From contig CALBAK010000002.1 in NCBI GenBank assembly GCA_937926445.1, positions 1 to 64,000 on the forward strand: a stretch of 64,000 bases of DNA, given 5' to 3'. The notes under the pieces were generated by a model. It did no database searches. It saw nothing but the letters and a program-made list of their open reading frames with translations, and was not told where the DNA came from. This DNA is from an uncultured Alphaproteobacteria bacterium (GTDB lineage Bacteria; Pseudomonadota; Alphaproteobacteria; Geminicoccales; Geminicoccaceae). The stretch's first letter is position 1, and each line of letters opens with the position of its first letter. Below, piece by piece: positions 1 through 64,000 of this stretch. A program made the translations under genes and the position numbers.

Positions 1-354
1 ACCCCGGACGGGCTCGACGATTATTACGTGGTCAACGACTTCTCCGATGCGAGTACGGTGGTGGCCGACCTCAAGACACTCTATCGGGTCGGTCGCGGCA
101 TGGTGTCGGCTCTCGACGAGGAGGAAGAGCAGCGGGCGGCACTGGCGGCGGGTGCCGGACCCGGTGCCCCGACGGCCGGCGGCGAACCGGCCGTGTCGGG
201 CGCGGGGACGGCACTCGAGGCGCGCACGGGCGAAGCCGACGCGGCCGGTCCGGCGGTCGAGGCCGAGGGTCCGGCAGCCATCGAGGCCGGTGGCGGATCC
301 GCCGGTGCCGGCGGCAGGGAGCGCCCCCTTGCCGCAGACCCGGCACGCGGCTAG
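1..354 (+). CDS. DUF3306 domain protein, C-terminal fragment
   Basis: The gene starts before the window; 117 residues are visible in frame from base 1. The segment GLDDYYVVNDFSD followed by LKTLYRVGRGM resembles, from memory, the conserved C-terminal part of DUF3306 proteins, which accompany DUF3305, a TorD-like chaperone and FdhABC in alphaproteobacterial formate dehydrogenase operons. After about residue 45 the protein becomes a low-complexity Ala/Gly/Pro/Glu tail. Molecular function is unknown; a role in formate dehydrogenase maturation is inferred only from the neighbourhood. The family call rests on a short conserved stretch plus operon position. Confidence 0.7.
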   Translation, partial: TPDGLDDYYVVNDFSDASTVVADLKTLYRVGRGMVSALDEEEEQRAALAAGAGPGAPTAGGEPAVSGAGTALEARTGEADAAGPAVEAEGPAAIEAGGGSAGAGGRERPLAADPARG

Positions 355-417
355 AAGTGGTTCAATTCCGGAGCGGACCTTGAGGGGGGAGGCCGCGGCC
401 GGTACGGTGGTGCCAGC

Positions 418-1035
418 ATGGACGCGGTCAACGGCGCGAGTTCCGAAGCCGTCGGTGAGCCTGACGAGGTCGACCGGCTGCGGGCGGTGACGTGGCGCCT
501 GCTCGCCAAACTCTTGGCGGCCCCTCCCGACGAGGCGACGCTCGCCACGGTCGGCCGGCTGGGCGAGGCGGGCAGCGATCTGGGCGAAGCTCTCCTCGAG
601 CTCGCCCGGGCGGCGCGGGCGAGCACGGTCGAGGCGGCCCGCGAGGAATATCACGAGCTCTTCATCGGCGTGGGTCGCGGCGAACTCGTGCCCTACGCCT
701 CGTTCTACCGTACGGGGTTCCTGAACGAGCGGCCGCTCGCTCTCTTGCGGGCGGATCTCGCGACCCTCGGGATCGCCCGTGCGCCCGGCAATCCGGAGCC
801 CGAGGACCATGCGGCGAGCCTCTGCGAGGTGATGGCGGGGCTCGTCGAGGGCCGGTTCGGCCCGGCCGGTGGTGCGGCCGCACAGCGCTTCTTCGACCGC
901 CATCTCGAGCCCTGGATCGGTCGCTTCTTCGCCGACCTCGAGGGGGCCCGATCGGCACGTCTCTACCGGCCGGTCGGAACGGTCGGCCGGCTGTTCGTCG
1001 AAATCGAGCGGACGGGCTTCCGGTTGGCGGCTTGA
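418..1035 (+). CDS. TorD/DmsD-family molybdoenzyme chaperone
   Basis: This encodes 205 residues, the usual size for TorD-family chaperones. These cytoplasmic helical proteins bind the Tat signal of a molybdenum enzyme and assist cofactor loading. Family-like segments are the YHELFIGVGRGELVPYASFY stretch near residues 78-97 and the PEPEDHAA segment near 124-131, matching the E-P-DH region of TorD/NarJ-like proteins. It lies between the DUF3306 gene and the catalytic subunit gene, so FdhA is the likely client. The ATG is chosen because the conserved domain begins shortly after it; the ribosome-binding site is weak. Confidence 0.88.
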   Translation: MDAVNGASSEAVGEPDEVDRLRAVTWRLLAKLLAAPPDEATLATVGRLGEAGSDLGEALLELARAARASTVEAAREEYHELFIGVGRGELVPYASFYRTGFLNERPLALLRADLATLGIARAPGNPEPEDHAASLCEVMAGLVEGRFGPAGGAAAQRFFDRHLEPWIGRFFADLEGARSARLYRPVGTVGRLFVEIERTGFRLAA

Positions 1036-1146
1036 GCGGGGTAGGGTGGGCGCGTGCGAGGCCGGGACTGGGGAGCCCCGGAGAGAACCGGGCGAGTGGC
1101 CGAGCCGGGGTGCGTGGTAGGAAAGCAGCAGGAAGGAAGGCGGGAC

Positions 1147-1347
1147 ATGCGCGAGGACGGCAAGGAGCGGCGGAGCGGCAGCGGTCGGCGGGAGTTGCTG
1201 AAGCTCGCGGGCCTGGGCGCGGTCGTCGGTGCCGCGACGGTGGCGGCTCCGGCGCAGCGCGCCGAGGCGGCCGAGCAGCGGCCGAGCGGGCGCGGTTACC
1301 GCGAGACGCCGCACGTGAAGACCTATTACGAGCTCGCCCGCTTCTGA
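1147..1347 (+). CDS. Formate dehydrogenase region small Tat-target protein
   Basis: A 66-residue protein with an early twin-arginine segment (RRELLKLAGLGAVVGAA, about residues 15-31) and a short exported tail ending HVKTYYELARF. This is the architecture of the small Tat-target proteins found just upstream of alphaproteobacterial fdhA genes. The ATG at 1147 is preceded by AGGAAGG at good spacing. An in-frame start at 1054 would add 31 residues and bury the Tat motif, so it is rejected. It may be a small periplasmic or membrane-anchored accessory subunit; its biochemical role is not known. Confidence 0.82.
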   Translation: MREDGKERRSGSGRRELLKLAGLGAVVGAATVAAPAQRAEAAEQRPSGRGYRETPHVKTYYELARF

Positions 1348-1384
1348 GCGCGGCGGATCGACACCCGGAGGGCGGGAGGCCGAG

Positions 1385-4282
1385 ATGTTGAGGAAGCGGA
1401 GCAACGGGACGCCGGCACCGGGCGCTTTCGGCCAGCTGCGGGCGGCGCTTTCGGGCGACACGATCGATCGGCGCGGGTTCCTGCGCCGCTCCGGGGTCAC
1501 CGCCGGCGGTCTGGCGGCCGCCGCGGCCCTGTCGCCCGGCATGGTGACGCGCGCCCAGGCGCAGGCCCAGGTGGCCAAAGGCGAGATCAAGGAGGTCAAG
1601 ACGATCTGCACGCACTGCTCGGTCGGCTGCACGGTCGTGGCCGAGGTGCAGAACGGTGTGTGGATCGGCCAGGAGCCGGGCTTCGACAGCCCGTTCAATC
1701 TGGGTGCGCACTGCGCCAAGGGCGCCGCGGTGCGCGAGCACGCGCACGGTGAGCGTCGGCTCAAGTACCCGATGAAGCTCGTCAACGGGAAATACACCCG
1801 GATCTCCTGGGACCAGGCGATCAACGAGATCGGTGACAAGCTCCTCGAGATCCGCGAGAAGTCGGGACCCGACAGCGTCTATTGGCTGGGCTCGGCCAAG
1901 CACAGTAACGAGCAGGCCTATCTGTTCCGCAAGTTCGCCGCCTTCTGGGGGACGAACAACGTCGACCATCAGGCGCGGATCTGCCATTCGACGACCGTCG
2001 CGGGCGTGGCCAACACCTGGGGCTACGGCGCGATGACGAACTCCTACAACGACATCCAAAAGTCGAGGCTGATCTTCCTGATCGGCGGCAATCCGGCCGA
2101 GGCGCATCCCGTTTCGCTGCTCCACCTGTTGCGGGCGAAGGAGCAGAACAACGCACCCTTGATCGTCTGCGATCCGCGCTTCACCCGGACGGCCGCACAC
2201 GCCGACGAGTATGTCCGGTTCCGGCCGGGTACCGACGTCGCCCTGATCTGGGGCATCCTCTGGCACATCTTCGAGAACGGCTGGGAGGACAAGGAGTTCA
2301 TCCGCAAGCGCGTGTGGGGCATGGACCAGATCCGTGCGCACGTGAAGCAGTGGACCCCGGACGAGGTCGAGCGCGTCACCGGCGTGCCCGGCAGCCAGCT
2401 CAAGCGGGTCGCCATGCTCATGGCCAACAACCGGCCGGGCACGGTCATCTGGTGCATGGGTGGCACCCAGCACACCAACGGCAACAACAACGTCCGTGCC
2501 TATTGCGTGCTGCAGCTCGCCCTCGGCAACATGGGCGTTTCCGGTGGCGGTACCAACATCTTCCGCGGCCACGATAACGTCCAGGGTGCGACCGACATGG
2601 GCGTCACCGTGGACAGCCTGCCTGGTTACTATGGCCTGGCCGAAGGTGCTTGGAAGCACTGGGCGCGGGTCTGGAACGTCGATTACAATTATCTCCTCTC
2701 TCGCTTCGGTCCCAAGGGCGCCGACGACAAGACCCGCAAGGGGCTCATGGAAAAGGCCGGCATCCCGGTTTCGCGCTGGTTCGACGGTGTGCTCGAGGCG
2801 AAGGAGAACATCGACCAGCCGGACAACGTCCGCGCGATGATCTTCTGGGGTCACGCGCCGAACTCGCAGACGCGCCTGCCCGACATGAAGCGGGCGATGG
2901 AGAAGCTCGACCTTCTCGTGGTGATCGACCCCTATCCGACCGTGAGCGCGGTGCTGCACGATCGGACCGACGGGGTCTATCTCCTGCCGGCCGCCACCCA
3001 GTTCGAGACCCGCGGCTCGGTCACCGCGTCGAACCGCTCGCTCCAGTGGCGCGAGAAGGTTTTCGGGCCGTTCTTCGAGTGCAAGACCGACCACGAGATC
3101 ATGTATCTCTTCGCGAAGAAGTTCGGCTTCGCCGAGGAGATGTTCAAGAACATCAAGCTCGAGGGCAACGAGCCGAACGTCGAGGACATCCTGCGCGAGA
3201 TCAATCGCGGAACCTGGACGATCGGCTACACCGGCCAGTCGCCGGAACGCCTCAAGTTGCACATGGAGTATCAGAACACCTTCGACAAGGTGACGCTGCG
3301 GGCAGTCGGCGGTCCCTGCGACGGCGAGTATTACGGTCTGCCTTGGCCGTGTTGGGGCACGCCCGAGTTCAAGCACCCCGGCACCGCCAACCTCTACGAC
3401 ACCTCGCTGCCGGTGAAAGACGGTGGTTCGTGCTTCCGCGCCAATTTCGGCGTCGAGCGGGACGGCCAGACGCTCCTGGCCGAGGGCAGCTGGCCCAAAG
3501 GCTCGGAGATCGAAGACGGCTATCCCGAGTTCACGATGGAGATGCTGACCAAGCTCGGCTGGGACAAGGATCTCACCGACGCCGAGCGGGCCGAGATCGA
3601 GAAGGCGGGCGGGCCCAAGGCCAACTGGAAGACCGACCTCTCGGGCGGGATCATCCGGGTGGCCATCAAGCACGGCTGCGCGCCGTTCGGTAACGCCAAG
3701 GCGCGAGCTGTGGTGTGGAACTTCCCCGATCCGATCGCGCTCCATCGCGAGCCGCTCTACACGCCGCGGCGCGACCTGGTGGAGAAGTACCCGACCTACA
3801 CGGATCGCAAGCTGCACCGCCTGCCGGTGCTCTACAAGTCGATCCAGGACAAGGATTTCTCGAAGGACTACCCGATCATTTTGACCTCCGGGCGGCTCGT
3901 CGAATACGAGGGCGGCGGCGACGAGACCCGCTCGAATCCGTGGCTGGCCGAGCTCCAGCAGCACATGTTCATCGAGATCAACCCGTTCGACGCCAACAAC
4001 CTCAAGATCCGCGACGGCGCCTATGTGTGGGTCGAGGGCCCGGAGAAGGGCAGGGTCAAGGTCAAGGCGATGGTGACCGAACGGGTCGGCCGCGGCGTCG
4101 CGTTCATGCCGTTCCACTTCGGCGGCTGGTTCCAGGGCAAGGACCTGAGGTCGAAGTATCCGGCAGGTGCCGATCCCTATGTGCTCGGTGAATCGACCAA
4201 CACGGCACAGACCTACGGCTACGACTCGGTCACCCACATGCAGGAGACCAAGACCACGCTCTGCAGGATCTGGGCAGCCTGA
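1385..4282 (+). CDS. fdhA: Formate dehydrogenase catalytic alpha subunit, Cys-type
   Basis: A 965-residue molybdopterin oxidoreductase that oxidises formate to CO2. A Tat signal with R29-R30 (DRRGFLRRSG) implies export of the folded enzyme to the periplasmic side. An N-terminal [4Fe-4S] site is seen as C75-x2-C78-x3-C82 and C110. At the position occupied by selenocysteine in E. coli FdnG the codon is TGC (Cys200 in ARICHST), followed by the active-site His201, so this is a Cys enzyme. The C-terminal molybdopterin dinucleotide-binding domain covers roughly the last 130 residues. A good GGGAGG precedes the ATG. fdhB follows after 17 bases. Length fits the FDH-N/FDH-O type. Confidence 0.96.
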   Translation: MLRKRSNGTPAPGAFGQLRAALSGDTIDRRGFLRRSGVTAGGLAAAAALSPGMVTRAQAQAQVAKGEIKEVKTICTHCSVGCTVVAEVQNGVWIGQEPGFDSPFNLGAHCAKGAAVREHAHGERRLKYPMKLVNGKYTRISWDQAINEIGDKLLEIREKSGPDSVYWLGSAKHSNEQAYLFRKFAAFWGTNNVDHQARICHSTTVAGVANTWGYGAMTNSYNDIQKSRLIFLIGGNPAEAHPVSLLHLLRAKEQNNAPLIVCDPRFTRTAAHADEYVRFRPGTDVALIWGILWHIFENGWEDKEFIRKRVWGMDQIRAHVKQWTPDEVERVTGVPGSQLKRVAMLMANNRPGTVIWCMGGTQHTNGNNNVRAYCVLQLALGNMGVSGGGTNIFRGHDNVQGATDMGVTVDSLPGYYGLAEGAWKHWARVWNVDYNYLLSRFGPKGADDKTRKGLMEKAGIPVSRWFDGVLEAKENIDQPDNVRAMIFWGHAPNSQTRLPDMKRAMEKLDLLVVIDPYPTVSAVLHDRTDGVYLLPAATQFETRGSVTASNRSLQWREKVFGPFFECKTDHEIMYLFAKKFGFAEEMFKNIKLEGNEPNVEDILREINRGTWTIGYTGQSPERLKLHMEYQNTFDKVTLRAVGGPCDGEYYGLPWPCWGTPEFKHPGTANLYDTSLPVKDGGSCFRANFGVERDGQTLLAEGSWPKGSEIEDGYPEFTMEMLTKLGWDKDLTDAERAEIEKAGGPKANWKTDLSGGIIRVAIKHGCAPFGNAKARAVVWNFPDPIALHREPLYTPRRDLVEKYPTYTDRKLHRLPVLYKSIQDKDFSKDYPIILTSGRLVEYEGGGDETRSNPWLAELQQHMFIEINPFDANNLKIRDGAYVWVEGPEKGRVKVKAMVTERVGRGVAFMPFHFGGWFQGKDLRSKYPAGADPYVLGESTNTAQTYGYDSVTHMQETKTTLCRIWAA

Positions 4283-4299
4283 GGCAGGAGGAGACGACG

Positions 4300-4896
4300 A
4301 TGGCTCGCATGAAGTTCCTGTGCGACGCCGAGCGCTGCATCGAGTGCAACGCCTGCGTCACCGCCTGCAAGAACGAGCACGAGGTGCCGTGGGGCATCAA
4401 CCGCCGGCGGGTCGTCACCCTCAACGACGGCCGGCCCGGGGAACGGTCGATCTCGGTGGCCTGCATGCACTGCTCGGACGCGCCGTGTATGGCGGTCTGT
4501 CCGGTCGACTGTTTCTATCAGACCGAGGAGGGTGTGGTCCTGCACAGCAAGGACCTTTGCATCGGCTGCGGCTACTGCTTCTACGCCTGCCCGTTCGGAG
4601 CGCCGCAGTTTCCGCAGGCCGGCAATTTCGGCTCGCGCGGCAAGATGGACAAATGCACCTTCTGTGCTGGTGGGCCGGAGGAGGACGGCTCGGACGCCGA
4701 GTTCCGCAAATATGGCCGCAACCGGCTCGCCGAGGGTAAACTACCGCTCTGCGCCGAGATGTGCTCGACCAAGGCGCTCCTGGCCGGCGACGGTGACACG
4801 ATCTCGACGATCTATCGCGAGCGCGTGGTGGCGCGCGGCTTCGGCTCCGGCGCCTGGGGCTGGGGCACCGCCTACCAGCAGAAGGGCGGCGCCTGA
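4300..4896 (+). CDS. fdhB: Formate dehydrogenase iron-sulfur beta subunit
   Basis: A 198-residue ferredoxin-like subunit carrying electrons from FdhA to the cytochrome b subunit. Cluster cysteines are visible at C13, C16, C19, C23; C55, C58, C63, C67; C87, C90, C93, C97; with a fourth set from the CTFCAGG and CAEMCSTKAL segments, suggesting four [4Fe-4S] clusters. Unlike E. coli FdnH it has no C-terminal membrane helix, as in the shorter Fdh3-type subunits. AGGAGG lies eight bases before the ATG. It is followed by a strong hairpin at 4921-4946. Confidence 0.95.
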   Translation: MARMKFLCDAERCIECNACVTACKNEHEVPWGINRRRVVTLNDGRPGERSISVACMHCSDAPCMAVCPVDCFYQTEEGVVLHSKDLCIGCGYCFYACPFGAPQFPQAGNFGSRGKMDKCTFCAGGPEEDGSDAEFRKYGRNRLAEGKLPLCAEMCSTKALLAGDGDTISTIYRERVVARGFGSGAWGWGTAYQQKGGA

Positions 4897-4920
4897 GCGC
4901 CACCCTTCGTGACGACGCGC

Positions 4921-4946
4921 AGCGGCCGGGGGCGACCCCGGCCGCT
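4921..4946 (+). terminator. Perfect GC hairpin after fdhB
   Basis: An 11-base perfect inverted repeat (AGCGGCCGGGG and its complement) closes on the four-base loop GCGA, a GNRA-type tetraloop. It sits 24 bases after the fdhB stop and 53 bases before the next start. No T-run follows, so it may be a partial terminator or an mRNA-stabilising element that raises fdhAB expression over the distal genes. Confidence 0.6.
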
Positions 4947-4999
4947 CGCATCTCGCCCGCCGGTTCCTACCCGCATCCCAACCCCGTCCGCGAGTGTCC

Positions 5000-5203
5000 A
5001 TGGTGATCCTGCTGCGGCTTACGGCGCTTCTGATCGTCCTTGCCGCCGGCGTCTGGTTCTACCAGGGCTGGCTCGATGGGCGCACGCCGCCGACTCGGAT
5101 CGCGCTGCCCGTGAAGGGCGTGTTTCCCGGTCCGGCCCAACCACCGCTCGACGCCGCGACCGTCGAGCGACTGCAAAACCGAGCCCTGGGACAGAGATAC
5201 TGA
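5000..5203 (+). CDS. Small single-span membrane protein in fdh operon
   Basis: Encodes 67 residues with one hydrophobic helix at about residues 2-22 (ILLRLTALLIVLAAGVWFYQ) and a short Pro-rich soluble tail ending ALGQRY. A GTG at 4994 in the same frame would add two residues. Its stop overlaps the fdhC start as TGATG, indicating translational coupling with the cytochrome b subunit. I do not recognise a named family. Position and coupling suggest a small accessory subunit of the membrane part of formate dehydrogenase; this is inference. Confidence 0.7.
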   Translation: MVILLRLTALLIVLAAGVWFYQGWLDGRTPPTRIALPVKGVFPGPAQPPLDAATVERLQNRALGQRY

Positions 5204-6255
5204 TGCGCCGGCCCCTTCTCCTCGCCCTACTCGCGCTTTTTCTCCTCGGCTTCCCGCCAGCGGGCTCCGCGAGAGCGCAGACCGCGCCGTCGGCTGGCCC
5301 ACCGCCGGTCACGCTGCAACCCGAGGAGAGCCGCGCCGATATATGGCGGGCGATCCGACAGGGCGAACGGGGCACCGTCGCCGCGCCGAACGCAGCCGGC
5401 GGCCAGCTCGTTCAGTCGGAGGGAGAGGCCTGGCGGGAGCTCAGGCTCGGCGCTTACAAGCTCTGGGCCGGCTGGATCCTCCTGGGTGCGGTCGGCCTCG
5501 TGGCTCTGTTTTTCGCGCTGCGCGGACGCGTTCCGATCGAGGGCGGACCCGCCGGCACGACGATCCGTCGGTTCAACGGAATCGAGCGTTTCGCCCACTG
5601 GCTGACCGCGACGACCTTCATCGTATTGGCGCTCACCGGCCTCAACCTGATGTTCGGTCGCACCTTGCTCTTGCCGCTCGTCGGCAAGGACGCCTTCGCG
5701 GTGCTTACCCAATGGGGCAAGTTCCTGCACAATTACCTGGCTTTCGGCTTCATGGCCGGCATCGCCCTGATGTTCGTGCTCTGGGTTTGGTACAATATCC
5801 CGAACCGCCACGACATCGTCTGGATCCTCAAGGGTGGTGGATTGCTGGGAGGTGGTCATCCGTCGGCCAAACGGTTCAACGCTGGACAGAAGTTCGTCTT
5901 CTGGTCAGTCGTGCTGTTGGGGACGAGCCTGAGCCTGTCGGGATTGCAGTTACTCTTCCCCTTCACCTTCCACTTCTTCGATTCGACATTCGCCTTCGTG
6001 AACAGCTGGTTCGGTACCGCCCTGCCGACCGGGCTTTCGCCCATGGCCGAGCAGCAGCTCGCCGTGCTCTGGCACGGTCTCGTGAGCGTGGTCCTGATCG
6101 CGATCGTCATCGGCCACATCTACATCGGCTCGATCGGCATGGAGGGAGCCTTCCAGGCCATGGGCTCGGGGCGGGTCGACTTGAATTGGGCGCGCCAGCA
6201 CCACGATCTCTGGGTCGCCGAGCTCGAGCGCAAGCGCGTACTGCCGGCCGAGTAG
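5203..6255 (+). CDS. fdhC: Formate dehydrogenase cytochrome b gamma subunit
   Basis: A 350-residue membrane subunit that receives electrons from FdhB and normally passes them to quinone. There is a signal peptide (LLLALLALFLLGFPPAGSARA), a periplasmic segment to about residue 85, then a first hydrophobic helix and a four-helix cytochrome b domain with candidate haem histidines in ERFAHWLTATTF, KFLHNYLAF and VVLIAIVIGHIYIGS. The start is fixed by the TGATG overlap with the upstream small gene. It is longer than E. coli FdnI (217 aa) because of the N-terminal extension, which is usual in alphaproteobacterial FdhC. Confidence 0.94.
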   Translation: MRRPLLLALLALFLLGFPPAGSARAQTAPSAGPPPVTLQPEESRADIWRAIRQGERGTVAAPNAAGGQLVQSEGEAWRELRLGAYKLWAGWILLGAVGLVALFFALRGRVPIEGGPAGTTIRRFNGIERFAHWLTATTFIVLALTGLNLMFGRTLLLPLVGKDAFAVLTQWGKFLHNYLAFGFMAGIALMFVLWVWYNIPNRHDIVWILKGGGLLGGGHPSAKRFNAGQKFVFWSVVLLGTSLSLSGLQLLFPFTFHFFDSTFAFVNSWFGTALPTGLSPMAEQQLAVLWHGLVSVVLIAIVIGHIYIGSIGMEGAFQAMGSGRVDLNWARQHHDLWVAELERKRVLPAE

Positions 6256-6286
6256 GTCGCAGCCCACCGTCGCTACCGGCTGCCCG

Positions 6287-7600
6287 ATGCGCTCCCTGCC
6301 GCTCGCCCTGGCGTTGCTTTTCGGACTCTCCGGCCCGGTGGGCGGGCAGGAACTCCGCGGCCACGGCGGGCCCGTGCGGGCACTCGCCGCCACCGCCGAC
6401 GGCACGCTTCTTCTTTCGGGCTCGTTCGACACAAGCCTGATCGCTTGGCGCCCCGGCGAGGCTGCGGCACTTCGGGTCCTGCGCGGTCACGATGGCGGCG
6501 TCAACGCGCTCGCCCTCGATCCGAGCGGTCAGCACGCACTGTCGGGCGGTGAGGACGGGCGGCTGATCCTCTGGGATCTCGAGGCGGCGACGCCACGTTT
6601 CCGCCTGGAGCTCGCCGCCAAGGTCGTGGCCGTCGCGGTCCATCCCAGCCGGGCGAGCGCCGCCGCGGGCACGGGCGACGGTGCGATCCACCTTTTGGAC
6701 CTCGCCACGGGCGAGCGCCGAGCGAAGCTCCTCCTGGAGGGGGCGCGGCCCACAGCCCTTCTCTTCCTGCCGGAGGAGGGCGAGCTGCTCGTCGCCGACC
6801 ATCTGGGTGGGCTCTGGTCGGTCGAAGACGAGCCCGCACGGCTGCGCGAGCGGCGACCCGCTACCGGCTTCGCGATCACCGACCTCGCGCTCGCGAGTCC
6901 GCGCACGCTCGCGCTCTCGGCGATCGACGGGACCATCCGCCTGCTCGTTCTGCCCGGCCTCGAGCTCCGGGGCGAGCTCGTCGGGCACGAGGCCCCGGTC
7001 CTGGCCCTCTCGGTCGCGCCCGGCGGCGGACGGCTCGCGAGTGGCGACCTCAAAGGCCGGATCGTGCTCTGGTCGTTGCCCGAGGGTCGGGCCGAGCGGG
7101 TGCTGGAGCCGCATGCGGGCCCCGTCTGGGATCTCGCCTTCGCCGGACCGCGGCCCACGCTCTGGTCGGCCGGCAACGATGCGGTGGTCCGGCGCTGGGC
7201 GGAAGGCGAGCCCGAAGTTTCGCCGAGCCTCGCGGCGTCGAACGCTCCTTCCGCTGCGGAGGAGAGCGAGCGGGGCGCTCGCCTTTTCCGCTCATGTCGG
7301 GCCTGCCACACGCTCGAGGCGGACGGCGGCAACCGCGCCGGCCCTACCCTGTTCCGCCTGTTCGGGCGGCCCGCCGGATCGGTGCCCGGCTACCCCTATT
7401 CCGAGGCGCTCGCTCGAAGCGGCATCGTCTGGACGGAGGAGACGGTCGACCGGCTCTTCGCGCTCGGTCCCGAGACCTTCACGCCCGGCTCCAAAATGCC
7501 GTTGCAGCGGATGCCCGATGCGGGCGACAGGGCGGCGCTGATCGCCTACCTCAAGCGCGTGACCGCACCGGGCGGCGGGGCGGGGGAGAAGGGTGGATGA
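6287..7600 (+). CDS. Periplasmic WD40-repeat/cytochrome c fusion
   Basis: Encodes 437 residues. A signal peptide (LPLALALLFGLSGPVGG) is followed by about seven WD40-type blades (for example LRGHGGPVRALA, LRGHDGGVNALALD, LVGHEAPVLALSVAPG) to about residue 315, then a class I cytochrome c domain with C337-x2-C340-H341 and candidate Met ligands in GSKMPLQRM. The mature protein would be a beta-propeller docked to a mono-haem cytochrome. Its place 31 bases after fdhC suggests it accepts electrons from, or scaffolds, the formate dehydrogenase complex and passes them into the cytochrome c pool. Fold assignment is firm, the role is inferred. Confidence 0.88.
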   Translation: MRSLPLALALLFGLSGPVGGQELRGHGGPVRALAATADGTLLLSGSFDTSLIAWRPGEAAALRVLRGHDGGVNALALDPSGQHALSGGEDGRLILWDLEAATPRFRLELAAKVVAVAVHPSRASAAAGTGDGAIHLLDLATGERRAKLLLEGARPTALLFLPEEGELLVADHLGGLWSVEDEPARLRERRPATGFAITDLALASPRTLALSAIDGTIRLLVLPGLELRGELVGHEAPVLALSVAPGGGRLASGDLKGRIVLWSLPEGRAERVLEPHAGPVWDLAFAGPRPTLWSAGNDAVVRRWAEGEPEVSPSLAASNAPSAAEESERGARLFRSCRACHTLEADGGNRAGPTLFRLFGRPAGSVPGYPYSEALARSGIVWTEETVDRLFALGPETFTPGSKMPLQRMPDAGDRAALIAYLKRVTAPGGGAGEKGG

Positions 7601-7755
7601 AGGCTTTCCTGGCGGCAGTGGTGGCGGCAGTGGCGATCGCCTGGGGTGCCCACTGGGTGCTCACCGACCGGCTCGCCTGGACGAGCGCCGACCGCTTCGC
7701 CGCCGACGAGACCGTCCGGCTGGACCCCGCGGCGGTGGTTCGACCCGGCTTCTGA
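7597..7755 (+). CDS. Small single-span membrane protein, end of fdh operon
   Basis: A 52-residue protein with one hydrophobic helix (AFLAAVVAAVAIAWGAHWVL, residues 3-22) and a short acidic tail ending VVRPGF. The ATG overlaps the stop of the WD40-cytochrome gene (ATGA), so it is co-translated. No family recognised. It has the same plan as the small protein at 5000-5203, one helix plus a short exported tail. It ends nine bases before the convergent hemW stop. Confidence 0.6.
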   Translation: MKAFLAAVVAAVAIAWGAHWVLTDRLAWTSADRFAADETVRLDPAAVVRPGF

Positions 7756-7764
7756 ACCCGAGAC

Positions 7765-8916
7765 TCAGCGCAGGAGCGCGCGCAGGATTCCGTCGAGCCG
7801 CGCCCGACCGGCCGCGGTGGCGATCAGCCGATCCGGCTCGCCCAGGATGAGACCTGCGTCCACGAGTCGCCGGCAGGCGGCGAGATCCAAGAAGGTCTCG
7901 GCCGGCCTCCCGGCCAGCGCCTCGAGCCGGGCGAGCGGCAGCCCCTCGGCGAGACGGAGTCCCATCATCAGCGCCTCGAGCGCCTGGGTGTCGGGTTCGA
8001 GCGGCTCCTCGGCCTCGAGCCCGTGGCCCTTCGACCGCACCTGCGCGAGCCAGGCCTCCGGCGCCCGCAGCGTGCGGGTCGCCCGACGGCGGCCGTCGAG
8101 TAGGACGCGGCCGTGGGCGCCGGGACCGATGCCCACATATTCGCCGTAGCGCCAGTAGACCAGGTTATGACGACATTCCGCACCCGGCCGGGCGTGGTTG
8201 GAGACCTCGTAGGCCGGCAGGCCGGCCGCGCGAGTGCGGGCTTCGGTTAGTTCCAGAAGGAGCGCCTGCTCCTCCTCGGGTAGCGGCACGAGGCGGCCTG
8301 CCGCCACCTCGGCGTGGAAGCGGGTCCCCTCCTCGATCGTGAGCTCGTAGAGCGAGAGATGCTCGGTGCCGAGTGCGAGCGCGCGGTCGAGCTCCGCCTC
8401 CCATCGGGCCGCGCTCTGGCCCGGCCTGGCGTAGATCAGGTCGATCGAGACGCGCGGAAAGACCGTCAGCGCGAGCTCGACCGCCGCCAGCGCCTCCTCG
8501 ACGCCGTGTTCGCGGCCGAGAAAGCGCAGTGCCGACTCTTCCAGGGCCTGGACGCCGATCGAGACCCGATCGACGCCGGCCGTGCGGTATCCCCGGAAGC
8601 GGCCGGCCTCGACCGAGGTCGGATTGGCCTCGAGGGTGATCTCGAGTTCGTCTGCTGGCGGCCAGGCGGCGACCGCGCGGTCGATGAGTGCGCCCACGAT
8701 CGACGGTTCCATGAGCGAGGGCGTGCCACCGCCGAAGAAGATCGAAACGAGCCGGTGCGGTCCGAGCCGGGCGATCCAATGCTCAAGCTCGCCGAGCAAA
8801 GCGTTCCGCCAGAGCGCCTGCTCGATCCGTGAGCGGACGTGAGAATTGAAGTCGCAATAGGGGCACTTCGCCCGGCAGAAGGGCCAGTGAACGTAGAGGG
8901 CGAGCGGTGGGGTCAT
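7765..8916 (-). CDS. hemW: Radical SAM haem chaperone HemW
   Basis: A 383-residue radical SAM protein. The SAM [4Fe-4S] motif is C14-x3-C18-x2-C21, and the sequence PFCRAKCPYCDFNSH is the HemW-type variant with a fourth cysteine-free Asp/Asn tail rather than that of HemN. FFGGGTPS, a radical SAM GGGTP motif, follows, then a C-terminal HemN-like domain. HemW inserts haem into respiratory enzymes rather than acting as coproporphyrinogen dehydrogenase, so older 'HemN' labels should be avoided. The frame stays open upstream to 9243, but alignment with the family places the start at the ATG before TPPLALYVHWPF. It converges on the fdh operon. Confidence 0.93.
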   Translation of the reverse strand: MTPPLALYVHWPFCRAKCPYCDFNSHVRSRIEQALWRNALLGELEHWIARLGPHRLVSIFFGGGTPSLMEPSIVGALIDRAVAAWPPADELEITLEANPTSVEAGRFRGYRTAGVDRVSIGVQALEESALRFLGREHGVEEALAAVELALTVFPRVSIDLIYARPGQSAARWEAELDRALALGTEHLSLYELTIEEGTRFHAEVAAGRLVPLPEEEQALLLELTEARTRAAGLPAYEVSNHARPGAECRHNLVYWRYGEYVGIGPGAHGRVLLDGRRRATRTLRAPEAWLAQVRSKGHGLEAEEPLEPDTQALEALMMGLRLAEGLPLARLEALAGRPAETFLDLAACRRLVDAGLILGEPDRLIATAAGRARLDGILRALLR

Positions 8917-9062
8917 GGCCCGCAGATGGGATGCGGCCCTCGCGAGGGGAAGCGTCCGGGCCGGTCGGGGCTGCGAGTGGGGCACACAGGCACGCGGTGC
9001 ACGGCTCGCGGCACGGAGTATGCTATCGTTACGCGACAGATAGGCCGGGCACACGACCCGGG

Positions 9063-9188
9063 GTGGTCGATGGCCCGGCCGGCGACGGGGCGAAGGCCCG
9101 CGCGGTCCGGATCCCGCCTTCGCGGGTGGGGCCCCCGGAGGAGGGGAGGCGGATCCGCGACCCCGATCCGGTGGGAGACGAGCCCTGA
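9063..9188 (+). CDS. Possible 41-residue leader ORF
   Basis: A short frame from GTG 9063 to TGA 9188 whose third codon positions are almost all G or C, as in the real genes here, while the other frames in this stretch are not. The peptide is Pro/Arg/Asp-rich with no recognisable domain. Its stop overlaps a CTG that opens the next frame (CTGA), suggesting translational coupling. Alternatively the two frames were once one gene and are separated by a frameshift. No strong ribosome-binding site is seen. Confidence 0.35.
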   Translation: MVDGPAGDGAKARAVRIPPSRVGPPEEGRRIRDPDPVGDEP

Positions 9189-9568
9189 GCCCCTTCCGTT
9201 CCGCCCCGGTCCTCCTCGCGGCCCGCCGCGCAGCCGTCGGCACGGGCGTCGCGACTCCGCGTGCCGAGGGTGTCCTCCAGCCGCCGCCGGGGGCTTCCGA
9301 CCCCTACCGCTCGATGATGCAACCCGATGCCGGTGGCCCCTGCTGCATCGGCCGCGACTGCGGGATCGCGCAGCGCTGCACTATAGGCCGCGCGACCGCG
9401 GGCTACCTCGAGGGCGGCCGCTGCTGGCCCCTGCCGCCCGACCGCTACCTGCCGCCGCTCGTGGAGCTCGGCCGCTCGGCCGACCTGCACGTCTGCCGGG
9501 CCCCGGCACGTGCGACCGACGGCCGGCTGATCGGCGTGCACTGCTGGACCGACAACTTCGGCAGCTGA
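9185..9568 (+). CDS. Cys-rich hypothetical protein, probable CTG start
   Basis: The only ATG choices are at 9314 and 9317, but the frame upstream of them keeps a coding-like third-position G/C pattern back to CTG 9185, which overlaps the preceding stop. From CTG the product is 127 residues: a moderately hydrophobic N-terminus (FRSAPVLLAARRAAVGTGVA), a Pro-rich linker, then a domain with six cysteines (CC, C, C, C, C) including GPCCIGRDCGIAQRC and a terminal VHCWTDNFGS. The Cys pattern suggests a disulfide-bonded exported protein. I do not recognise the family. From ATG 9314 it would be 84 residues. Confidence 0.55.
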   Translation: MSPFRSAPVLLAARRAAVGTGVATPRAEGVLQPPPGASDPYRSMMQPDAGGPCCIGRDCGIAQRCTIGRATAGYLEGGRCWPLPPDRYLPPLVELGRSADLHVCRAPARATDGRLIGVHCWTDNFGS

Positions 9569-9593
9569 GCGGGCGCCGCCCGGGGCCGGCCGT

Positions 9594-10388
9594 TCAGCCC
9601 TCCTCGAGTATCGCCACCGCCCGGCACCAGCCGGCCGAGCCGCCTGCGACCTTGATCGGGAAACAGGCGACCCGGAAGCCGGTGGCCGGCAGGAGCTCGA
9701 GGTTGGCGAGCTTCTCGAGATGGCAATAGGCCCGCTCGCGGCCGGCCTTGTGGCCCTCCCAGATCAACGCCGCATCGCGCGTTTCGAAAAAGCGGCGGCG
9801 GGTGTGGGAGAAGGGCGCGTCCCAGCTCCAGGCATCGGTCCCGGTCACTCGTACGCCACGCTCGAGGAGCCAGAGGGTGGCTTCGCGGCCCACTCCACAG
9901 CCGGCGTCGACATAGTCCTCCTGCCCGTAGCGACTGCCGGCACGGGTGTTGATCAACACGATGTCGAGCGGGCGCAGCGTGTGACCGATCCGCTGGAGTT
10001 CGGCCTCGATCTCCGCCGCACCGACCACGTGGCCGTCGGGCAGGTGGCGGAAGTCGAGCTTGACGCCCGGAGCGTAGCACCATTCGAGCGGCACCTCGTC
10101 GATCCGGGGCGCCGGCCGACCGCCGGGAACCACGGCGCGGTCGGTTGTCGAGGCGAAGTGCCAGGGCGCATCGAGGTGCGTCCCGGCGTGAGTCGTCATC
10201 GTCACGTGTTCGATCGCCCAGCCTTCGCCGTCCGGCAGATCCTCGGGGCGCAGGCCCGGGAAGAAGCGGCAGACCTCGGCCGCGGTCGCGCGATGGTCGC
10301 GGTAGGCGATCTCGGGCCGATAGCCGGGCGGGTCGGAGGCGATCCCGGCCACGAGCGGTACCGAGAGATCGATCAGGCGGGCGGGCAT
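9594..10388 (-). CDS. Cyclase-family (kynurenine formamidase-like) metal hydrolase
   Basis: Encodes 264 residues of the cyclase family (PF04199). The metal-binding signature is H67-A-G-T-H71-L-D73-A-P75. Family members are Mn/Zn-dependent amide or ester hydrolases such as kynurenine formamidase and isatin hydrolase. The ATG at 10388 is chosen because IDLSVPL is the family's N-terminus; an open frame extends further upstream but over non-conserved sequence. It is divergent from the TRAP operon beginning at 10516, so the 127-base gap may hold control sites for both. No kyn pathway gene is nearby, so the substrate is unknown. Confidence 0.85.
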
Positions 10389-10515
10389 AACGAGCCCCCG
10401 GGGCGACATTCCGGACAAGAGCGCTCGCACGGAAACAGCCGGCTTGCAAGCGACGGGACGGCCCCGCAGAAGAGGGGCCGAGGACGCCCGCCTCGAGCGG
10501 GAAGGGAGGTCCCGC

Positions 10516-11601
10516 ATGATGACGCGCCGCAGGCTCCTGCGCACGATCACCGCCGCCCCGGCGGCGCTCCTCGCCCTTCGCCCGCCCAGGGCCCGCGGCC
10601 AACCGCAGCGGCTGCGGGTAACAGTCGCGGCCGGCCACCCGCCGGTGTTCCTCTGGGTCAAGCTACTCGACGAGTTCTTCGTCTCCGAGGTCGACCGCCG
10701 GCTGAAGGCCGCTGGCGTCCCGCTCGAGATCGAGTGGAACCGGGCCTACGGCGGCGCGCTCGCCAAGCTCGGCTCGGAGCTCGACACCATGCGCGACGGC
10801 ATTTCCGACGCAGGCTTCGTCTCGACCGTGTTCGAGGCGGCCAAGATGCCGCTGCAGAACGTCTCCTACGTCTGCCCGTTCGGGGTCGAGGACGTGTTTC
10901 TCTTGGCCTCGATCGTCGAGCGGCTTCAGGAGAGCATCGTCGGCATGGGCCACGCCTGGACCCGCCACGGGCTCGTCTATCTGGGCGGTGCCGCGCTCGA
11001 CACCTACCATGTCTGGTCGAAGAAGCCGATCCGCGGCCTGGCCGACCTCGAGGGGCTCAAGCTCAGCGCGCCCGGACCGTCTGCCAACTGGATCAAGGGT
11101 ACGGGTGCAGTCGCGGTCGCCGGCACGCTCACGAGCTATTATAACGACATCCAGACCGGGGTCTCGGACGGGGCGCTGACCTTCGCCACGGGCGCTGCCG
11201 CCGCCAGGCTGCACGAGGTCGCCCCGCATGTCTGCAAGGTCGGCTTCGGGGCGATGTTCGGCGGTGCCATCGCGATCTCCAAGCGCACGCTCGAGAAGAT
11301 GCCCGAGGCAGCTCGCGCGATCGTGGTCGCGGTCGGCCGCGAGTGGACCCGTGCCTACGCCGAGGCGCAGACGGCGCTCGCAGAGCGGCGGATGGCGGAG
11401 ATGGTGGCGGCCGGCGCCCGGATCCTCGAACTCGACCCGGGCGAGCGGCGCCGCTGGGCCGAGACCATTCCCAACGTCGCCAAGGGTTGGGCCCAGGATC
11501 TCGACCGCAAAGGCCTGCCCGGCACGGCGGTCCTCGAGGGCTACATGAAGGCGCAGATCGAGGCGGGCGTGCCGATCCTGCGCGACTGGGCGAAGGGGTG
11601 A
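10516..11601 (+). CDS. TRAP transporter substrate-binding protein (DctP family)
   Basis: A 361-residue periplasmic binding protein. It has a Tat-like signal ([20 protein letters not shown]) and the DctP fold with the characteristic [19 protein letters not shown] and [13 protein letters not shown] segments. The Arg that binds the substrate carboxylate in many DctP proteins is probably not in its usual place here, so the ligand cannot be read off. GAAGGGAGGT lies just before the ATG; a second ATG follows immediately. First gene of a complete dctPQM operon, overlapping the next start as GTGA. Confidence 0.92.
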
Positions 11602-12155
11602 GCGACGCGGCGGCCCGGCCGGGATCCGATCCGGTGTCCGAGGCCGGCCGGTTCGACCGGCTGCTCGCGGCTACGAGCCGGGCCATGGCCGCGACCGGCT
11701 CGCTCGCGATCCTCGCCCTCGTTCTCCTGGTCGATGCCGACATTCTGGGGCGCGAGCTCTTCTCGGCCCCGGTCCGTGGCGTGAGCGAGCTCCTGGCGCT
11801 CGCGGTCGTGGCGATCCTGTTCCTCCAGCTCCCCGAGACGCTCCGGGCCGGTCGGCTCGCCCGCTCCGAGCTCTTGCTCGGCCGGCTGCGGGTGGCCCGA
11901 CCCCGCGCCGCGCAGGCCCTCGAGGCGCTGGTCCATGCGATCGGGGCGGCCCTCTGCCTTCTGCTCGTGGTGGCCGTCCTGCCCGTACTGATCGAGTCCT
12001 GGCGCGAGGAGCTCTATGTCGGTGCCGTCGGCGACTTCACCGCACCGATCTGGCCGGTCCGGCTCGCCACCATCGCGGGTGCCGCGCTCACCGGCCTGAT
12101 CTTCGCCCGCATCGCGTTCGGCGCCCTCGGTCGGGCCCTCGGGAGCCGGCCCTGA
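11598..12155 (+). CDS. TRAP transporter small permease (DctQ family)
   Basis: A 185-residue membrane protein with four predicted helices (for example LAILALVLLVDADILG, LLALAVVAILFLQ, GAALCLLLVVAVLPVL and a final helix near residue 160). This is the usual DctQ size and topology. It starts at GTG 11598, overlapping the binding-protein stop. The small subunit pairs with the DctM channel to bind the loaded substrate protein. It ends with a CTGA overlap into the large permease. Confidence 0.9.
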   Translation: MSDAAARPGSDPVSEAGRFDRLLAATSRAMAATGSLAILALVLLVDADILGRELFSAPVRGVSELLALAVVAILFLQLPETLRAGRLARSELLLGRLRVARPRAAQALEALVHAIGAALCLLLVVAVLPVLIESWREELYVGAVGDFTAPIWPVRLATIAGAALTGLIFARIAFGALGRALGSRP

Positions 12156-13462
12156 GCCCGGTCGAGATCGGCCTTCTGGCCCTGCTCTTCCTCCTGCTCC
12201 TGATCGGGGCCGGGCTGCACGTCGCGAGCGCCCTGCTCCTCGCCGGCCTCGCCGGGGTGTGGGCGATCCGCGGCGATCCCGCGATCGCGCTCAACCTCCT
12301 CGCCCGGGCGGCTTCGGACGCGGTCGCCGACCACGTCTTCGGCGTGGTGCCGCTCTTCGTGCTGATGGGCCAGCTCGTCGCCACCGCCGACATCGGCCGC
12401 GACTGCTACACCGCCGCCGAGCGCCTCTTCCGCAGGCTCGCGGGCGGGCTCGGGGTGGCGACCGTGGTGGCGAACGCGGTCTTCGCCGCCGTTACCGGCA
12501 TCTCGATCGCCTCGGCCGCGGTCTTCACCCGCGTGGCGGTGCCCGAGATGCTGCGCATGGGCTACAGGCCCGCCTTCGCGGTGGGCGTGGTGGCGGGCTC
12601 GTCGATCCTCGGCATGCTCATCCCGCCCTCGCTCCTCATGATCGTCTACGCGTTCTTGGCCGAGCAGTCGGTGCGGGCCATGTTCCTCGCGGGCATCGTG
12701 CCGGGGCTGCTCATGGCGAGCGCCTTTTCGGCGGGGATCTTGCTCTGCGCCTGGCTCGCCCCGAGCCTCGTCCAGGAACGACCGTTCGCACCACCCGAGC
12801 CGCGGGCGGCGGAAGGTGGCTCGGCCGTCCCGCTCCTTCTGCCCGTTCTCGGCCTCGTCCTCCTCGTCCTGGGCGGGATCTGGGGCGGCTTCTTCACCGC
12901 CACCGAGGGCGGAGCGGTGGGCGCCACCGGAGCCTTCGCGATCGCCCTCGCCCGCCGCCGGCTCGACCGCGCGAAGCTCTGGCGGGTCCTGGTCGAGACT
13001 GGCGAGATCACGGCCTCCGTGCTCCTCCTGATCGTGGCCGCGAGTCTCTATGCCCGGATGTTGGCGCTCGCGGGTCTGCCCGAACTCCTCCTCGGCTGGC
13101 TGGGTGCCGCGGGGCTCGGGTCGGCGGGCTTTCTCGCCGGCCACGTGTCGGTGCTGTTGCTGTTGGGCACGATCCTCGATTCGACCTCCATCCTGCTCGT
13201 GAGCGTGCCGCTCGCTCTGCCCGTCGCCCAGGCGCTGGGGCTCGACCTCGTCTGGTTCGGGATCGTCACGATCCTGGCTGTCGAGATCGGCCTGTTGACC
13301 CCGCCCTTCGGACTATCGGTCTACGTCGTCACGGGCACGCTCGCCGATCCGCGTGTGTCCTTGTGGTCCACCTTCGCCGGCGCCGCCCCCTTCGCGCTCG
13401 CCATGTTCCTGGTCCTGCTGCTCTCGATCGCCTTTCCCGGCCTCGTGCTGCTGCCAGTCTAG
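12152..13462 (+). CDS. TRAP transporter large permease (DctM family), CTG start
   Basis: From CTG 12152 the product is 436 residues, the normal DctM size, starting SPVEIGLLALLFLLLLIGAG, which is the expected first transmembrane helix. No ATG, GTG or TTG lies in this frame before GTG 12257, which would delete that helix. The CTG overlaps the dctQ stop (CTGA), exactly as GTGA joins the two previous genes, so CTG is the likely start. Multiple hydrophobic helices and the SILGMLIPPSLLMIVYA and LLTPPFGLSVY segments typify this secondary, Na+-driven importer. Confidence 0.92.
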   Translation: MSPVEIGLLALLFLLLLIGAGLHVASALLLAGLAGVWAIRGDPAIALNLLARAASDAVADHVFGVVPLFVLMGQLVATADIGRDCYTAAERLFRRLAGGLGVATVVANAVFAAVTGISIASAAVFTRVAVPEMLRMGYRPAFAVGVVAGSSILGMLIPPSLLMIVYAFLAEQSVRAMFLAGIVPGLLMASAFSAGILLCAWLAPSLVQERPFAPPEPRAAEGGSAVPLLLPVLGLVLLVLGGIWGGFFTATEGGAVGATGAFAIALARRRLDRAKLWRVLVETGEITASVLLLIVAASLYARMLALAGLPELLLGWLGAAGLGSAGFLAGHVSVLLLLGTILDSTSILLVSVPLALPVAQALGLDLVWFGIVTILAVEIGLLTPPFGLSVYVVTGTLADPRVSLWSTFAGAAPFALAMFLVLLLSIAFPGLVLLPV

Positions 13463-13552
13463 CGGGCGCTCGGCCCTGCCCCGCGGTGGCGATGCTTGCG
13501 AGCGCGACCGGGCCGCGGCATCGCTCGCGAAGCCCGGTCGGCGGAGGGGGTC

Positions 13553-14632
13553 ATGGCGGCACTCGACCAGGTCACGACGCTCCAGGAGCTGGTCCAGCTC
13601 GCCCGGCGACGGCTCTCCAAGGTTGCCTGGGACTATCTCCAGGGCGGCAGCGAAACCGAGACGGCGGTCGCGCGCAATCGCCTCGCGATTGAGCGCTGGG
13701 CGCTCCGGCCCCGGGGCTGCGTCGACGTGCGGGACGTCGATCCCGGCACCGAACTCTTCGGCCGGCGAATCCGGCTGCCCGTCTTCCTCGCGCCGATCGG
13801 CTCGATCGAGACCTTCCACCCGACGGGTGGGGCCGGGGCGGCCGAGGCCGCAGCCCGCTTCGGCGTGCCCTCGATGCTGAGCAGCGTGTGCGCACCGGGC
13901 CTCGAGAAGGTCGCGGATGCGGCACCCGACGGGTTCCGGATCTTCCAGCTCTACGTGCGCGGTGACGACGGCTGGATCGCCGAGGTCGTTGCTCGTGCGG
14001 AGGCGAAAGGTTACCGCGCCTTCGCGATCACGGTCGATACCGCCTGGTATTCGCGGCGCGAGCGCGATCTGTTGAACCGCTTCGAGAAGCCCTGGCGGCA
14101 GAACATGGGCGGCATCGACGCCCAGCGGGCCTTCGACTGGGCGGCGGTCGCCCGTTTCAAGGCACGGCATCGGATTCCTCTGATCCTCAAGGGCATCATG
14201 ACCGCCGAGGACGCCCGGATCGCCCTCGACCACGGGGTCGAAGGGATCGTCGTCTCCAACCACAGCGGCCGCCAGCTCGACCATGTCCAGGGCACGCTCG
14301 ATGTGTTGCCCGAGATCGTCGAGGCGGTGGGCGAGCGCTGCCTCGTGCTGGTCGACGGCGGCTTCTGCCGCGGCACCGACGTCCTCAAGGCGATCGCGCT
14401 CGGAGCGAAGGCCGTGGGCATGGGGCGGATGCTCGCGGCCGGTATGGCGGCGGGCGGCTCGGACGGGGTCGTCCGGATGCTGCAGATCCTGGAAGACGAG
14501 ATCCGCATCGCCATGGGGCTTCTCGGTACACGCCGGCTCTCCGAACTCGGCCGAAACCACCTCGCGCGCGCCGAGGCCGTGCGGCCGCCCGGCTTCTGGT
14601 CGGCCTTCCCGCTCGTGGCCGAAGGCTATTGA
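13553..14632 (+). CDS. FMN-dependent alpha-hydroxy-acid dehydrogenase/oxidase
   Basis: A 359-residue TIM-barrel flavoenzyme of the L-lactate dehydrogenase/glycolate oxidase family. The active-site motif VSNHSGRQLD near residue 237 holds the catalytic His and substrate-binding Arg, and LVDGGFCRGTDVLKA plus ALGAKAVGMGR are the FMN phosphate-binding segments. It starts at ATG 13553 behind GGAGGGGG; an in-frame start at 13496 lacks such a site. Immediately downstream of a dctPQM operon, it may oxidise the imported 2-hydroxy acid to the 2-oxo acid. Exact substrate not determined. Confidence 0.9.
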   Translation: MAALDQVTTLQELVQLARRRLSKVAWDYLQGGSETETAVARNRLAIERWALRPRGCVDVRDVDPGTELFGRRIRLPVFLAPIGSIETFHPTGGAGAAEAAARFGVPSMLSSVCAPGLEKVADAAPDGFRIFQLYVRGDDGWIAEVVARAEAKGYRAFAITVDTAWYSRRERDLLNRFEKPWRQNMGGIDAQRAFDWAAVARFKARHRIPLILKGIMTAEDARIALDHGVEGIVVSNHSGRQLDHVQGTLDVLPEIVEAVGERCLVLVDGGFCRGTDVLKAIALGAKAVGMGRMLAAGMAAGGSDGVVRMLQILEDEIRIAMGLLGTRRLSELGRNHLARAEAVRPPGFWSAFPLVAEGY

Positions 14633-14681
14633 CCGGGAGCCGCGCCGCCCGAAGCTCGGAGAACGGATCGGGGAGGGAGGG

Positions 14682-15074
14682 ATGATGAGCGCCGTCACAC
14701 CGCACGCCGAGGGTCACGAGGGCCTGGGCCCCCTCGCCTCGCGCTACGTCACGGTCGAGGCCCTGCCCTGGCAGCCGACCCGCTTTCCCGGCATCGAGAT
14801 GAAGGTGCTCTTGAAGGACGAGACGAGCGGCCTTTTGACCGCGCTCTTCCGCTGGGCGCCGGGAGCGAAGCTGCCGCTCCACGAGCATGTCGAGATCGAG
14901 CAGAGCTACGTGCTCGAGGGCTCGTTCCGCGACGAGCAGGGTGTCTGCCGGGCGGGCGACTATGTCTGGCGGCCGGCCGGCAGCCGGCACGAGGCCTGGT
15001 CGGAGGAGGGCTGCCTCTTGCTCGCCTTCTTCTTGAAGCCGAACCGCTTCCTCGACCAGGAGCAGCCCGCATGA
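14682..15074 (+). CDS. Small cupin-domain protein (ChrR-like)
   Basis: A 130-residue single cupin. Metal-ligand motif LPLHEHVEIEQSYVLEG (about residues 66-82) gives the H-x-H-x4-E pattern, and the second cupin motif has GDYVWRPAGSRHE with His. The RFPGIEMKVLLKDETSGLLTALFRWAPGA lead-in resembles ChrR/2,4'-dihydroxyacetophenone dioxygenase-type cupins (described here by position, residues 38-65). Two possible ATGs (14682, 14685) follow GGGAGGGAGG. It overlaps the VOC gene start (ATGA). Likely a small metal-dependent isomerase or dioxygenase acting with the neighbouring dehydrogenase; function not known. Confidence 0.85.
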   Translation: MMSAVTPHAEGHEGLGPLASRYVTVEALPWQPTRFPGIEMKVLLKDETSGLLTALFRWAPGAKLPLHEHVEIEQSYVLEGSFRDEQGVCRAGDYVWRPAGSRHEAWSEEGCLLLAFFLKPNRFLDQEQPA

Positions 15075-15523
15075 GCCGGCCCGAGATCCGCCGCTTCAAC
15101 CATACCAGCTTCACGGTCGCCGACATGGACGCCTCGGTGCGCTTCTTCACCGAGGTCCTGGGCTTCGCCTTGCGCGACCGGAGCCCGCGCGATCCCGCGC
15201 TCATCGGCGCGGTCACGGGCCTGGGACACGCCGATGTCGAGATCGCCTATCTCGACGGCTACGGCCACACGCTCGAGCTCATCGAGTACCGCACGCCTGC
15301 CGACCACGGACGGGCGCACTATCGACCCTGCGACGCGGGGGCCGCCCACATCGCCCTCGATGTGACCGAACTCGATCGGCTGTTGGCCGAGGTCGAGGCG
15401 GCGGGCTTCCGCCGGATGGGCGAGGTCATCACCGTGCCGGGCGGGCCCAACAAGGGCCGCCGGGCCGTCTACACCCGCTCGCGCGACGGAGTCATCCTCG
15501 AGCTCATCGAGGTGAAGGCCTGA
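15071..15523 (+). CDS. VOC-family (glyoxalase/dioxygenase fold) protein
   Basis: Encodes 150 residues. The N-terminal FNHTSFTVADMDASVRFFTE and later GAAHIALDVTELDRLL are the paired beta-alpha-beta-beta-beta motifs of the vicinal oxygen chelate fold, with His10-like and Glu ligands (ELIEY, LELIEV). Members include glyoxalase I, methylmalonyl-CoA epimerase and extradiol dioxygenases. Its ATG overlaps the cupin stop. It is probably the last gene of the TRAP-hydroxyacid operon and converges directly with the M28 peptidase, the two stops being adjacent. Confidence 0.86.
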   Translation: MSRPEIRRFNHTSFTVADMDASVRFFTEVLGFALRDRSPRDPALIGAVTGLGHADVEIAYLDGYGHTLELIEYRTPADHGRAHYRPCDAGAAHIALDVTELDRLLAEVEAAGFRRMGEVITVPGGPNKGRRAVYTRSRDGVILELIEVKA

Positions 15524-16411
15524 TCAGCCGGCCGCGGGCGGCGGGAGAGCGCGGATCGCGGCCTCGAGCGCGTCGGTCACGGCTGCCATGAAGCGGTAGT
15601 CGAGCGTGTCGGGCGTGTCGGTCTCTCGGTGATAGTTCGGGTTGCGGACGAAGGCCGTGTCCGTGACCATCACCGCCGGCCAACCGCGATCCCAGAAGGA
15701 GGCGTGGTCGGAGAGCCGAGCGATCGGCAGGATCCAGCCGTGCAGCGCCACGATCAGGCTCTCGACCGGCACGGTGCCGGCCGCCTTCATGCCGGCCACG
15801 AGCCGCTCGGTGAAGGCCTGCGAGGTCCGGTCGCCGACCACGCCGATGAAATCGCCGGTCTCGGGATAGCCACGGCCCCGCAGGACCTCGGGATAGGGCT
15901 GCACGGGTGCGGTGAACCCCACCATCTCCAGCACGATCGCCCCCTCCGTCCGCTCTCCCCGCCGCCGCATCTCGCGGCAGAAACGACGGCTGCCCTGCCA
16001 GGGGGTGCCGAAGGCGGGGGGTTCCTCCATCGTGAACGCCACGAAGCGCAGCGGGAGGGTGCAGTCGGCGAGCCTGCGGGCGAGCTCGAGCATCACCGAG
16101 ACGGCCGAAGCGTTGTCGTCGGCGCCGGGTGTGCCCGCGACGCTGTCGTAGTGCGCGCCTACGAGGTACCAGCGCTTGGCCTCCCGGCTCGCGGCCGGCA
16201 CGCCCACGAGATTGGCGACCTCGCGGCCGAAGAAGGAATAGGGCCGCCGCTCGACGGCGAGCCCCGCCGCCTCGAGCTCGCCGCGGACATAAGACTCGGC
16301 ACGGGCGAGCGAATCGCCGAGGCGCGGCGCCCTGGGGCCGATTTCGCCCGCGAGCACCTCGACGTGCCGCCGCAGACGGGCCTCCGCGGAGGCTTTCCCC
16401 TCCTCGCTCAT
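15524..16411 (-). CDS. M28-family zinc aminopeptidase-like protein
   Basis: Encodes 295 residues. Zinc-site segments characteristic of M28 are visible: GAHYDSVAGTPGADDNASA (His and bridging Asp), FTMEEPPAFGT (catalytic Glu-Glu) and SDHASFWDRGWPAVMVTDTA with NYHRETDTPDTLDY (late Asp and His ligands). No signal peptide is seen, so it is likely cytoplasmic. It overlaps the proline-racemase family gene by four bases and is probably co-transcribed with it, which would fit use of peptide- or collagen-type hydroxyproline; this link is inference. Confidence 0.9.
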   Translation of the reverse strand: MSEEGKASAEARLRRHVEVLAGEIGPRAPRLGDSLARAESYVRGELEAAGLAVERRPYSFFGREVANLVGVPAASREAKRWYLVGAHYDSVAGTPGADDNASAVSVMLELARRLADCTLPLRFVAFTMEEPPAFGTPWQGSRRFCREMRRRGERTEGAIVLEMVGFTAPVQPYPEVLRGRGYPETGDFIGVVGDRTSQAFTERLVAGMKAAGTVPVESLIVALHGWILPIARLSDHASFWDRGWPAVMVTDTAFVRNPNYHRETDTPDTLDYRFMAAVTDALEAAIRALPPPAAG

Positions 16412-17439
16412 CGATCCGCGAGGCCGCCCCAGAGGTCGGAAAGGGCGAGCCCCTCGGGGAACGGGTCCTCGGGGTCGAGGCCGAGCTGCTCGATCGAGTA
16501 GAGCCAGGCGCGGCCCGAGATGCGCGGCAGCACGGCCGGCCGGCCCGCGACCTCGGTCGTGCCGGCGAGCTCGGCCTCGAAGCGCGTGCCGATCGTCGAG
16601 TGGAAGACCCGCCGGTCGCCCGGGCGGATCCGGCCGCGGGCCCAGTCGAGGGCGAGCCGGGCCGAGCTGCCCGTACCGCAGGGGCTACGATCGAGCCTGC
16701 CCGGGAGCAGCACGGTGGCGTTCCGCGGCCCCTCCGGCCCCTGCCCGCACCACATGAGATAGGCGATGCCTTCGATCGCCGGCCGCTCGGGGTGGACCGG
16801 CCGCCAGCACCGCTGCGCCGCCTCGAGGATCCGGGTACCGGCCTCGGCGAGCCGGCGGGCCGCGGCCGGCTCGATCGAGAGGCCGAGCGGGGCGGGATCG
16901 ACGAGTGCGTAGAACACGCCGCCGAAGGCGATGGCGAGCTCGACCCGACCCAGCCCCTCCACCTCGAGCGCGAGCCCGTCGGCCTCGAGGAAGGAGGCCG
17001 GCATGTCGAGCGTCACCCTTCGCGCCCGCCCTTCGGCGCAGGCGACCCGGGCGCGCACGAGGCCGGCTGCGGTATCGAGGGTGACGACCGTCTCGGGCTC
17101 GGCCATCGCCACCATGCCGAGCTCGACGAGTGCGGTCGCGGTGCAGATCGCGTTCGAGCCCGACATGGCGTGCGCCCCATCGGGCTGGAGGATCACGAAG
17201 GCGGCATCGGCTTCGGGTGCGCAAGGCGGCAGCAGCAGGTTCGTGGACATCGCGGGCCAGCCACGCGGCTCGCGGGTGAGGAACCGGCGGAGCCGAGCAC
17301 CCTGCGGGCTGCCGTTGAGCCAGGCGAGCCGTTCCTGCATCGTCCGGCCGGGCGGCGGCAGCAGACCGGCCGTGACGATCCGGCCGATCTCGCCCTCGGC
17401 GTGCACGCCCACGGCCGTGAGCGTCCGGCTCCAGCGCAT
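16408..17439 (-). CDS. Proline racemase superfamily enzyme (Ser/Cys type)
   Basis: A 343-residue protein with the two catalytic motifs of the family. In the first, AMSGSNAICTAT, Ser93 takes the place of the usual Cys; the second, DRSPCGTGSSA, has Cys254. Canonical racemases use Cys/Cys; from memory, Ser/Cys variants are reported among 4-hydroxyproline 2-epimerases and Thr/Cys among trans-3-hydroxyproline dehydratases. A hydroxyproline-related epimerase is therefore the best guess. Start is the ATG before RWSRTLTAVGVHAEGE, a typical family N-terminus. Co-transcribed with the M28 peptidase. Confidence 0.85.
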   Translation of the reverse strand: MRWSRTLTAVGVHAEGEIGRIVTAGLLPPPGRTMQERLAWLNGSPQGARLRRFLTREPRGWPAMSTNLLLPPCAPEADAAFVILQPDGAHAMSGSNAICTATALVELGMVAMAEPETVVTLDTAAGLVRARVACAEGRARRVTLDMPASFLEADGLALEVEGLGRVELAIAFGGVFYALVDPAPLGLSIEPAAARRLAEAGTRILEAAQRCWRPVHPERPAIEGIAYLMWCGQGPEGPRNATVLLPGRLDRSPCGTGSSARLALDWARGRIRPGDRRVFHSTIGTRFEAELAGTTEVAGRPAVLPRISGRAWLYSIEQLGLDPEDPFPEGLALSDLWGGLADR

Positions 17440-17546
17440 GGTCCCTCCCCGCCCGGCTTGTCCGGGCCCTGCCCCCTCCTTATACCCACGGCATCCGTCG
17501 CCGAAGGCCTCGGCGCCCGCAAGGGCTTTTCCGTCCGCCGGAGACC

Positions 17547-17798
17547 ATGCCGCGAATCACGCTCGCCACGGTCGTGAAGCTCGTGCTCGCCTCGATACTG
17601 GTGGGCGCGGCGATGGCGTATCTCGACGTCCAGCCGCAGGACGTCTGGCGCTGGCTCGGCCAAAGGCTCGGCGCCGTCCTGGCAGATTTCCGCAACTACG
17701 CGGCCCGGGCACTCACCTATCTGCTCTTGGGCGCGGTCGTGGTCGTGCCGATCTGGCTCGTCTTCTATCTCTGGCGGGCGATCCGCAAGAAAGGCTGA
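17547..17798 (+). CDS. Small two-helix membrane protein (DUF6460-like)
   Basis: Encodes 83 residues with two hydrophobic helices (about 9-26, VVKLVLASILVGAAMAYL, and 55-77, ALTYLLLGAVVVVPIWLVF) joined by a soluble loop and ending with basic residues. This plan recalls small alphaproteobacterial proteins labelled DUF6460, though the assignment is from memory. No functional clue comes from the neighbours: a divergent metabolic operon on one side and a convergent PBP gene on the other. Confidence 0.75.
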   Translation: MPRITLATVVKLVLASILVGAAMAYLDVQPQDVWRWLGQRLGAVLADFRNYAARALTYLLLGAVVVVPIWLVFYLWRAIRKKG

Positions 17799-17833
17799 GT
17801 CCACTGCGCGGCCTCGACGGGTCGAGGAGCGCC

Positions 17834-19741
17834 TCACCGAGCACCCAAGTTGCGTTGCACCCAGTCGAGGATCAGGGCGAGGCCGTTCTCCTCGCGCGGC
17901 GCCGACCGCGCGCCCGCCTCCCCGGGTGCCCGGGCGAGCGCCGGCCCGCCGGGTGCGGTCGGGGCAGGCGGCAGGGCGCGTAGCACCTCACGGGCGATCC
18001 GGGCCGGCAGCCCCCCGCCCGTGACCCCCTGCATCGGCCGGCTGTCGTCGTTGCCGACCCAAACGGCCACGATGTGGCCGCCGGCCATCGCCACGAACCA
18101 GGCGTCGCGGAAGCCCTGGCTCGTGCCGCTCTTGCCGAGGACCTTTCGGTCGGGCAGGCGGGCCGCTCGGCCCGTCCCGCGCTCGACCACCGCCTCGAAG
18201 AGCCGCTGCATGGCGGCCGCGGGGCCTGGCTCGATCACGCGACGGGAGCTCGGGGCGAGTCGGTAGAGGGTGCGGCCGCGGTCGTCGCGGACTTCGCGCA
18301 CCGCGTGCACCGTCGGCCGGATCCCGCCGGTGGCGAAGGGAAGGTAAGCGGAGGCGAGCTCGACCGGGGTGACCTCGGCCGTGCCGAGGGCCAGCGAGGG
18401 CACGGCCGGCAGCGGGGCGGCGATGCCGAGCCGGCGCGCGGTCGCCACGACCGCTTCCGGCCCCACGATCTGAATCAGCCGCACGGCCGCGGTGTTGAGC
18501 GATTGGGCAAAGGCCTCCTCGAGGCTCACCCGACCGCGGTAGCGGCCGTCGAAGTTCTCGGGCCGCCAGTCGCCGATCGCGATCGGTCGGTCCTCGATCG
18601 GGCTCTCCGGGGCCCAGCCCCGCTCGAGAGCGGCAAGGTAGAGGAAGGGCTTGAAGGCCGAGCCGGGCTGTCGGCGAGCACCAGCCGCGCGGTTGAGCCG
18701 GCTCGCCCGGTAGCTCTCGCCACCGACCATGGCGCGCACCGCCCCGGAGCCGTCGAGGACGACGATCGCACCCTCCTCGACGCCACGCTCGGCCCCCTCG
18801 CCCGCGAGAGCCGCCCGCAGCGCCTGCTCGGCCGCCTGCTGCAGCCGCCGGTCGAGGGTGGTGCGCACGACGAGGTCGCGGCCGTGCTTGCCGAGATGCT
18901 CGGTCAGATCGTCCAGGACCCAGTCGAGGAAGTGGCCGGCGAGATCGGTCCGGCTCTCGGGTGCGAGCCTGGCCGGCGCGCTGCGGGCCTGGAGCACCAG
19001 CTCGGGCGTGATCCAGCCGAGCTCGGCCATCCGCTGGAGCACGAGTGCCGCCCGCTCGCGCGCGCGTGCGAGGTCGCGGGTTGGGGCGAGCGCGGAGGGC
19101 GCCTTCAAGAGGCCCGCGAGGAGGGCCGCCTCGGAAAGCGAGACCTCGTTCGCGGACTTGCCGAAGTAGCGCTGCGCGGCGGCCTCGACCCCGTAAGCGC
19201 CCGCCCCGAGATAGACGCGGTTGAGGTAGAGGATGAGGATCTCGTCTTTGGAGAGCCGGGCCTCGAGCCAGAGAGCGAGGGCGAGCTCCTGCAGTTTGCG
19301 GCGGACCGACCGCTCAGGGGTGAGGAATAGATTCTTAGCAAGCTGTTGGGTGATGGTCGAGCCGCCGGCCACGACCTCGCCCGCTCGGAGGTTCTGCCAG
19401 AGAGCGCGGGCGAGGCCTCGGGGGTCGACGCCGAAATGGTCGTAGAAGCGGTGGTCCTCGATCGCGAGGACCGCCTTCACGAGGTGCGGGGCGATCCGCT
19501 TGAGGCCCACGAACCGGGCGCCCTCGGCCGCCCGCTCGGCGAGCGGGGAGTCGTCGGCCGCCAGCAGCCGCACCGTGCGCTGCTCGCTGTCGGCAAAGAG
19601 CGCCTCGGTGTCCGGGAGCTCGGGCGCGATCAAAAGGAAGAGGGCGGCCCAGCCGAGTAGGAGTAGGACGAGGAGGGTCGGCAGCGCCGCGAGGAGGCGC
19701 CAGACGAGCGAGCGGGACGGGGTCTCGATCGGGGTGGCCAT
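17834..19741 (-). CDS. Class A penicillin-binding protein (PBP1A/1B-like)
   Basis: A bifunctional peptidoglycan synthase of 635 residues from ATG 19741; an ATG at 19786 would add 15. One N-terminal membrane helix (LLAALPTLLVLLLLGWAALFLL) is followed by a GT51 glycosyltransferase domain with catalytic Glu in IEDHRFYDHFGVD and GGSTITQQLAKNL, then a transpeptidase with SAFK (catalytic Ser and Lys), SLN and KSGTS motifs. There is no large insertion, so it is closer to a compact PBP1A/2A than to E. coli PBP1A (850 aa). It is divergent from fdhD. Confidence 0.94.
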   Translation of the reverse strand: MATPIETPSRSLVWRLLAALPTLLVLLLLGWAALFLLIAPELPDTEALFADSEQRTVRLLAADDSPLAERAAEGARFVGLKRIAPHLVKAVLAIEDHRFYDHFGVDPRGLARALWQNLRAGEVVAGGSTITQQLAKNLFLTPERSVRRKLQELALALWLEARLSKDEILILYLNRVYLGAGAYGVEAAAQRYFGKSANEVSLSEAALLAGLLKAPSALAPTRDLARARERAALVLQRMAELGWITPELVLQARSAPARLAPESRTDLAGHFLDWVLDDLTEHLGKHGRDLVVRTTLDRRLQQAAEQALRAALAGEGAERGVEEGAIVVLDGSGAVRAMVGGESYRASRLNRAAGARRQPGSAFKPFLYLAALERGWAPESPIEDRPIAIGDWRPENFDGRYRGRVSLEEAFAQSLNTAAVRLIQIVGPEAVVATARRLGIAAPLPAVPSLALGTAEVTPVELASAYLPFATGGIRPTVHAVREVRDDRGRTLYRLAPSSRRVIEPGPAAAMQRLFEAVVERGTGRAARLPDRKVLGKSGTSQGFRDAWFVAMAGGHIVAVWVGNDDSRPMQGVTGGGLPARIAREVLRALPPAPTAPGGPALARAPGEAGARSAPREENGLALILDWVQRNLGAR

Positions 19742-19824
19742 GGTTCCGGGCGGTGCGCCCGCCTTGCAGGTCCCGCCGCGTCCCATACCTTAGCGTGTGG
19801 CCCGCCTGCAAACCCGACCGATCG

Positions 19825-20706
19825 ATGCGCACCCCGCTACTCCTTCCCGATCCGAGCGATCCCACCCTCACCCAACCCGTGGTCGGAATCGATCAGGAGG
19901 GACGGCGGGTCGAAGCGCGGATCGTGCACGAGCGGCCGCTCACGATCTTCTTGAACGGCCGCGAGATCGTGACGGTCATGACGATCGGCGACCACCCCGA
20001 GGAGCTGGCCCTGGGCTATCTCTTGAACCAGAACATGCTGCGGCCCGACGATGTCGTCACAGCCGTCGAGCACGATCCCGAGCTCGAGCTCGTGGTGGTG
20101 CGCACCGCGCGGGAGACCGACTTCGAGCAGAAGCTCTCGAAGAAGATTCGGACTTCGGGTTGCGCCCAGGGCACGGTGTTCGGCGATCTCATGGAGCGGT
20201 TCGAGGAGATCCGCCTATCGACGGACGCGATCCTCAAGACTTCCTGGCTCTATGCACTCACCAAGAAGATCAACACCACGCCCTCCCTCTATCTCGAGGC
20301 CGGGGCGATCCACGGCTGCGTACTGTGTCGGGCGGACGAGATTTTGATCTACATGGAGGACGTCGGGCGGCACAACGCGGTCGACAAGATCGCGGGCTTC
20401 ATGTGGAAGCACGGCCTGCCGCCCGAGGACAAGATCTTCTACACGACAGGCCGACTGACCTCGGAGATGGTGATCAAGACGGTGCAGATGGGAATCCCTA
20501 TCCTGATCTCGCGCTCCGGGTTCACCGCCTGGGGTGTGGAGCTCGCCCGCAAGGCCGGGCTCACCCTCGTGGGCCGGGCGCGCGGGCGCCGTTTCCTCGC
20601 GCTCTCCGGCACCGAGCGGGTCGTCTTCGACGCCGATCCGCGCCATGTCGAGGAGGAAGATCCGCGGTTCAGACGGAAGGGGGCGCGCGATGAGGCCGAC
20701 TTCTGA
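19825..20706 (+). CDS. fdhD: Formate dehydrogenase sulfurtransferase FdhD
   Basis: A 293-residue FdhD-family protein, required to sulfurate the Mo cofactor before it enters formate dehydrogenase. The central GHPEELALGYLL-like segment (DHPEELALGYLLNQN) and MEDVGRHNAVDKIAGF are family signatures. The catalytic loop reads SGCAQGT, with a single Cys113 where E. coli has a C-x-x-C pair, and an extra GCVLC pair lies at C165/C168. Start ATG 19825 has a weak ribosome-binding site. It is linked to mobA and lies about 12 kb from fdhABC. Confidence 0.95.
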   Translation: MRTPLLLPDPSDPTLTQPVVGIDQEGRRVEARIVHERPLTIFLNGREIVTVMTIGDHPEELALGYLLNQNMLRPDDVVTAVEHDPELELVVVRTARETDFEQKLSKKIRTSGCAQGTVFGDLMERFEEIRLSTDAILKTSWLYALTKKINTTPSLYLEAGAIHGCVLCRADEILIYMEDVGRHNAVDKIAGFMWKHGLPPEDKIFYTTGRLTSEMVIKTVQMGIPILISRSGFTAWGVELARKAGLTLVGRARGRRFLALSGTERVVFDADPRHVEEEDPRFRRKGARDEADF

Positions 20707-21207
20707 GCTCGCCGCGCTCGATCCGGCCGAACTCTACGAGCGCGATTTCTACGCCTGGGCCCGCCAGCAGGCGCGGGAGGTGCGCCGGCTGCCGCGGCTC
20801 CGGTCGAAGCACCGCTCGACCTCGCCCATCTCGCCGAGGAGATCGAGGATTTGGGTAACGAGGTTCGAAACGCCGTCATGAGCCAGATCGAGCGGCGGGT
20901 CGAGCACCTCCTGAAGCTCGAATATTCGCGGCTCGCGGAGCCGCGCGGCGGCTGGGCGAATTCGGTCGATTCCGCTCGCGCCGAGATCGGCCGCCGCTGG
21001 ACGCGGACGATCGGCCGCAAGGTCCGCACCGCATTGCCGGGCCTCTACCGGCACGCAGCCAGGCGCGCGGTGCGCAGCCTGCGCGACTTTTCCGAGCCGG
21101 AGGCGGCGGCTCTGCCCGAGACCTGCCCCTACACCCTCGAACAGCTCCTCGACGACGGCTGGTACCCCAGCAGCCGCCACGGCCTGCCCTCGCCGGAGGT
21201 GGCGTGA
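20690..21207 (+). pseudogene. DUF29-family gene, frameshifted
   Basis: The ATG at 20690 begins LAALDPAELYERDFYAWARQQAREVRRL, a typical DUF29 N-terminus (about residues 6-33). Near 20790-20815 the homology moves to another frame, continuing [19 protein letters not shown] and then the conserved [14 protein letters not shown] and [13 protein letters not shown] to the stop at 21207. The shift equals loss of one base. The rest is intact, so this is a young lesion or a sequence error. It overlaps fdhD at its start and mobA at its end (GTGA). DUF29 function is unknown; the family is common in cyanobacteria and proteobacteria. Confidence 0.82.
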
Positions 21208-21818
21208 GCCCACCGGTGCTCGGCGTGATCCTGGCGGGCGGGCTCGCCCGGCGGATGGGCGGCGGCGACAAGGCGCTTTTGCCGCTCGCCGGCAGCACGT
21301 TGCTCGATGCCGTGATCGCCCGCGCCCGGCCGCAGGTGCACACCCTGCTCCTCAACGCCAACGGCGATCCCGGGCGCTTCGCCCGCTTCGGTCTCGAGGT
21401 CGTGGCCGATCCTGTCGCGGGCTTCCCGGGGCCGCTCGCGGGTGTGCTCGCGGGGATGGAGGCGGCGGCCGCGCGGAACCCGCCTCTGCCCTGGGTCGTG
21501 AGCCTCGCCGCCGACACGCCCTTCTTTCCGGCCGACCTCGTCCCCCGGATGCTCGCGGCGATCGACCGCGAGGGCGCGGCGCTCGCCTGCGCCGCCTCGG
21601 GCGGACGGACGCACCCCGTCTTCGGCCTCTGGCCGACCCGGCTCGCTCCCGATCTCCGCCGCGCCCTGCTCGAGGAGGAGCTCAGGAAGATCGACGCCTG
21701 GACGGCCCGCTATCGGCTCGCCGTGGTCGGCTGGCCCCGCGAGCCTTTCGACCCCTTCTTCAACGTCAACACGCCCGAGGAGCTGGCCGAGGCGGAGCGG
21801 CTGGCGCTTCGCACCTGA
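21204..21818 (+). CDS. mobA: Molybdenum cofactor guanylyltransferase
   Basis: A 204-residue nucleotidyltransferase that attaches GMP to molybdopterin, producing the bis-MGD form used by formate dehydrogenase. The GTP-binding motif [20 protein letters not shown] (residues 7-26) with its Gly-rich loop and Lys is typical, as are [20 protein letters not shown] and the LAADTPF metal site. It starts at GTG 21204, overlapping the DUF29 stop. Genomic pairing with fdhD supports dedication to formate dehydrogenase. Confidence 0.95.
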
Positions 21819-21828
21819 GCGACGCGGC

Positions 21829-22851
21829 TCAGGGCGTGCCCTCGCGCAGGAGCTCGCGGACCGTGGCCGCGATGCCGCGTGCGGTGAGGCCGTAACGCTC
21901 CTGTAGCGTCGGTACCGCGCCGCACTCGATGTAGCGCATCGGGATCCCGACCCGGCGCAGCGGCCGATGGAGTCCTGCGCCGTAGAGCGCCTCGACGACC
22001 CGGGTACCGAGCCCGCCCTCGACGATGTGGTTCTCGGCCGTTACCAAAAGGCGCACCGAGCGGGCGAAGTCGACCACCGCCGCCGCGTCGAACGGCACGA
22101 GGCAGGGGACGTGCAGCACCGCCACCCCGAGACCCTGGCGGGCGAGGAGCTCGGCCGCATCGAGCGCCCGTTCGGTGACGAGCCCGGTCGCGACGATGCC
22201 GACCTCGCCGCCCGAGCGAAGCAGCCGCGCCTCGCCGAATGCGAAGCGGTGCGAGGCGGGATCGACCACGACCGGCACGTTGCCGCGCTGGATGCGCAGA
22301 TAGGTCGGCCGCGGCGCCTGCGCCCAGGCCTCCACCACCTGCGCGAGCTCGGTGGCGTCGCACGGGTCGACCACCGCGAGCCCCGGCACCGCGGCCATGA
22401 GCGCCAGATCCTCGATGGCCTGGTGCGTGGCCCCGTAGCCCGTGGTGAGCCCGGGAAGCCCCACCGCGATCAGCACCGGAAGGCCGGTCTTGGCCACCTG
22501 TATGGCGATGAAGTCGAACGCGCGCCGGGTCGCGAACACGGCGTAGGTCGTGGCCACCGGTAAGAAGCCGGTCTTGGCGAGCCCGGCCGCGGCGCCCACG
22601 AGGGCCTGCTCGGCCATGCCGAGATTGTAGAAGCGGTCGGGAAAGGCCTCGGCGAAGGGCAGGAGGTCCGTGTATTTGGCGAGATCGGCGGTGAGCGCCA
22701 CGATCCGCGGCTCCCGCTTGCCCGCTTCCACGAGCGCCGCGCCGAACGGCGCCGTCACGAACGGCCGGTGCCGGATCTCCTCGAGCTCGCCCATACCCTT
22801 GGTGTGTACGGGCTGCGGCCCGGCGGCGAACGGATCGGCTCGAGTCGTCAC
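21829..22851 (-). CDS. Transketolase C-terminal subunit
   Basis: A 340-residue protein covering the pyrimidine-binding and C-terminal domains of transketolase (RPFVTAPFGAALVEAG, FYNLGMAEQALVGAAAGLA, TYAVFATRRAFDFI). The catalytic Glu that activates ThDP is in NLGMAEQ. GTG 22851 gives 340 residues; an ATG at 22794 after MGELEE would give 321 and has AAGGGT close by, so the start is uncertain. Its partner N-terminal half is at 26435-27307, with five amine dehydrogenase genes between. The pair should assemble into one ThDP enzyme moving two-carbon ketol units. Confidence 0.92.
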   Translation of the reverse strand: MTTRADPFAAGPQPVHTKGMGELEEIRHRPFVTAPFGAALVEAGKREPRIVALTADLAKYTDLLPFAEAFPDRFYNLGMAEQALVGAAAGLAKTGFLPVATTYAVFATRRAFDFIAIQVAKTGLPVLIAVGLPGLTTGYGATHQAIEDLALMAAVPGLAVVDPCDATELAQVVEAWAQAPRPTYLRIQRGNVPVVVDPASHRFAFGEARLLRSGGEVGIVATGLVTERALDAAELLARQGLGVAVLHVPCLVPFDAAAVVDFARSVRLLVTAENHIVEGGLGTRVVEALYGAGLHRPLRRVGIPMRYIECGAVPTLQERYGLTARGIAATVRELLREGTP

Positions 22852-22908
22852 GACACGGTCCGGTTCACGCCCGCACCTCGCTCGTTCGCGGCGTTCCGGG
22901 CGGGTTTC

Positions 22909-23418
22909 TCACCGTCCGGCCACCGAGCGCGGTTCCGGGCTCGTGCCGATGCCGTCGTCGTCGGGAGCGAGCAGGCCCCGGGCGCGCAGTTCGGCGAGCA
23001 TCCGATCGCGAAGGCCCTTGCGGTCCTCGAGCGGGCGCAGGCGCGCGGCCGCAATCTCCTCGACGGTGAACGGGGTAAAGTCCGGCGCCACCGTGTCCCC
23101 GCCGTAGGTCGCCAGCACCCAGTTGAGCACGCCCGTGAGCCGCGCGTCGTCGAGCACGCTCCGGGCCACGCCGGGCACGCGCATGAGATAATCGCGGCCC
23201 TCGGGCACATGGGTGAAGAGCCCGACGAACCCGTCGAGCCGCGGCACGTGGCCCGGCGTGCCCTGCCCCCAGAGGCCATGGCAGCCCTTGCACTTCAACG
23301 CGTAGTCGAGCCGCGCGCCATCGTGGCTCTCAAGCGGTCGACCCGGCGCGTAGTCGGCGGCCGGCGCGGGAGCCGCCGCCACCGCGAGAAGGAGCGCCGC
23401 GAGGCGGGCGGCGCGCAC
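22909..23418 (-). CDS. Mono-haem cytochrome c of the amine dehydrogenase cluster
   Basis: A 169-residue exported cytochrome with signal peptide (RLAALLLAVAAAPAPAA) and one haem site C43-x2-C46-H47 (CKGCH). The segment after the haem (RLDGFVGLFTHVPEGRDYLMRVPGVA) and the length resemble the small cytochrome encoded next to aromatic amine dehydrogenase genes in Alcaligenes faecalis, as I recall it. It starts at GTG 23418, four bases after the light-chain stop. It is the likely electron acceptor of the quinoprotein, replacing the amicyanin or azurin used elsewhere. Confidence 0.85.
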   Translation of the reverse strand: MRAARLAALLLAVAAAPAPAADYAPGRPLESHDGARLDYALKCKGCHGLWGQGTPGHVPRLDGFVGLFTHVPEGRDYLMRVPGVARSVLDDARLTGVLNWVLATYGGDTVAPDFTPFTVEEIAAARLRPLEDRKGLRDRMLAELRARGLLAPDDDGIGTSPEPRSVAGR

Positions 23419-23422
23419 CGGT

Positions 23423-23953
23423 TCAGGCCTTGCCGATCAGCACCTGGCTCGAGCAGTGGTAGACCATCGAGGGAGCGCCGAAGCACCAGATGATGTCGTT
23501 GTTGAGCTCGGGCCGGTAGGACGGCATCTCGCCCTCGGTGCCGAGGCAGGGACAGAGGCCGCAGGAATCTTTGCCGCAGCAGTCCTGGTAGGCGATCAGG
23601 TAGGCCTGCCCGTCGTCGGGGTTGATGCAGGTGCCGATCCAGCTCGTGGGCGAGGCGTAGGAGCCGGGCGGGCACTTGTTCATGGTGCCGCCGCAGCACT
23701 CGCAGAGATAACCGTCCGACGAACAGTACCGCCAATAGTTGCACTGCGTCGGATCCTTGGTCTGCGCGGTCTTGGCGAACTCGTTGGCGTGCGCGAGCTT
23801 GGCCCGGCCGCTCTTGTCCACGGGCAGAAGCGGGAGGATCGCACCACCGGCGAGCACCGTGCCGAGGCGGGCGAGGATGCTCCGCCGCGAGCTGCGCTGA
23901 GCGAGCTGGCGCGCCGCGCTCTCCATCATCCGATCGAACGCATCGAGGATCAT
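23423..23953 (-). CDS. aauA: Quinoprotein amine dehydrogenase light chain (TTQ)
   Basis: A 176-residue small subunit carrying the tryptophan tryptophylquinone cofactor. The two Trp residues expected to form TTQ are W105 (SPTSWIGTC) and W156 (NNDIIWCFGA). A Tat-type leader (SSRRSILARLG, R23-R24) precedes the mature part. It has 14 cysteines in the mature region, with CCGGT and CCGKDSCG segments like aromatic amine dehydrogenase, while the C-terminal TEGEMPSYRPEL-IIWCFG part is closer to methylamine dehydrogenase. ATGA overlap with the D gene. Amine substrate not determined. Confidence 0.93.
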   Translation of the reverse strand: MILDAFDRMMESAARQLAQRSSRRSILARLGTVLAGGAILPLLPVDKSGRAKLAHANEFAKTAQTKDPTQCNYWRYCSSDGYLCECCGGTMNKCPPGSYASPTSWIGTCINPDDGQAYLIAYQDCCGKDSCGLCPCLGTEGEMPSYRPELNNDIIWCFGAPSMVYHCSSQVLIGKA

Positions 23954-24603
23954 GCCCGGCTCTCCTCCTGCTGCGTCGGGGGTGCGGCCGCCGCACCGTT
24001 CGGCCGGCCGCGCGGTGTTCCCAGAAGATAGTCCTGCATCGAAGCGAAGCCCGTCTCGTGCGCGACGAGCAGGCTCTCGAGATGCTCGCGAGAGTTGACG
24101 ATGCCCTTGGCCCGCACCTTCCCTTCGGCGTCGATCAACACCGCGTGGGGCAGCTTGCCGATGCCGAGCTGCAGGCCGACGATCGGCGAGACGACGAAGG
24201 GCAGGTCCTGCACGCCGTGCTCGCGCGCCATGGCACGATGTGCCTCGCGCTCACCGTCGCCCACGAGCACGAGCTCGACCGCCTTGCGCTCGCTCCGCGC
24301 GAAGGAGCGGACCGCCCCCATGAGTTTCTTGCACATGGGGCAGACCGGCGAGACGAAGAGCAGGAGCGTACCCCGCCCGTCCGCCCGCCGACCACCCAGA
24401 TGGACCTTGCGCCCCTCGAGGTCGAGCAGGTCGAAGGTAGGCGCGGGATCGCCGATCTCGATCGCGGTAGGCGTGGTCATCGCCCCGAGCGGGGCGACCC
24501 GCTCGTGCAGCACGCCCACCTGGCGGGCGAGCGCCAACACCGTCACCGAGAGTGCCGCAACGACGATCCAGAGCAGGAGATTGGAGACGAGGAGCGGGTC
24601 CAA
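23950..24603 (-). CDS. mauD: Amine dehydrogenase maturation protein MauD/AauD
   Basis: A 217-residue membrane-anchored thioredoxin-like protein. One N-terminal helix (NLLLWIVVAALSVTVLALA) and a periplasmic thioredoxin fold with active-site C-P-M-C in SPVCPMCKKL. MauD is needed for light-chain stability and probably for making its many disulfides. It starts at TTG 24603 and overlaps the light-chain start by four bases. The C-terminus is extended by a Pro/Ala/Gln-rich tail. Confidence 0.92.
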   Translation of the reverse strand: MDPLLVSNLLLWIVVAALSVTVLALARQVGVLHERVAPLGAMTTPTAIEIGDPAPTFDLLDLEGRKVHLGGRRADGRGTLLLFVSPVCPMCKKLMGAVRSFARSERKAVELVLVGDGEREAHRAMAREHGVQDLPFVVSPIVGLQLGIGKLPHAVLIDAEGKVRAKGIVNSREHLESLLVAHETGFASMQDYLLGTPRGRPNGAAAAPPTQQEESRA

Positions 24604-24606
24604 GGC

Positions 24607-25149
24607 TCAGGCCCTCCGCGGTCGACGGGCGGGAGCCAGTCCCGCGAGGCGGCTGAAAGCGGCGTAGAGGGCGAGCAGCGAACCTGCGGCGAGCGCGATC
24701 GTCGCCAGATCGACCACGGCCGGCGGGGCCGCTCCCTCGGCTGCGAGCAGCGGCAGGGCGAGGGCCACGAGCACCAGATTGCGGGCGACGAGCGGCCAGC
24801 CGATCCGCTCCTTCTGCCGGCCCAAGAAGCAGCCACAGTCGATCTCGGTCCGGCCGCGGGCGACGTTGACCGCCATCGCCAGCGCGAAGAGCAGGAGAAG
24901 GCCGGCCGCGAGCGCCCCGCCGAAAGGTCGCGTGGCCGGGAAGAGCACGAGGAGCCCGGCCGCGACCTCGAGAGCCGGCAGCGCCCGCGCCGCCGGTCGC
25001 ACGAGGGACTCGGGCAGGAGCCGATAGTCGGCGAGGACGCCTTCGAACTCGTCCATCGCCCGCAGCTTGCTGGCCGCACTCGGGAGGAAGATGCCGGCGA
25101 TCAGGAACGCCGCGGTCCAAACGAGAGCTGGGCTCGCGAGGAGGTCCAA
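24607..25149 (-). CDS. mauE: Amine dehydrogenase membrane protein MauE/AauE
   Basis: A 180-residue integral membrane protein with four to five hydrophobic helices and a periplasmic cysteine segment (EIDCGCFLGRQKE) between them, as in the MauE/DoxX-like family that works with MauD in disulfide formation in the light chain. It starts at TTG 25149 and ends four bases before the mauD start. Gene order B-E-D-A is conserved with known mau and aau operons. Confidence 0.9.
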   Translation of the reverse strand: MDLLASPALVWTAAFLIAGIFLPSAASKLRAMDEFEGVLADYRLLPESLVRPAARALPALEVAAGLLVLFPATRPFGGALAAGLLLLFALAMAVNVARGRTEIDCGCFLGRQKERIGWPLVARNLVLVALALPLLAAEGAAPPAVVDLATIALAAGSLLALYAAFSRLAGLAPARRPRRA

Positions 25150-25158
25150 GGCGCCGCC

Positions 25159-26352
25159 TCACTCGCCCATGGTGTAGAGGAGATAGGGCGAGATCCCCAC
25201 ACCCTCGCGGTGGCCCTTCTCCTCGCCGGTCGTGGCGTCCAGCACCTGGAGCATGGCCGTCTCGGTGATCGCGAAGAGGAGCGGCTTCTCGTCCTGGCTC
25301 ACGGTCATCGAGTGGCTGTGGTGCGGCAGCTTGTGGCGCGCCACACGCTGTTTGCGTTCGACGTCGAAGACCCAGACCTCCTCGCCGGCCTGCTTGTGGG
25401 TCCAGGGTCCGCCCTCGTGCATGAGGACGAAGAGCCGCTTGGAACCGGCGTGGAAGGCGGCCAGCTGCCAGCCACCCGGCCGCCAGCCCTCGTCGCCCGC
25501 GCCCTGCAGCTTCCAACGCTCGCCGACCTTGGGCATACCGTCGAGGCTCACGGGGTAGACCCAGCCGTCGTAGGAGAGGAAATAGCCCTGTTTGCTCGGC
25601 CGGTGAATGGCGGCGTGCTCGAACACCGGATCTTTCTCGGCATCGAAGAAGGGCTCGCCGAGCTCCGTCTTGGTGGCCCGGCCACTCGCATCGAAGGTGA
25701 TGTGCAGGAACCGGCCGTCCGGGCAGAGCGAGGCGACACTCGTGTCGCCGGTCGGGAAGGCCAAGGAGCAGCCCTGGGTGTCGAGTTCGCCCAGATATTT
25801 CATCTCCTCGACGTCGACGACGCTCAAGGAGAAGGCCGGATCCATGTTGAAGGAGAGGAGGTAGCGCCCGTCGCTCGTGAGCGTGGCGTTGTGCTTCTTG
25901 GGCACGACCAGGAAGCGGCCTTTCGGCAGGACGACCTCGCCCACCGGATCGAGCGTCTTGGTGTCGAAGGCGGTGACGACGTCGGTGCGCGTGCCGCGCG
26001 AGCCGCGCGACCAGTAGGTCTCTGCGAGCCACAGCCGGCTCTTGTCGTGGGCGAGCACGGCATTGGCGGTGTAGCCGCCGTTGATCATGCCCTTCACGGC
26101 GAGCCCGTCACCGTCGAAGATCCAGACCTTGCTCACCACGAGGTAGGGGAAGACCGGCTCGAGGACGTAGACCCACCGTGGACTCGGCTCGGGCAGAACC
26201 AGCGTGGGGTGATCTTCTTGGGTCGGTTGGGCGGCGGCCGGAGGCATCTGCGCCGGAATGGCCGGTGCCTGCTGCGCCTGGACCACCGCGGCCGCCGTCG
26301 CGAGCCAGAGCCCGATCAGTCCCGAGACGATTCGCCCACCCTCGACCGGCAT
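25159..26352 (-). CDS. aauB: Quinoprotein amine dehydrogenase heavy chain
   Basis: A 397-residue periplasmic large subunit with a signal peptide (RIVSGLIGLWLATAAAVVQA) and a seven-bladed propeller of the MauB/AauB type (PRWVYVLEPVF, WIFDGDGLAVKGMINGGYTA, HHSHSMTVSQDEKPLLFA). It forms the alpha2beta2 enzyme with the TTQ light chain. A strong GGGGAGAGGAGA precedes ATG 26352. An open frame extends upstream to 26910 but is antisense-like and rejected. The 82-base gap before the gene holds a possible -10 element. Confidence 0.94.
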   Translation of the reverse strand: MPVEGGRIVSGLIGLWLATAAAVVQAQQAPAIPAQMPPAAAQPTQEDHPTLVLPEPSPRWVYVLEPVFPYLVVSKVWIFDGDGLAVKGMINGGYTANAVLAHDKSRLWLAETYWSRGSRGTRTDVVTAFDTKTLDPVGEVVLPKGRFLVVPKKHNATLTSDGRYLLSFNMDPAFSLSVVDVEEMKYLGELDTQGCSLAFPTGDTSVASLCPDGRFLHITFDASGRATKTELGEPFFDAEKDPVFEHAAIHRPSKQGYFLSYDGWVYPVSLDGMPKVGERWKLQGAGDEGWRPGGWQLAAFHAGSKRLFVLMHEGGPWTHKQAGEEVWVFDVERKQRVARHKLPHHSHSMTVSQDEKPLLFAITETAMLQVLDATTGEEKGHREGVGISPYLLYTMGE

Positions 26353-26394
26353 GGGTCTCCTCTCCCCGTTGCGCACGCCATCCCCTGGCCCGGA

Positions 26395-26400
26395 ACTATA
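26395..26400 (-). promoter_or_regulatory. Possible -10 element upstream of the amine dehydrogenase genes
   Basis: On the minus strand TATAGT lies about 43 bases before the heavy-chain ATG, in a locally AT-richer stretch (GACTTTGCGTATAGT). No good -35 box is at standard spacing. If real, the amine dehydrogenase genes have their own promoter inside the transketolase operon. Confidence 0.25.
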
Positions 26401-26434
26401 CGCAAAGTCCGTGCCGACGGGTAGCAGCCCGCTA

Positions 26435-27307
26435 CTACGAGCCGGCCGACCATCGGCTGCCCGCGCCTTCGCCACGGCCTGCCTCGAGCTCGTCCAGGAT
26501 GGCCCCCCACTCGTCCGGGTCGACCCGGATGAAATGCGCCTTCTCGCGCCTCTCGAGCCGCGGCACGCCCTTACCGGGCAGCGTCCGGCAGACGATCGCC
26601 TTGGGTCGGCCGCCGGCCTTACGCGCTCCCTCGAGTGCGGCCACCACCGCCGCCATGTCGTTGCCGTCGATCTCGACGGTGTCGAAGCCGAAGGCGCGCC
26701 ACTTGTCGGCCAAGGGCTCGAGCCGGACGACGATCCTGCCGTCCGCCTGGATGCCGTTGGCATCGACGATCGCCACGAGATTGTCGAGGCCGAAGGTGGC
26801 GGCCGCCATGGCGGCTTCCCAGCTCGAGCCCTCCTGGCACTCGCCGTCGCTGAGCTCGCAGAAGACCCGCGCCTCGCTGCCGGCGCGGCGCAGGCCGAGC
26901 GCCATGCCAACGGCCACCGGCAGGCCGTGGCCGAGCGAGCCGCCGGTGACCTCGACCCCGGGCGAACTGTCGAGCGTGCTCATGTCGAGCCGGCTGTCGT
27001 CCATAGCGAAGGTCGAAAGCTCCTCGCGCGCGATCGCGCCCGCTTCGGCGAGCGTCGCCCAGAGCAGGATGGCATAGTGGCCGGTCGAGAGCACGAAGCG
27101 ATCGCGGCCCTCCCAACCGAGATCGTCCGGATCGAAACGCAGCTCGTGGAAATAGAGGGCCGCCATCACGTCGGCGAAGCCGAGCGCTTGGCCGAGATAG
27201 CCCTGGCCCTTGCCGGTTGCGAGCTCGATGCAGGTGCGGCGGATGGCGTGCGCGTGAGCATGCAGCGCCTTGAGGTCGGCGGTGGCGGGCGGGTGGTTGC
27301 GGCGCAT
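26435..27307 (-). CDS. Transketolase N-terminal subunit
   Basis: A 290-residue ThDP-binding half of transketolase. Signatures: KGQGYLGQALGFADVMAALY near residue 33, GSLGHGLPVAVGMALG and the ThDP/Mg motif LSDGECQEGSSWEA (GDG replaced by SDG) ending with NLVAIVDANGIQADG. Split two-gene transketolases are common in bacteria but the halves are normally adjacent; here they are separated by about 3.6 kb. Upstream by 18 bases is the remnant of a short-chain dehydrogenase gene, pointing to an original sugar or polyol catabolic operon. Confidence 0.93.
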   Translation of the reverse strand: MRRNHPPATADLKALHAHAHAIRRTCIELATGKGQGYLGQALGFADVMAALYFHELRFDPDDLGWEGRDRFVLSTGHYAILLWATLAEAGAIAREELSTFAMDDSRLDMSTLDSSPGVEVTGGSLGHGLPVAVGMALGLRRAGSEARVFCELSDGECQEGSSWEAAMAAATFGLDNLVAIVDANGIQADGRIVVRLEPLADKWRAFGFDTVEIDGNDMAAVVAALEGARKAGGRPKAIVCRTLPGKGVPRLERREKAHFIRVDPDEWGAILDELEAGRGEGAGSRWSAGS

Positions 27308-27325
27308 GGGCGGGCTCCTCGGCGG

Positions 27326-27882
27326 TCAGTCCTTGTCGAGGCCGCCCGTGAGGTTGAGCCGGGCGGCGGTCATGTAGCCGGGCGCGTCGAGCACGAGCCA
27401 GACGACCATCGCCGCCATCTCCTCGGGATCGGTGCGCCGGCCCAACGGGATCTGCGCGTTGCGCTCGGCGCGGAAGGCGTCGAGATCCCCCGGCCCTGCG
27501 CCTTCATGATGCGGCCGGCAGCGGCATCGGCGAGGGCGCAGGCGCGCCCGTTGACGAGCAGAGCCGCCTCCCAGGCCTCCGCCGTTGGCTCGAGGAAGGG
27601 CTCGACCGGTGCCGCGGCGGCGCACTGGACCAGCACGTCGAGCCCGCCGAGGCCTTCGGCCGCCGTCTCCACCATGCGCTCCGGGCCCTCGGCGGTGGCC
27701 AGATCGACGCCGATCGCGAAGCTCGCGGGCGCCCGCTCGCGGCAGTCGAGCGCCACCCGCTCGGCGCCCTCGAGGTCGCGGTCGGCGACCGCCACGGCGC
27801 AGCCCCGCGCCGCCAGCGCCCGCGCCGCCGCGGCACCCAGACAGCCGGCGCCCCCGCTGACGAGCACGGCCCGCCCGGCCAT
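27326..27882 (-). pseudogene. SDR-family dehydrogenase remnant, deleted and frameshifted
   Basis: The first part from ATG 27882 encodes a Rossmann NAD(P)-binding region (VLVSGGAGCLGAAAARALA) through to GRIMKAQGRG. The C-terminal part, IPLGRRTDPEEMAAMVVWLV to NLTGGLDKD, is in a different frame. Between them about 70-80 residues expected in an SDR are missing, including the catalytic Ser, Tyr and Lys. It therefore has both an internal deletion and a frame change and cannot be active. It lies just upstream of the transketolase N-terminal gene. Confidence 0.85.
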
Positions 27883-27939
27883 CGTCGCCCTCCCCGGCTC
27901 ACCGCGTCGAGCCTCGCCGGTGCCAACCGCTCGGTCAAC

Positions 27940-27960
27940 GGCCGTCGGCGCCGGACGGCC
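27940..27960. promoter_or_regulatory. Inverted repeat in divergent intergenic region
   Basis: GGCCGTC and GACGGCC arms flank the seven-base palindromic GGCGCCG between two divergent genes, both now pseudogenes. It may be an operator or hairpin. The rest of the 194-base gap shows nothing else I can support. Confidence 0.3.
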
Positions 27961-28076
27961 ACGCGAGAGCGGGGGGCGCGCACGGTTGCCGTCCCGCCGG
28001 TGCCTCCCCGTGGTCCGTCGCCGAACGAAACCGGATGGTCCGCGCGCAGACGAAACCGGGCCGGGGAGAAGCGAGC

Positions 28077-29113
28077 ATGAGCCGGATCCCACGCAGGCGG
28101 CCGACGCGGCTCGGCGCGAGCGCAGCGGTGGGAGCGCTCGCAGCGCCCGTGGTGGCGCGCGGCCAAGGCAAGATCCAGCTGCGGATCCAGACCCATCACT
28201 CGGCCGAATCGGTGCCCGGCAAGATTTTCCTCCGTTTCTGCAAGGACGTCGAGGAGATGTCCGGCGGCCGGGTGCAGATCGAGAGCTTCACCTCTTCGGC
28301 CGTGGTCAAGTCGGTCGAGACCTTCGATGCCGCCTCGACCGGCATCCTCGACGGCGACATGACGGGTGCCGCCTAACAGCCCGGCAAGGACGCCGCCTTC
28401 CAAGCCTTCGGCGACATGCTGGGCGGCTACGATTCGCCCGACCGGATGCAGGCCTGGCTCGACGTGGGCGGCGGGCGCGAGATCGCCGACCCGCTCTACG
28501 GCAAGTTCGGCATGTATCTCGTGGGCTTCCGGGGCGATCCACCGGAATCGCTGGTTTCGACCAAGCCCCTGCGCGGGTTGGCCGATCTCAAGGACTGGAA
28601 GTTCCGCTGCCCGCCGGGCATGCGGACCGACATCTTCGTCAAGCTCGGCGCCAAGCTCGTGGTCATGGACTTCGGCGAGGCGTTCACCGCCCTCCAGACC
28701 AAGGCCGTGGAAGGGGCGGACGCCGGCACGCTCGCGGTCAACAAGGCGCTCGGCCTCTACGAGATCGCGAAGCACACGACCTACCCCGGCTTCCATTCGA
28801 TGCCGCAGGACCATCTCGCGATCAAAAGGGCCAAGTGGGAGAGCCTGCCGGCCGACCTGAAGGCGATCGTGCGGGTGGCGCTCGAGAAGGTCGCCCTCGA
28901 CCGCTGGACCGCGACCAACCTGGCCGGCGCGGAGGTCGCCCGCGAGCTCGTGGCCAGGGTGTGACACTGCACGACTGGTCGCCCGCGGACAAGCTGGTCT
29001 ATCGGGAGCAGGCACAGCTAGTCTGGCAGAGCTGGGCACAAAAATCCTCCTTCGCCAAGCAGGCCTTCGAAAGTTCGATCGCTTTCATGAAGCGGATCGG
29101 CGTGCTCGGCTGA
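28077..29113 (+). pseudogene. TRAP substrate-binding protein dctP, nonsense and frameshift
   Basis: From ATG 28077 the frame encodes a DctP-type protein (IQLRIQTHHSAESVPGKIF) until a TAA at 28374, at a place where relatives have Tyr. The same frame then continues with GKDAAFQAFGDMLGGYDSP, LADLKDWKFRCPPG and FGEAFTALQTKAVEGADAG to a TGA at 28962. There the homology moves to another frame by an apparent one-base loss (VTLHDWSPADKLVYREQA) and ends at 29113. The total would be about 345 residues, a full-length DctP. Confidence 0.88.
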
Positions 29114-29141
29114 GCCGACCGGACGCGCCGGCGAAGGGACA

Positions 29142-29165
29142 CGGGCGGGGTCGCGACCCCGCCCG
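29142..29165 (+). terminator. Perfect 24-base palindromic hairpin
   Basis: CGGGCGGGGTCG is followed directly by its complement, giving a 10-base stem with a CGCG loop, 28 bases after the dctP remnant and 31 before dctQ. Hairpins at this place are common in TRAP operons, where the binding protein is made in excess. A short pyrimidine tract (CTTCCTGT) follows. Confidence 0.55.
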
Positions 29166-29196
29166 CTTCCTGTCGGAAACGAAGTCGAATCGGGCC

Positions 29197-30102
29197 ATGA
29201 CCGAGCGGCGGACGATCGTCGATCGCTTCACGATCGTGATCTCGAAGGTGGCGATGCTGCTATTCGGGGTGATCGTGGTCGCCACCTTCTACGAAGTCGT
29301 GATGCTTTATCTGTTCGGCTCGCCCACGATCTGGGCCAACGAGCCGTCCCTGATGGTAACCGGCATCGGCTATCTGTTCGCCGGCGTCTACGCCATGCAG
29401 CGACGCGAGCACATCCGCATCACCCCACTCTACGACCTCGCCCCGCACCGCCTCAAGCGGTTCTTCGACGTCGTGGCGCTCGTCTGCGTGCTCGCCTTCG
29501 CGGTCGGCATGGTGGTCGGCGGCTGGACCTCGGCCTGGCGCTCGCTCTCCACCTTCGAGCGCTTCGGCACGGCCTGGGACCCGCCCTTCCCGGCGCTCCT
29601 CAAGCCGCTCATCCTCCTCACCACCGTGCTGATCGCGATCCAAGCAGTGAACAATTTCCTCGCTAACCGGCGGCGCAGGGGCGGAGGCGATGGGTATCGA
29701 GACGATCTCGATCCTGCTGTTGGCGGGCTTCCTTCTCTTCCTCGCCGCCGGCGTGCCGATGGCCTTCGCCTGCGGCATGCTCGGCGTCACCCTGGCCTGT
29801 GCCGAGTTCGGTCTGCCCGACCTCGGACTCTTGATGCAGCGCATCTATGCGCTCTGCACCGAATACGTCCTGATCTCGGTGCCGATGTTCATTCTGATGG
29901 CCTCGCTCATGGAGCGCTCGGGCCTCGCCAAGGACAAATACGACGCGCTCGACGCCTGGCTCGGGCGCGTGCGCGGCGGTGTCGGCGTCGTGGCCTTGGT
30001 GATGGCGATCGTCTTGGCCGCGATGTCGGGCATCATCGGCGGCGAGATCGTGCTCCTGGGTCTCGTCGCCCTTTCGCGGATGCTGCGTCTCGGCTAGAAT
30101 AA
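29197..30102 (+). CDS. TRAP small permease dctQ, probably lost its stop
   Basis: Residues 1-160 form a four-helix DctQ protein (VAMLLFGVIVVATFYEVVML, SLMVTGIGYLFAGVYAM, DVVALVCVLAFAVGMVVGG, ILLTTVLIAIQAVNNFLAN). It should end near 29690, where dctM starts, but no stop is present and the frame runs 413 bases into dctM in a different frame, adding about 140 Arg-rich non-homologous residues. A small indel near the end of the gene is the likely cause. It sits between two other damaged TRAP genes, so the operon is probably dead. Confidence 0.65.
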   Translation: MTERRTIVDRFTIVISKVAMLLFGVIVVATFYEVVMLYLFGSPTIWANEPSLMVTGIGYLFAGVYAMQRREHIRITPLYDLAPHRLKRFFDVVALVCVLAFAVGMVVGGWTSAWRSLSTFERFGTAWDPPFPALLKPLILLTTVLIAIQAVNNFLANRRRRGGGDGYRDDLDPAVGGLPSLPRRRRADGLRLRHARRHPGLCRVRSARPRTLDAAHLCALHRIRPDLGADVHSDGLAHGALGPRQGQIRRARRLARARARRCRRRGLGDGDRLGRDVGHHRRRDRAPGSRRPFADAASRLE

Positions 30103-30994
30103 GCGAATCGCCATGGGCTCGGTCTGCGCCGGCGGCTCGCTCGGCACCATGATCCCGCCCTCGATCGTGCTCATCGTCTACGGGCTGATCACCGACACGC
30201 CGATTTCTTCGCTCTTCACCGCCGCGATACTGCCCGGCTTGCTCCTGGGCGGGATCTACATCGCCTACATCCTGGTCCGGGTGCGGTTGAATCCGGCGCT
30301 CGCCCCGCTGGTCGAGGATGCCGGTCCGCCGCTCTCCTTCGCTGCCAAGCTCGCCGCTTCGAAGGGACTGCTCGGCCCGATTCTGCTCGTGGTCGTCGTG
30401 TTGGGCTCGATCTATGGTGGCATCACGTTCATCACCGAGGCGGCCACCATGGGTGTGGTGGGCGTACTCGCCCTCATCGTCCTGCGGGGCGAGTTCCGGT
30501 TCGCCCTCCTGCGGGAAGCGTTCGACCAGACCCTCCGCTCGGTCGGCATCCTGCTCTGGGTGACCTTCGGCGCCTCGACGCTCATCGGCGCCTACACGCT
30601 CGCCGGCGGTCCGCGCTTGATCGGCTCGCTCATCACCGGGCTCGAGATCGCATCGATCCTGATCGTGCTCCTGATGATGCTGGTCTTTCTCTTCCTCGGC
30701 GCTTTCATGGACTGGATCGGCATCTCGCTTCTCTGCATGCCGATCTTCGTCCCCATCATCAAGCAACTCGGCTACGACCCGATCTGGTTCGGCATCCTCT
30801 TCTGCATCAACATGCAGGTCTCGTTCCTGTCGCCACCGTTCGGGCCGGCCGCCTTCTATCTCGAGAGCGTGGCTCCACCCGGCACCGAACTCGTCGAAAT
30901 CTTCAAGAGCTTCGGGCCGTTGGTGGCGATGCAGATCCTGGTGCTGGCGCTCGTCCTCGCGTTCCCGGGCCTGGCACTGTGGCTGGTCCGCTGA
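29690..30994 (+). pseudogene. TRAP large permease dctM with in-frame TAG
   Basis: A DctM-type membrane protein of about 434 codons interrupted by one TAG at 30095-30097. Both sides are in the same frame and homologous: MRLLGLVAL-type segment ALSRMLRLG before the stop, GSVCAGGSLGTMIPPSIVLI after it. Relatives have Tyr at this position, so a Tyr codon mutated to TAG. All other helices and the SFLSPPFGPAAFYLES motif are intact. With dctP also broken, the transporter is non-functional unless the stop is read through. Confidence 0.85.
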
Positions 30995-31169
30995 GGTTGC
31001 GCACGATAGGGCGCATCGCGCCACGTCGGCGGTGAAAAGCGAGGGCGCCCGACACTCGCGCTTGCGTCCCCGGTCTACGACGATAAATTGTACATGAGGC
31101 TGAACGCGGAGCGGCTTCGATGTAAAATGGTTTACGTTCGACCGCCTCGGCCATCTGAGGCGGCAATTT
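30995..31169 (+). promoter_or_regulatory. Intergenic region with two inverted repeats, AT-richer
   Basis: This gap is visibly richer in A and T than the surroundings. It holds GTAAA-ATGG-TTTAC (31122-31135) and CCGCCTC-N8-GAGGCGG (31142-31163), the latter ending seven bases before the ATG of the radical SAM remnant. They could be operator or terminator sites brought in with that gene. No confident promoter is seen. Confidence 0.3.
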
Positions 31170-32228
31170 ATGACCCTTTGCCATTTCACCACACCTCGCC
31201 GTATCCGCAATTATCTCCTTAATCGACGCGAATTCGCCGCGAAGACGCTCGTTCTCCAGAGCTTGCCACCGAAAATCATCTTCGATCCGGCGAACGTCTG
31301 CAATTTGCGCTGCCCGTTGTGCGCGACTGATGTCTGATCCCTTGCGCAAAAATCTGGCTATATGCGATACGAGCGCTCCAAGAAGATATACGACCAGATT
31401 CGCGACGATGTCGTCTTCGTCAACCTGTACAACTGGGGTGAACCTTTTCTCAGCCCCGACATCTTCAAGATCATCGACGAAGTCGTGCGGAGCGGCGCGA
31501 TAAGCCACGTGCATTCCAACTTCAGCCTGAAGAAGCAGTGTCTGATCGAGAAGATCGCGGAATCGCGGCTCACCTCGATCGTCCTGTCGATCGATGGTGC
31601 GAGCGAGACGGGCTATCGGACCTATCGCAAGCGCGGCGGTTGGAACCTGGTACAGGCGAACATCCGCAAGTTCGTCGCCCATCGGCGCGCGCGCAGCGGC
31701 AGAGGGCCCGAGCTCGTCTGGAAGTTCATCGTCCACCGCAAGAACGAGCACGAGGTCGATCGCGCGCCGAAAGTCGCCCACGCATCGGGGGTCGATCGGC
31801 TGCAGCTCACCTTCATGTGGGCGGATCTCGTTCCCGGCTTCGACTCGCCGCAAGAAAAGGAACGTTGAGCCGCCGAATGGATGCCCGTCGTGCACGAAGA
31901 GTTCGCCTTAGAAGCGCGTCGCAAACCGGTATTCGACCGACCGTGCCACTTTCTCTGGCAGGATCACGTCGTCAACATCGACGGAACGGTGCTACCGTGC
32001 TGCTTCCTGCACGCGCCCGAACACAATTTCGGTTATCTCGACAAGCAGAGCTTCAAAGAGCCCTGGAACAACGCTATCTACCCGTGTTCGTACCGCTGTT
32101 CGCGCAGCCTGTTCGGCGACGAGTTCTACGTCGGACCACCGGTGAAGTCGCCCTGTACGACCTGCACCCTGTTCCGCCACCGGCGGCCGGTCGCCAGCGA
32201 GCGGGTCGAGGTCCGCGCAGCAGCCTGA
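31170..32228 (+). pseudogene. Radical SAM/SPASM protein with two in-frame TGA codons
   Basis: One frame from ATG 31170 to 32228 (352 codons) has a radical SAM cluster motif VCNLRCPLC (C-x3-C-x2-C), NLYNWGEPFLS as the GGEP-type motif, SIDGASETGYRTYRKRG, and a C-terminal SPASM region with Cys in RPCHFLW, LPCCFLH and PCTTCTLF. TGA codons interrupt it at 31335, just after the cluster motif, and at 31866. Base composition is less GC-rich than the neighbours, suggesting recent acquisition. Relatives modify peptides or surface components. Its 3' end overlaps the convergent DUF1194 gene. Confidence 0.82.
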
Positions 32229-33072
32229 GCTCGCCTCGCCGATCGCGGGAACGCAGGTTCCGGCTTCGACGGTCGAGCCACTGCATCCGCAACCGTTCGC
32301 CGATCAGGCAGTCGATACGCTTCTCGCGGCGCTCGACCGCGGCCGGGAGGAGTCCGGGCGTGCGGCCCGCTATCTCGAGCGCGATCTTGTGACGGATCAC
32401 CGGGGCGAACTGGTCGCTCGAGCGGACCGAGATCACGAACGAACCGGGGCCGCCGATCACGCAGTCTTCGTAATAGACGTCGAGCTCTTTGATGCTGCCG
32501 AAGCCGGGATTGGCCTCCTTGAGCATGATCGGCAGGCCGTTGACAACGAAGTCCTGCTCGAGGACCCAGTCGCGCACCGGCTCGACCGGCGCGCCGGTGT
32601 TGTTGGAACCGTCGCCCGACACGTCGATCACCCGCCGCAGCCCCCGATAGGGGCTCTCGGCAAAGAGACCAGCAGCGAAGCGCAGGCCCGAGAAGATCGA
32701 AGTCCACCGCTCGCGCGAGATCGGCGCCTCGGCGAGCTCGGCGGCGAAGGCCTCGGCAGTCTGCCGGTCCTCGATGAGCCGCCAGGGCACCACCACCTGC
32801 TGATAGCCCGGCCCCGCCCACTCGATGTAGGTGACCGCGATCCGCCCGTGGGCCCCGGCGCGGATCGCCTGGACCACCTCGGGTGCCGTGATCGCCTCGA
32901 GATAGCCCCGACGCTGCAGCTCTTGCTCGTCGAGGTCCATCGAGCGGGAGACGTCGACCGCGAGCACGAGCTCGAGGTCGACCGGAACACCCTGGCCAAA
33001 CGCCGGCGCCGCGCCGAGAAGGAGCGACGCCGCGAGGACGCCGAGCCCGGTGGGAACACGCGGAGCGCGCAT
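32074..33072 (-). CDS. DUF1194 (VWA-like) exported protein with aberrant C-terminus
   Basis: Encodes 332 residues. A signal peptide (LGVLAASLLLGAAPAFG) precedes a DUF1194/von Willebrand A-like domain: ELVLAVDVSRSMDLDEQELQ, the metal-site DxSxS motif, and VIDVSGDGSNNTGA. Homology ends at about residue 262 (RIDCLIGERLRMQW); the last 70 residues are Arg-rich and antisense to the radical SAM remnant, so the native stop seems lost or replaced. GGAGGGAGGG precedes ATG 33072; an ATG seven codons upstream is also possible. Function unknown; likely periplasmic. Confidence 0.85.
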   Translation of the reverse strand: MRAPRVPTGLGVLAASLLLGAAPAFGQGVPVDLELVLAVDVSRSMDLDEQELQRRGYLEAITAPEVVQAIRAGAHGRIAVTYIEWAGPGYQQVVVPWRLIEDRQTAEAFAAELAEAPISRERWTSIFSGLRFAAGLFAESPYRGLRRVIDVSGDGSNNTGAPVEPVRDWVLEQDFVVNGLPIMLKEANPGFGSIKELDVYYEDCVIGGPGSFVISVRSSDQFAPVIRHKIALEIAGRTPGLLPAAVERREKRIDCLIGERLRMQWLDRRSRNLRSRDRRGELRLLRGPRPARWRPAAGGGTGCRSYRATSPVVRRRTRRRTGCANSGTNTGR

Positions 33073-33161
33073 GCCCGGCCCTCCCTCCGCCATTGCTCCA
33101 GGCTGCGACCGGAGGCCGTCGCCGTCGACGCCCGACCGCACTCGGCCGGAGCCCTCCGGGG

Positions 33162-33989
33162 TCAGCCCGCGAAGGAATCCCAGAAACCCTTGATCACCTC
33201 GAGCAGGATCAAGAGTACGATCGCGATCTCGACCACGTAGGTCCGGCGCGATTGGAGGAGCGTGAGGAGCGTGGTGCTCGCCTCGCCCACGAGCGCGAGC
33301 TTGCGGTCGAGAGCCTGCGAGCGCTCGACGAGCTCGAGTTCGTCGACCAGCCGCGCGAAGAGCCGCTCGAGGTCCGGATGGTCCCAGAGGAGATCCGGCT
33401 TGTCGTCGGCCTGGACGCGCGCCGTGGTCCGCGAGCGAGCCGAGAGGGCAGCGCCGATCGTGCGCTGCAGGGCGCGGCTGGAAGCGGCGAGCCGGCCGGT
33501 GGCGGCAAGCGCGCCCACGAAAGGCTCCATGGCGTCGAGCGTGCCCGAGAGCGTGGCCTCCTGATGCGCGAGGGCCGCGCTCTTGGCGAGCGCGTCGGCC
33601 ACGAGCGCGAGCCGCTGGGGCCGGGCGTCCCGCAGGAGGACGGTGCCGCTCGGGTCGATCCCATCCTCGGCGGCACCCAGAACGAGTTCCGCGCTTTCCT
33701 CGACCGGCTCGGCGAGTGGCTGGCTCACCCGCGGCCGGAGCGCGGTCAAGAGCGCCGCCTGCTGCTCGGGCGTGCCGCCGACCAGGACCACGGCGCCCCA
33801 GCGGAAGACGAAAGCGGTGACCCCCTCCGGCGTAGCGAGCTGGGCCGGATCGGCGAGCCCACCCTCGGCGGCAGCGACCCCGCGCAGATCGAACCGCTCG
33901 CCGAGCAGCACCGCGCGCGCCACGAGCCGTCCGGAATCCGGGCGGCCGACACGCGCCGCAGCCCCCGCGAACCTCTCGCTCGACTCCAT
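33162..33989 (-). CDS. RMD1/YagE family (DUF155) membrane-anchored protein
   Basis: A 275-residue protein with the DUF155 core ([57 protein letters not shown]) and a C-terminal hydrophobic helix ([19 protein letters not shown], about 252-270) anchoring it in the membrane. The family includes yeast Rmd1 and mitochondrial RMND1, linked to organelle translation; bacterial function is not established. It is followed on the same strand by the DUF1194 gene after 89 bases. Confidence 0.88.
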
Positions 33990-34120
33990 GGGACGAGACT
34001 AGCCCGGCCTGTCCCGGGTCTGCCAGCTCCCCCGAGGGCGGGGCTCGGCTCCGCTCCGCCCCCTCCCCGCCGGCCACCCGGCCGCCTAGGTTCGCGCGTG
34101 CGCGCCTTCGGAGGAGAGCG

Positions 34121-35815
34121 ATGGCCGAACAGCCGAGCGACATCGAGATCGCCCGCGCGGCATCCCTGCGGCCGATCGAGGAGGTCGCGGCCGAGCTCGG
34201 CATCGAGGCGGCGGCCCTCGTCCTCTACGGCCGGCAGATCGCCAAGCTCGACCTCGCCTGGATCGCCGGCCTCGAGAAGCGGCCGCGGGGCCGGCTCGTC
34301 CTCGTCACCGCGATCACGCCCACCCCAGCCGGCGAGGGCAAGACCACGACCACGATCGGGCTCGGCGATGCGCTCCGTCGGCTCGGGGCGCGCGCCGCGA
34401 TCTGCCTTCGAGAGCCCTCGCTCGGTCCCTGCTTCGGCATGAAGGGAGGGGCCACGGGTGGCGGCTGGGCCCAGGTCGTGCCCATGGAGCGGATCAACCT
34501 CCACTTCACGGGCGACTTCCACGCCGTCGGCGCCGCCCACAATCTGCTCGCGGCGATGGTGGACAACCATCTCCACTGGGGCAACGAGCTCGGTCTCGAC
34601 CCTCGGCGGATCCTCTGGCGGCGGGTGCTCGACACCAACGACCGGGCGCTGCGCTCGATCGTGCTCGGGCTCGGCGGGCCGGTCAACGGTGTGCCGCGCG
34701 AGGCCGGGTTCGACATCACCCCAGCCTCGGAAGTGATGGCCGTGTTCAGCCTCGCCACCGACCTCGCCGACCTCGAGGCGCGGCTCTCGCGGCTCGTCGT
34801 GGGCCTGACGCGCGAGCGCCGACCGGTCGGCGCGGGCGAGCTCGAGGCCGCGGGCGCCATGACGGTGCTGCTCGCCGACGCCCTCGCCCCCAACCTGGTC
34901 CAGACGCTCGAGGGCACGCCCGCCTTTGTCCACGGCGGGCCCTTCGGCAACGTCGCCCACGGCTGCAACAGCCTGATCGCCACCCGCACGGCCCTCGCTC
35001 TCGCCGACTGGGTGGTGACCGAGGCCGGTTTCGGGGCCGATCTCGGGGCCGAGAAGTTCTGCGACATCAAGTGTCGGATCGGCGGTCTCGAGCCTGCTTG
35101 CGCGGTGCTCGTGGCGAGCGTGCGGGCGCTGCGGCACCATGGCGGGGCCGCCAAGGAAGCCCTCGCCCGGCCCGATCCGCGGGCCGTGGAGCGGGGCCTC
35201 TCGAACCTCGAGCGGCACGCCCGCAATCTTGCTCGGTTCGGATTGCGCACGGTGGTGGCGCTCAACCGTTTCGAAGGGGACGGCGAGGAGGAGCTCTCGC
35301 TCGTCGAGGCCTTCTGCCGCGACCGGCTCGGGCTCGAGGCGGTTCGTTGCAGCCACTTCGCCGAGGGCGGGGCGGGTGCGCTCGAGCTCGCCCGCCGAGT
35401 GCGCTCTCTCGCCGAGGCGGCTAGCGGCGACGAGGGTCGGCGGTTCCGCCCGCTCTATCCCGATGGGATGCCGCTCCTCGAGAAGGTGCGGACGATCGCC
35501 ACCCTGATCTACGGGGCCGAAGACGTCGCGGCCGAGCGGGCGGTGCGCGAGCGGTTCGCCGAGCTCGAGGCGCAGGGCTTCGAGAATCTGCCGGTCTGCA
35601 TCGCCAAGACTCCCTACAGCTTCTCGACCGATCCCTATCTGCGGGGCGCGCCGACGGGCCACGTCCTGCCGATCCGCGAGCTGCGCCTTTCGGCCGGGGC
35701 CGGCTTCCTCGTGGTCCTGTGCGGAGCGATCGACACCATGCCGGGCCTGCCGCGCCGGCCGGCGGCGACCCGGATCCGGCTCGACCGGACGGGACGGATC
35801 GAGGGGCTCGGCTGA
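34121..35815 (+). CDS. fhs: Formate-tetrahydrofolate ligase
   Basis: A 564-residue enzyme that makes 10-formyl-THF from formate, THF and ATP, close to the family's 555-560. The ATP-binding loop is [10 protein letters not shown] at residues 68-77, followed by the conserved [19 protein letters not shown] and [20 protein letters not shown]. The C-terminal region keeps [22 protein letters not shown] precedes the ATG. It converges with a dimethylglycine dehydrogenase-like gene, and with the fdh operon it places formate at the centre of this region's metabolism. Confidence 0.97.
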
Positions 35816-35836
35816 GGCCGCGAGCGCGCGGGCGCC

Positions 35837-38284
35837 TCAACCGCGCGCCCGCCGCTTCTCCGGGTTGTAGAAGGGCCGGAGCGATAACTCGGCCGGGACG
35901 GGATCGCCCGCCACCTCGACTGCGAAGCGGCCGGCCGCGAGACGCTCGGAGGTCACCGGCTCCGCGAGCTCGACCCACCCGAGGCCGAGCGAGGCGCCGA
36001 GCCGGTGGCCGAAGGCACCCGAGGTCACGGCCCCCACGATCCGCCCGGCCTCGAGGATCGGCTCCTCGCGATGCAGGAACACCTCCGGCGCATCGACCCG
36101 GACCGTGACGAGCCGGCGGCGGGCGTGCTCGGCCGAATCGCGGCGGCGCAGTAGCGCGTCGCGGCCCACGAAATCGCCCGGCTTGTCGAAGCCCACCGTC
36201 GAGCCGAGCCCGGCCGCGAGCGGATCGTCCTCGATCCCGAGATCGCGGCCATAGGCCGGGTGTCCCGCTTCGATGCGGCAGCTCTCCATCGCGAAGGACC
36301 CGGCCGGTCGCAGCCCGAAGCGCGCACCTTCGGCGAGCAGCCGGTCGAGGAGATGGACCGCCTGGTCGGCCGCGACGAGCAGTTCGAAACCAGGGCCGCC
36401 CACGTAAGCGAGCCGGGCGAGCCGGGCTCGGGCATAGCCGATCTCGACCTCGCGGCTCGCCATGGGCGCGAGATCGGCGCTGCCGAGCGCTTCTCCCGTG
36501 AGCGCCTCCAGAAGAGGCCGGGCCAACGGGCCCGCGACGGCCAACAGGGCGAAGCCGGCCGAGAGGTCGACCACGGCGCAGCGGTCATGCTCGGCCAGAT
36601 GGCGGCGAAGCCGGGCGAGGTCGCGGGTAGTGCAGGCGGCACTCGTGACCAGGAGAAACTCGCTTTCGGAAAGGCGCGTGACGGTGACTTCGGCGACCAT
36701 GCCGCCGGTCTCGTCGAGCCAGCAGGTGTGGACGACCCGGCCGACCGGGACGTCGATCCGAGCGGTCGAGAGCCGCTCGAGGAGAGCGAGCGCGTCGGGC
36801 CCAGTCACCGAGAGTTTGCCCGCGGCCGAGAGGTCGAAGAGCGCCACCGCGTCGCGCACGGCACGGCATTCACGCCCGCAGGCCTCGAACCACGAGGGCC
36901 GACCCCAGGAGGGCCGCCAGTCGCGCTCGGCCTCGCTCGCGGCGAACCAGGCCGGCCGCTCGAACCCCGCGTTCTCGCCCATGACGGCGCCCAGCGCGAG
37001 CATCCGGTCGTGGAGCGGCGAGCGGCGCAGATCGCGCGCCGTGGCGTAGGGCCGGTCCGGCCAGTGCATGGCGTAGAGGAGGCCGAGCGTTTCGACCGTG
37101 CGGTCGCGCAGGAAGCGGCGGTTGGCCATCGCCGGCGGCAACCGCTGGACGTCGACGTCCAACAGATCGAAGGGCGGACGGCGGTCCCGGACCCACTGGG
37201 CGAGCGCCATGCCCGCCCCGCCCGAGGACTGGATGCCGATCGAGTTGAAGCCGCAGGCGACGAAGAGATCGCGGACCTCGGCCGTCTCGCCCAGAAGATA
37301 GCGATCGTCCGGGGTGAAGCTCTCGGGACCGTTGAAGAAGGTCTTGATCCCGGCCTTCTGCAGGACCGGCAGGCGGTACATCGCCCGCTCGAGGATCGGC
37401 TGGAAGTGATCCAGGTCCTCGGGCAGGGTCGCGAAGGAGAAATCCTCGGAGATGCCCTCCATGCCCCAGGGCTTGGCGACGGGCTCGAAACAGCCCAAGA
37501 GGATCTTGCCCGCTTCCTCTTTGTAGTAGGCGCACTCGTCCATCACCCGCAGGACCGGCAGGTCTCTGGGCAGGTCCGGGATCGGCTCGGTCACAACGTA
37601 GAAATGCTCGGCCGCATGGAGCGGCAGGCTCACGCCGATCGCCCGGCCGAGGGCGTGGGACCACATGCCGGCGGCGATCACGACGGTGCCGGCGCGGACC
37701 TCGCCGAAGGGGGTCTTCACCCCCACGGCCCGCCCGCACTCGACCAGGATCCGCTCGACCGGGCAGCCTTCGACGATCCGGGCGCCGCGCTGCCGCGCAG
37801 CCTTTGCGAAGGCCTGCGTGATCCCGACCGGATCGGCCTGGCCGTCGCCCGGCAGGAAGACGGCGCCGACCACGTCGCCGGTCTCGACCAGGGGATGCAG
37901 CCGCTTCGCCTCGCTCGGTCCCGTGACCTCGACCTCGAGGCCGAAGCTCCGCGCCATCGAGGCACTGCGCCGGAGCTCGTGGAAGCGCTCGGCGTGGAGG
38001 GCCAGGGCGAGCGAGCCCTTCTGCCGGAAGCCCGTGGCGATGCCGGTCTCGGCCTCGAGCTCGGGCAGGAGCTTGGCGGTGTAGCGGGCGAGCTCGGTGA
38101 GCCGCCGGGTCGCCCGCAATTGGCCGATCAGCCCGGCGGCGTGCCAGGTGGTGCCGCAGGTGAGCTGCTTGCGCTCGAGCAGGAGCGTGTCGGCGATGCC
38201 GAGCCGGGCCAGGTGGTAGGCGATCGAGCAGCCGACGATCCCGCCGCCCACGATCACGACCTCGACGCGTGCCGGCAGATCCAA
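35837..38284 (-). CDS. Dimethylglycine/sarcosine dehydrogenase-like FAD-GcvT protein
   Basis: An 815-residue two-domain enzyme: FAD-dependent amine oxidase (GGGIVGCSIAYHLARLG from residue 13) and a C-terminal GcvT-like folate domain (RYECRV-type segment ECRAVRDAVALFDLSAAGKL onward). His48 in TTWHAAG is the expected covalent FAD attachment site of mammalian DMGDH and SARDH. These enzymes remove an N-methyl group and transfer it to THF as 5,10-methylene-THF. It starts at TTG 38284 behind GGAGGCGG. Which methylated amine is used cannot be read from sequence. Confidence 0.92.
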   Translation of the reverse strand: MDLPARVEVVIVGGGIVGCSIAYHLARLGIADTLLLERKQLTCGTTWHAAGLIGQLRATRRLTELARYTAKLLPELEAETGIATGFRQKGSLALALHAERFHELRRSASMARSFGLEVEVTGPSEAKRLHPLVETGDVVGAVFLPGDGQADPVGITQAFAKAARQRGARIVEGCPVERILVECGRAVGVKTPFGEVRAGTVVIAAGMWSHALGRAIGVSLPLHAAEHFYVVTEPIPDLPRDLPVLRVMDECAYYKEEAGKILLGCFEPVAKPWGMEGISEDFSFATLPEDLDHFQPILERAMYRLPVLQKAGIKTFFNGPESFTPDDRYLLGETAEVRDLFVACGFNSIGIQSSGGAGMALAQWVRDRRPPFDLLDVDVQRLPPAMANRRFLRDRTVETLGLLYAMHWPDRPYATARDLRRSPLHDRMLALGAVMGENAGFERPAWFAASEAERDWRPSWGRPSWFEACGRECRAVRDAVALFDLSAAGKLSVTGPDALALLERLSTARIDVPVGRVVHTCWLDETGGMVAEVTVTRLSESEFLLVTSAACTTRDLARLRRHLAEHDRCAVVDLSAGFALLAVAGPLARPLLEALTGEALGSADLAPMASREVEIGYARARLARLAYVGGPGFELLVAADQAVHLLDRLLAEGARFGLRPAGSFAMESCRIEAGHPAYGRDLGIEDDPLAAGLGSTVGFDKPGDFVGRDALLRRRDSAEHARRRLVTVRVDAPEVFLHREEPILEAGRIVGAVTSGAFGHRLGASLGLGWVELAEPVTSERLAAGRFAVEVAGDPVPAELSLRPFYNPEKRRARG

Positions 38285-38393
38285 GGCCGCCTCCTTTGCC
38301 CCGCGATCCCGGCGGGAGGCCTAACACGCGACGCCGCCTCCCTCCTAGGCCGCGGGCCTGCTATGGCAGCAGCCGTCCAGCGGGGAGGTGGCG

Positions 38394-39365
38394 ATGCGGA
38401 TCTTGATCACCGGCGGGGCCGGCTTCATCGGCAGGAAGCTCGCCCAGGCGCTGCTCGCCCGCGGCAGCCTCGCCGGCCGGACGATCGAGCGGATCCGGCT
38501 CGTCGACATCGCGAGGGCGGAGGGCTTCGACGATCCCCGGATCGAGGCGATTGCCGGCGACGTGACCCGCCCCGGCGCGGTCTTGTCCTGGTTCGCGGGT
38601 GGGGTCGATGCCGTGTTCCATCTGGCGGCCGTGGTCTCGGGCCAGGCCGAGACGGACTTCGAGCTCGGCTACGCCGTCAACCTCGACGGCACCCGCCACG
38701 TCCTCGAGGCGGCCCGTCATCTGTGCCGGCGGCCGATCCTCGTCTTCGCCTCTTCCTGTGCGGTCTATGGCGGTGACCTGCCGGAGCCGATCACCGACAC
38801 CACGCACCTGACCCCGCAGAGCTCCTACGGCAACCAGAAGGCGATGGGCGAGCGGCTGGTGGCCGACTACCACCGCAAGGGCTTCGTGGTCGGCACGAGC
38901 CTGCGGCTGCCGACGATCGTCGTCCGCCCGGGCCGGCCGAACCTCGCGACCACGACCTTCCTCTCCTCGATCGTGCGCGAGCCGTTGAACGGCGAGACCG
39001 CCAACTGCCCGGTGCCGGTCGACACCAAAATGTACTGCCTGTCGCCGCGGGCGGTGGTGCAGGCCTTCGTCCACGCGGCCGAGCTCGAGGAGGTCGCCCT
39101 CGGCAAGGACCGCTCGCTCCTCCTGCCGGGCATCGCCTTCACCGTGGCCGAGGAGATCGCCGCCCTCGAGAAGATCGCGGGCAAGGGTGTCACGAGCCGG
39201 ATCTCTTACGAGCCGGACGCCCTGATCCGGCGGGTGGTGCTCTCGATTCCCTGGAACTTCGCGCCGGAGCGCGGCCTGAAGCTCGGCTTCCCGGTCGACC
39301 GGGACGTCGAGTCGATCGTTCGCCAGCACATCGAGGACGAGCGCGGCGGCACCTTCGTTCCCTGA
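38394..39365 (+). CDS. denD: D-erythronate dehydrogenase-like NAD-dependent epimerase family protein
   Basis: A 323-residue extended SDR with NAD motif GGAGFIG (7-13) and catalytic Y145-x3-K149 (SSYGNQK). The segment VVRPGRPNLATTTFLSSIVR and REPLNGETANCPVPVDTK are characteristic of the DenD group, which oxidises D-erythronate to 2-oxo-tetronate. It starts at ATG 38394 behind GGGGAGG; a GTG at 38388 is also in frame. The other enzymes of the tetronate route (DenA/OtnC type) are not in the window, so the symbol is provisional. Confidence 0.8.
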   Translation: MRILITGGAGFIGRKLAQALLARGSLAGRTIERIRLVDIARAEGFDDPRIEAIAGDVTRPGAVLSWFAGGVDAVFHLAAVVSGQAETDFELGYAVNLDGTRHVLEAARHLCRRPILVFASSCAVYGGDLPEPITDTTHLTPQSSYGNQKAMGERLVADYHRKGFVVGTSLRLPTIVVRPGRPNLATTTFLSSIVREPLNGETANCPVPVDTKMYCLSPRAVVQAFVHAAELEEVALGKDRSLLLPGIAFTVAEEIAALEKIAGKGVTSRISYEPDALIRRVVLSIPWNFAPERGLKLGFPVDRDVESIVRQHIEDERGGTFVP

Positions 39366-39400
39366 GGCGGCGCCCCGATCGGCCGGTCGAGGCGGCGGGC

Positions 39401-40165
39401 TCAGCCGAGGGTGAGCCCGCCGTCGACGACCAGCACCTGGCCCGTCACCATCCGCGCCCCGACCAGCAGGTAGAAGATCGCGTCGGCGATGTCGTCGGGG
39501 GTGCAGCGGCGTTTCAAGAGCGCCTTGTTGGCCGCCTCCTCCTTCCAGGCCTGGGGCCAGGTCGCGGTCCAGGGGGAATCGACGTGGCCCGGAGCCACGG
39601 CGTTGACCCGCGCCTCGGGGGCGAGGGCTCGGGCGAGGCCGCGGGTGAGCTCGATCAGCGCGGCCTTGGAAGCACCGTAGGCGATCGAGCTCCCCTGGCG
39701 GCCGAGCCCCGCCACCGAGGCCACGTTGACCACCGCCCCGCCGGCCTCCCTCAAGGCGGCGGCCGCTGCATGGGTGCAGCGGAAGGCGCCCAAGAGGTTG
39801 GTGTCGAGGATCGCCTTCCAGAACGCTTCGTCGAGCCGGTCGAGGTCGGCGGGCGGGATCGGCCGGTCGGTGGCGGCGGTGCCGGCATTGTTGGCGAGAT
39901 GATCGAGCCGGCCGAGCCGCTCGATCGCCGTCCGCACCATGGCCTCGGCCTCGCCCGCGACGGCGACCGAGCCCGCGACCGCCAGGACATCGAGCCCCTC
40001 GGCGCGCAGGCGGCTCGCCTGCTCGGGGCCGCGGGGGTCGATCGCGAGATGATTGAGCGCCACCTTCGCACCGGCACGCGCGAGCCGCTCGACCGTGGCG
40101 AGGCCGATGCCGGAGGCCCCACCGGTCACGAGCGCCGCCTTGCCGCGCAGATCCGCGCCGATCAT
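39401..40165 (-). CDS. Classical SDR oxidoreductase
   Basis: A 254-residue SDR with cofactor motif TGGASGIG (14-21), NNAG, and catalytic S150, Y163, K167 (YGASK). The C-terminus GQVLVVDGGLTLG is typical. Third gene of a four-base-overlapping operon with a ThDP enzyme and a 3-hydroxyacyl-CoA dehydrogenase-like protein, suggesting a short pathway on hydroxy/oxo acids or their CoA esters. Substrate unknown. Confidence 0.92.
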   Translation of the reverse strand: MIGADLRGKAALVTGGASGIGLATVERLARAGAKVALNHLAIDPRGPEQASRLRAEGLDVLAVAGSVAVAGEAEAMVRTAIERLGRLDHLANNAGTAATDRPIPPADLDRLDEAFWKAILDTNLLGAFRCTHAAAAALREAGGAVVNVASVAGLGRQGSSIAYGASKAALIELTRGLARALAPEARVNAVAPGHVDSPWTATWPQAWKEEAANKALLKRRCTPDDIADAIFYLLVGARMVTGQVLVVDGGLTLG

Positions 40166-41115
40166 GCCCCCTCCCCTTCGATCGCCCGCCAGGCGCGCTT
40201 GAGCGCCAGGAGCTTGCGGTCGCGCTCGCGGAACAGTGCCGCCGCGGACCGGCCGCCATAGTCGTAGAAGCCGCGCCCGGCCATCACCCCGCTCCGCCCC
40301 TCGCCCAGGAGACGATCGAGGGTGGGGCTGCGGTCGCGCGGCGGGGGCGGGGTGTAGGTGCGATTGGCGAGTGCCTTGGCGACGAGCTCGAGGCCCGTGT
40401 AGTCGGCCTTGCCGAGCTGGCCCTGGAGCAGGAGACGAAGGCCGAGCCCGTGGCGGATCGATTCGTCGATCACCGCGGGCTCGATCCCCTCCTCGTCGAG
40501 CAGCCGGAATATCTCGGCGCCGATCGCCGCCTGCAGCCGGTTGGCGACGTAGCCCTGGAGCATGCGGGAAAAGCGCACCGGTCGTTTGCCGATCGCCCGA
40601 TAGAAGGCCTCGAGCCGGTCGAGCGCGGCCGGATCGGTCGCGGGCCCGGGCACCAGGTCGACGAGGTCGAGGATGTAGGGCGGGGTGTACCAGTGCGCGA
40701 TCGCGGCGCGGCGTTGCAGCACCTCGGGCATCAGCGGGAAGACGTCGAGATAGGAGGTGTTGGAGGCCACGATCGCCTCCGCCGGTGCCGCCGCGGCGAT
40801 CCCGGTGTAGACTTCGCGCTTGACCGCGCGGTCCTCGACCACGGTCTCGATCACGAGCTCGGCCCCCTCGACCGCCGCCTCGAGGCGCGCGGTGGGCGCG
40901 ATCCGAGCGGCGGCCGCGGCGGCCGCCTCGCGGCCGATCTCGCCCGCCGCGACGAGCGTGTCGAGGGCCGCCTCGATCAGCCCGAAGGCCCGCTCGAGGG
41001 CCTCGGGGCGGACGTCCTGCAGCCGCACCGAGCAGCCCGCGAGCGCGTGAACGAGGGCCAGCGCGTGGCCCATGGTCCCGGCGCCGAGCACCGCGACGGT
41101 CGAGAACGCGCTCAT
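40162..41115 (-). CDS. 3-hydroxyacyl-CoA dehydrogenase family protein
   Basis: A 317-residue two-domain NAD enzyme. The N-terminal Rossmann motif is GAGTMGHALA (11-20), then VETVVED-type segment VIETVVEDRAVKREVY and the catalytic region SNTSYLDV with H in AIAHWYTPPYILDLVDLVPG. The sequence HWYTPP instead of HFFNPP found in fatty-acid enzymes resembles relatives acting on small hydroxy acids (carnitine or gulonate dehydrogenase-like). ATGA overlaps on both sides tie it to the neighbouring genes. Confidence 0.9.
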   Translation of the reverse strand: MSAFSTVAVLGAGTMGHALALVHALAGCSVRLQDVRPEALERAFGLIEAALDTLVAAGEIGREAAAAAAARIAPTARLEAAVEGAELVIETVVEDRAVKREVYTGIAAAAPAEAIVASNTSYLDVFPLMPEVLQRRAAIAHWYTPPYILDLVDLVPGPATDPAALDRLEAFYRAIGKRPVRFSRMLQGYVANRLQAAIGAEIFRLLDEEGIEPAVIDESIRHGLGLRLLLQGQLGKADYTGLELVAKALANRTYTPPPPRDRSPTLDRLLGEGRSGVMAGRGFYDYGGRSAAALFRERDRKLLALKRAWRAIEGEGA

Positions 41116-42791
41116 CCGGGCGGGATCCAGGGCTCGGGCGCCCGCGGCCAGGGGTCGGTGACGACGTCGACCACGACCGGGCCACCCGCCGCCAGCGCCC
41201 GCTCGAGGGCGGGGCGGATCGCCTCCGGCCGCTCGACCCGAATCCCCTCGACGCCGAAGGCGCACGCCACGGCGGCGAAATCGGTCGGGCCGAAGCGGAC
41301 GATCTCGTCCGGATTGCCCGGCCGCTCGCCCTGCAGGCGATGGACGTTCACGAGCCCTTGGCCGAAGGCGGAATTGTCGTTGACGATCACGACGAGCGGC
41401 AGGCCGAGCCGGCGGGCGGTCTCGAGCTCCGGCAGGTGGTAGTAGAAGGCGCCGTCGCCGCAGAAACAGACCACCGGCCGGTCGGGTGCGGCGCATTTGG
41501 CGCCGATCGCGGCCGGAAAGGCCCAGCCCAGGGAGCCCGCGGCCCGCAGATAGGTCTGGCCGGGCGAGCGCAGCTCGACCAGGGTACCGGTCCAGATGCC
41601 GGAATAGCCCGTGTCGGCGACCAGGATCGCATCGTCCGGCAGCACCGCGGAGAGCTCGGCGCAGAGCCGCTCGACCCGGATCGGCACGGCATCGGAGGCG
41701 AAGAGCGGCGCCATCGCGGCCCGCCAGGCGGCGAGCTCGCCGCGCACCCGCTCGGCCCAGCCCCGCCAGCTCGGGCGCGCCACGAGCGCCGCCCGCAGTG
41801 CCTCGAGGGCGCGGGCCGGATCGGCGAGCACACCGATCGTGCCGGGATAGCAGCGGCCGAGTTCGCGCGGGTCGAGATCGATCTGGACGATCGCTCGGCC
41901 GATTGGCGGGACGGTCCAGTTCTGGGTGACCTGGTCGCCCGCGTGGCAGCCGACGAAGAGGACGAGGTCGGCCTCGTGGACCAGCCGGTTGGCGGGCGGA
42001 GCCGAGTAGGTCCCGACCACCCCGATCGACAGCGGATGGTCGGTCGGCAACAGGCCCCGGCCGCCGAGCGAGGTGGCCACCGGAACGGGCTCCGCTTCGG
42101 CGAGCGCCCGCAGCGTCGCCCCGGCGCCGGAGAGAACGGCCCCGGCGCCGGCCACGATCACCGGCCGCTCGGCGGCGGCCAGCGCGCGAGCGGCGGCCTC
42201 GATCTCGGCCGGATCGGGCGGCGGCCTTCGCGCCGGGACGCGGGTGTGGCGGGGATCGATCGCCGGCGGCCCCGCAAGCGTCGCGGTCTCGAGCATCTCG
42301 CCCTGGAGGCCCGGCAGGTCGAGATGGACCGGTCGCGGCGTGCCCTCGGTGGCCTCGCGGAAGGCCAGGCGCAGGAGATGCGGGAGCTCCTCCCCCGTCT
42401 CGACACGGGCGCGGGCCTTGGTCACGGCGGCGAAGGGGCCGTCGTGGTCGATCTCCTGGTAGGCGTTGCGGTGCTGGTGGGCGGGCGGCTTGCGGCCGGT
42501 CATGGCGATCACCGGCGCGCGGTGCAGGAAGGCGTCCTGCAGGCCGGCCGCGAGGTTGGCCGCGCCGACCGACTGGGCCATGCAGACCGCGGGCTTGCGC
42601 AGCGTCCGCGCCCAGCCGTCGGCCATGTAGGCGGCGGCCTTCTCGGAATGGGCGAGGACCCGGCGCACGCCCAGGCCTTCGAGCTCGATCAACGTGCGGC
42701 GCAGGATCGCGTCGACGAAGAAGACGTGGCTCGTGCCGGCCGTCGCCAGCGCCTCGGCGAGCCAGCGGGCACCGGTTGTCGTTTCGACCAT
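41112..42791 (-). CDS. Acetolactate synthase-like ThDP enzyme
   Basis: A 559-residue ThDP-dependent enzyme of the AHAS/benzoylformate decarboxylase type: PYR domain (VRRVLAHSEKAAAYMADGWAR; ThDP-activating Glu in SEKAA), central domain and a PP domain with CFCGDGAFYYHLPELETA and VNDNSAFGQG (GDG-N motif). It starts at ATG 42791 behind GGGGAGGCGG. It heads the operon with the hydroxyacyl-CoA dehydrogenase-like and SDR genes. The reaction is not predictable; decarboxylation or carboligation of a 2-oxo acid is likely. Confidence 0.9.
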   Translation of the reverse strand: MVETTTGARWLAEALATAGTSHVFFVDAILRRTLIELEGLGVRRVLAHSEKAAAYMADGWARTLRKPAVCMAQSVGAANLAAGLQDAFLHRAPVIAMTGRKPPAHQHRNAYQEIDHDGPFAAVTKARARVETGEELPHLLRLAFREATEGTPRPVHLDLPGLQGEMLETATLAGPPAIDPRHTRVPARRPPPDPAEIEAAARALAAAERPVIVAGAGAVLSGAGATLRALAEAEPVPVATSLGGRGLLPTDHPLSIGVVGTYSAPPANRLVHEADLVLFVGCHAGDQVTQNWTVPPIGRAIVQIDLDPRELGRCYPGTIGVLADPARALEALRAALVARPSWRGWAERVRGELAAWRAAMAPLFASDAVPIRVERLCAELSAVLPDDAILVADTGYSGIWTGTLVELRSPGQTYLRAAGSLGWAFPAAIGAKCAAPDRPVVCFCGDGAFYYHLPELETARRLGLPLVVIVNDNSAFGQGLVNVHRLQGERPGNPDEIVRFGPTDFAAVACAFGVEGIRVERPEAIRPALERALAAGGPVVVDVVTDPWPRAPEPWIPPG

Positions 42792-42840
42792 GGCCGCCTC
42801 CCCGCCCGTCGATAGCAACATCGTCGAGCGGTCAGAACGA

Positions 42841-42876
42841 CCCCGCGTGCGGCGGGGAGGAGCGCCGCACGCGGGG
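42841..42876 (-). terminator. 14-base-pair hairpin terminator
   Basis: CCCCGCGTGCGGCG and its exact complement flank an eight-base loop, 19 bases beyond the cytochrome b stop on the minus strand and 49 bases before the next start. It is followed by only a weak T-tract (TCGTTCT). It probably ends the two-component/PepSY/cytochrome transcript. Confidence 0.7.
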
Positions 42877-42894
42877 CTCGGCCTCGGCGGGGCC

Positions 42895-43470
42895 TCAGCC
42901 GACGCGGCCAGCCGGCAGCGGGGCGGTCCCGGCGGGGGAGACCGGGTGGACGGGCGCGGGCTTGGTGCCCGTGATCATCGCCTTCACGAGGTTCTCGCGG
43001 TGGCGCAGGCTCGCGAACAGCACGCCGCCGACGTGCAGTGGAACGAGCCAGAGGAGCAGATCGGCGCTCGTCGCGTGCAGCTCCTCGACCCACTCCTCCC
43101 CCCAGAAGGCATCCAAGGTCTGCATCCAGCCCGAGATTCCGATCACGAGAAGGAGCAGGAGGAGGGCGAGAATCATCAGGGCACCCAGAGGATTGTGCCC
43201 CTCGTGGTAGGGTTCCTCGCCGCGCAGCATCGCCCCGACATAGGCGCCTACCTCGCGCGGACCGCGCACGAAGTTCGCGAAACGGGCATGGTACGAACCG
43301 AAAAAGCCCCAGAGGATGCGGAACAGCACCGCCGCCAGGACCGCGTAGCCGACGATCTTGTGGGCGGTGCGCATCTCCTCGGTGAGGAAGGCGGCGGCAC
43401 AGCCGATGGCGAAGGTCCAATGGCAGAGGCGGACGAGCGGGTCCCAGACCCGGTGTTCGGCGACGGTCAC
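42895..43470 (-). CDS. Di-haem cytochrome b561-type membrane protein
   Basis: Encodes 191 residues with four transmembrane helices and histidines in VRLCHWTFAIGC, RTAHKIVGYAV, LGALMILALLLLLL-adjacent and LLLWLVPLHVGGVLFASLRHRENLVKAM. This is the bacterial cytochrome b561/hydrogenase-b family, which moves electrons between quinols and periplasmic acceptors. It starts at GTG 43470 behind GGAGGG. Next to a PepSY protein and a two-component system, an arrangement seen with b561-type genes elsewhere. Confidence 0.9.
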   Translation of the reverse strand: MTVAEHRVWDPLVRLCHWTFAIGCAAAFLTEEMRTAHKIVGYAVLAAVLFRILWGFFGSYHARFANFVRGPREVGAYVGAMLRGEEPYHEGHNPLGALMILALLLLLLVIGISGWMQTLDAFWGEEWVEELHATSADLLLWLVPLHVGGVLFASLRHRENLVKAMITGTKPAPVHPVSPAGTAPLPAGRVG

Positions 43471-43522
43471 GGCGGTTGCCCTCCGCGGCAGGAATGGTCG
43501 GGTACGGCGGACGGAAGGGACG

Positions 43523-43550
43523 GGCCGGGGTGCCCCGCGGCACCCCGGCC
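43523..43550 (-). terminator. 12-base-pair hairpin between PepSY and cytochrome b genes
   Basis: GGCCGGGGTGCC and its complement flank a four-base loop, seven bases after the PepSY stop and before the cytochrome b start. It could attenuate transcription into the cytochrome gene or stabilise the PepSY message. No T-run follows. Confidence 0.55.
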
Positions 43551-43556
43551 ACCGGC

Positions 43557-43820
43557 TCAACCCTGTTGCTCTTCGAGCTTGTTGGCCGTCCAGGGATCGA
43601 TGTAGGTCTCGACCTTCTTGCCGTTCAGCCTGCCGTAGATCTCGTAGCAGCCGCCGCTCGAGATCTTCCAGCGCTGGATCTCGTAGCCCTGCGCCTTGTA
43701 CATCTCCTGCACCTTGCTCTCGGCGAGCTTCTCGCCGGAACCGCTGCACTTGGGGCCGGCGAAGGCCGGGGCTGCGATCGACAAAGCGATCACCGTGGCA
43801 GCCGAAGCGATACGGAGCAT
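43557..43820 (-). CDS. Small exported PepSY-domain protein
   Basis: An 87-residue protein with a clear signal peptide (ASAATVIALSIAAPAFA) and one PepSY-like domain (KVQEMYKAQGYEIQRWKISS, GCYEIYGRLNGKKVETYIDP). Two cysteines in the mature part (KCSGSG, GGCYEI) may form a disulfide. Such proteins often lie beside b561 cytochromes and OmpR-type two-component systems, and their role is unclear. It lies 96 bases after the sensor kinase gene. Confidence 0.85.
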   Translation of the reverse strand: MLRIASAATVIALSIAAPAFAGPKCSGSGEKLAESKVQEMYKAQGYEIQRWKISSGGCYEIYGRLNGKKVETYIDPWTANKLEEQQG

Positions 43821-43899
43821 GATCGGTTCCCGTTGCTTGGGTGGATCGAACGGGACCTTGGTACGAGTCGGGGCTTGCCGGAGCGGGACGCGGAGCTGA

Positions 43900-43918
43900 A
43901 GGAAACCCGAAGTTTCCT
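43900..43918 (-). promoter_or_regulatory. Inverted repeat AGGAAAC-N5-GTTTCCT
   Basis: A perfect seven-base inverted repeat with five-base spacer overlaps the sensor-kinase stop codon, about 80 bases upstream of the PepSY gene. On the minus strand the loop reads TTCGG, so it could be a hairpin ending the regulator transcript. As DNA it could instead be the response regulator's binding site for PepSY and cytochrome b. Confidence 0.4.
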
Positions 43919-45293
43919 ATGCGGCAAGCTTGCGTGTAGTTTTCGCGTTGCTCGCCAACGGGATCCGGAACCCGACCTCGGCGCCGCCGCCCTCGCGGTT
44001 GCGGATCACGAGCTCGCCGCCGTTGCGCTGGACCGCCTCGGCGACGATCGCGAGACCGAGGCCGGCACCTTGCCAGCGGCTCGTCGCCCCGCGGCGGAAC
44101 GGAAGGCAAAGGTTGGCGATCTCGCTCTCGGCGAAGCCGGCTCCGCGATCGCACACGAGCACCGTGCCGTCGGCCCGGGCCACCAGGTCGATGACGCTGC
44201 CGCGGGGTGCCGCCTTGGCGGCGTTGTCGAGCAGGTTCAGCAGCGCCTGCTCGATGGCCACGCGCGAGGCTCTACAGATCACCGGTTCGCGCGGCGTGCG
44301 GACCAGGAGCTGCTTCTCTTCCCGGGAGAGCACGGGTCGTGCCTCGCCGGCGAGGTCGTGGACGAGCTCGCCGAGATCCACGACTTCGAAACGGTCGAGC
44401 GTGCCGGCTTCGAGGCGGGCCTTGAAGAGGAGCTGGTCGGCCAGGCGTTCGATCCGCGCGATCGCCCGCAAGAGGGCCGTCCGTTCCGCTGTCGCCGTCG
44501 ATCCCTCGACCCTGGCCCGCAAGGCGGCGAGCGGCGTCCGCAAGGTGTGGGCGACGTCGGCGGTGAAGCGCTGCTCGCGGGCGAGCGCCTCCTGCAACCG
44601 GCCGAGCGCACCGTTCATCGCCTCGACCAGCGGGCGGATCTCGCGCGGGACCGATTCGAGGCCGAGGCGCTTGCCGTCGCCCGGGACGATCGAGGCCGCT
44701 TCGGCCGAGACCCGCGCGAGCGGCCCGAGCGCGTTCTTGACCGTGAGGATGACGACGAGGATCGACAGGACCGCGCTCACCAGCATGAACGGCCCGTACT
44801 CGTCCATGATCTCGGCCTGCACCCAGAGCAGGCGATCGCGCGGGGTCGCCGGAGCCCGCTCGGCGACGATCCGAAGCGCGGTGCCGTCGCTCGCCCGACG
44901 GGAGGCGACGTAGCCGAAACGCGGTCCGCTCTGCGCATCGTCCCGCTCCGTGGCCGAGAACACGAAATAACCCTCGAGCGTGCGCGAGGCGGCCTCGACC
45001 ATCTTCGCAGCGGGCGCGCCGAAGGTGAACAGCGGCTGGCCAGAATCATCGAACACCGACAAGTGCAGGTCCGGGATCACGTCGAGCCAAGCGCGGAGTT
45101 CGGCATCGGGCACGAGCTCGAGCTCGCCGTCGACCGGGCGGGCCGCGGCGGCGAGGCTGTCGGCGATGTCGTCGAGCTCGTAATGCAGCTCGACGCCGTC
45201 GCGGATGAAGTGTTCGCCGACCGCCGCGAACAGGCCGAGCACCGCCAGCATCGAACAGCGGACGACGAGGGAACGGGTCAGCGATCGTCTCAT
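43917..45293 (-). CDS. Sensor histidine kinase
   Basis: A 458-residue membrane kinase: helix near residues 8-27, periplasmic sensor to about 167, second helix (FMLVSAVLSILVVILTV), HAMP-like linker, phosphorylated H249 in ADVAHTLRTPLAAL, and an ATPase domain with the N box LLNLLDNAAKAA and GAGLGLAIV. The sensor is of the short 2CSK_N/QseC-like type. Its ATG overlaps the response-regulator stop. It probably controls the downstream PepSY and cytochrome b genes. Confidence 0.94.
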   Translation of the reverse strand: MRRSLTRSLVVRCSMLAVLGLFAAVGEHFIRDGVELHYELDDIADSLAAAARPVDGELELVPDAELRAWLDVIPDLHLSVFDDSGQPLFTFGAPAAKMVEAASRTLEGYFVFSATERDDAQSGPRFGYVASRRASDGTALRIVAERAPATPRDRLLWVQAEIMDEYGPFMLVSAVLSILVVILTVKNALGPLARVSAEAASIVPGDGKRLGLESVPREIRPLVEAMNGALGRLQEALAREQRFTADVAHTLRTPLAALRARVEGSTATAERTALLRAIARIERLADQLLFKARLEAGTLDRFEVVDLGELVHDLAGEARPVLSREEKQLLVRTPREPVICRASRVAIEQALLNLLDNAAKAAPRGSVIDLVARADGTVLVCDRGAGFAESEIANLCLPFRRGATSRWQGAGLGLAIVAEAVQRNGGELVIRNREGGGAEVGFRIPLASNAKTTRKLAA

Positions 45294-45961
45294 GTCGCCT
45301 CTAGCATGTAGCCGACACCGCGCACGCTGCGGACGTTGACCCCGGCCTCGCATTCCTGCAACCGGCGCCGCAGGCGCGAGACGTGCGATTCGAGCGTGTT
45401 CGATTCGATCTCGGCGTCCTGGTCCCAGAGCGCTTCTTCGAGCATCCGGCGGGTTACGACCCGACCCGCGCGACGCATCAGGACCTCCAGCAGCATCCGC
45501 TCGCGACGCGGCAGCAGAAGGGTCCGGCCGTCGACCTCTGTGTGACCCGTGCTCGGTTCGAGAACCAGGCGGCCCACCCGGATCGTCGTGCCGAGATCCC
45601 GCGCCGGCCGTCGCAGCAGGGCACGGATACGGGCGACGAGCTCGGCGTGCGCGAAGGGCTTGACGAGATAGTCGTCGGCCCCGGCCTCGAGGCCCGCGAC
45701 CCGATCCTCGACCGCGTCGCGGGCGGTCAGGACGAGCACCGGCACGGTCGAGCGGCGGCGTCTCAGGCGGCGCAGGAGGTCGACCCCGTCGCCGTCGGGC
45801 AGACCGAGATCGAGCAGCAGAAGGTCGTAGGCGCTGGTCGCGAACGCCGCCTCGGCCGTGGCGAGATCGGCGGCCAGGTCGACCGCGAAGCCGTCGCGGG
45901 CGAGGTTGGCGACCAGCGCCTCGCCCAGATCCGGATCGTCCTCGACCAGCAGAAGGCGCAT
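45290..45961 (-). CDS. OmpR-family response regulator
   Basis: A 223-residue regulator with receiver domain (acidic pocket E7-D8-D9, phospho-acceptor D51 in LLLDLGLPDGDG, K in LVKPF) and a winged-helix DNA-binding domain (RRERMLLEVLMRRAGRVVTR, VSRLRRRL, VRSVRGVGYML). First gene of the two-component operon, directly overlapping the kinase gene. Confidence 0.96.
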   Translation of the reverse strand: MRLLLVEDDPDLGEALVANLARDGFAVDLAADLATAEAAFATSAYDLLLLDLGLPDGDGVDLLRRLRRRRSTVPVLVLTARDAVEDRVAGLEAGADDYLVKPFAHAELVARIRALLRRPARDLGTTIRVGRLVLEPSTGHTEVDGRTLLLPRRERMLLEVLMRRAGRVVTRRMLEEALWDQDAEIESNTLESHVSRLRRRLQECEAGVNVRSVRGVGYMLEAT

Positions 45962-46017
45962 CCCGCCCCTCCGCCCTTAAGCTAGCGATGCCGGCTCGCG
46001 GAAAGATTACGCCGCCC

Positions 46018-46605
46018 TCAGGGATCGACGGAGAGGAGCCCGAGCGCGGCACGCAGCCGCAGCTTGAGGAGAACCGCGTCCTTGGGCGGCAGGACCAGCG
46101 GCTGCGGGCGGCGGTCGACCCTGGCCTGGACCAGGATCGGGCCGGGCGCCCCGAGGAGGACATCTACCGCATCCTCGATCCGCTCCGCCCGGTCGAGCCG
46201 CAGAGTCGCCGGAAAGCCGGCGCTAGCCGCCATGCCCGCCAGATCGACGCCCGCCGCGGTCGCGGTCGGCTGGCCACCGGTTTCGCCATAAGCTGCGTTG
46301 TCGAGCACGAGGAGGGCGAGGTTCGCAGCCTTCTGGGCCGCGATCGTGGCGAGCGAGGACAGGCCCATGAGCGCCTCGCCGTCGCCCGCGAGCACGACCA
46401 CCCGGCGCTCCGGCCGGGCGAGCGCCAGGCCCAGGCCCATGGCGAACGCCCCGCCCATACCACCCCACAGGTAAAAATGCCGGGGATGGTCGCCCGCGGC
46501 GGCGAGGTCCCAAGCGGGCGAGCCGAGCCCGGCCAACAACAGCGCCGCGCCGCGCCGGGCGACGAGCCGGGCCACGAGCTCGCGCCGGTCCAGACCGTCG
46601 CTCAT
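46018..46605 (-). CDS. ThDP-binding subunit, sulfo-/phosphonopyruvate decarboxylase-like
   Basis: A 195-residue PP-domain protein with the ThDP/Mg motif VVLAGDGEALMGLSSLAT and LDNAAYGETGGQPTA, the latter being the sequence seen in sulfopyruvate and phosphonopyruvate decarboxylase beta parts. It overlaps the alpha half by four bases. The two make one active ThDP enzyme acting on a substituted pyruvate; the substrate is not known. A dihydropyrimidinase gene precedes them in the operon. Confidence 0.85.
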   Translation of the reverse strand: MSDGLDRRELVARLVARRGAALLLAGLGSPAWDLAAAGDHPRHFYLWGGMGGAFAMGLGLALARPERRVVVLAGDGEALMGLSSLATIAAQKAANLALLVLDNAAYGETGGQPTATAAGVDLAGMAASAGFPATLRLDRAERIEDAVDVLLGAPGPILVQARVDRRPQPLVLPPKDAVLLKLRLRAALGLLSVDP

Positions 46606-47135
46606 CGCCCGGCTCCGAAGGCGACGAACCGCTTCACGCCCAACAGCCGCTGGCGGCCGAGGACGGCCACCCGCTCCTCCGAGCCGAAGGCGAGGCCGAG
46701 CGCGCCGTCGAGCACGGCGCCCGTCTCCTCCGCCCGCTCAAGGGAGAACAGCCGCACGCCCATGGCCTCGAGCACGGCCGGCACCGCCTGACCCATCGGC
46801 ACCTGCCACGGATTCTCCTCGCCCCACTCGCCGCGCATGGTGACGATCAGGACGAGCGGGAAGCGGCCCACCGCGGCGACCGCGAGCATGTTGACGAGGT
46901 TGCCGATCCCGCTCGACTGGCAGGCCAGCACGCCTTTGAGCCCACCGAGCCAGGCGCCGGCCAGAAGGGCCGGGCCCTCGCGCTCGTCGGCGAGGCCCAC
47001 GACCCGGATCGCGGGGTCGGACGTACAGCGCTCGATCAACCGGGCGAGGCCGGCATCGGGGACGTGCGCCAGGAGACCGACGCCGGCCCGCGCGAGAGCG
47101 GCGTGGGCGGCCTCGCTCCAGTCGGGCGCGCTCAC
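46602..47135 (-). CDS. ThDP pyrimidine-binding subunit of decarboxylase-like pair
   Basis: A 177-residue PYR-domain protein (GVGLLAHVPDAGLARLIERC, LADEREGPALLAGAWLGG with the ThDP-activating Glu, CQSSGIGNLVNMLAVAA, RGEWGEENPWQVPMGQAV). Closest in plan to ComD-type sulfopyruvate decarboxylase alpha subunits. It starts at GTG 47135, overlapping the dihydropyrimidinase stop, and overlaps the beta gene downstream. Confidence 0.85.
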   Translation of the reverse strand: MSAPDWSEAAHAALARAGVGLLAHVPDAGLARLIERCTSDPAIRVVGLADEREGPALLAGAWLGGLKGVLACQSSGIGNLVNMLAVAAVGRFPLVLIVTMRGEWGEENPWQVPMGQAVPAVLEAMGVRLFSLERAEETGAVLDGALGLAFGSEERVAVLGRQRLLGVKRFVAFGAGR

Positions 47136-48595
47136 CGCAGGCGCGCCCCGAAGTTCCGGGCGGGGTCGAATTCGGGCTCGCTGCGCCCGGTCGGTACCGC
47201 CGCCCGACCGCCCGAGCGCGGCAGGAAGCGACCCTGGCCCGGCGTGCCGAGGAGCTCGCCGTCGCGCACGATCGGCCGACCGCGCAGGAGCACGTGGCGC
47301 GGCCACCCGCGGACCGTGCGGCCGGCATAGGGCGTGTAACCGGCGCGGTCGCGGCGCGGACCGTCCGCGATCGTCACCGCCCGCTCGGCGTCCCACAGCA
47401 CGAGGTCGGCATCCGCGCCCGGTGCGATCGTGCCCTTTTTCGGGTGCAGCCCGTAGATCTTGGCGGGTGCCGTGGCGGTCAGCTCGACGAACCGGCAGAG
47501 CCCTCCCCTGCCGCCGTGCACCATGGCGTCGAACAGGACCGGCAGGCGCAGCTCGAGGCCCGGCATGCCGTTGGCGATCTCCTCGAAGGAGGGGTTCTCG
47601 CCCTTGGCGAGCTTGCCGGTCGCGTCCATCCGGTAAGGGGCGTGGTCGGAGGAGACGCACTGCAGGGTGCCGACCTCGAGAGCCCACCAGAGCGCTTCCT
47701 GGTCGGAGGGCTCGCGCAAGGGCGGCGAGCAGATCCATTTGGCCCCCTCGATCCCCGGCCGGTCGAGTTCGGCCGCGGTGAGGGTGAGGTATTGGGTGCA
47801 GGTCTCGCCCCAGACCTTCTTGCCCTCGCCGCGGGCGCGGTGGATCACGGCTGCCCCTTCCGCGGTCGAGACGTGGAAGATCATGATCGGCTGATCGAGG
47901 AGGGCGGCGCAGGCGATCGCCCGATGGATACCTTCGACCTCGCCGATCCGCGGGTGCGAAGGGACGTGGAAGCGAGGGTGGCGGAAGCCGCGCTCCACGA
48001 GCCGCCGGCCCATCCAGCGGATCATGCCGTGGTTCTCGGCGTGCACGCAGACCATCAGGCCGTGCGCACGGGCGGCTTCGAGTACGTCCAGATACTGCTC
48101 GTCCTCGATCTTGAGGCGGTCGTAGGCGAGGAAGACCTTCAAGGAAGCGTGACCCGCGCGCACGAGCGGGGGCAGCTCCTCTTTCAGGATCTCGGGCCGC
48201 GGATCGGCCAGGATGAGGTGGAAAGCGTAATCCACGATCGCGCCGCGCTCGGCCCGCCGGTGATAGTCCTCCGCCGCGGCCGCGAGCGAGCTGCCGACAT
48301 GCTGCGCCACGAAGGAGATCACGGTGGTCGTCCCGCCGAGTGCCGCCGAGGCCGTGGCACTTTCGAAGGTGTCGGCATTCACGATCCCCGCGGCCGAGAG
48401 CTGCTCGATGTGGCAGTGGGGGTCGACGCCGCCCGGGAGGACCACGAGGCCGCGCGCGTCGAGCTCCTCGCGGCCGGGCGGAAGCTCCGCCCCGATGGCA
48501 TCGATACGTCCGCAACGAATACCGAGGTCGGCGGCGTAGAGATCGCCGGCGGTCACCACCGTGCCACCGCGGATCACGAGATCGAAGGGTTCCAA
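47132..48595 (-). CDS. Dihydropyrimidinase/hydantoinase family amidohydrolase
   Basis: A 487-residue metal-dependent cyclic amidohydrolase. Metal-site motifs: DPHCHIEQ (GxDxHxH type), carbamylated Lys in SLKVFLAYD, HAENH, FHVSTAEGA, and SSDHAPY with the catalytic Asp. The start is assigned to TTG 48595, preceded by GAGGA; an in-frame ATG at 48658 lies inside the tRNA-Gln gene and is rejected. It heads an operon with the ThDP pair. It could open cyclic ureides or imides; the exact substrate is unknown. Confidence 0.92.
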   Translation of the reverse strand: MEPFDLVIRGGTVVTAGDLYAADLGIRCGRIDAIGAELPPGREELDARGLVVLPGGVDPHCHIEQLSAAGIVNADTFESATASAALGGTTTVISFVAQHVGSSLAAAAEDYHRRAERGAIVDYAFHLILADPRPEILKEELPPLVRAGHASLKVFLAYDRLKIEDEQYLDVLEAARAHGLMVCVHAENHGMIRWMGRRLVERGFRHPRFHVPSHPRIGEVEGIHRAIACAALLDQPIMIFHVSTAEGAAVIHRARGEGKKVWGETCTQYLTLTAAELDRPGIEGAKWICSPPLREPSDQEALWWALEVGTLQCVSSDHAPYRMDATGKLAKGENPSFEEIANGMPGLELRLPVLFDAMVHGGRGGLCRFVELTATAPAKIYGLHPKKGTIAPGADADLVLWDAERAVTIADGPRRDRAGYTPYAGRTVRGWPRHVLLRGRPIVRDGELLGTPGQGRFLPRSGGRAAVPTGRSEPEFDPARNFGARLR

Positions 48596-48634
48596 GGGAT
48601 CCTCGCAGCTGCCGGGCCCCGGCCCGGTCGAGGG

Positions 48635-48706
48635 CTGGGGCGGGTGGATTCGAACCACCGGATGGCGGATCCAAAGTCCGCTGCCTTACCGCTTGGCGAC
48701 GCCCCA
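48635..48706 (-). tRNA. tRNA-Gln (anticodon TTG)
   Basis: On the minus strand a full cloverleaf is seen: acceptor TGGGGCG/CGCCCCA, D arm GCC-AAGCGGTAA-GGC, anticodon arm GCGGA-CTTTGGA-TCCGC with TTG, T arm GGTGG-TTCGAAT-CCACC, discriminator G. CCA is not encoded. It reads CAA and, by wobble, CAG codons. A promoter-like sequence lies just upstream. Confidence 0.96.
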
Positions 48707-48716
48707 ATCTGTCACC

Positions 48717-48746
48717 CGTATAAGCCCGCCGCGGCAGGTTCAGCAA
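48717..48746 (-). promoter_or_regulatory. Sigma70-like promoter of tRNA-Gln
   Basis: On the minus strand TTGCTG and TATACG are separated by 18 bases, the -10 ending ten bases before the tRNA 5' end, correct for starting transcription just ahead of it. The -35 falls in the end of the SAM hydroxide adenosyltransferase gene. Confidence 0.6.
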
Positions 48747-49471
48747 TCGGCAGCGACGATCGCCACCGGATCGCCTAGGCGCAGGCCGAGGAGGGCGGCG
48801 GCACTGCCGCCGTTGACCGCGATCTCGGCGAGCCCCGAGCTGTTCTCGTACCAGAAAGCGCTCCCCGCCGGCACCTCGCCGAAGGTGCGGGCACGGGCCA
48901 GCGTGCTACCGCCCGCCTGCAACCGTGTTCCGCGAGCGAGCCGGTCGGCCCGCAGGCCCGTCCAGCCGTTGCCGTAGGAATCGACATAGACGATCCGCGG
49001 CGGATCGTCGGGCCAGCCTTCGAAGCGGGTCGGGTGCGCGGGCTCGAGCCCCTCGCGCAGACCGAGGGCGAGCCGGGCGGCTTGGGGCGCGAACAGGTCG
49101 CGACCGTGGAAGGAGGCCGACAGGTGCGCCGGTCGCCAGACGATCGCGAAGGCCTCGACCGCCCGGGCTCGGCGCAGCGCGAGCTCGAAGAGGCCGTTGT
49201 CCGGACCAACACACCAGATGCCGTCGAGCCGGAGCGCGAGCGCGCTGCGCTCGGTGCCGACCCCGGGATCGACCACCGCCAGGAGCACGTCGCCGGCCTG
49301 GGCGAGCTCGAGATGGGCGGCGATCAGGGGTGCCGCGAGATCGGGACGAAAGGCGGGCAGATCGTGCTGCAAGTCGATCACCGGCACCTCGGGGGCGAGC
49401 CGGCGGAGCACGAGATGCAACTGGCCGACATAGGGCCCGGACAGGCCGAAGTCTGTAGCGAGCAGGATCAC
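48740..49471 (-). CDS. SAM hydroxide adenosyltransferase (DUF62 family)
   Basis: A 243-residue protein of the chlorinase/fluorinase-related family, which hydrolyses S-adenosylmethionine to adenosine and methionine using a hydroxide. Family motifs: LLATDFGLSGPYVGQL at the N-terminus, AVVDPGVGTERSALAL, VGPDNGLFE, FHGRDLFAP and YENSSGLAEIAVNGG. The halogenases' larger halide pocket insert is absent. It starts at GTG 49471, overlapping the ispE stop. Physiological role unclear. Confidence 0.92.
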   Translation of the reverse strand: MILLATDFGLSGPYVGQLHLVLRRLAPEVPVIDLQHDLPAFRPDLAAPLIAAHLELAQAGDVLLAVVDPGVGTERSALALRLDGIWCVGPDNGLFELALRRARAVEAFAIVWRPAHLSASFHGRDLFAPQAARLALGLREGLEPAHPTRFEGWPDDPPRIVYVDSYGNGWTGLRADRLARGTRLQAGGSTLARARTFGEVPAGSAFWYENSSGLAEIAVNGGSAAALLGLRLGDPVAIVAADC

Positions 49472-50352
49472 GCAGCGCCCCTCGCGAAGGTCGCACGGAT
49501 CCACCAGTCGGGACGCTTGCGACGCAGGAGAAGGGCCGCGGTCTCGAGTTCGCCGCGATCGCCGAAGAGTCCGAAGCAGGTCGCACCCGAACCGCTCATG
49601 CGCGCGAGCAAGCAGCCCGAGAGCCCCTCGAGCTCCTCTAGCACGCGGCCGATCTCGGGCTCAAGGCGGCGGGCCGGAGCCTCGAGGTCGTTGCGGCTCT
49701 CGGCCAGCCACACGGCCAAGCGGAAGAGGCTCGGGCAGGGCCGGAAGGGCGGTCGGTCGGCCGCGCGGAAGGGCCCCGAAAGGCCGCGGAAGACCGCCCC
49801 CGTGGCGAGCGGACGGCCGGGATTGACGAGGAGGAGGGGCAAATCGGGCAGACCGCGCACCGGATCGAGCCGCTCGCCGATGCCGCGCATGCGGGCGGGC
49901 CGTGCCCACAGGCAGACCGGCAGATCGGCACCGAGGGCGAGTCCCAGATCGCGCAAGCGCTCGTCGTCGAGCGCGAGGCCCCAGAGGCGGCGCAGGCCCC
50001 GAAGCGTCGCAGCGGCATCGGCCGAACCACCGCCGAGCCCGGCCGCGACCGGGATCTCCTTGTGCAAAGAGATCGCGGCACCGGCCGTGACGCCCGCGGC
50101 CTCGGCCAAAAGGCGGGCGGCGCGCAGCACGAGATTGTCGGGGCCCGTCGGCACCGTCTCCGCGGTCGGTCCCCTCACCGCGAGAGAGAAGCCTTCGGCG
50201 GGGCGCACCTCCACCCGGTCGGCGAGCTCGCAGAAGACCACGAGGCTGTCGAGCTCGTGGCGGCCGTCGACCCGCCGGGCGGTGACGAGCAGGTCGAGAT
50301 TGAGCTTGGCCGGCGCCGTCTCGACAACGGCGGGCTCATCCCCGTCGAGCAT
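49468..50352 (-). CDS. ispE: 4-diphosphocytidyl-2-C-methylerythritol kinase
   Basis: A 294-residue GHMP kinase of the MEP isoprenoid pathway, phosphorylating the 2-hydroxyl of CDP-ME. The N-terminal APAKLNLDLLV, the ATP loop PVAAGLGGGSADAAATL (about residues 92-108) and the C-terminal MSGSGATCFGLF are diagnostic. It overlaps the 3' end of the TPR lipoprotein gene by 17 bases, so the two are co-transcribed, an arrangement common in alphaproteobacteria. Confidence 0.96.
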   Translation of the reverse strand: MLDGDEPAVVETAPAKLNLDLLVTARRVDGRHELDSLVVFCELADRVEVRPAEGFSLAVRGPTAETVPTGPDNLVLRAARLLAEAAGVTAGAAISLHKEIPVAAGLGGGSADAAATLRGLRRLWGLALDDERLRDLGLALGADLPVCLWARPARMRGIGERLDPVRGLPDLPLLLVNPGRPLATGAVFRGLSGPFRAADRPPFRPCPSLFRLAVWLAESRNDLEAPARRLEPEIGRVLEELEGLSGCLLARMSGSGATCFGLFGDRGELETAALLLRRKRPDWWIRATFARGAA

Positions 50353-52072
50353 CCGGCTCGGGCAGCCCCTTCTCCAGCTTCTCGTTGATCCCGGCCAGAG
50401 CTTCCTGCTCGGGCTTGAGGCCGAGGGCCCGCTGCCACTGGTAGCGCGCCTCCCGATAACGGCCGACCCGCCAATAGGCGTCGCCCAGGTGATCGTTGAT
50501 GGTCGGATCGCCGGGCTCCAGCTCGACCGCGCGCTCGAGATAGCTCACCGCCTTCTCCCACTCGCCGAGCTTGAAATAGGCCCAGCCCAGGCTGTCGACG
50601 ATGAAGCCGTCCCGCGGCCGGAGCTCGACGGCGCGGTGCAGCATGGCCTTGGCGCGGTCGAGGTTGAGGCCCTGATCGACCCAGGAATAGCCCAGATAGT
50701 TGAGAACGAAGGGCTGGTCGGGCTGGAGCTCGAGCGCCTTCAACAAAGCGGCCTCGGCTTCGGGCCAGCGCTTGGTCCGCTCGAGGGCGATGCCGTACAC
50801 GTAGAAGAGCCGCCAGTGTTGGCGGCTGGGCGCGGCGACGCGCGCGATCGCCCGGGCGTAGGCTTCGCCCGCCTCGGCGAAGCGCTCTTCGGAGCGCAGG
50901 AGATCGCCGAGCTGAACGAGGGCGTCGATTCGCTCCGGCTTGCGATCGGCGAGCGCGCGCAAGAGCGCGATCGCTTCCTCCTCCTTGTCCTGGTCCTTGA
51001 GGGCCGAGGCCTTGGCGAGCTGCGCCTCCCAATGGAAGGGCGAGCTCTCGCCGACGTACTCGAAGGCGCGGATCGCCAGGGCCTGGTCCCCCTGGAGCTG
51101 GGCGATGCGGCCGATCGCGAGCCAGACGTCGCCGGCTTCAGGCGTGAGGTATGCTGCGAGCCGGGCGTAGACCAGCGCCTGGGCACCCGCCCGCTGCTCG
51201 CGCAAGACCTCGGCCAGGCCGAGGAGCAGATCGGCGGCGCCGGCGACGGGGTCGGAGGCCGGCAGCCACCCCTCGCCACCCCGGGCGATCCGTTCGCGGA
51301 TCGCCGCGAGCGAGGCCGGTTCACCCGAGCGCCCACCGCGCTGGTCGAGCCGGGCGAGCGCCTGCTCGCGCTCGCCCGCGCGCACGTCCAGCGCGGCCTG
51401 GGCGAACAGCACGCGCAACGGCAGAGGCTCGTCGCCCTTTTCCAGGGCGGCGAGGGCCGCCCTGGCTTCGGCGAGGCGACCGCCGTAGGCGAGGATCATC
51501 GCCCGGTGATAACCCCGCAGAAGTGCGAAGGGGTCGTCCCGGCCGCCGCGCTCGAGGAGCTCGAGGGCGGCCTCGAGATCGCCCGTGCCGGCCCGCGCCC
51601 AGGCTCGCAGAAGCGGTGCGATGCCGCCGAGCGGGCCGCGGCCGCCGAGTCGGGCGACCTGCTCGCGCATCGCCTGGAAGCGGCCGGCCTTGGCCTCGGC
51701 CACGGCGAGCAGGAGCCGGGCCTCTTCGGCCGAAGCGTCGAGCTCGAGCAGCTGGCGGGCGAGCTGGAGGCCGCGGTCGATCTCGCCGGCCGCGATCGTG
51801 AGCAGGAAGGTCTGCCGGCGCAGTTCGAGATTGAGCGGATCGGCGCCGGAGGCGCGATCGAAATAGCGGGCAGCCTCCTCGACCCGGCCGATCTCGAGGG
51901 CGTGCCGGCCGGCCAGGTAGGCCGCAGCCGGCGAGCGGCCCTGGCCCCACTCCTCGGCGTTGGCGAGCCCAACGTCGCGCCAGCCCGAACCCAGCCAGCC
52001 GGGCGATCGGCCGGTGCAGGCGACCAGGCTCGAGGCGAGCAGGAGGACGACGAGGCGACTAGGCGCGCGGAT
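50336..52072 (-). CDS. TPR-repeat lipoprotein, non-standard start
   Basis: About 578 residues: a lipoprotein signal (SRLVVLLLASSLVACTG, lipobox LVAC), then a long array of tetratricopeptide repeats from about residue 45 to the end (for example AAYLAGRHALEIGRVEEAAR, YLERAVELEPGDPTINDHLG). It is likely attached to a membrane as a protein-binding scaffold. No ATG, GTG or TTG lies in frame between the signal peptide and positions far upstream in the antisense of the next gene; the best choice is ATC 52072 within GGCGGAGTATC. The true start needs mapping; the body is certain. Confidence 0.82.
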   Translation of the reverse strand: MRAPSRLVVLLLASSLVACTGRSPGWLGSGWRDVGLANAEEWGQGRSPAAAYLAGRHALEIGRVEEAARYFDRASGADPLNLELRRQTFLLTIAAGEIDRGLQLARQLLELDASAEEARLLLAVAEAKAGRFQAMREQVARLGGRGPLGGIAPLLRAWARAGTGDLEAALELLERGGRDDPFALLRGYHRAMILAYGGRLAEARAALAALEKGDEPLPLRVLFAQAALDVRAGEREQALARLDQRGGRSGEPASLAAIRERIARGGEGWLPASDPVAGAADLLLGLAEVLREQRAGAQALVYARLAAYLTPEAGDVWLAIGRIAQLQGDQALAIRAFEYVGESSPFHWEAQLAKASALKDQDKEEEAIALLRALADRKPERIDALVQLGDLLRSEERFAEAGEAYARAIARVAAPSRQHWRLFYVYGIALERTKRWPEAEAALLKALELQPDQPFVLNYLGYSWVDQGLNLDRAKAMLHRAVELRPRDGFIVDSLGWAYFKLGEWEKAVSYLERAVELEPGDPTINDHLGDAYWRVGRYREARYQWQRALGLKPEQEALAGINEKLEKGLPEPDARRG

Positions 52073-52187
52073 ACTCCGCCGCCCCGGGTCGACTTGACGG
52101 AACGCCCGCGGCCCGCCTAGTAGCCTGCCATTCGGCCGAGCCGCGCGCGGCCGTGCCGGGGTTTCGCATGGTGTTGGAGAAGGCACG

Positions 52188-52391
52188 ATGCTCAAGACGT
52201 CCAAGAGCAAGAACGATCCCACGGCGCGCGGGCCGGCCCAGCAGGCGAAGACGTTCGAGGGCAAGAAAGTCAAGCCGGCCCTCTACGTCGGGTCCGCGGT
52301 AGGGCACGGTCGCTACATAGCGGCGCAGGACGAGAGCGGCAAGCTCGTCACCGGCCCGGACGGTCGGCCGATCCCCTACCGCGACATCTGA
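52188..52391 (+). CDS. Small conserved hypothetical protein
   Basis: A 67-residue soluble, Lys/Gly-rich protein (NDPTARGPAQQAKTFEGKKV, VGSAVGHGRYIAAQD, GPDGRPIPYRDI). Similar small proteins occur in alphaproteobacteria as I recall, without known function. GGAGAAGG precedes the ATG. It is divergent from the TPR/ispE operon. An exact 18-base tandem duplication overlaps its stop codon. Confidence 0.75.
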   Translation: MLKTSKSKNDPTARGPAQQAKTFEGKKVKPALYVGSAVGHGRYIAAQDESGKLVTGPDGRPIPYRDI

Positions 52392-52424
52392 GTCGAGCCC
52401 GCCGCTTGAGTCGAGCCCGCCGCT
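52389..52424 (+). repeat. Exact 18-base tandem duplication at a stop codon
   Basis: TGAGTCGAGCCCGCCGCT occurs twice head-to-tail. The first copy begins with the stop codon of the small gene at 52188. The remaining gap to 52633 has no gene or other structure I can support. Confidence 0.85.
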
Positions 52425-52633
52425 GCCTCGCGGCGCAACGGGTCGGTCGCGGACGAACCCGGGCCCACGGAATAAAGCGCGGCCCGGAACGTCGGTAACA
52501 GCGTCGGGGCGATCTACGCACCTCCTGGTTAGGTGGATCGCCGGCGGGTATCCGGAGGGGTCCCGCCGACGAGGGGCCGACCGACCGGCCGAGCTTCGCG
52601 GGAGGAAACGCGGGCCATGCGGGCCCGACGAAC

Positions 52634-53554
52634 ATGAGCGGCACAAGCGCGACAGCGGCGCCGAGCGAGCCGGCCGGCGAGCTCCGGGCGGCGGTTGCGG
52701 CTTGGCTCGACTGGCAGTTGGCGATGGGAGTCGATTGTTGTCTCGACGACCCGCTCGCTGCCGCGGTCGAACCGACCGCGGTCGAGCCCGAGCCGCGGGC
52801 CGTCGAGCCCGCGGCGCCCGAGCCGGTGGCGACCGCGAACCCGGGACCTTCCCGGCCGTCGGCGATCGATCGCCTTGCCGAAGCCGCGCCGGTCGCAGGC
52901 GCACGGGTCCTGGCCCGGAGCTGCCGCTCGCTCGAGGAGGTGGTCCGGGCGCTCGAGAGCTTCGAGCTCTGCCCGCTCAAGGCGACCGCCACTCGGCTCT
53001 GCCTCTGCGACGGCAGCCCGACCGCCCGGGTGATGCTTGTGGGCGAGGCCCCGGGGGTCGAAGAAGACCGCCAGGGTAAGCCCTTCGTAGGCCCGTCGGG
53101 CAAGCTGCTCGACCGGATGCTCGCGACGATCGGGCTCGACCGGACGCGGGTGTACATCACCAACACCGTCTTCTGGCGACCGCCCGGTAACCGGGCGCCG
53201 ACCCCGCTGGAGCTCGCCACTTGCCTGCCCTTCCTCGAGCGGCAGATCGAGCTCCTGCAGCCGGCGGTTCTGGTCTTCGTGGGCGGGATCGCGGCCAAGG
53301 CGCTGTTGGGTGCGAGCGAAGGGGTCACCCGCCTGCGCGGTCGGCGGTTCCGCTACGAGCCGGGCGGCGGACAGCCGGCGATCCCGGCCTTCGTGATCTT
53401 CCACCCCGCCTATCTCTTGCGCCAGCCGATGCAGAAGCGGCTCGCCTGGCGGGATCTCCTGCAGCTTTCCGAGGAACTCCGCCGGCTTGGGATCGAGACC
53501 GGCCCGCCCCGTTTCCTGCCCCGAGGAGGAATCGCCGCCGAGCACGCCCCTTGA
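52634..53554 (+). CDS. Uracil-DNA glycosylase, family 4/5-like
   Basis: A 306-residue glycosylase removing uracil from DNA. Motif 1 is GEAPGVEEDRQGKPF, and the late motif is HPAYLLRQP. Cysteines in ELCPLKATATRLCLC and LATCLPF probably bind the iron-sulfur cluster typical of thermophile-type UDGs. The first 90 residues are a separate Val/Glu/Pro/Ala-rich linker (repeating VEPTA, VEPEP, VEPAAPEP), probably disordered. It is followed by a lytic transglycosylase and moaB. Confidence 0.93.
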   Translation: MSGTSATAAPSEPAGELRAAVAAWLDWQLAMGVDCCLDDPLAAAVEPTAVEPEPRAVEPAAPEPVATANPGPSRPSAIDRLAEAAPVAGARVLARSCRSLEEVVRALESFELCPLKATATRLCLCDGSPTARVMLVGEAPGVEEDRQGKPFVGPSGKLLDRMLATIGLDRTRVYITNTVFWRPPGNRAPTPLELATCLPFLERQIELLQPAVLVFVGGIAAKALLGASEGVTRLRGRRFRYEPGGGQPAIPAFVIFHPAYLLRQPMQKRLAWRDLLQLSEELRRLGIETGPPRFLPRGGIAAEHAP

Positions 53555-53584
53555 GATCCTGACAATCACGAGAGGCATCCCGGT

Positions 53585-55171
53585 TTGACGATACTCGGCC
53601 CCACGCTTCGAGCCGCCCGCAGCCGAGCGGGTCTGGCTCTCGCCTTCGGTCTCTGCGGCCTCGCCTCGGGCGGGGCGGCGCGAGCCGAGCCGGTCCCGCT
53701 CCAGACCGCGAGGTTGCAGCCCCTCTACGGCCCCCCTACCGCCGGCTGGATCGTCCCGAGCCCGCTCGGTTACGACGACGTCGCCCGCTACCGCGACGCC
53801 TTCGCCCTCCAAGCGAAGGGTCGGATGGCCGAGGCCGATGTCCGGCTCGCACAGCTCGGTAGTCGGATCCTCTTGGGCCACGTGCTCGCCGAGCGCTACC
53901 TCGGCCGCTTCTACGAAGCGAGCTACGAAGAGCTCGTGGCCTGGCTCGAGCGCTACAGCGATCTGCCGCAGGCCGCCCGCATCCACCGCCTGGCGATCAC
54001 CAAACGGCCGGACGGGGCGCGGCCGCCGCCCGATCCGCACGGCAACTTCGCCGCCGGTGAGGAGCCGCGGCGCAGCGAAGCGAACGGACCGCCGCGTCGG
54101 CAGTTCGAAGAGGCGCTTGCCGCCTGGCGCAAGCGCGAGTTCGACCGGGCCGCCGAGCTGATGGGCGCCCTCGCCAACCGAGAGGGAGCGGACGGCGAGG
54201 AGGTGGCGACCGCCGCGTTCTGGGCCGCCCGCGCACACCTGGCCGCCGGCCGGCCGCAGCAGGTGGGCCGCTTTCTGCGTCTCGCCGCCCGCTCGAGCCG
54301 GGATTTCTACGGTCTCCTCGCCCAGACCGTGCTCGGCTTGCCGATGAGCTGGGAATGGGACGAGCCGGGGCTCAGGGCCGAGATGGTCGATCTCCTGGTC
54401 CGCTACCCCGGCTCGCGTCGCGCCCTGGCCCTCGCCCAGGTCGGCCAACCACGGCTCGTCGAAGCCGAGATTCTGGCGATCGCCGGCAAGGCGCGTCTCG
54501 AGCTAGGCCACGCCCTGATCGCGCTCGCCGAGGCCGCGGGCCTGCCCGGCGTCCAGCTCAAGGTCGCCCAGCGCATGCGACTGCTCGACGGGCGGCGGCA
54601 CGACGGCGCCCTCTATCCGGTGCCGCGTTGGACCCCGCCGCGCGGCTTCCGGGTCGACCGCGCGCTCGTCTACGCGGTGATCCGCGCCGAGAGCGGCTTC
54701 GACGTGGACGCGCGGAGCCCGCGCGGTGCGGTCGGCGTGATGCAGGTCATGCCGGAGACCGCCCTCGAGGTCGCGCGCCGGGCGAAGATCGCCTACGCCG
54801 GCAAGGGTGCGCTCCTCGATCCCGACACCAACATCGAGCTCGGCCAGCACAAGCTCCTACAGCTGGCCGAGAACCGCTGGTTCGGCCGGAGCCTGATCCA
54901 CGTCGTGGCAGCCTACAACGCCGGCCCCAACCGGGTCGCTGCATGGCTCGAGCGCGAACTCAAGGGCACCCGCGACGACCCGCTCCTCTTCATCGAGAGC
55001 GTTCCGCTCGCCGAGACTCGCGGCTACATCAAGAAGGTGCTGACCAACCTCTGGGTCTACCGGGCGCGGCTCGGCCAGGAGAACGTCGAGCTCCTCGCCC
55101 TCGCCGAGAACCGCTGGCCCGTGCTCCAGAGGCTGGATGCCCAGGAGTCCGCCCGTGCCCGGCCGAATTGA
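53585..55171 (+). CDS. Soluble lytic murein transglycosylase (Slt70-like)
   Basis: A 528-residue exported enzyme cleaving peptidoglycan glycan chains. A signal peptide (LALAFGLCGLASGGAARA) precedes a long helical solenoid and a C-terminal SLT domain with catalytic E369 in IRAESGFDVDARS, then GVMQVMPETA, and VVAAYNAGPNRVAAWL. It starts at TTG 53585 behind GAGAGG. It overlaps moaB by 17 bases. Confidence 0.95.
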   Translation: MTILGPTLRAARSRAGLALAFGLCGLASGGAARAEPVPLQTARLQPLYGPPTAGWIVPSPLGYDDVARYRDAFALQAKGRMAEADVRLAQLGSRILLGHVLAERYLGRFYEASYEELVAWLERYSDLPQAARIHRLAITKRPDGARPPPDPHGNFAAGEEPRRSEANGPPRRQFEEALAAWRKREFDRAAELMGALANREGADGEEVATAAFWAARAHLAAGRPQQVGRFLRLAARSSRDFYGLLAQTVLGLPMSWEWDEPGLRAEMVDLLVRYPGSRRALALAQVGQPRLVEAEILAIAGKARLELGHALIALAEAAGLPGVQLKVAQRMRLLDGRRHDGALYPVPRWTPPRGFRVDRALVYAVIRAESGFDVDARSPRGAVGVMQVMPETALEVARRAKIAYAGKGALLDPDTNIELGQHKLLQLAENRWFGRSLIHVVAAYNAGPNRVAAWLERELKGTRDDPLLFIESVPLAETRGYIKKVLTNLWVYRARLGQENVELLALAENRWPVLQRLDAQESARARPN

Positions 55172-55706
55172 CGAGACGATTCCCTTCCGAGCGCTCAAGA
55201 TCGCACTCTTGACCGTCTCCGACAGCCGCGACGCGTCTACCGACCGCTCGGGCGATCTGTTGGCCGAGCGGATCCGCGCCGCCGGCCACGAGCTCGTCGA
55301 CCGGGCGATCGTCAAAGACGAGGCGGATCTGATCGCCGCTCGCTTCCGCGCCTGGATCGAGGATCCCGGGGTGGAGGTGGTGATCAGCACGGGCGGCACC
55401 GGGGTGACCGGTCGCGACGTCACGCCCGAGGCGCTCGATCGGGTGGTCGAGAAGAAGATCCCCGGCTTCGGCGAGCTGTTCAGGATGCTTTCCTACCCCA
55501 AGATCGGGACCTCCTGCCTGCAGAGCCGGGCCGACGCCGGAGTCGCCAAGGGCACCTACATCTTCTGCCTGCCGGGCTCGCCCGGCGCCTGCCGGGACGG
55601 CTGGGACGAGATTCTGGTCTTCCAGCTCGACATCCGCCACCGGCCCTGCAACTTCGCCGAGCTGATCCCGCGGCTCCGCGAGCACGAGCGCGCCGCGCAC
55701 GGCTAG
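55155..55706 (+). CDS. moaB: Molybdenum cofactor biosynthesis protein MoaB
   Basis: A 183-residue MoaB/MogA-fold protein with LTVSDSRD, VISTGGTGVTGRDVTPEA and CLPGSPGACRDGWDEI, the last being the MoaB/MogA substrate loop. It probably adenylylates molybdopterin before Mo insertion. GTG 55155 is chosen because AGGAG precedes it at seven bases and the family N-terminus follows; ATG 55137 is also in frame. It supplies cofactor to formate dehydrogenase with mobA. It converges with the HAD gene (four bases shared). Confidence 0.94.
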   Translation: MPGRIDETIPFRALKIALLTVSDSRDASTDRSGDLLAERIRAAGHELVDRAIVKDEADLIAARFRAWIEDPGVEVVISTGGTGVTGRDVTPEALDRVVEKKIPGFGELFRMLSYPKIGTSCLQSRADAGVAKGTYIFCLPGSPGACRDGWDEILVFQLDIRHRPCNFAELIPRLREHERAAHG

Positions 55707-56479
55707 TCCGTCGCCGGCGGCCCCGGGTGCGATCCGATCGAGGCCCGGGGCGGGCCGAGCCCGTCGAGCAAGGCCTCGAGCCCGTGCACGTCCTCGAGCA
55801 GTCGGTCGGCGAGCGGGGCGAGATCGGTTTCCCGCGCTCCGCCCGAACGGACGGCCACCGCGAGACCGAGACCGGCGGCGCGCGCCATGGCGAGATCGGC
55901 CGGGCTGTCGCCCACCATGAGGACCTCCGCGGGCCGCACCCCGACCGCCGCGCAGAAGGCGAGTGCCATGCCCGGTTCGGGCTTGTGGCCGAAGCCCGAA
56001 TCGCAGCCCGCCACGAACCGCAGCCGCTCGGCGATGCCGAGCCGCTCGGCGCCGCGCCGGGCCGCCTCCTCGCGGTCCATGGTCGCGAGCCCGAGCGCGA
56101 GCCCGCGCTCGGCGAGCCGCCGGAAAAGGCCCGCGACGTCGCCGAGCGGCCGTGGCGGGTGGCGCTCCTCGTCCTCGAGCTCGGCGAGGGCGAGCGCTTC
56201 CGGGTCGATCCCGATCGAGCGGAGCGGACGGAGCTCGCGCTCGGCCGCCCAGCGCCCGGCGATCGTCCGGTTCGTCGCCCACAAGAGCGGGCTGTCGGCG
56301 GCGAGGGAGCCGGCGATCGGGTCCCAGCCCAGTCGGCGCAGGAGCTCCCGGGCGAAGGGTTCCGGCCGGCCGGCGGCACGCGCCAAGGCCGCGGCCGCGG
56401 CCCGGTAGCGCGGCACCCAGGTGGCGCGCAGATCGACGAGCGTGCCGTCCTTGTCGAACAGGATGGCGCGGATCCGCAC
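55703..56479 (-). CDS. HAD-superfamily phosphatase (phosphoglycolate phosphatase-like)
   Basis: A 258-residue HAD phosphatase. Motif I FDKDGTLVD holds the nucleophile Asp and acid Asp; the Ser/Thr motif is in ATMDREEA; motif III/IV K in FGHKPEPGMAL and VLMVGDSPADLAMARAAG. The cap domain is C1 type, as in Gph. It starts at GTG 56479. The physiological substrate could be phosphoglycolate or another small phosphate; context gives no clue. Confidence 0.9.
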   Translation of the reverse strand: MRIRAILFDKDGTLVDLRATWVPRYRAAAAALARAAGRPEPFARELLRRLGWDPIAGSLAADSPLLWATNRTIAGRWAAERELRPLRSIGIDPEALALAELEDEERHPPRPLGDVAGLFRRLAERGLALGLATMDREEAARRGAERLGIAERLRFVAGCDSGFGHKPEPGMALAFCAAVGVRPAEVLMVGDSPADLAMARAAGLGLAVAVRSGGARETDLAPLADRLLEDVHGLEALLDGLGPPRASIGSHPGPPATD

Positions 56480-56621
56480 GCGGCCCTCGTCCGTTCTCGC
56501 GCCGGCCCGTCGGCCGGTCGCTCACGCGAGCGCGATTTTCCGGCCGCCCGGGTTCGGTGCACAAGAGCGTGCGGGAGGTGGCCGCCGGAGAGCGCGCCAC
56601 CCCGGGGACGGAAGCTGGACC

Positions 56622-57074
56622 ATGCGGCGGACGACAGCGGCCTTCGGACTCGCCCTCGCGCTCGCGACGGCGGGTAGTGCGGTGGCCGAGAGCCCGATCA
56701 AGGCGCGCCGGGGCGAGATGAACGCCATGGGCAAACGCATGAACGCCATCAAGGAAACGGTGCTCGAGGGCAAGGGCGGCACCCTCGCCGACGTGGCGGC
56801 GCACGCCGAGTACATCGCGGACAAGCTCACGAGCGTGCCGAGCTGGTTCCCGCCCGGCTCCGACCGGGGCACCGACCAGACCTGAGCGCTGCCCAAGATC
56901 TGGCAGGACTTCGCCGGCTTCGAGGCGGCGGCGCGCAACGCCCGGGCGCTCGCCGACCGGCTCGTGACGGTGGCCAAAAGCGGCGACCGGGCCGCCACCA
57001 CCCAGGCCTTCGCGGCCCTCGGCAAAGAGGGCTGCGGCGGCTGCCACACGCCCTATCGTCGGCCGCAGGCCTGA
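56622..57074 (+). pseudogene. Cytochrome c' with in-frame TGA
   Basis: From ATG 56622: signal peptide (TTAAFGLALALATAGSAVA) and cytochrome c' helices (IKARRGEMNAMGKRMNAIKE). At 56883-56885 a TGA interrupts the frame, which continues ALPKIWQDFAGFEAAARNA to the haem motif CGGCHTPYR and stop at 57074. The intact paralogue at 57234 has Arg (CGA) at the same place, so one C-to-T change would explain it. The truncated product lacks haem. Confidence 0.88.
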
Positions 57075-57233
57075 GTAGGCGGACGAGCCGTTCGTTCCCG
57101 GACGGAACGGGTCTGTTTCCGATCCGGTTCGTTCCGGCCGGCGGGGCTCCTCGCCATGGTCGTAAGCGACGGTGGCGCGACGCGGCCGCCCGCGGTCGGT
57201 GACGCGAGCGCGTAAGAAGGAGGGTCGAGACCC

Positions 57234-57683
57234 ATGGGCATGCGGATTGTCGGGCTCGGCGTGGTGTTGGGCGTCCTGGCGATCGCCGGTGTCGCGACGG
57301 CCCAGGACGCGATCAAGGCGCGCCAGGCGGAATTCAAGGAATTCGGCCGGCGCATGGGCGCCATCAAGGACATCGTGATCGACAAGAAGGGCGGGACGCT
57401 CGCGGAGGTGGCCGCGAACGCCGAGCACATCGCCGGCAAGATCCCGCAGATCCCCTCCTGGTTCCCGAATGGCAGCGATCGGGGCGAAACCCGAGCGCTG
57501 CCGGCCATCTGGCAGAACTTCGCCGACTTCGAGGCCAAGGCCAAGAACGCCGAGGAGCTCGCCAAGGCCCTCGTGGCGGCGGCCAAGAGCGGCGATCAGG
57601 CCGCCACCGCCCAGGCCTTCGGCAAGCTCGGCCAGGAGGGCTGCGGCGGCTGCCATCGGCCCTATAGGCGGCCGGAGAATTGA
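57234..57683 (+). CDS. Cytochrome c' (class II)
   Basis: A 149-residue periplasmic four-helix cytochrome. A signal peptide (VGLGVVLGVLAIAGVATA) precedes the mature protein, with the C-terminal haem site CGGCHRPYRR. Class II cytochromes c' bind NO and CO and are often protective against nitrosative stress. AAGGAGG precedes the ATG. It overlaps the diheme cytochrome start (TTGA). It is clearly paralogous to the disrupted copy upstream. Confidence 0.94.
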   Translation: MGMRIVGLGVVLGVLAIAGVATAQDAIKARQAEFKEFGRRMGAIKDIVIDKKGGTLAEVAANAEHIAGKIPQIPSWFPNGSDRGETRALPAIWQNFADFEAKAKNAEELAKALVAAAKSGDQAATAQAFGKLGQEGCGGCHRPYRRPEN

Positions 57684-58537
57684 AGCTCGGCGCTCGGGTC
57701 CGGGCGGCGGCGACGGGGCTGGCGGTCGCCCTCGCCGGGGCCTCCGCCCCGGCCGCGACGCCCGAAGAGCTCGCCCGCGGCGAGCGCCTCTTTCACATCG
57801 GCGGCTGCACCAACTGCCATACCGCGAAGGACGGGCCGCTGCTCGCGGGCGGCGACCCGATCGGGACACCCTTCGGCAGCTTCCGGGCGCCCAACATCAC
57901 CCCCGATCCCGAGACGGGCATCGGCGGTTGGAGCACGGCCGACTTCCTACGCGCGATGCGCGAGGGCCGCTCGCCCGCGGGCGAGCCCTACTATCCGGCC
58001 TTCCCCTACGGCTCCTATGCGAAGATGAGCGAGCCCGACCTGCTCGCACTCAAGGCCTATCTCGACACTATTCCCCCGGTCCGTCAGCCCTCGCCGCCGC
58101 ACGAGCTCTCCTTCCCCTACAATATCCGCTGGGGCCTCCATCTCTGGCAGTGGGCCTTCCACGACCCGGCGCCCTTCCGGCCCGATCCGACCCGGAGCGA
58201 GGCCTGGAACCGCGGTGCCTATCTGGTCCTCGGCCCGGGCCATTGCGGCGAGTGCCACACGCCGCGCACTTGGTACGGCGTGCTCGACCAGAGCCGCGCC
58301 TTCACCGGCGGCCGGCTCGGCAAGGAAGTCTTTCCGAACATCACCCGCGATCCCGACAAGGGGATCGGCAAATGGAGCGCGGCCGATCTGCGCGCCTTCC
58401 TGCAAATCGGGATCAAGCCGGACGGCGATTTCGTGGGCGGCGACATGGCCAAGGTCGTGAGCAACGGCACCGCCAAACTGCCCGAGGCCGACCGCGAGGC
58501 GATAGTCGAATTCTTGCTTTCGCTCAACCCGCGCTGA
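57680..58537 (+). CDS. Diheme cytochrome c
   Basis: A 285-residue exported protein with two class I cytochrome domains: C43-x2-C46-H47 (CTNCH) and C189-x2-C192-H193 (CGECH). Each is followed by a PNITPDPETGIGGWS / PNITRDPDKGIGKWS segment, typical of cytochromes that pair with membrane or periplasmic dehydrogenases. It starts at TTG 57680, overlapping the cytochrome c' stop. The two may form an electron-transfer pair, for example delivering electrons for NO handling; this is inference. Confidence 0.92.
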   Translation: MKLGARVRAAATGLAVALAGASAPAATPEELARGERLFHIGGCTNCHTAKDGPLLAGGDPIGTPFGSFRAPNITPDPETGIGGWSTADFLRAMREGRSPAGEPYYPAFPYGSYAKMSEPDLLALKAYLDTIPPVRQPSPPHELSFPYNIRWGLHLWQWAFHDPAPFRPDPTRSEAWNRGAYLVLGPGHCGECHTPRTWYGVLDQSRAFTGGRLGKEVFPNITRDPDKGIGKWSAADLRAFLQIGIKPDGDFVGGDMAKVVSNGTAKLPEADREAIVEFLLSLNPR

Positions 58538-58632
58538 GCCGCGAGCGCACCGCCGCCACGGGCCTCGCTCGCGGCCACCCTCCGCTCCCGAACCATCGTG
58601 GCCGGGCTCGCGCCGCCCTCGGCCGGGCGTGC

Positions 58633-58661
58633 TTGTCTGTCGCGCATCCGGCAAGTATGAG
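58633..58661 (+). promoter_or_regulatory. Sigma70-like promoter for CDP-sugar operon
   Basis: TTGTCT and TATGAG are separated by 17 bases, in a locally AT-rich stretch of a 200-base gap, 77 bases before the first gene of the CDP-sugar operon. The rest of the gap has no gene. Confidence 0.5.
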
Positions 58662-58737
58662 AAATGTCACTAACGCAAAGGTAGAATCCCGCTAGGGATG
58701 GCGCCACGCGGCCCCCGGGGCGGGGGACGGAGGCGCG

Positions 58738-59868
58738 ATGCAGCCGGATCCGGGCTTCTGGCAGGGACGTCGGGTGTTGGTGACCGGCCATGCCGGCTTC
58801 AAGGGCACCTGGCTGGTCGCCTGGCTGCGGAGCCTGGGTGCCGAGGTCACGGGCTTCGGCCATCCCCCGCGCTCCACCCCCTCGCTCCTCGACCGGCTCG
58901 GCCTCGCCGGGACCTTCCGCGCCCTCGAGGGCGACGTGCGCGACCGGCCGGCCCTCGGGGCCGCCTTCGCGGAGGCCCGGCCGGAGCTCGTCTTCCACCT
59001 CGCCGGCCAGCCGATCGTGCTCGAGGCGCAGCGCGACCCGCTCGGCACGCTTGAGACCAATCTCCTCGGTACCGTCCACCTGCTCGAGGCCGTGCGGGCC
59101 ACGCCCGGTGTGCGGGCGGTCGTGATCGTCACGAGCGACAAATGCTACCGCGAGCCGTACCAGGCCTGCCGCGAGAGCGATCCGGTCGGCGGCGACGAAC
59201 CCTACGCGGCGAGCAAGGCCTGCGCGGAGATCGTCACCCACGCTTGGCGGACGACCTACCTGCCGCCGCGTTCCGGCATCGGCATCGCCACGGCCCGCGC
59301 CGGCAACGTGATCGGCGGCGGCGACTGGTCGGCGCATCGGCTGGTCCCCGATCTCGTCCGCGCCTTCGCCGCCGGGCGAACGCCGGTGCTGCGCCGGCCC
59401 GGCGCGATCCGGCCCTGGCAACACGTACTCGACGCCCTTTGGGGCTATCTCCGCCTCGCTCAGGCGCTCGTGTGCGACCCGGTACGCTTCGCCGGGGCGT
59501 GGAACTTCGGGCCCGAGCCGGGCAACGAGTGGACCGTGGCCGAGGTGGCGGCCGCGGTCTCGCGGCGGCTAGGGAGCGGTCCCTGGCAGATCGAAGCGGT
59601 CCCGCCGGCGGTCGAGGCGCCCTTGCAGCGGCTCTCGATCGAGCGCGCCAAGAAGCGCCTGGGCTGGCGGCCGCTCCTTTCCACCGCCGAGGCGGTCGAA
59701 TGGACCGTCGACGGCTATCGCCAGCTACTCGAGGCGGGGCGAGCCGACTGGCTCCCCGACCAGATCCGGCGCTACGGCGACCGGCTCGGCGGGCACGAAC
59801 CCCGTCCCTTCTCGGCCCCGGCGGAGCTCGAGCTGGAGGTTCGCCATGTCGTATCCGCGTCCGGCTGA
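58738..59868 (+). CDS. rfbG: CDP-glucose 4,6-dehydratase
   Basis: A 376-residue extended SDR converting CDP-glucose to CDP-4-keto-6-deoxyglucose. The NAD motif VTGHAGFKGTWL is the RfbG hallmark (usual GGAGFIG replaced by GHAGFKG). VTSDKCYREPYQACRESDP and Y-x3-K in DEPYAASKACAE are conserved, with AGNVIGGGDWS. GGAGG precedes the ATG. It overlaps rfbF by 23 bases. Confidence 0.95.
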   Translation: MQPDPGFWQGRRVLVTGHAGFKGTWLVAWLRSLGAEVTGFGHPPRSTPSLLDRLGLAGTFRALEGDVRDRPALGAAFAEARPELVFHLAGQPIVLEAQRDPLGTLETNLLGTVHLLEAVRATPGVRAVVIVTSDKCYREPYQACRESDPVGGDEPYAASKACAEIVTHAWRTTYLPPRSGIGIATARAGNVIGGGDWSAHRLVPDLVRAFAAGRTPVLRRPGAIRPWQHVLDALWGYLRLAQALVCDPVRFAGAWNFGPEPGNEWTVAEVAAAVSRRLGSGPWQIEAVPPAVEAPLQRLSIERAKKRLGWRPLLSTAEAVEWTVDGYRQLLEAGRADWLPDQIRRYGDRLGGHEPRPFSAPAELELEVRHVVSASG

Positions 59869-60661
59869 GGTGCCCGTGTTCGTACTTTGCGGCGGCCGCG
59901 GGACTCGTCTCGGCGAGATCGGCGCCCGTCGGCCCAAGCCCATGGTCGAGATCGGCGACCGGCCGATCCTGTTGCACATCATGCAGAGTTACGCCCGCGC
60001 CGGCTTCCGCCGCTTCGTGCTCTGCACCGGTTGGCGAGCCGAGGTCATCGCCACCTTCTTCCTCGACTTCCGGGCGATGACCGAAGACTTCACGATCGAC
60101 ACCCGCACGGGCGAAGTGAGCTTCCACCAGACGGCACCGCGCCCCGATTGGGAGGTCACGGTCGCGCACACCGGTGCGGCAGCGATGACCGGGGCCCGGA
60201 TCGCCCGCGCCGCCGCCCGCTATCTCGGCGATGCCGAGCATTTCGCCGTCACCTACGGCGACGGCCTCGCCGACGTCGACCTCGGGGCCGAGCTCGACTT
60301 CCACCTCTCGCACGACCGCATCGGCACCGTGCTCGCGGTCAACCCGGTCTCCCAGTTCGGCCATCTCGAGCTCGACGAGGACGACGAGGTGGCGGGCTTC
60401 GTCGAGAAGCCGATGCTCGGGGAGATGTGGGCGAGTGGTGGGTTCTTCTTCTTCCGCCGTCGCTTCCTCGACTATCTCTCGACCGACGACGACTGTGTGC
60501 TCGAAGGCGCCCCGCTACACCGTCTGGCCGCGGAACGGCAGCTCCGCCCGTTCCGCCACAAGGGCTTCTGGTCCTGCGTCGACACGCTCAAGGACCGCGA
60601 CAGCATGCACGCGCTGTGGGAATCGGGTGCCGCTCCCTGGCGCGGCTCGGAGAGCGCCTGA
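59846..60661 (+). CDS. rfbF: Glucose-1-phosphate cytidylyltransferase
   Basis: A 271-residue nucleotidyltransferase making CDP-glucose from CTP and glucose 1-phosphate. The N-terminal VLCGGRGTRLGEIG and PKPMVEIGDRPILLHIM motifs and later GFVEKPMLGEMWASGGFFFF and FWSCVDTLKDRD are diagnostic. Its stop overlaps the next start (TGATG). With RfbG it supplies the first two steps of CDP-deoxysugar synthesis. Confidence 0.96.
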   Translation: MSYPRPAEVPVFVLCGGRGTRLGEIGARRPKPMVEIGDRPILLHIMQSYARAGFRRFVLCTGWRAEVIATFFLDFRAMTEDFTIDTRTGEVSFHQTAPRPDWEVTVAHTGAAAMTGARIARAAARYLGDAEHFAVTYGDGLADVDLGAELDFHLSHDRIGTVLAVNPVSQFGHLELDEDDEVAGFVEKPMLGEMWASGGFFFFRRRFLDYLSTDDDCVLEGAPLHRLAAERQLRPFRHKGFWSCVDTLKDRDSMHALWESGAAPWRGSESA

Positions 60662-61209
60662 TGCGCGCCCTCGGCGAGCCGCTGCCGGGCGTGCGCCTGC
60701 TCGAACTCGCCCCGCGGCACGACGAGCGCGGCTTCTTCGCCCGCGCTTTCTGCCGGACCACGCTCGCCGATCTCGACGTCGATCTGCCGGTGGCCCAGGC
60801 CAATCTCTCGCGCAGTACCCACCGGGGCACGCTGCGCGGCCTGCACTACCAGCTGCCGCCCTCGGCCGAGACCAAGCTCGTGCTGTGCCTGGCGGGTGCG
60901 ATCTGGGACTGCGTCCTCGACCTGCGCGAGGCCGCGCCCACCTTCGGCCGCTGGACCGCGGCCGAGCTCTCCGCCGACAACCACCGCGCCATGCTGGTGC
61001 CGGCTGGCTGCGCGCACGGCTTTCTCACCCTCGCCCCCGAGAGCCTCGTCCTCTACTTCGTGTCGGCCGCCTACGACCCGAAGCGCGAGCGCGGGGTGCG
61101 CTGGAACGACCCGGCCTTCGCGATCGACTGGCCCTTCGAGCCTTCGGTCGTGAGCGCCCGCGACCGCGCCCATCCCGACTTCGCCCCCGCCTTCCACCTC
61201 GCCGCCTGA
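60661..61209 (+). CDS. rfbC: RmlC/RfbC-type sugar 3,5-epimerase
   Basis: A 182-residue cupin-like epimerase with RGTLRGLHYQLPPSAETKLV containing the catalytic His, then LVPAGCAHGFLTL and the active-site Tyr region SAAYDPKRERGVRWND. In this CDP operon it should act on the CDP-4-keto-6-deoxyhexose made by RfbG rather than on a dTDP sugar. Start coupled to rfbF as TGATG. Confidence 0.93.
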   Translation: MRALGEPLPGVRLLELAPRHDERGFFARAFCRTTLADLDVDLPVAQANLSRSTHRGTLRGLHYQLPPSAETKLVLCLAGAIWDCVLDLREAAPTFGRWTAAELSADNHRAMLVPAGCAHGFLTLAPESLVLYFVSAAYDPKRERGVRWNDPAFAIDWPFEPSVVSARDRAHPDFAPAFHLAA

Positions 61210-61216
61210 GGCCCCG

Positions 61217-62182
61217 ATGCGTGCGCTCCTGACCGGCGCCTCCTCCTTCACCGGCACCTGGTTCGCGAGCGCCCTCGCCGAGCGCGGTTTCTCGGTCACA
61301 GCCCTCCACCGTCGGCCGCTTGAGGCCTATCCCGCGCTCACCCGCCGCCGCCTCGCCCGGCTCGAGGGCTCGGCGAGCCTGGTCCGCTTGCCGGGGCTCG
61401 CAAGCGCGCAAGCGCACGCACTCCTCGAGCGCGAGCGCTTCGACCTCCTGTGCCTGCACGGTGCCGAGGTGGGCGATCACCGGAGCCCGACCTTCGACGT
61501 GGGTGGTGCGCTCGCCCGCACGACGGCCGGCCTCGGCCCCCTGCTCGACCGGTTCGCCGAGGGCGGTGGTCGGGCGGTCCTCGTCACGGGGTCGATCTTC
61601 GAGGCCGACGAAGGCCGGGGTCCGCCGCCGCTCCGCGCCTTCAACCCCTACGGGCTCGCCAAGACCCTGATCTGGCAGACGATCCGTTTCGAGACCGAGC
61701 GCCGCGGCCTTCGCCTCGGCAAGTTCGTGATCGCCCACCCCTTGGGTCCCTTCGACAAGCCCGGCCTCGTGAGCGAGCTCCTCGCCGCCTGGTGTCGCGG
61801 CGAGACCGCCACGATCCGACGGCCGCGGCTCGTCCGCGACTTCGTGGCGGTCGACGCGCTCGCCCGCGCCTATGCCGAGGCCGCGAGGCGGCTCGTGGAG
61901 GAAAGTGGGCCAGTACACCTCGTGCCGAGCCTCTGGCCCGAGAGCGTGGCCGCCTTCGTCGGCCGACTTGCCGGGGCGATCGGTAGGCGTACGGGGCTCG
62001 CTTGCGCCGTCCGCCTCGCCGAGCCGCCGGAGCCGAGCGACGAACCGCCGATCCGGGTCGGCAGCGCTTCTTTGTACGCGCTCGTGCCGGACTGGGACGA
62101 AGAGCGGTTTTGGGACGGGCTCGCCGCGAGCCTCGATCCCGAGCGGCCGCCGGCAGCGGCGATGCTATCAATTATTGGTTGA
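61217..62182 (+). CDS. NAD-dependent epimerase/reductase of nucleotide sugars
   Basis: A 321-residue extended SDR with GASSFTGTWFASAL near the N-terminus (variant of GGAGFIG) and Y-x3-K in FNPYGLAKTLIW. It also has VTGSIFEADEGRG, a substrate-side segment. In this operon it probably reduces or epimerises the CDP-4-keto-6-deoxysugar to finish the pathway. The variant glycine motif and divergent sequence prevent a specific sugar call. Confidence 0.87.
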   Translation: MRALLTGASSFTGTWFASALAERGFSVTALHRRPLEAYPALTRRRLARLEGSASLVRLPGLASAQAHALLERERFDLLCLHGAEVGDHRSPTFDVGGALARTTAGLGPLLDRFAEGGGRAVLVTGSIFEADEGRGPPPLRAFNPYGLAKTLIWQTIRFETERRGLRLGKFVIAHPLGPFDKPGLVSELLAAWCRGETATIRRPRLVRDFVAVDALARAYAEAARRLVEESGPVHLVPSLWPESVAAFVGRLAGAIGRRTGLACAVRLAEPPEPSDEPPIRVGSASLYALVPDWDEERFWDGLAASLDPERPPAAAMLSIIG

Positions 62183-62267
62183 AACCTGAGGCGCGTGCGC
62201 TACCATTACCACCGCACCGTCGATCCCGAGGAGAGCCCGCAGCTCGCGCGCGGGCGGGAGGCGAGCC

Positions 62268-63236
62268 ATGGCCGGAGCCGAGGGACGCAGTTCGGCGCCG
62301 TCGGTGGGCGTGGTGGTGATCACCTGGCGGGCGCGTGCGATCCTTGAGCGCTGCCTCGCCCCGGTGCTGGCCTCGCCGCTGCGGCCGAAAGTGCTGGTCG
62401 TCAACTCCTCCTCGAACGACGGTACGGTGGAGCTCGCCCGCGCGCTCGGGGCCCACACTTGGGTGATCCCCCGCACGGCCTTCAACCACGGCCTCACCCG
62501 GGAAGTGGCGCGCCGCCGGCTCGCCACCGACATCGTCGTGATGCTAACCCCGGACTGCTTCGCCCGCTCGTCGGATTTCCTCGAGCGGCTCGTGGCACCG
62601 ATCGCCGAGGGCCGGGCCGACATCGCCTACGCCCGCCAAGTGGCGGCCCCCGACGCCGACCTCCCGGCCCGTTTCGGCCGCCTCTTCTGCTACCCCGATC
62701 GGTCGGAGATCCGCAGTGCCGCGGACGCCGGCCGGCTCGGCAGTGCGGTCCACTTCTGCTCGAACGCCTGTGCTGCCTGGTCGAACGCCGCGCTCGATCG
62801 GATCGGCGGCTTCAAGCCCACCCTCGTGAGCGAGGAGACGATCGCCGTTTGCGAGCTGCTCGCCGCCGGCGGGCGGATCGCCTACGTCGCCGAGGCGATC
62901 GTCGAGCACAGCCACCCGACCCGCCTGCGCGACAGCTTCCGCCGGCAGTTCGACGTGGGCTGGACGCGCGAGGTCTGGCGCCATCTGCTGCTCGCCCGGG
63001 GCGCCGACGAGGCCCGCGGCCTCGCTTACGTGCGCGGGCTCGTGCGTACCGTTCTCGCCGAGGCGCCGCATCTGTTGCCCTACGCACTGCTCGATACCGC
63101 CGTGCGGTTTCTGGGCTACCGGGCCGGGCGGCTCGCCGCGCATCTGCCGCCGCGGATCGCCGGCCGGCTCTCCGGGCAGGACTTCTTCTGGAACGGCGCC
63201 GGGCCGGGCCTGGTCCGTGCCGCTGCTCGCCCCTGA
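62268..63236 (+). CDS. GT2-family glycosyltransferase
   Basis: A 322-residue GT-A fold transferase. The nucleotide-sugar segment VGVVVITWRARAILERCLAP, VVNSSSNDGTVELAR (DxSxDxT-like) and a late catalytic ED-type segment SEETIAVCELLAAGGRIAYV are visible. GGGAGG precedes the ATG. It is probably part of surface polysaccharide assembly using the CDP-sugar product; acceptor unknown. Confidence 0.9.
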   Translation: MAGAEGRSSAPSVGVVVITWRARAILERCLAPVLASPLRPKVLVVNSSSNDGTVELARALGAHTWVIPRTAFNHGLTREVARRRLATDIVVMLTPDCFARSSDFLERLVAPIAEGRADIAYARQVAAPDADLPARFGRLFCYPDRSEIRSAADAGRLGSAVHFCSNACAAWSNAALDRIGGFKPTLVSEETIAVCELLAAGGRIAYVAEAIVEHSHPTRLRDSFRRQFDVGWTREVWRHLLLARGADEARGLAYVRGLVRTVLAEAPHLLPYALLDTAVRFLGYRAGRLAAHLPPRIAGRLSGQDFFWNGAGPGLVRAAARP

Positions 63237-63249
63237 GGGAGGCGGCCCC

Positions 63250-64000
63250 GTGCGCGTCGCACTCCTGACCAACAATTACCTGCCGCCCCGCGAAGGAATC
63301 GGCCGTCATCTGGTCGAGCTCGCCCGCCGGCTGCCGGCGTTCGGGATCGAGCCGCTCCTGATCGGTCGTGCTCCGCCGGGAACCACGGCCGGCCCGGCCA
63401 CGGTCGAAGGCGTGCCGGCACGGCTCGTCGCCTGGTCGGGCCCTCCGCCCCTCGGCCACGCCCGGGCACGCACCGCCCTCGAGCGCTGGCTCGCGCGGGG
63501 CGGCGACGGCGTCGAGCTCCTGCACGTCCACTTGCCGCTCCTGCCGCCTCTGCGCACCATCCTGCCGGTGTTCGTGACGGTCCACAGCCCGATGCTCGCC
63601 GACAGTGCGGCGATCGCCGAGCGCGGCCTCGAGCCGCTCGCCCTCAAGGCCTATGCCCGGTTCTTCAGTAGCCTCTGCGAGCAGCGTTGGCTCGATCGGG
63701 CCCGGCTCGTGATCGCCGTTTCGCAGGGTGTGCGCGAGGAGCTGGAAGCCCTCTACAGGCTACGGGGCAGCCGACCGCTCGTTCTCACGAACGGGGTCGA
63801 TACGGGCTTCTTCGCCGCCGCACCGGCCGGGCCGCGTCGCCGCGAAGTCCTCTATGTCGGCCGCCTCGGTTGGCGGAAGGGGCTGCATCGGCTGATCGAG
63901 GCCTTCGCCCGGCTACCCGCAGGTCTCGCCGACCGGCTGGTGCTCCTGGGCGAGGGGCCGTTGCGCGAGGAGCTTCTCGCCCGTGCCCGGGCGCTCGGCG
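63250..64000 (+). CDS. GT4-family glycosyltransferase, cut by window end
   Basis: From GTG 63250 (after GGAGG) the frame is open to the last base, giving 250 residues. It begins VALLTNNYLPPREGIGRHLV, the usual GT-B opening of group 1 glycosyltransferases. ELLHVHLPLL, VTVHSPMLADSA, RLVIAVSQGVREEL, VLTNGVDTGFF and VLYVGRLGWRKGLHRLIEAF match the family in order. The donor-binding E-x7-E region lies beyond the end. It follows the GT2 gene by 13 bases, same operon. Confidence 0.88.
   Translation, partial: MRVALLTNNYLPPREGIGRHLVELARRLPAFGIEPLLIGRAPPGTTAGPATVEGVPARLVAWSGPPPLGHARARTALERWLARGGDGVELLHVHLPLLPPLRTILPVFVTVHSPMLADSAAIAERGLEPLALKAYARFFSSLCEQRWLDRARLVIAVSQGVREELEALYRLRGSRPLVLTNGVDTGFFAAAPAGPRRREVLYVGRLGWRKGLHRLIEAFARLPAGLADRLVLLGEGPLREELLARARALG

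Follow-up and report, generated by a model that had tools for sequence, protein, structure and literature searches.

An amine dehydrogenase cassette nested between the halves of a split transketolase-like gene pair in Geminicoccaceae

Gene order at the locus and its conservation within the genus

The window, the whole 64,000-nucleotide stretch of DNA that was analysed, carries seven genes in the order tktN-mauB-mauE-mauD-mauA-cytochrome c-tktC on the minus strand between positions 21829 and 27307. The first-pass annotation had described them as intact on one strand, and the open frames and profile matches in the window agree. The outer genes encode the two chains of a split, 'Y-type' transketolase-like enzyme: tktN (26435-27307; PF00456, 140 bits; GQGY motif) its ThDP/PP-domain half and tktC (21829-22851; PF02779, 115 bits; PF02780, 88 bits) its Pyr and C-terminal domain half. 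Between them lie a mauB-like gene for the heavy chain of a TTQ amine dehydrogenase (25159-26352; PF06433, 195 bits; presumed ATG start), a mauE-like gene for a membrane redox protein (24607-25149; PF07291, 113 bits), a mauD-like gene for a thiol-disulfide protein (23950-24603; TIGR02661, 205 bits, above cut-off), a mauA-like light-chain gene (23423-23953; PF02975; TIGR02659, 223.5 bits against a cut-off of 196.85) and a gene for a c-type cytochrome with a CKGCH motif (22909-23418; PF00034, slightly below cut-off). Intergenic gaps from tktN to tktC range from -4 to about 82 bp. Upstream of tktN are a broken SDR gene (27326-27880, minus strand), whose match lacks query residues 169-237 and shows frame changes, and the divergent, disrupted DctP, DctQ and DctM genes of a TRAP transporter (28035-30994, plus strand). 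SDR and TRAP genes are intact at loci L034, L036 and L037 and missing from the locus in L033 and L035; since the tkt halves persist where these neighbours are broken or absent, their retention is independent of them. Also near the locus are fdhD and a gene for formate-tetrahydrofolate ligase (34121-35815).

The host genus comprises hot-spring bacteria of the Geminicoccaceae. A search for the nested order in other genomes, as the first-pass annotation had proposed, recovered it in all six genus genomes examined, including the complete, single-contig genome G005 (AP024683). Misjoining by assembly or chance might have been suspected, the window genome being a draft of 120 contigs with damaged SDR and TRAP genes next to the locus, but the same order in six genomes, one of them in one contig, refutes this through independent assemblies and leaves it practically untenable. 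Mean pN/pS values of 0.13-0.42 show that purifying selection acts on each of the seven genes. The short gaps noted in the first-pass annotation hold in five of the six loci, where cytochrome c and tktC are 57-128 bp apart; a TIM-barrel gene in antiparallel orientation separates them in G001 (L033), where the gap reaches 1081 bp. Protein trees of the tkt halves and of the mau cassette conflict in AU tests, yet synonymous sites diverge evenly across the locus, and recombination between the two was dropped as an explanation.

The amine dehydrogenase cassette and its upstream element

MauA keeps both TTQ tryptophans and the reference cysteines when aligned to 3c75, carries an RR-type leader and, scoring above the TIGR02659 cut-off, qualifies as a light chain of the methylamine dehydrogenase (MADH) type. 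MauB reaches 202 bits against TIGR02658, far below the MADH cut-off of 454, and in the tree the enzyme forms its own clade, sister to MADH and apart from both MADH and AADH-like enzymes; it is neither a MADH heavy-chain equivalog nor placed among the characterised MADHs. The true MADH is encoded in a second cluster, together with a MauG homologue. No MauG was found in the focal cluster, and CCP_MauG occurs at other sites in 6/6 genus genomes. By gene content the cassette is aau-like (BEDA plus a monohaem cytochrome c, no mauF or mauG); in PDB matches both MauA and MauB score higher against MADH than against AADH chains. The cytochrome is probably the electron acceptor of the dehydrogenase, methylamine would be an unproven candidate substrate, and the leader and the family suggest that the aldehyde is made in the periplasm.

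The tktN-mauB gap holds a palindrome, GTAGYAGCSGGCTGCTACC (26420-26438, minus strand), which is unique in the window where 0.06 occurrences are expected, with a GG-N10-GC box (26402-26416) and a TATAGT 19 nt past the palindrome. Palindrome and promoter-like element stand upstream of mauB in all six genus loci and also before the tkt-free mauBA genes of L051 and L052. The element was recognised only through the six-genome comparison; a sigma-70 scan of 21600-28200 returned no promoter-like site. A sigma-54 reading of the GG-N10-GC box was set aside: its spacing is perfect in 6/6, yet the box alone is not significant and was not seen by eye in L051 or L052. We take the whole element (26402-26438) to be a candidate operator/promoter for the cassette. 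Upstream of tktC, a GATCCTG(C/T)TA-like box read by eye in L033, L034 and L035 suggests that this gene has a start of its own. A single transcript from tktN to tktC appears doubtful because of the conserved element before mauB and the reverse-strand gene before tktC in one species.

The split transketolase-like pair

The nearest PDB entry to tktN is 6yak, the N component of a split-chain TKT, and that to tktC is 6yaj; with the PP domain on one chain and the Pyr and C-terminal domains on the other, the pair belongs to the split-gene transketolase type. In E. coli transketolase numbering, mapped by alignment, the ThDP/metal and catalytic residues Asp155, Asn185, Glu411, His66, His261 and His473 are retained in the window and in Y-type relatives. 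TktN carries His26->Tyr and His100->Ser, and TktC carries Arg358->Thr, Ser385->Tyr, His461->Leu and Asp469->Tyr. Of the canonical ketose-phosphate set His26/His100/Arg358/Ser385/His461/Arg520 only Arg520 is kept, which places the pair outside the canonical class: the ketose C1-OH histidine and three of the four phosphate-site residues are gone, as they are in amine-free relatives. His100 and Arg358/Ser385/His461 have been tied to C1-OH and phosphate recognition respectively, and E. coli TK engineered with H100L, S385Y and D469T accepts pyruvate and aromatic aldehydes (PMC10787763); the native changes His100->Ser, Ser385->Tyr and Asp469->Tyr coincide with these engineered positions. The substrates of TktN-TktC are, to judge from these residues, probably non-phosphorylated. 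Minor variation at residues 91 and 358 aside, the focal pair cannot be distinguished from its amine-free relatives at any active-site position. This tkt type is found widely without accompanying amine genes, amine-free relatives occurring for example in Rhizobium and Aminobacter, and since the altered residues are common to such relatives they did not evolve for amine use. We found no characterised member of this Y-type subfamily.

Origin and possible roles of the nested locus

Outside the genus the two modules occur apart. The earlier assumption that the halves of two-gene transketolases are normally adjacent is borne out in 23/23 same-subfamily loci from several phyla, with no amine genes alongside and, in most, an SDR and/or a transporter gene nearby; TRAP relatives adjoin the split tkt genes in L098. 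No MADH light chain was detected in eight other genomes carrying this tkt type. Conversely, no tkt halves adjoin the BEDA-cytochrome clusters of other genera and of the class sample; the cytochrome gene is next to mauA in those of other genera, and in L151 and L152 (class sample) the cluster adjoins a gene that sequence reading alone assigns as aldehyde dehydrogenase-like. At least four other Geminicoccaceae genomes (G006, G017, G020, G026) hold both modules at separate loci. Relatives with adjacent halves and the amine genes elsewhere, which the first-pass annotation had named as speaking against coupling, are thus found at family level but not inside the genus, where 6/6 are nested. In the sample examined, amine genes between tkt halves are peculiar to the genus.

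The genus genomes were also surveyed for the fate of amine carbon, the absences recorded coming partly from draft genomes. Dak1 (PF02733) is absent in 6/6, while the same search found it in the family genomes G006 and G011, and neither HPS nor a class-III ADH equivalog scored above cut-off in the genus. Fae is present in three of the six, and a consistent formaldehyde route through Fae or class-III ADH was discarded. RuBisCO large subunit occurs in 5/6; in G000 its neighbours are a ribulose-phosphate epimerase and a full-length transketolase.

The observed order, its conservation, the separate modules, the conserved elements, the residue changes and the gene inventory point to a merger: before the diversification of the genus, an aau-like cassette would have entered a split-transketolase operon that already existed, and been kept since (probability about 0.65). 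This had been the alternative in the first-pass annotation, and with the modules apart in relatives and the cassette behind its own promoter-like element it fits better than aldehyde fixation. The outer module would be an accessory carboligase, encoded elsewhere by two genes that mostly have an SDR and a transporter gene in their vicinity, and the inner one a cassette with its own operator/promoter-like element. The dehydrogenase would convert methylamine or another amine to aldehyde and ammonia in the periplasm and pass electrons to the cytochrome; the most likely fate of the aldehyde carbon would be further oxidation, with the Calvin cycle refixing the CO2, while TktN-TktC would work separately in the cytosol with substrates of its own that are probably non-phosphorylated. 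The antiparallel gene in G001 is also consistent with the merger. Nested order in 6/6 and purifying selection on all genes, however, exceed what a neutral accident needs, and the tkt halves outlast their SDR/TRAP neighbours. The direction of the merger is only inferred, because no outgroup of the same sub-branch with an empty tktN-tktC site turned up in the family.

The short cytochrome c-tktC gap in 5/6 would allow transcription of tktC from the mau promoter. Together with the conservation and the purifying selection, it speaks for a regulatory linkage without metabolic hand-over, in which tktC or both halves came under amine control because the modules are useful in the same nutrient conditions. 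We consider this possible but rather unlikely: the separate element stands before mauB only, a reverse-strand gene precedes tktC in G001, and the box before tktC suggests an independent start. Metabolic coupling fares less well. The first-pass annotation had proposed that a co-transcribed transketolase fixes the aldehyde in a XuMP-like or related unit; in the XuMP form, methylamine yields formaldehyde and TktN-TktC acts as dihydroxyacetone synthase (DHAS) with xylulose 5-phosphate. Gene order, the formate-tetrahydrofolate ligase gene and fdhD nearby and the bacterial DHAS reported in Mycobacterium sp. JC1 (cited in PMC4505118) speak for it, but the dehydrogenase lies outside the MADH clade while the true MADH is elsewhere, MauB falls far short of its cut-off, Dak1 is missing, the C1-OH and phosphate contacts are lost, the aldehyde is presumably periplasmic and this tkt type is common where amine genes are lacking, so that we hold the proposal to be highly improbable. 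The changes at the engineered positions and the survival of the tkt halves beyond SDR/TRAP would suit instead the joining of a non-phosphorylated, perhaps aromatic, aldehyde to a two-carbon unit from a C1-hydroxyl-free donor such as pyruvate; this coupling is nevertheless unlikely, given that the key residues are common to amine-free relatives, the compartments do not match and L151/L152 place an aldehyde dehydrogenase-like gene beside BEDA-cyt instead. Its fuller form, a pyruvate-type carboligase recruited into an amine-to-acyloin pathway with tktC under the amine operator, we judge quite unlikely.

On the merger reading, a split-enzyme operon tolerated the insertion of a complete second module with its own control element, and has kept it genus-wide. 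The locus also exposes a widespread split transketolase-like subfamily with native changes at H100, S385 and D469. Coupling to the amine enzyme would amount to a novel route for amine-carbon assimilation; no present evidence requires it. Literature searches for transketolase combined with methylamine dehydrogenase, for apulose-4-phosphate transketolase and for split transketolase with a TRAP transporter returned nothing relevant.

Among known systems, the Paracoccus/Methylobacterium mau clusters (L165, L168) share the mauBEDA order and the MauA TTQ tryptophans and reference cysteines, but they carry mauF, amicyanin, mauJ, a MauG/cytochrome c peroxidase gene and napGH where the focal cassette has only the cytochrome, and their MauB, about 31% identical to the focal one, falls in a separate clade. 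In the aau cluster of Alcaligenes faecalis (aromatic amine dehydrogenase), BEDA is followed by a small monohaem cytochrome without mauF/G/L/M/N; the focal cassette has this composition, a likeness of gene content, whereas its MauA and MauB score better against MADH chains. Canonical DHAS is a single chain that uses xylulose 5-phosphate. With the XuMP pathway the locus shares a transketolase-superfamily enzyme near a possible aldehyde producer, but here the enzyme is split, its C1-OH and phosphate contacts are changed and Dak1 is absent. The split-chain ChTK (PMC7661550), the best PDB match for both halves, has the same division into a PP chain and a Pyr plus C-terminal chain, and the focal pair keeps its ThDP/metal residues; ChTK retains the GHPG and GH histidines (His26/His100 equivalents) and the Ser385-aligned serine, which are Tyr, Ser and Tyr in the focal pair, and in the sample examined amine genes lie between the halves only in the focal genus.

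Gene order across the genus

On the minus strand of the window, the two halves of a split transketolase-like enzyme, tktN (26435-27307; Transketolase_N family match) and tktC (21829-22851; Transket_pyr and Transketolase_C matches), enclose the TTQ amine dehydrogenase cassette mauB (25159-26352; Me-amine-dh_H), mauE (24607-25149; MauE), mauD (23950-24603; MauD) and mauA (23423-23953; Me-amine-dh_L), followed by a CKGCH cytochrome c gene (22909-23418) matching slightly below the Pfam cut-off. Family searches agree with the order read in the first-pass annotation, and the search it proposed recovered the same seven genes, identically ordered, in five further genomes of the genus (six of six in all). 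These relatives are Geminicoccaceae MAGs by public title, one being titled only Pseudomonadota and one being complete (AP024683). With the mauB start set at the ATG behind a GGAGAGGAG stretch (26352), the tktN-mauB gap is 82 bp and the remaining gaps measure -4 to 57 bp; the short gaps first described thus hold in the window (-4 to 82 bp) but not in genome G001, where an opposite-strand xylose-isomerase-like TIM-barrel gene (PF01261; 8852-9935 of locus L033) parts the cytochrome c gene from tktC. Purifying selection acts on each of the seven genes in a six-species comparison, with mean pN/pS ranging from 0.13 (mauA) to 0.42 (mauE). The order is neither chance nor artefact, and the papers that could be searched do not report it.

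Separate occurrence of the two modules

The nested pair is the sole strong match in both the window genome and the complete genome G005 to a transketolase subfamily here termed Y-type (GQGY and KYTD motifs); a separate full-length transketolase adjoins the RuBisCO genes in the window genome. As had been supposed of two-gene transketolases in general, Y-type tktN and tktC were adjacent at every locus examined outside the genus (L058-L060, L091-L098, the six Geminicoccaceae loci L144-L149, and L157-L162 from six annotated plasmids of Alpha-, Gammaproteobacteria and Actinomycetota), usually beside an SDR gene and a TRAP, ABC or MFS transporter and at none of these loci beside amine dehydrogenase genes. 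Some other Geminicoccaceae show adjacent halves with the amine genes elsewhere, whereas within the genus the cassette is nested in all six genomes. A tblastn search with the focal TktN matched 711 plasmid records, other transketolase types included. L058 is publicly titled a Bordetella parapertussis MAG, a name that may be wrong. Eight other alphaproteobacterial genomes, those whose tkt genes match most closely, gave no hit for the MADH light chain with a query that does find matches elsewhere.

The cassette with its cytochrome c gene also occurs without tkt halves, in other Geminicoccaceae genera (L038-L045) and in the class at large (L151-L156), and four genomes (G006, G017, G020 and G026) carry both the cassette, whole or, at a contig end, partial, and a Y-type pair at different places. 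Two-gene mauB-mauA loci with no adjoining mauE or mauD were also seen in Geminicoccaceae (L051, L052, L007 and L012). The nested order is best explained by the merger of two independent modules at one locus. The direction of that merger is inferred: the family yielded no member of this tkt sub-branch whose site is empty. Across the six genus loci (the window and L033-L037), the mau and flanking genes give protein trees at odds with those from the tkt halves, and synonymous divergence is even. At 27326-30994 of the window, SDR, DctP and DctM are disrupted by deletion or frameshift and in-frame stops, through either decay or draft-assembly errors; they are intact in L034, L036 and L037, and the SDR and TRAP genes are missing from L033 and L035. 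The tkt halves outlast these broken or missing neighbours and the nested order is retained in all six species, which, against a plain merger, hints that the arrangement brings some benefit, perhaps co-regulation.

Putative control elements

A palindrome, GTAGYAGCSGGCTGCTACC (26420-26438), lies in the tktN-mauB gap, is conserved in the six-species comparison and occurs once in the window (0.06 expected). It is followed 19 nt on by a TA-starting hexamer (TATAGT in the window), with a GG-N10-GC box between; palindrome and box together span 26402-26438. A similar palindrome with identical spacing precedes mauBA in L051 (6568) and L052 (4510), where tkt genes do not lie alongside. From these sequence elements we infer a putative operator and promoter belonging to the cassette itself. 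Together with the opposite-strand gene of G001 and a GATCCTG(C/T)TA-like box read by eye ahead of tktC in L033, L034 and L035, this makes a single seven-gene transcript not the simplest reading, although in five species transcription from the putative mau promoter probably continues into tktC.

Active site, amine product and carbon fate

Aligned to the actual E. coli TktA sequence, the focal pair keeps His66, Asp155, Asn185, His261, Glu411, His473 and Arg520 and replaces His26 by Tyr, His100 by Ser, Ser385 by Tyr, His461 by Leu and Asp469 by Tyr; Arg358, at a variable position, is Thr. Nearly all subfamily relatives share this Y-type pattern, L099 matching it partly and L158 having Phe at 385. 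Wild-type transketolases typically require the donor C1 hydroxyl and prefer phosphorylated substrates; in the E. coli enzyme, H100L was made so that pyruvate serves as donor and S385Y/D469T/R520Q for aromatic aldehyde use (PMC10787763). Judged from these residues, Y-type enzymes would have no preference for phosphorylated ketose donors, and this speaks against the chemistry of a dihydroxyacetone synthase.

The proposal that amine-derived formaldehyde is fixed by TktN-TktC in a XuMP-like unit is also unlikely on the side of the dehydrogenase. A concatenated MauA+MauB tree places the six focal enzymes together in a single clade, with the tkt-free L038 as its nearest neighbour (support 100), within a group from Geminicoccaceae. 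A second genus cluster with a MauG homologue (L049, L050 and L171) groups with true MADHs; it lies at G000:C10 in the window genome (L049, L171) and is missing from G005, which has a single light chain. Formaldehyde as the focal product therefore cannot be assumed. In G017 and G019 (L026/L041, L009/L051, L012, L024/L042), TTQ dehydrogenase genes are present and a CCP_MauG match is absent, so that TTQ maturation there may bypass MauG. Dak1 was found in none of the six genus genomes, two family genomes matching strongly in the same search, and HPS gave only weak, below-cut-off matches in the genus, that of the window genome being actually ribulose-phosphate epimerase. Fae is present in three of the six and the RuBisCO large subunit in five, near transketolase and epimerase genes in the window genome. 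The window also holds a formate-dehydrogenase-like molybdopterin oxidoreductase with its Fe-S partner (1385-4896), fdhD and formate-tetrahydrofolate ligase. Most probably, aldehyde carbon would be oxidised and the CO2 then refixed.

The more interesting lead lies in the Y-type subfamily of split transketolases, of which no characterised member was found. The Carboxydothermus split transketolase is the best solved-structure match of both focal halves. The Geminicoccaceae group holding the focal dehydrogenase is sister to the true MADHs rather than part of their clade, and separate from AADH-like enzymes.
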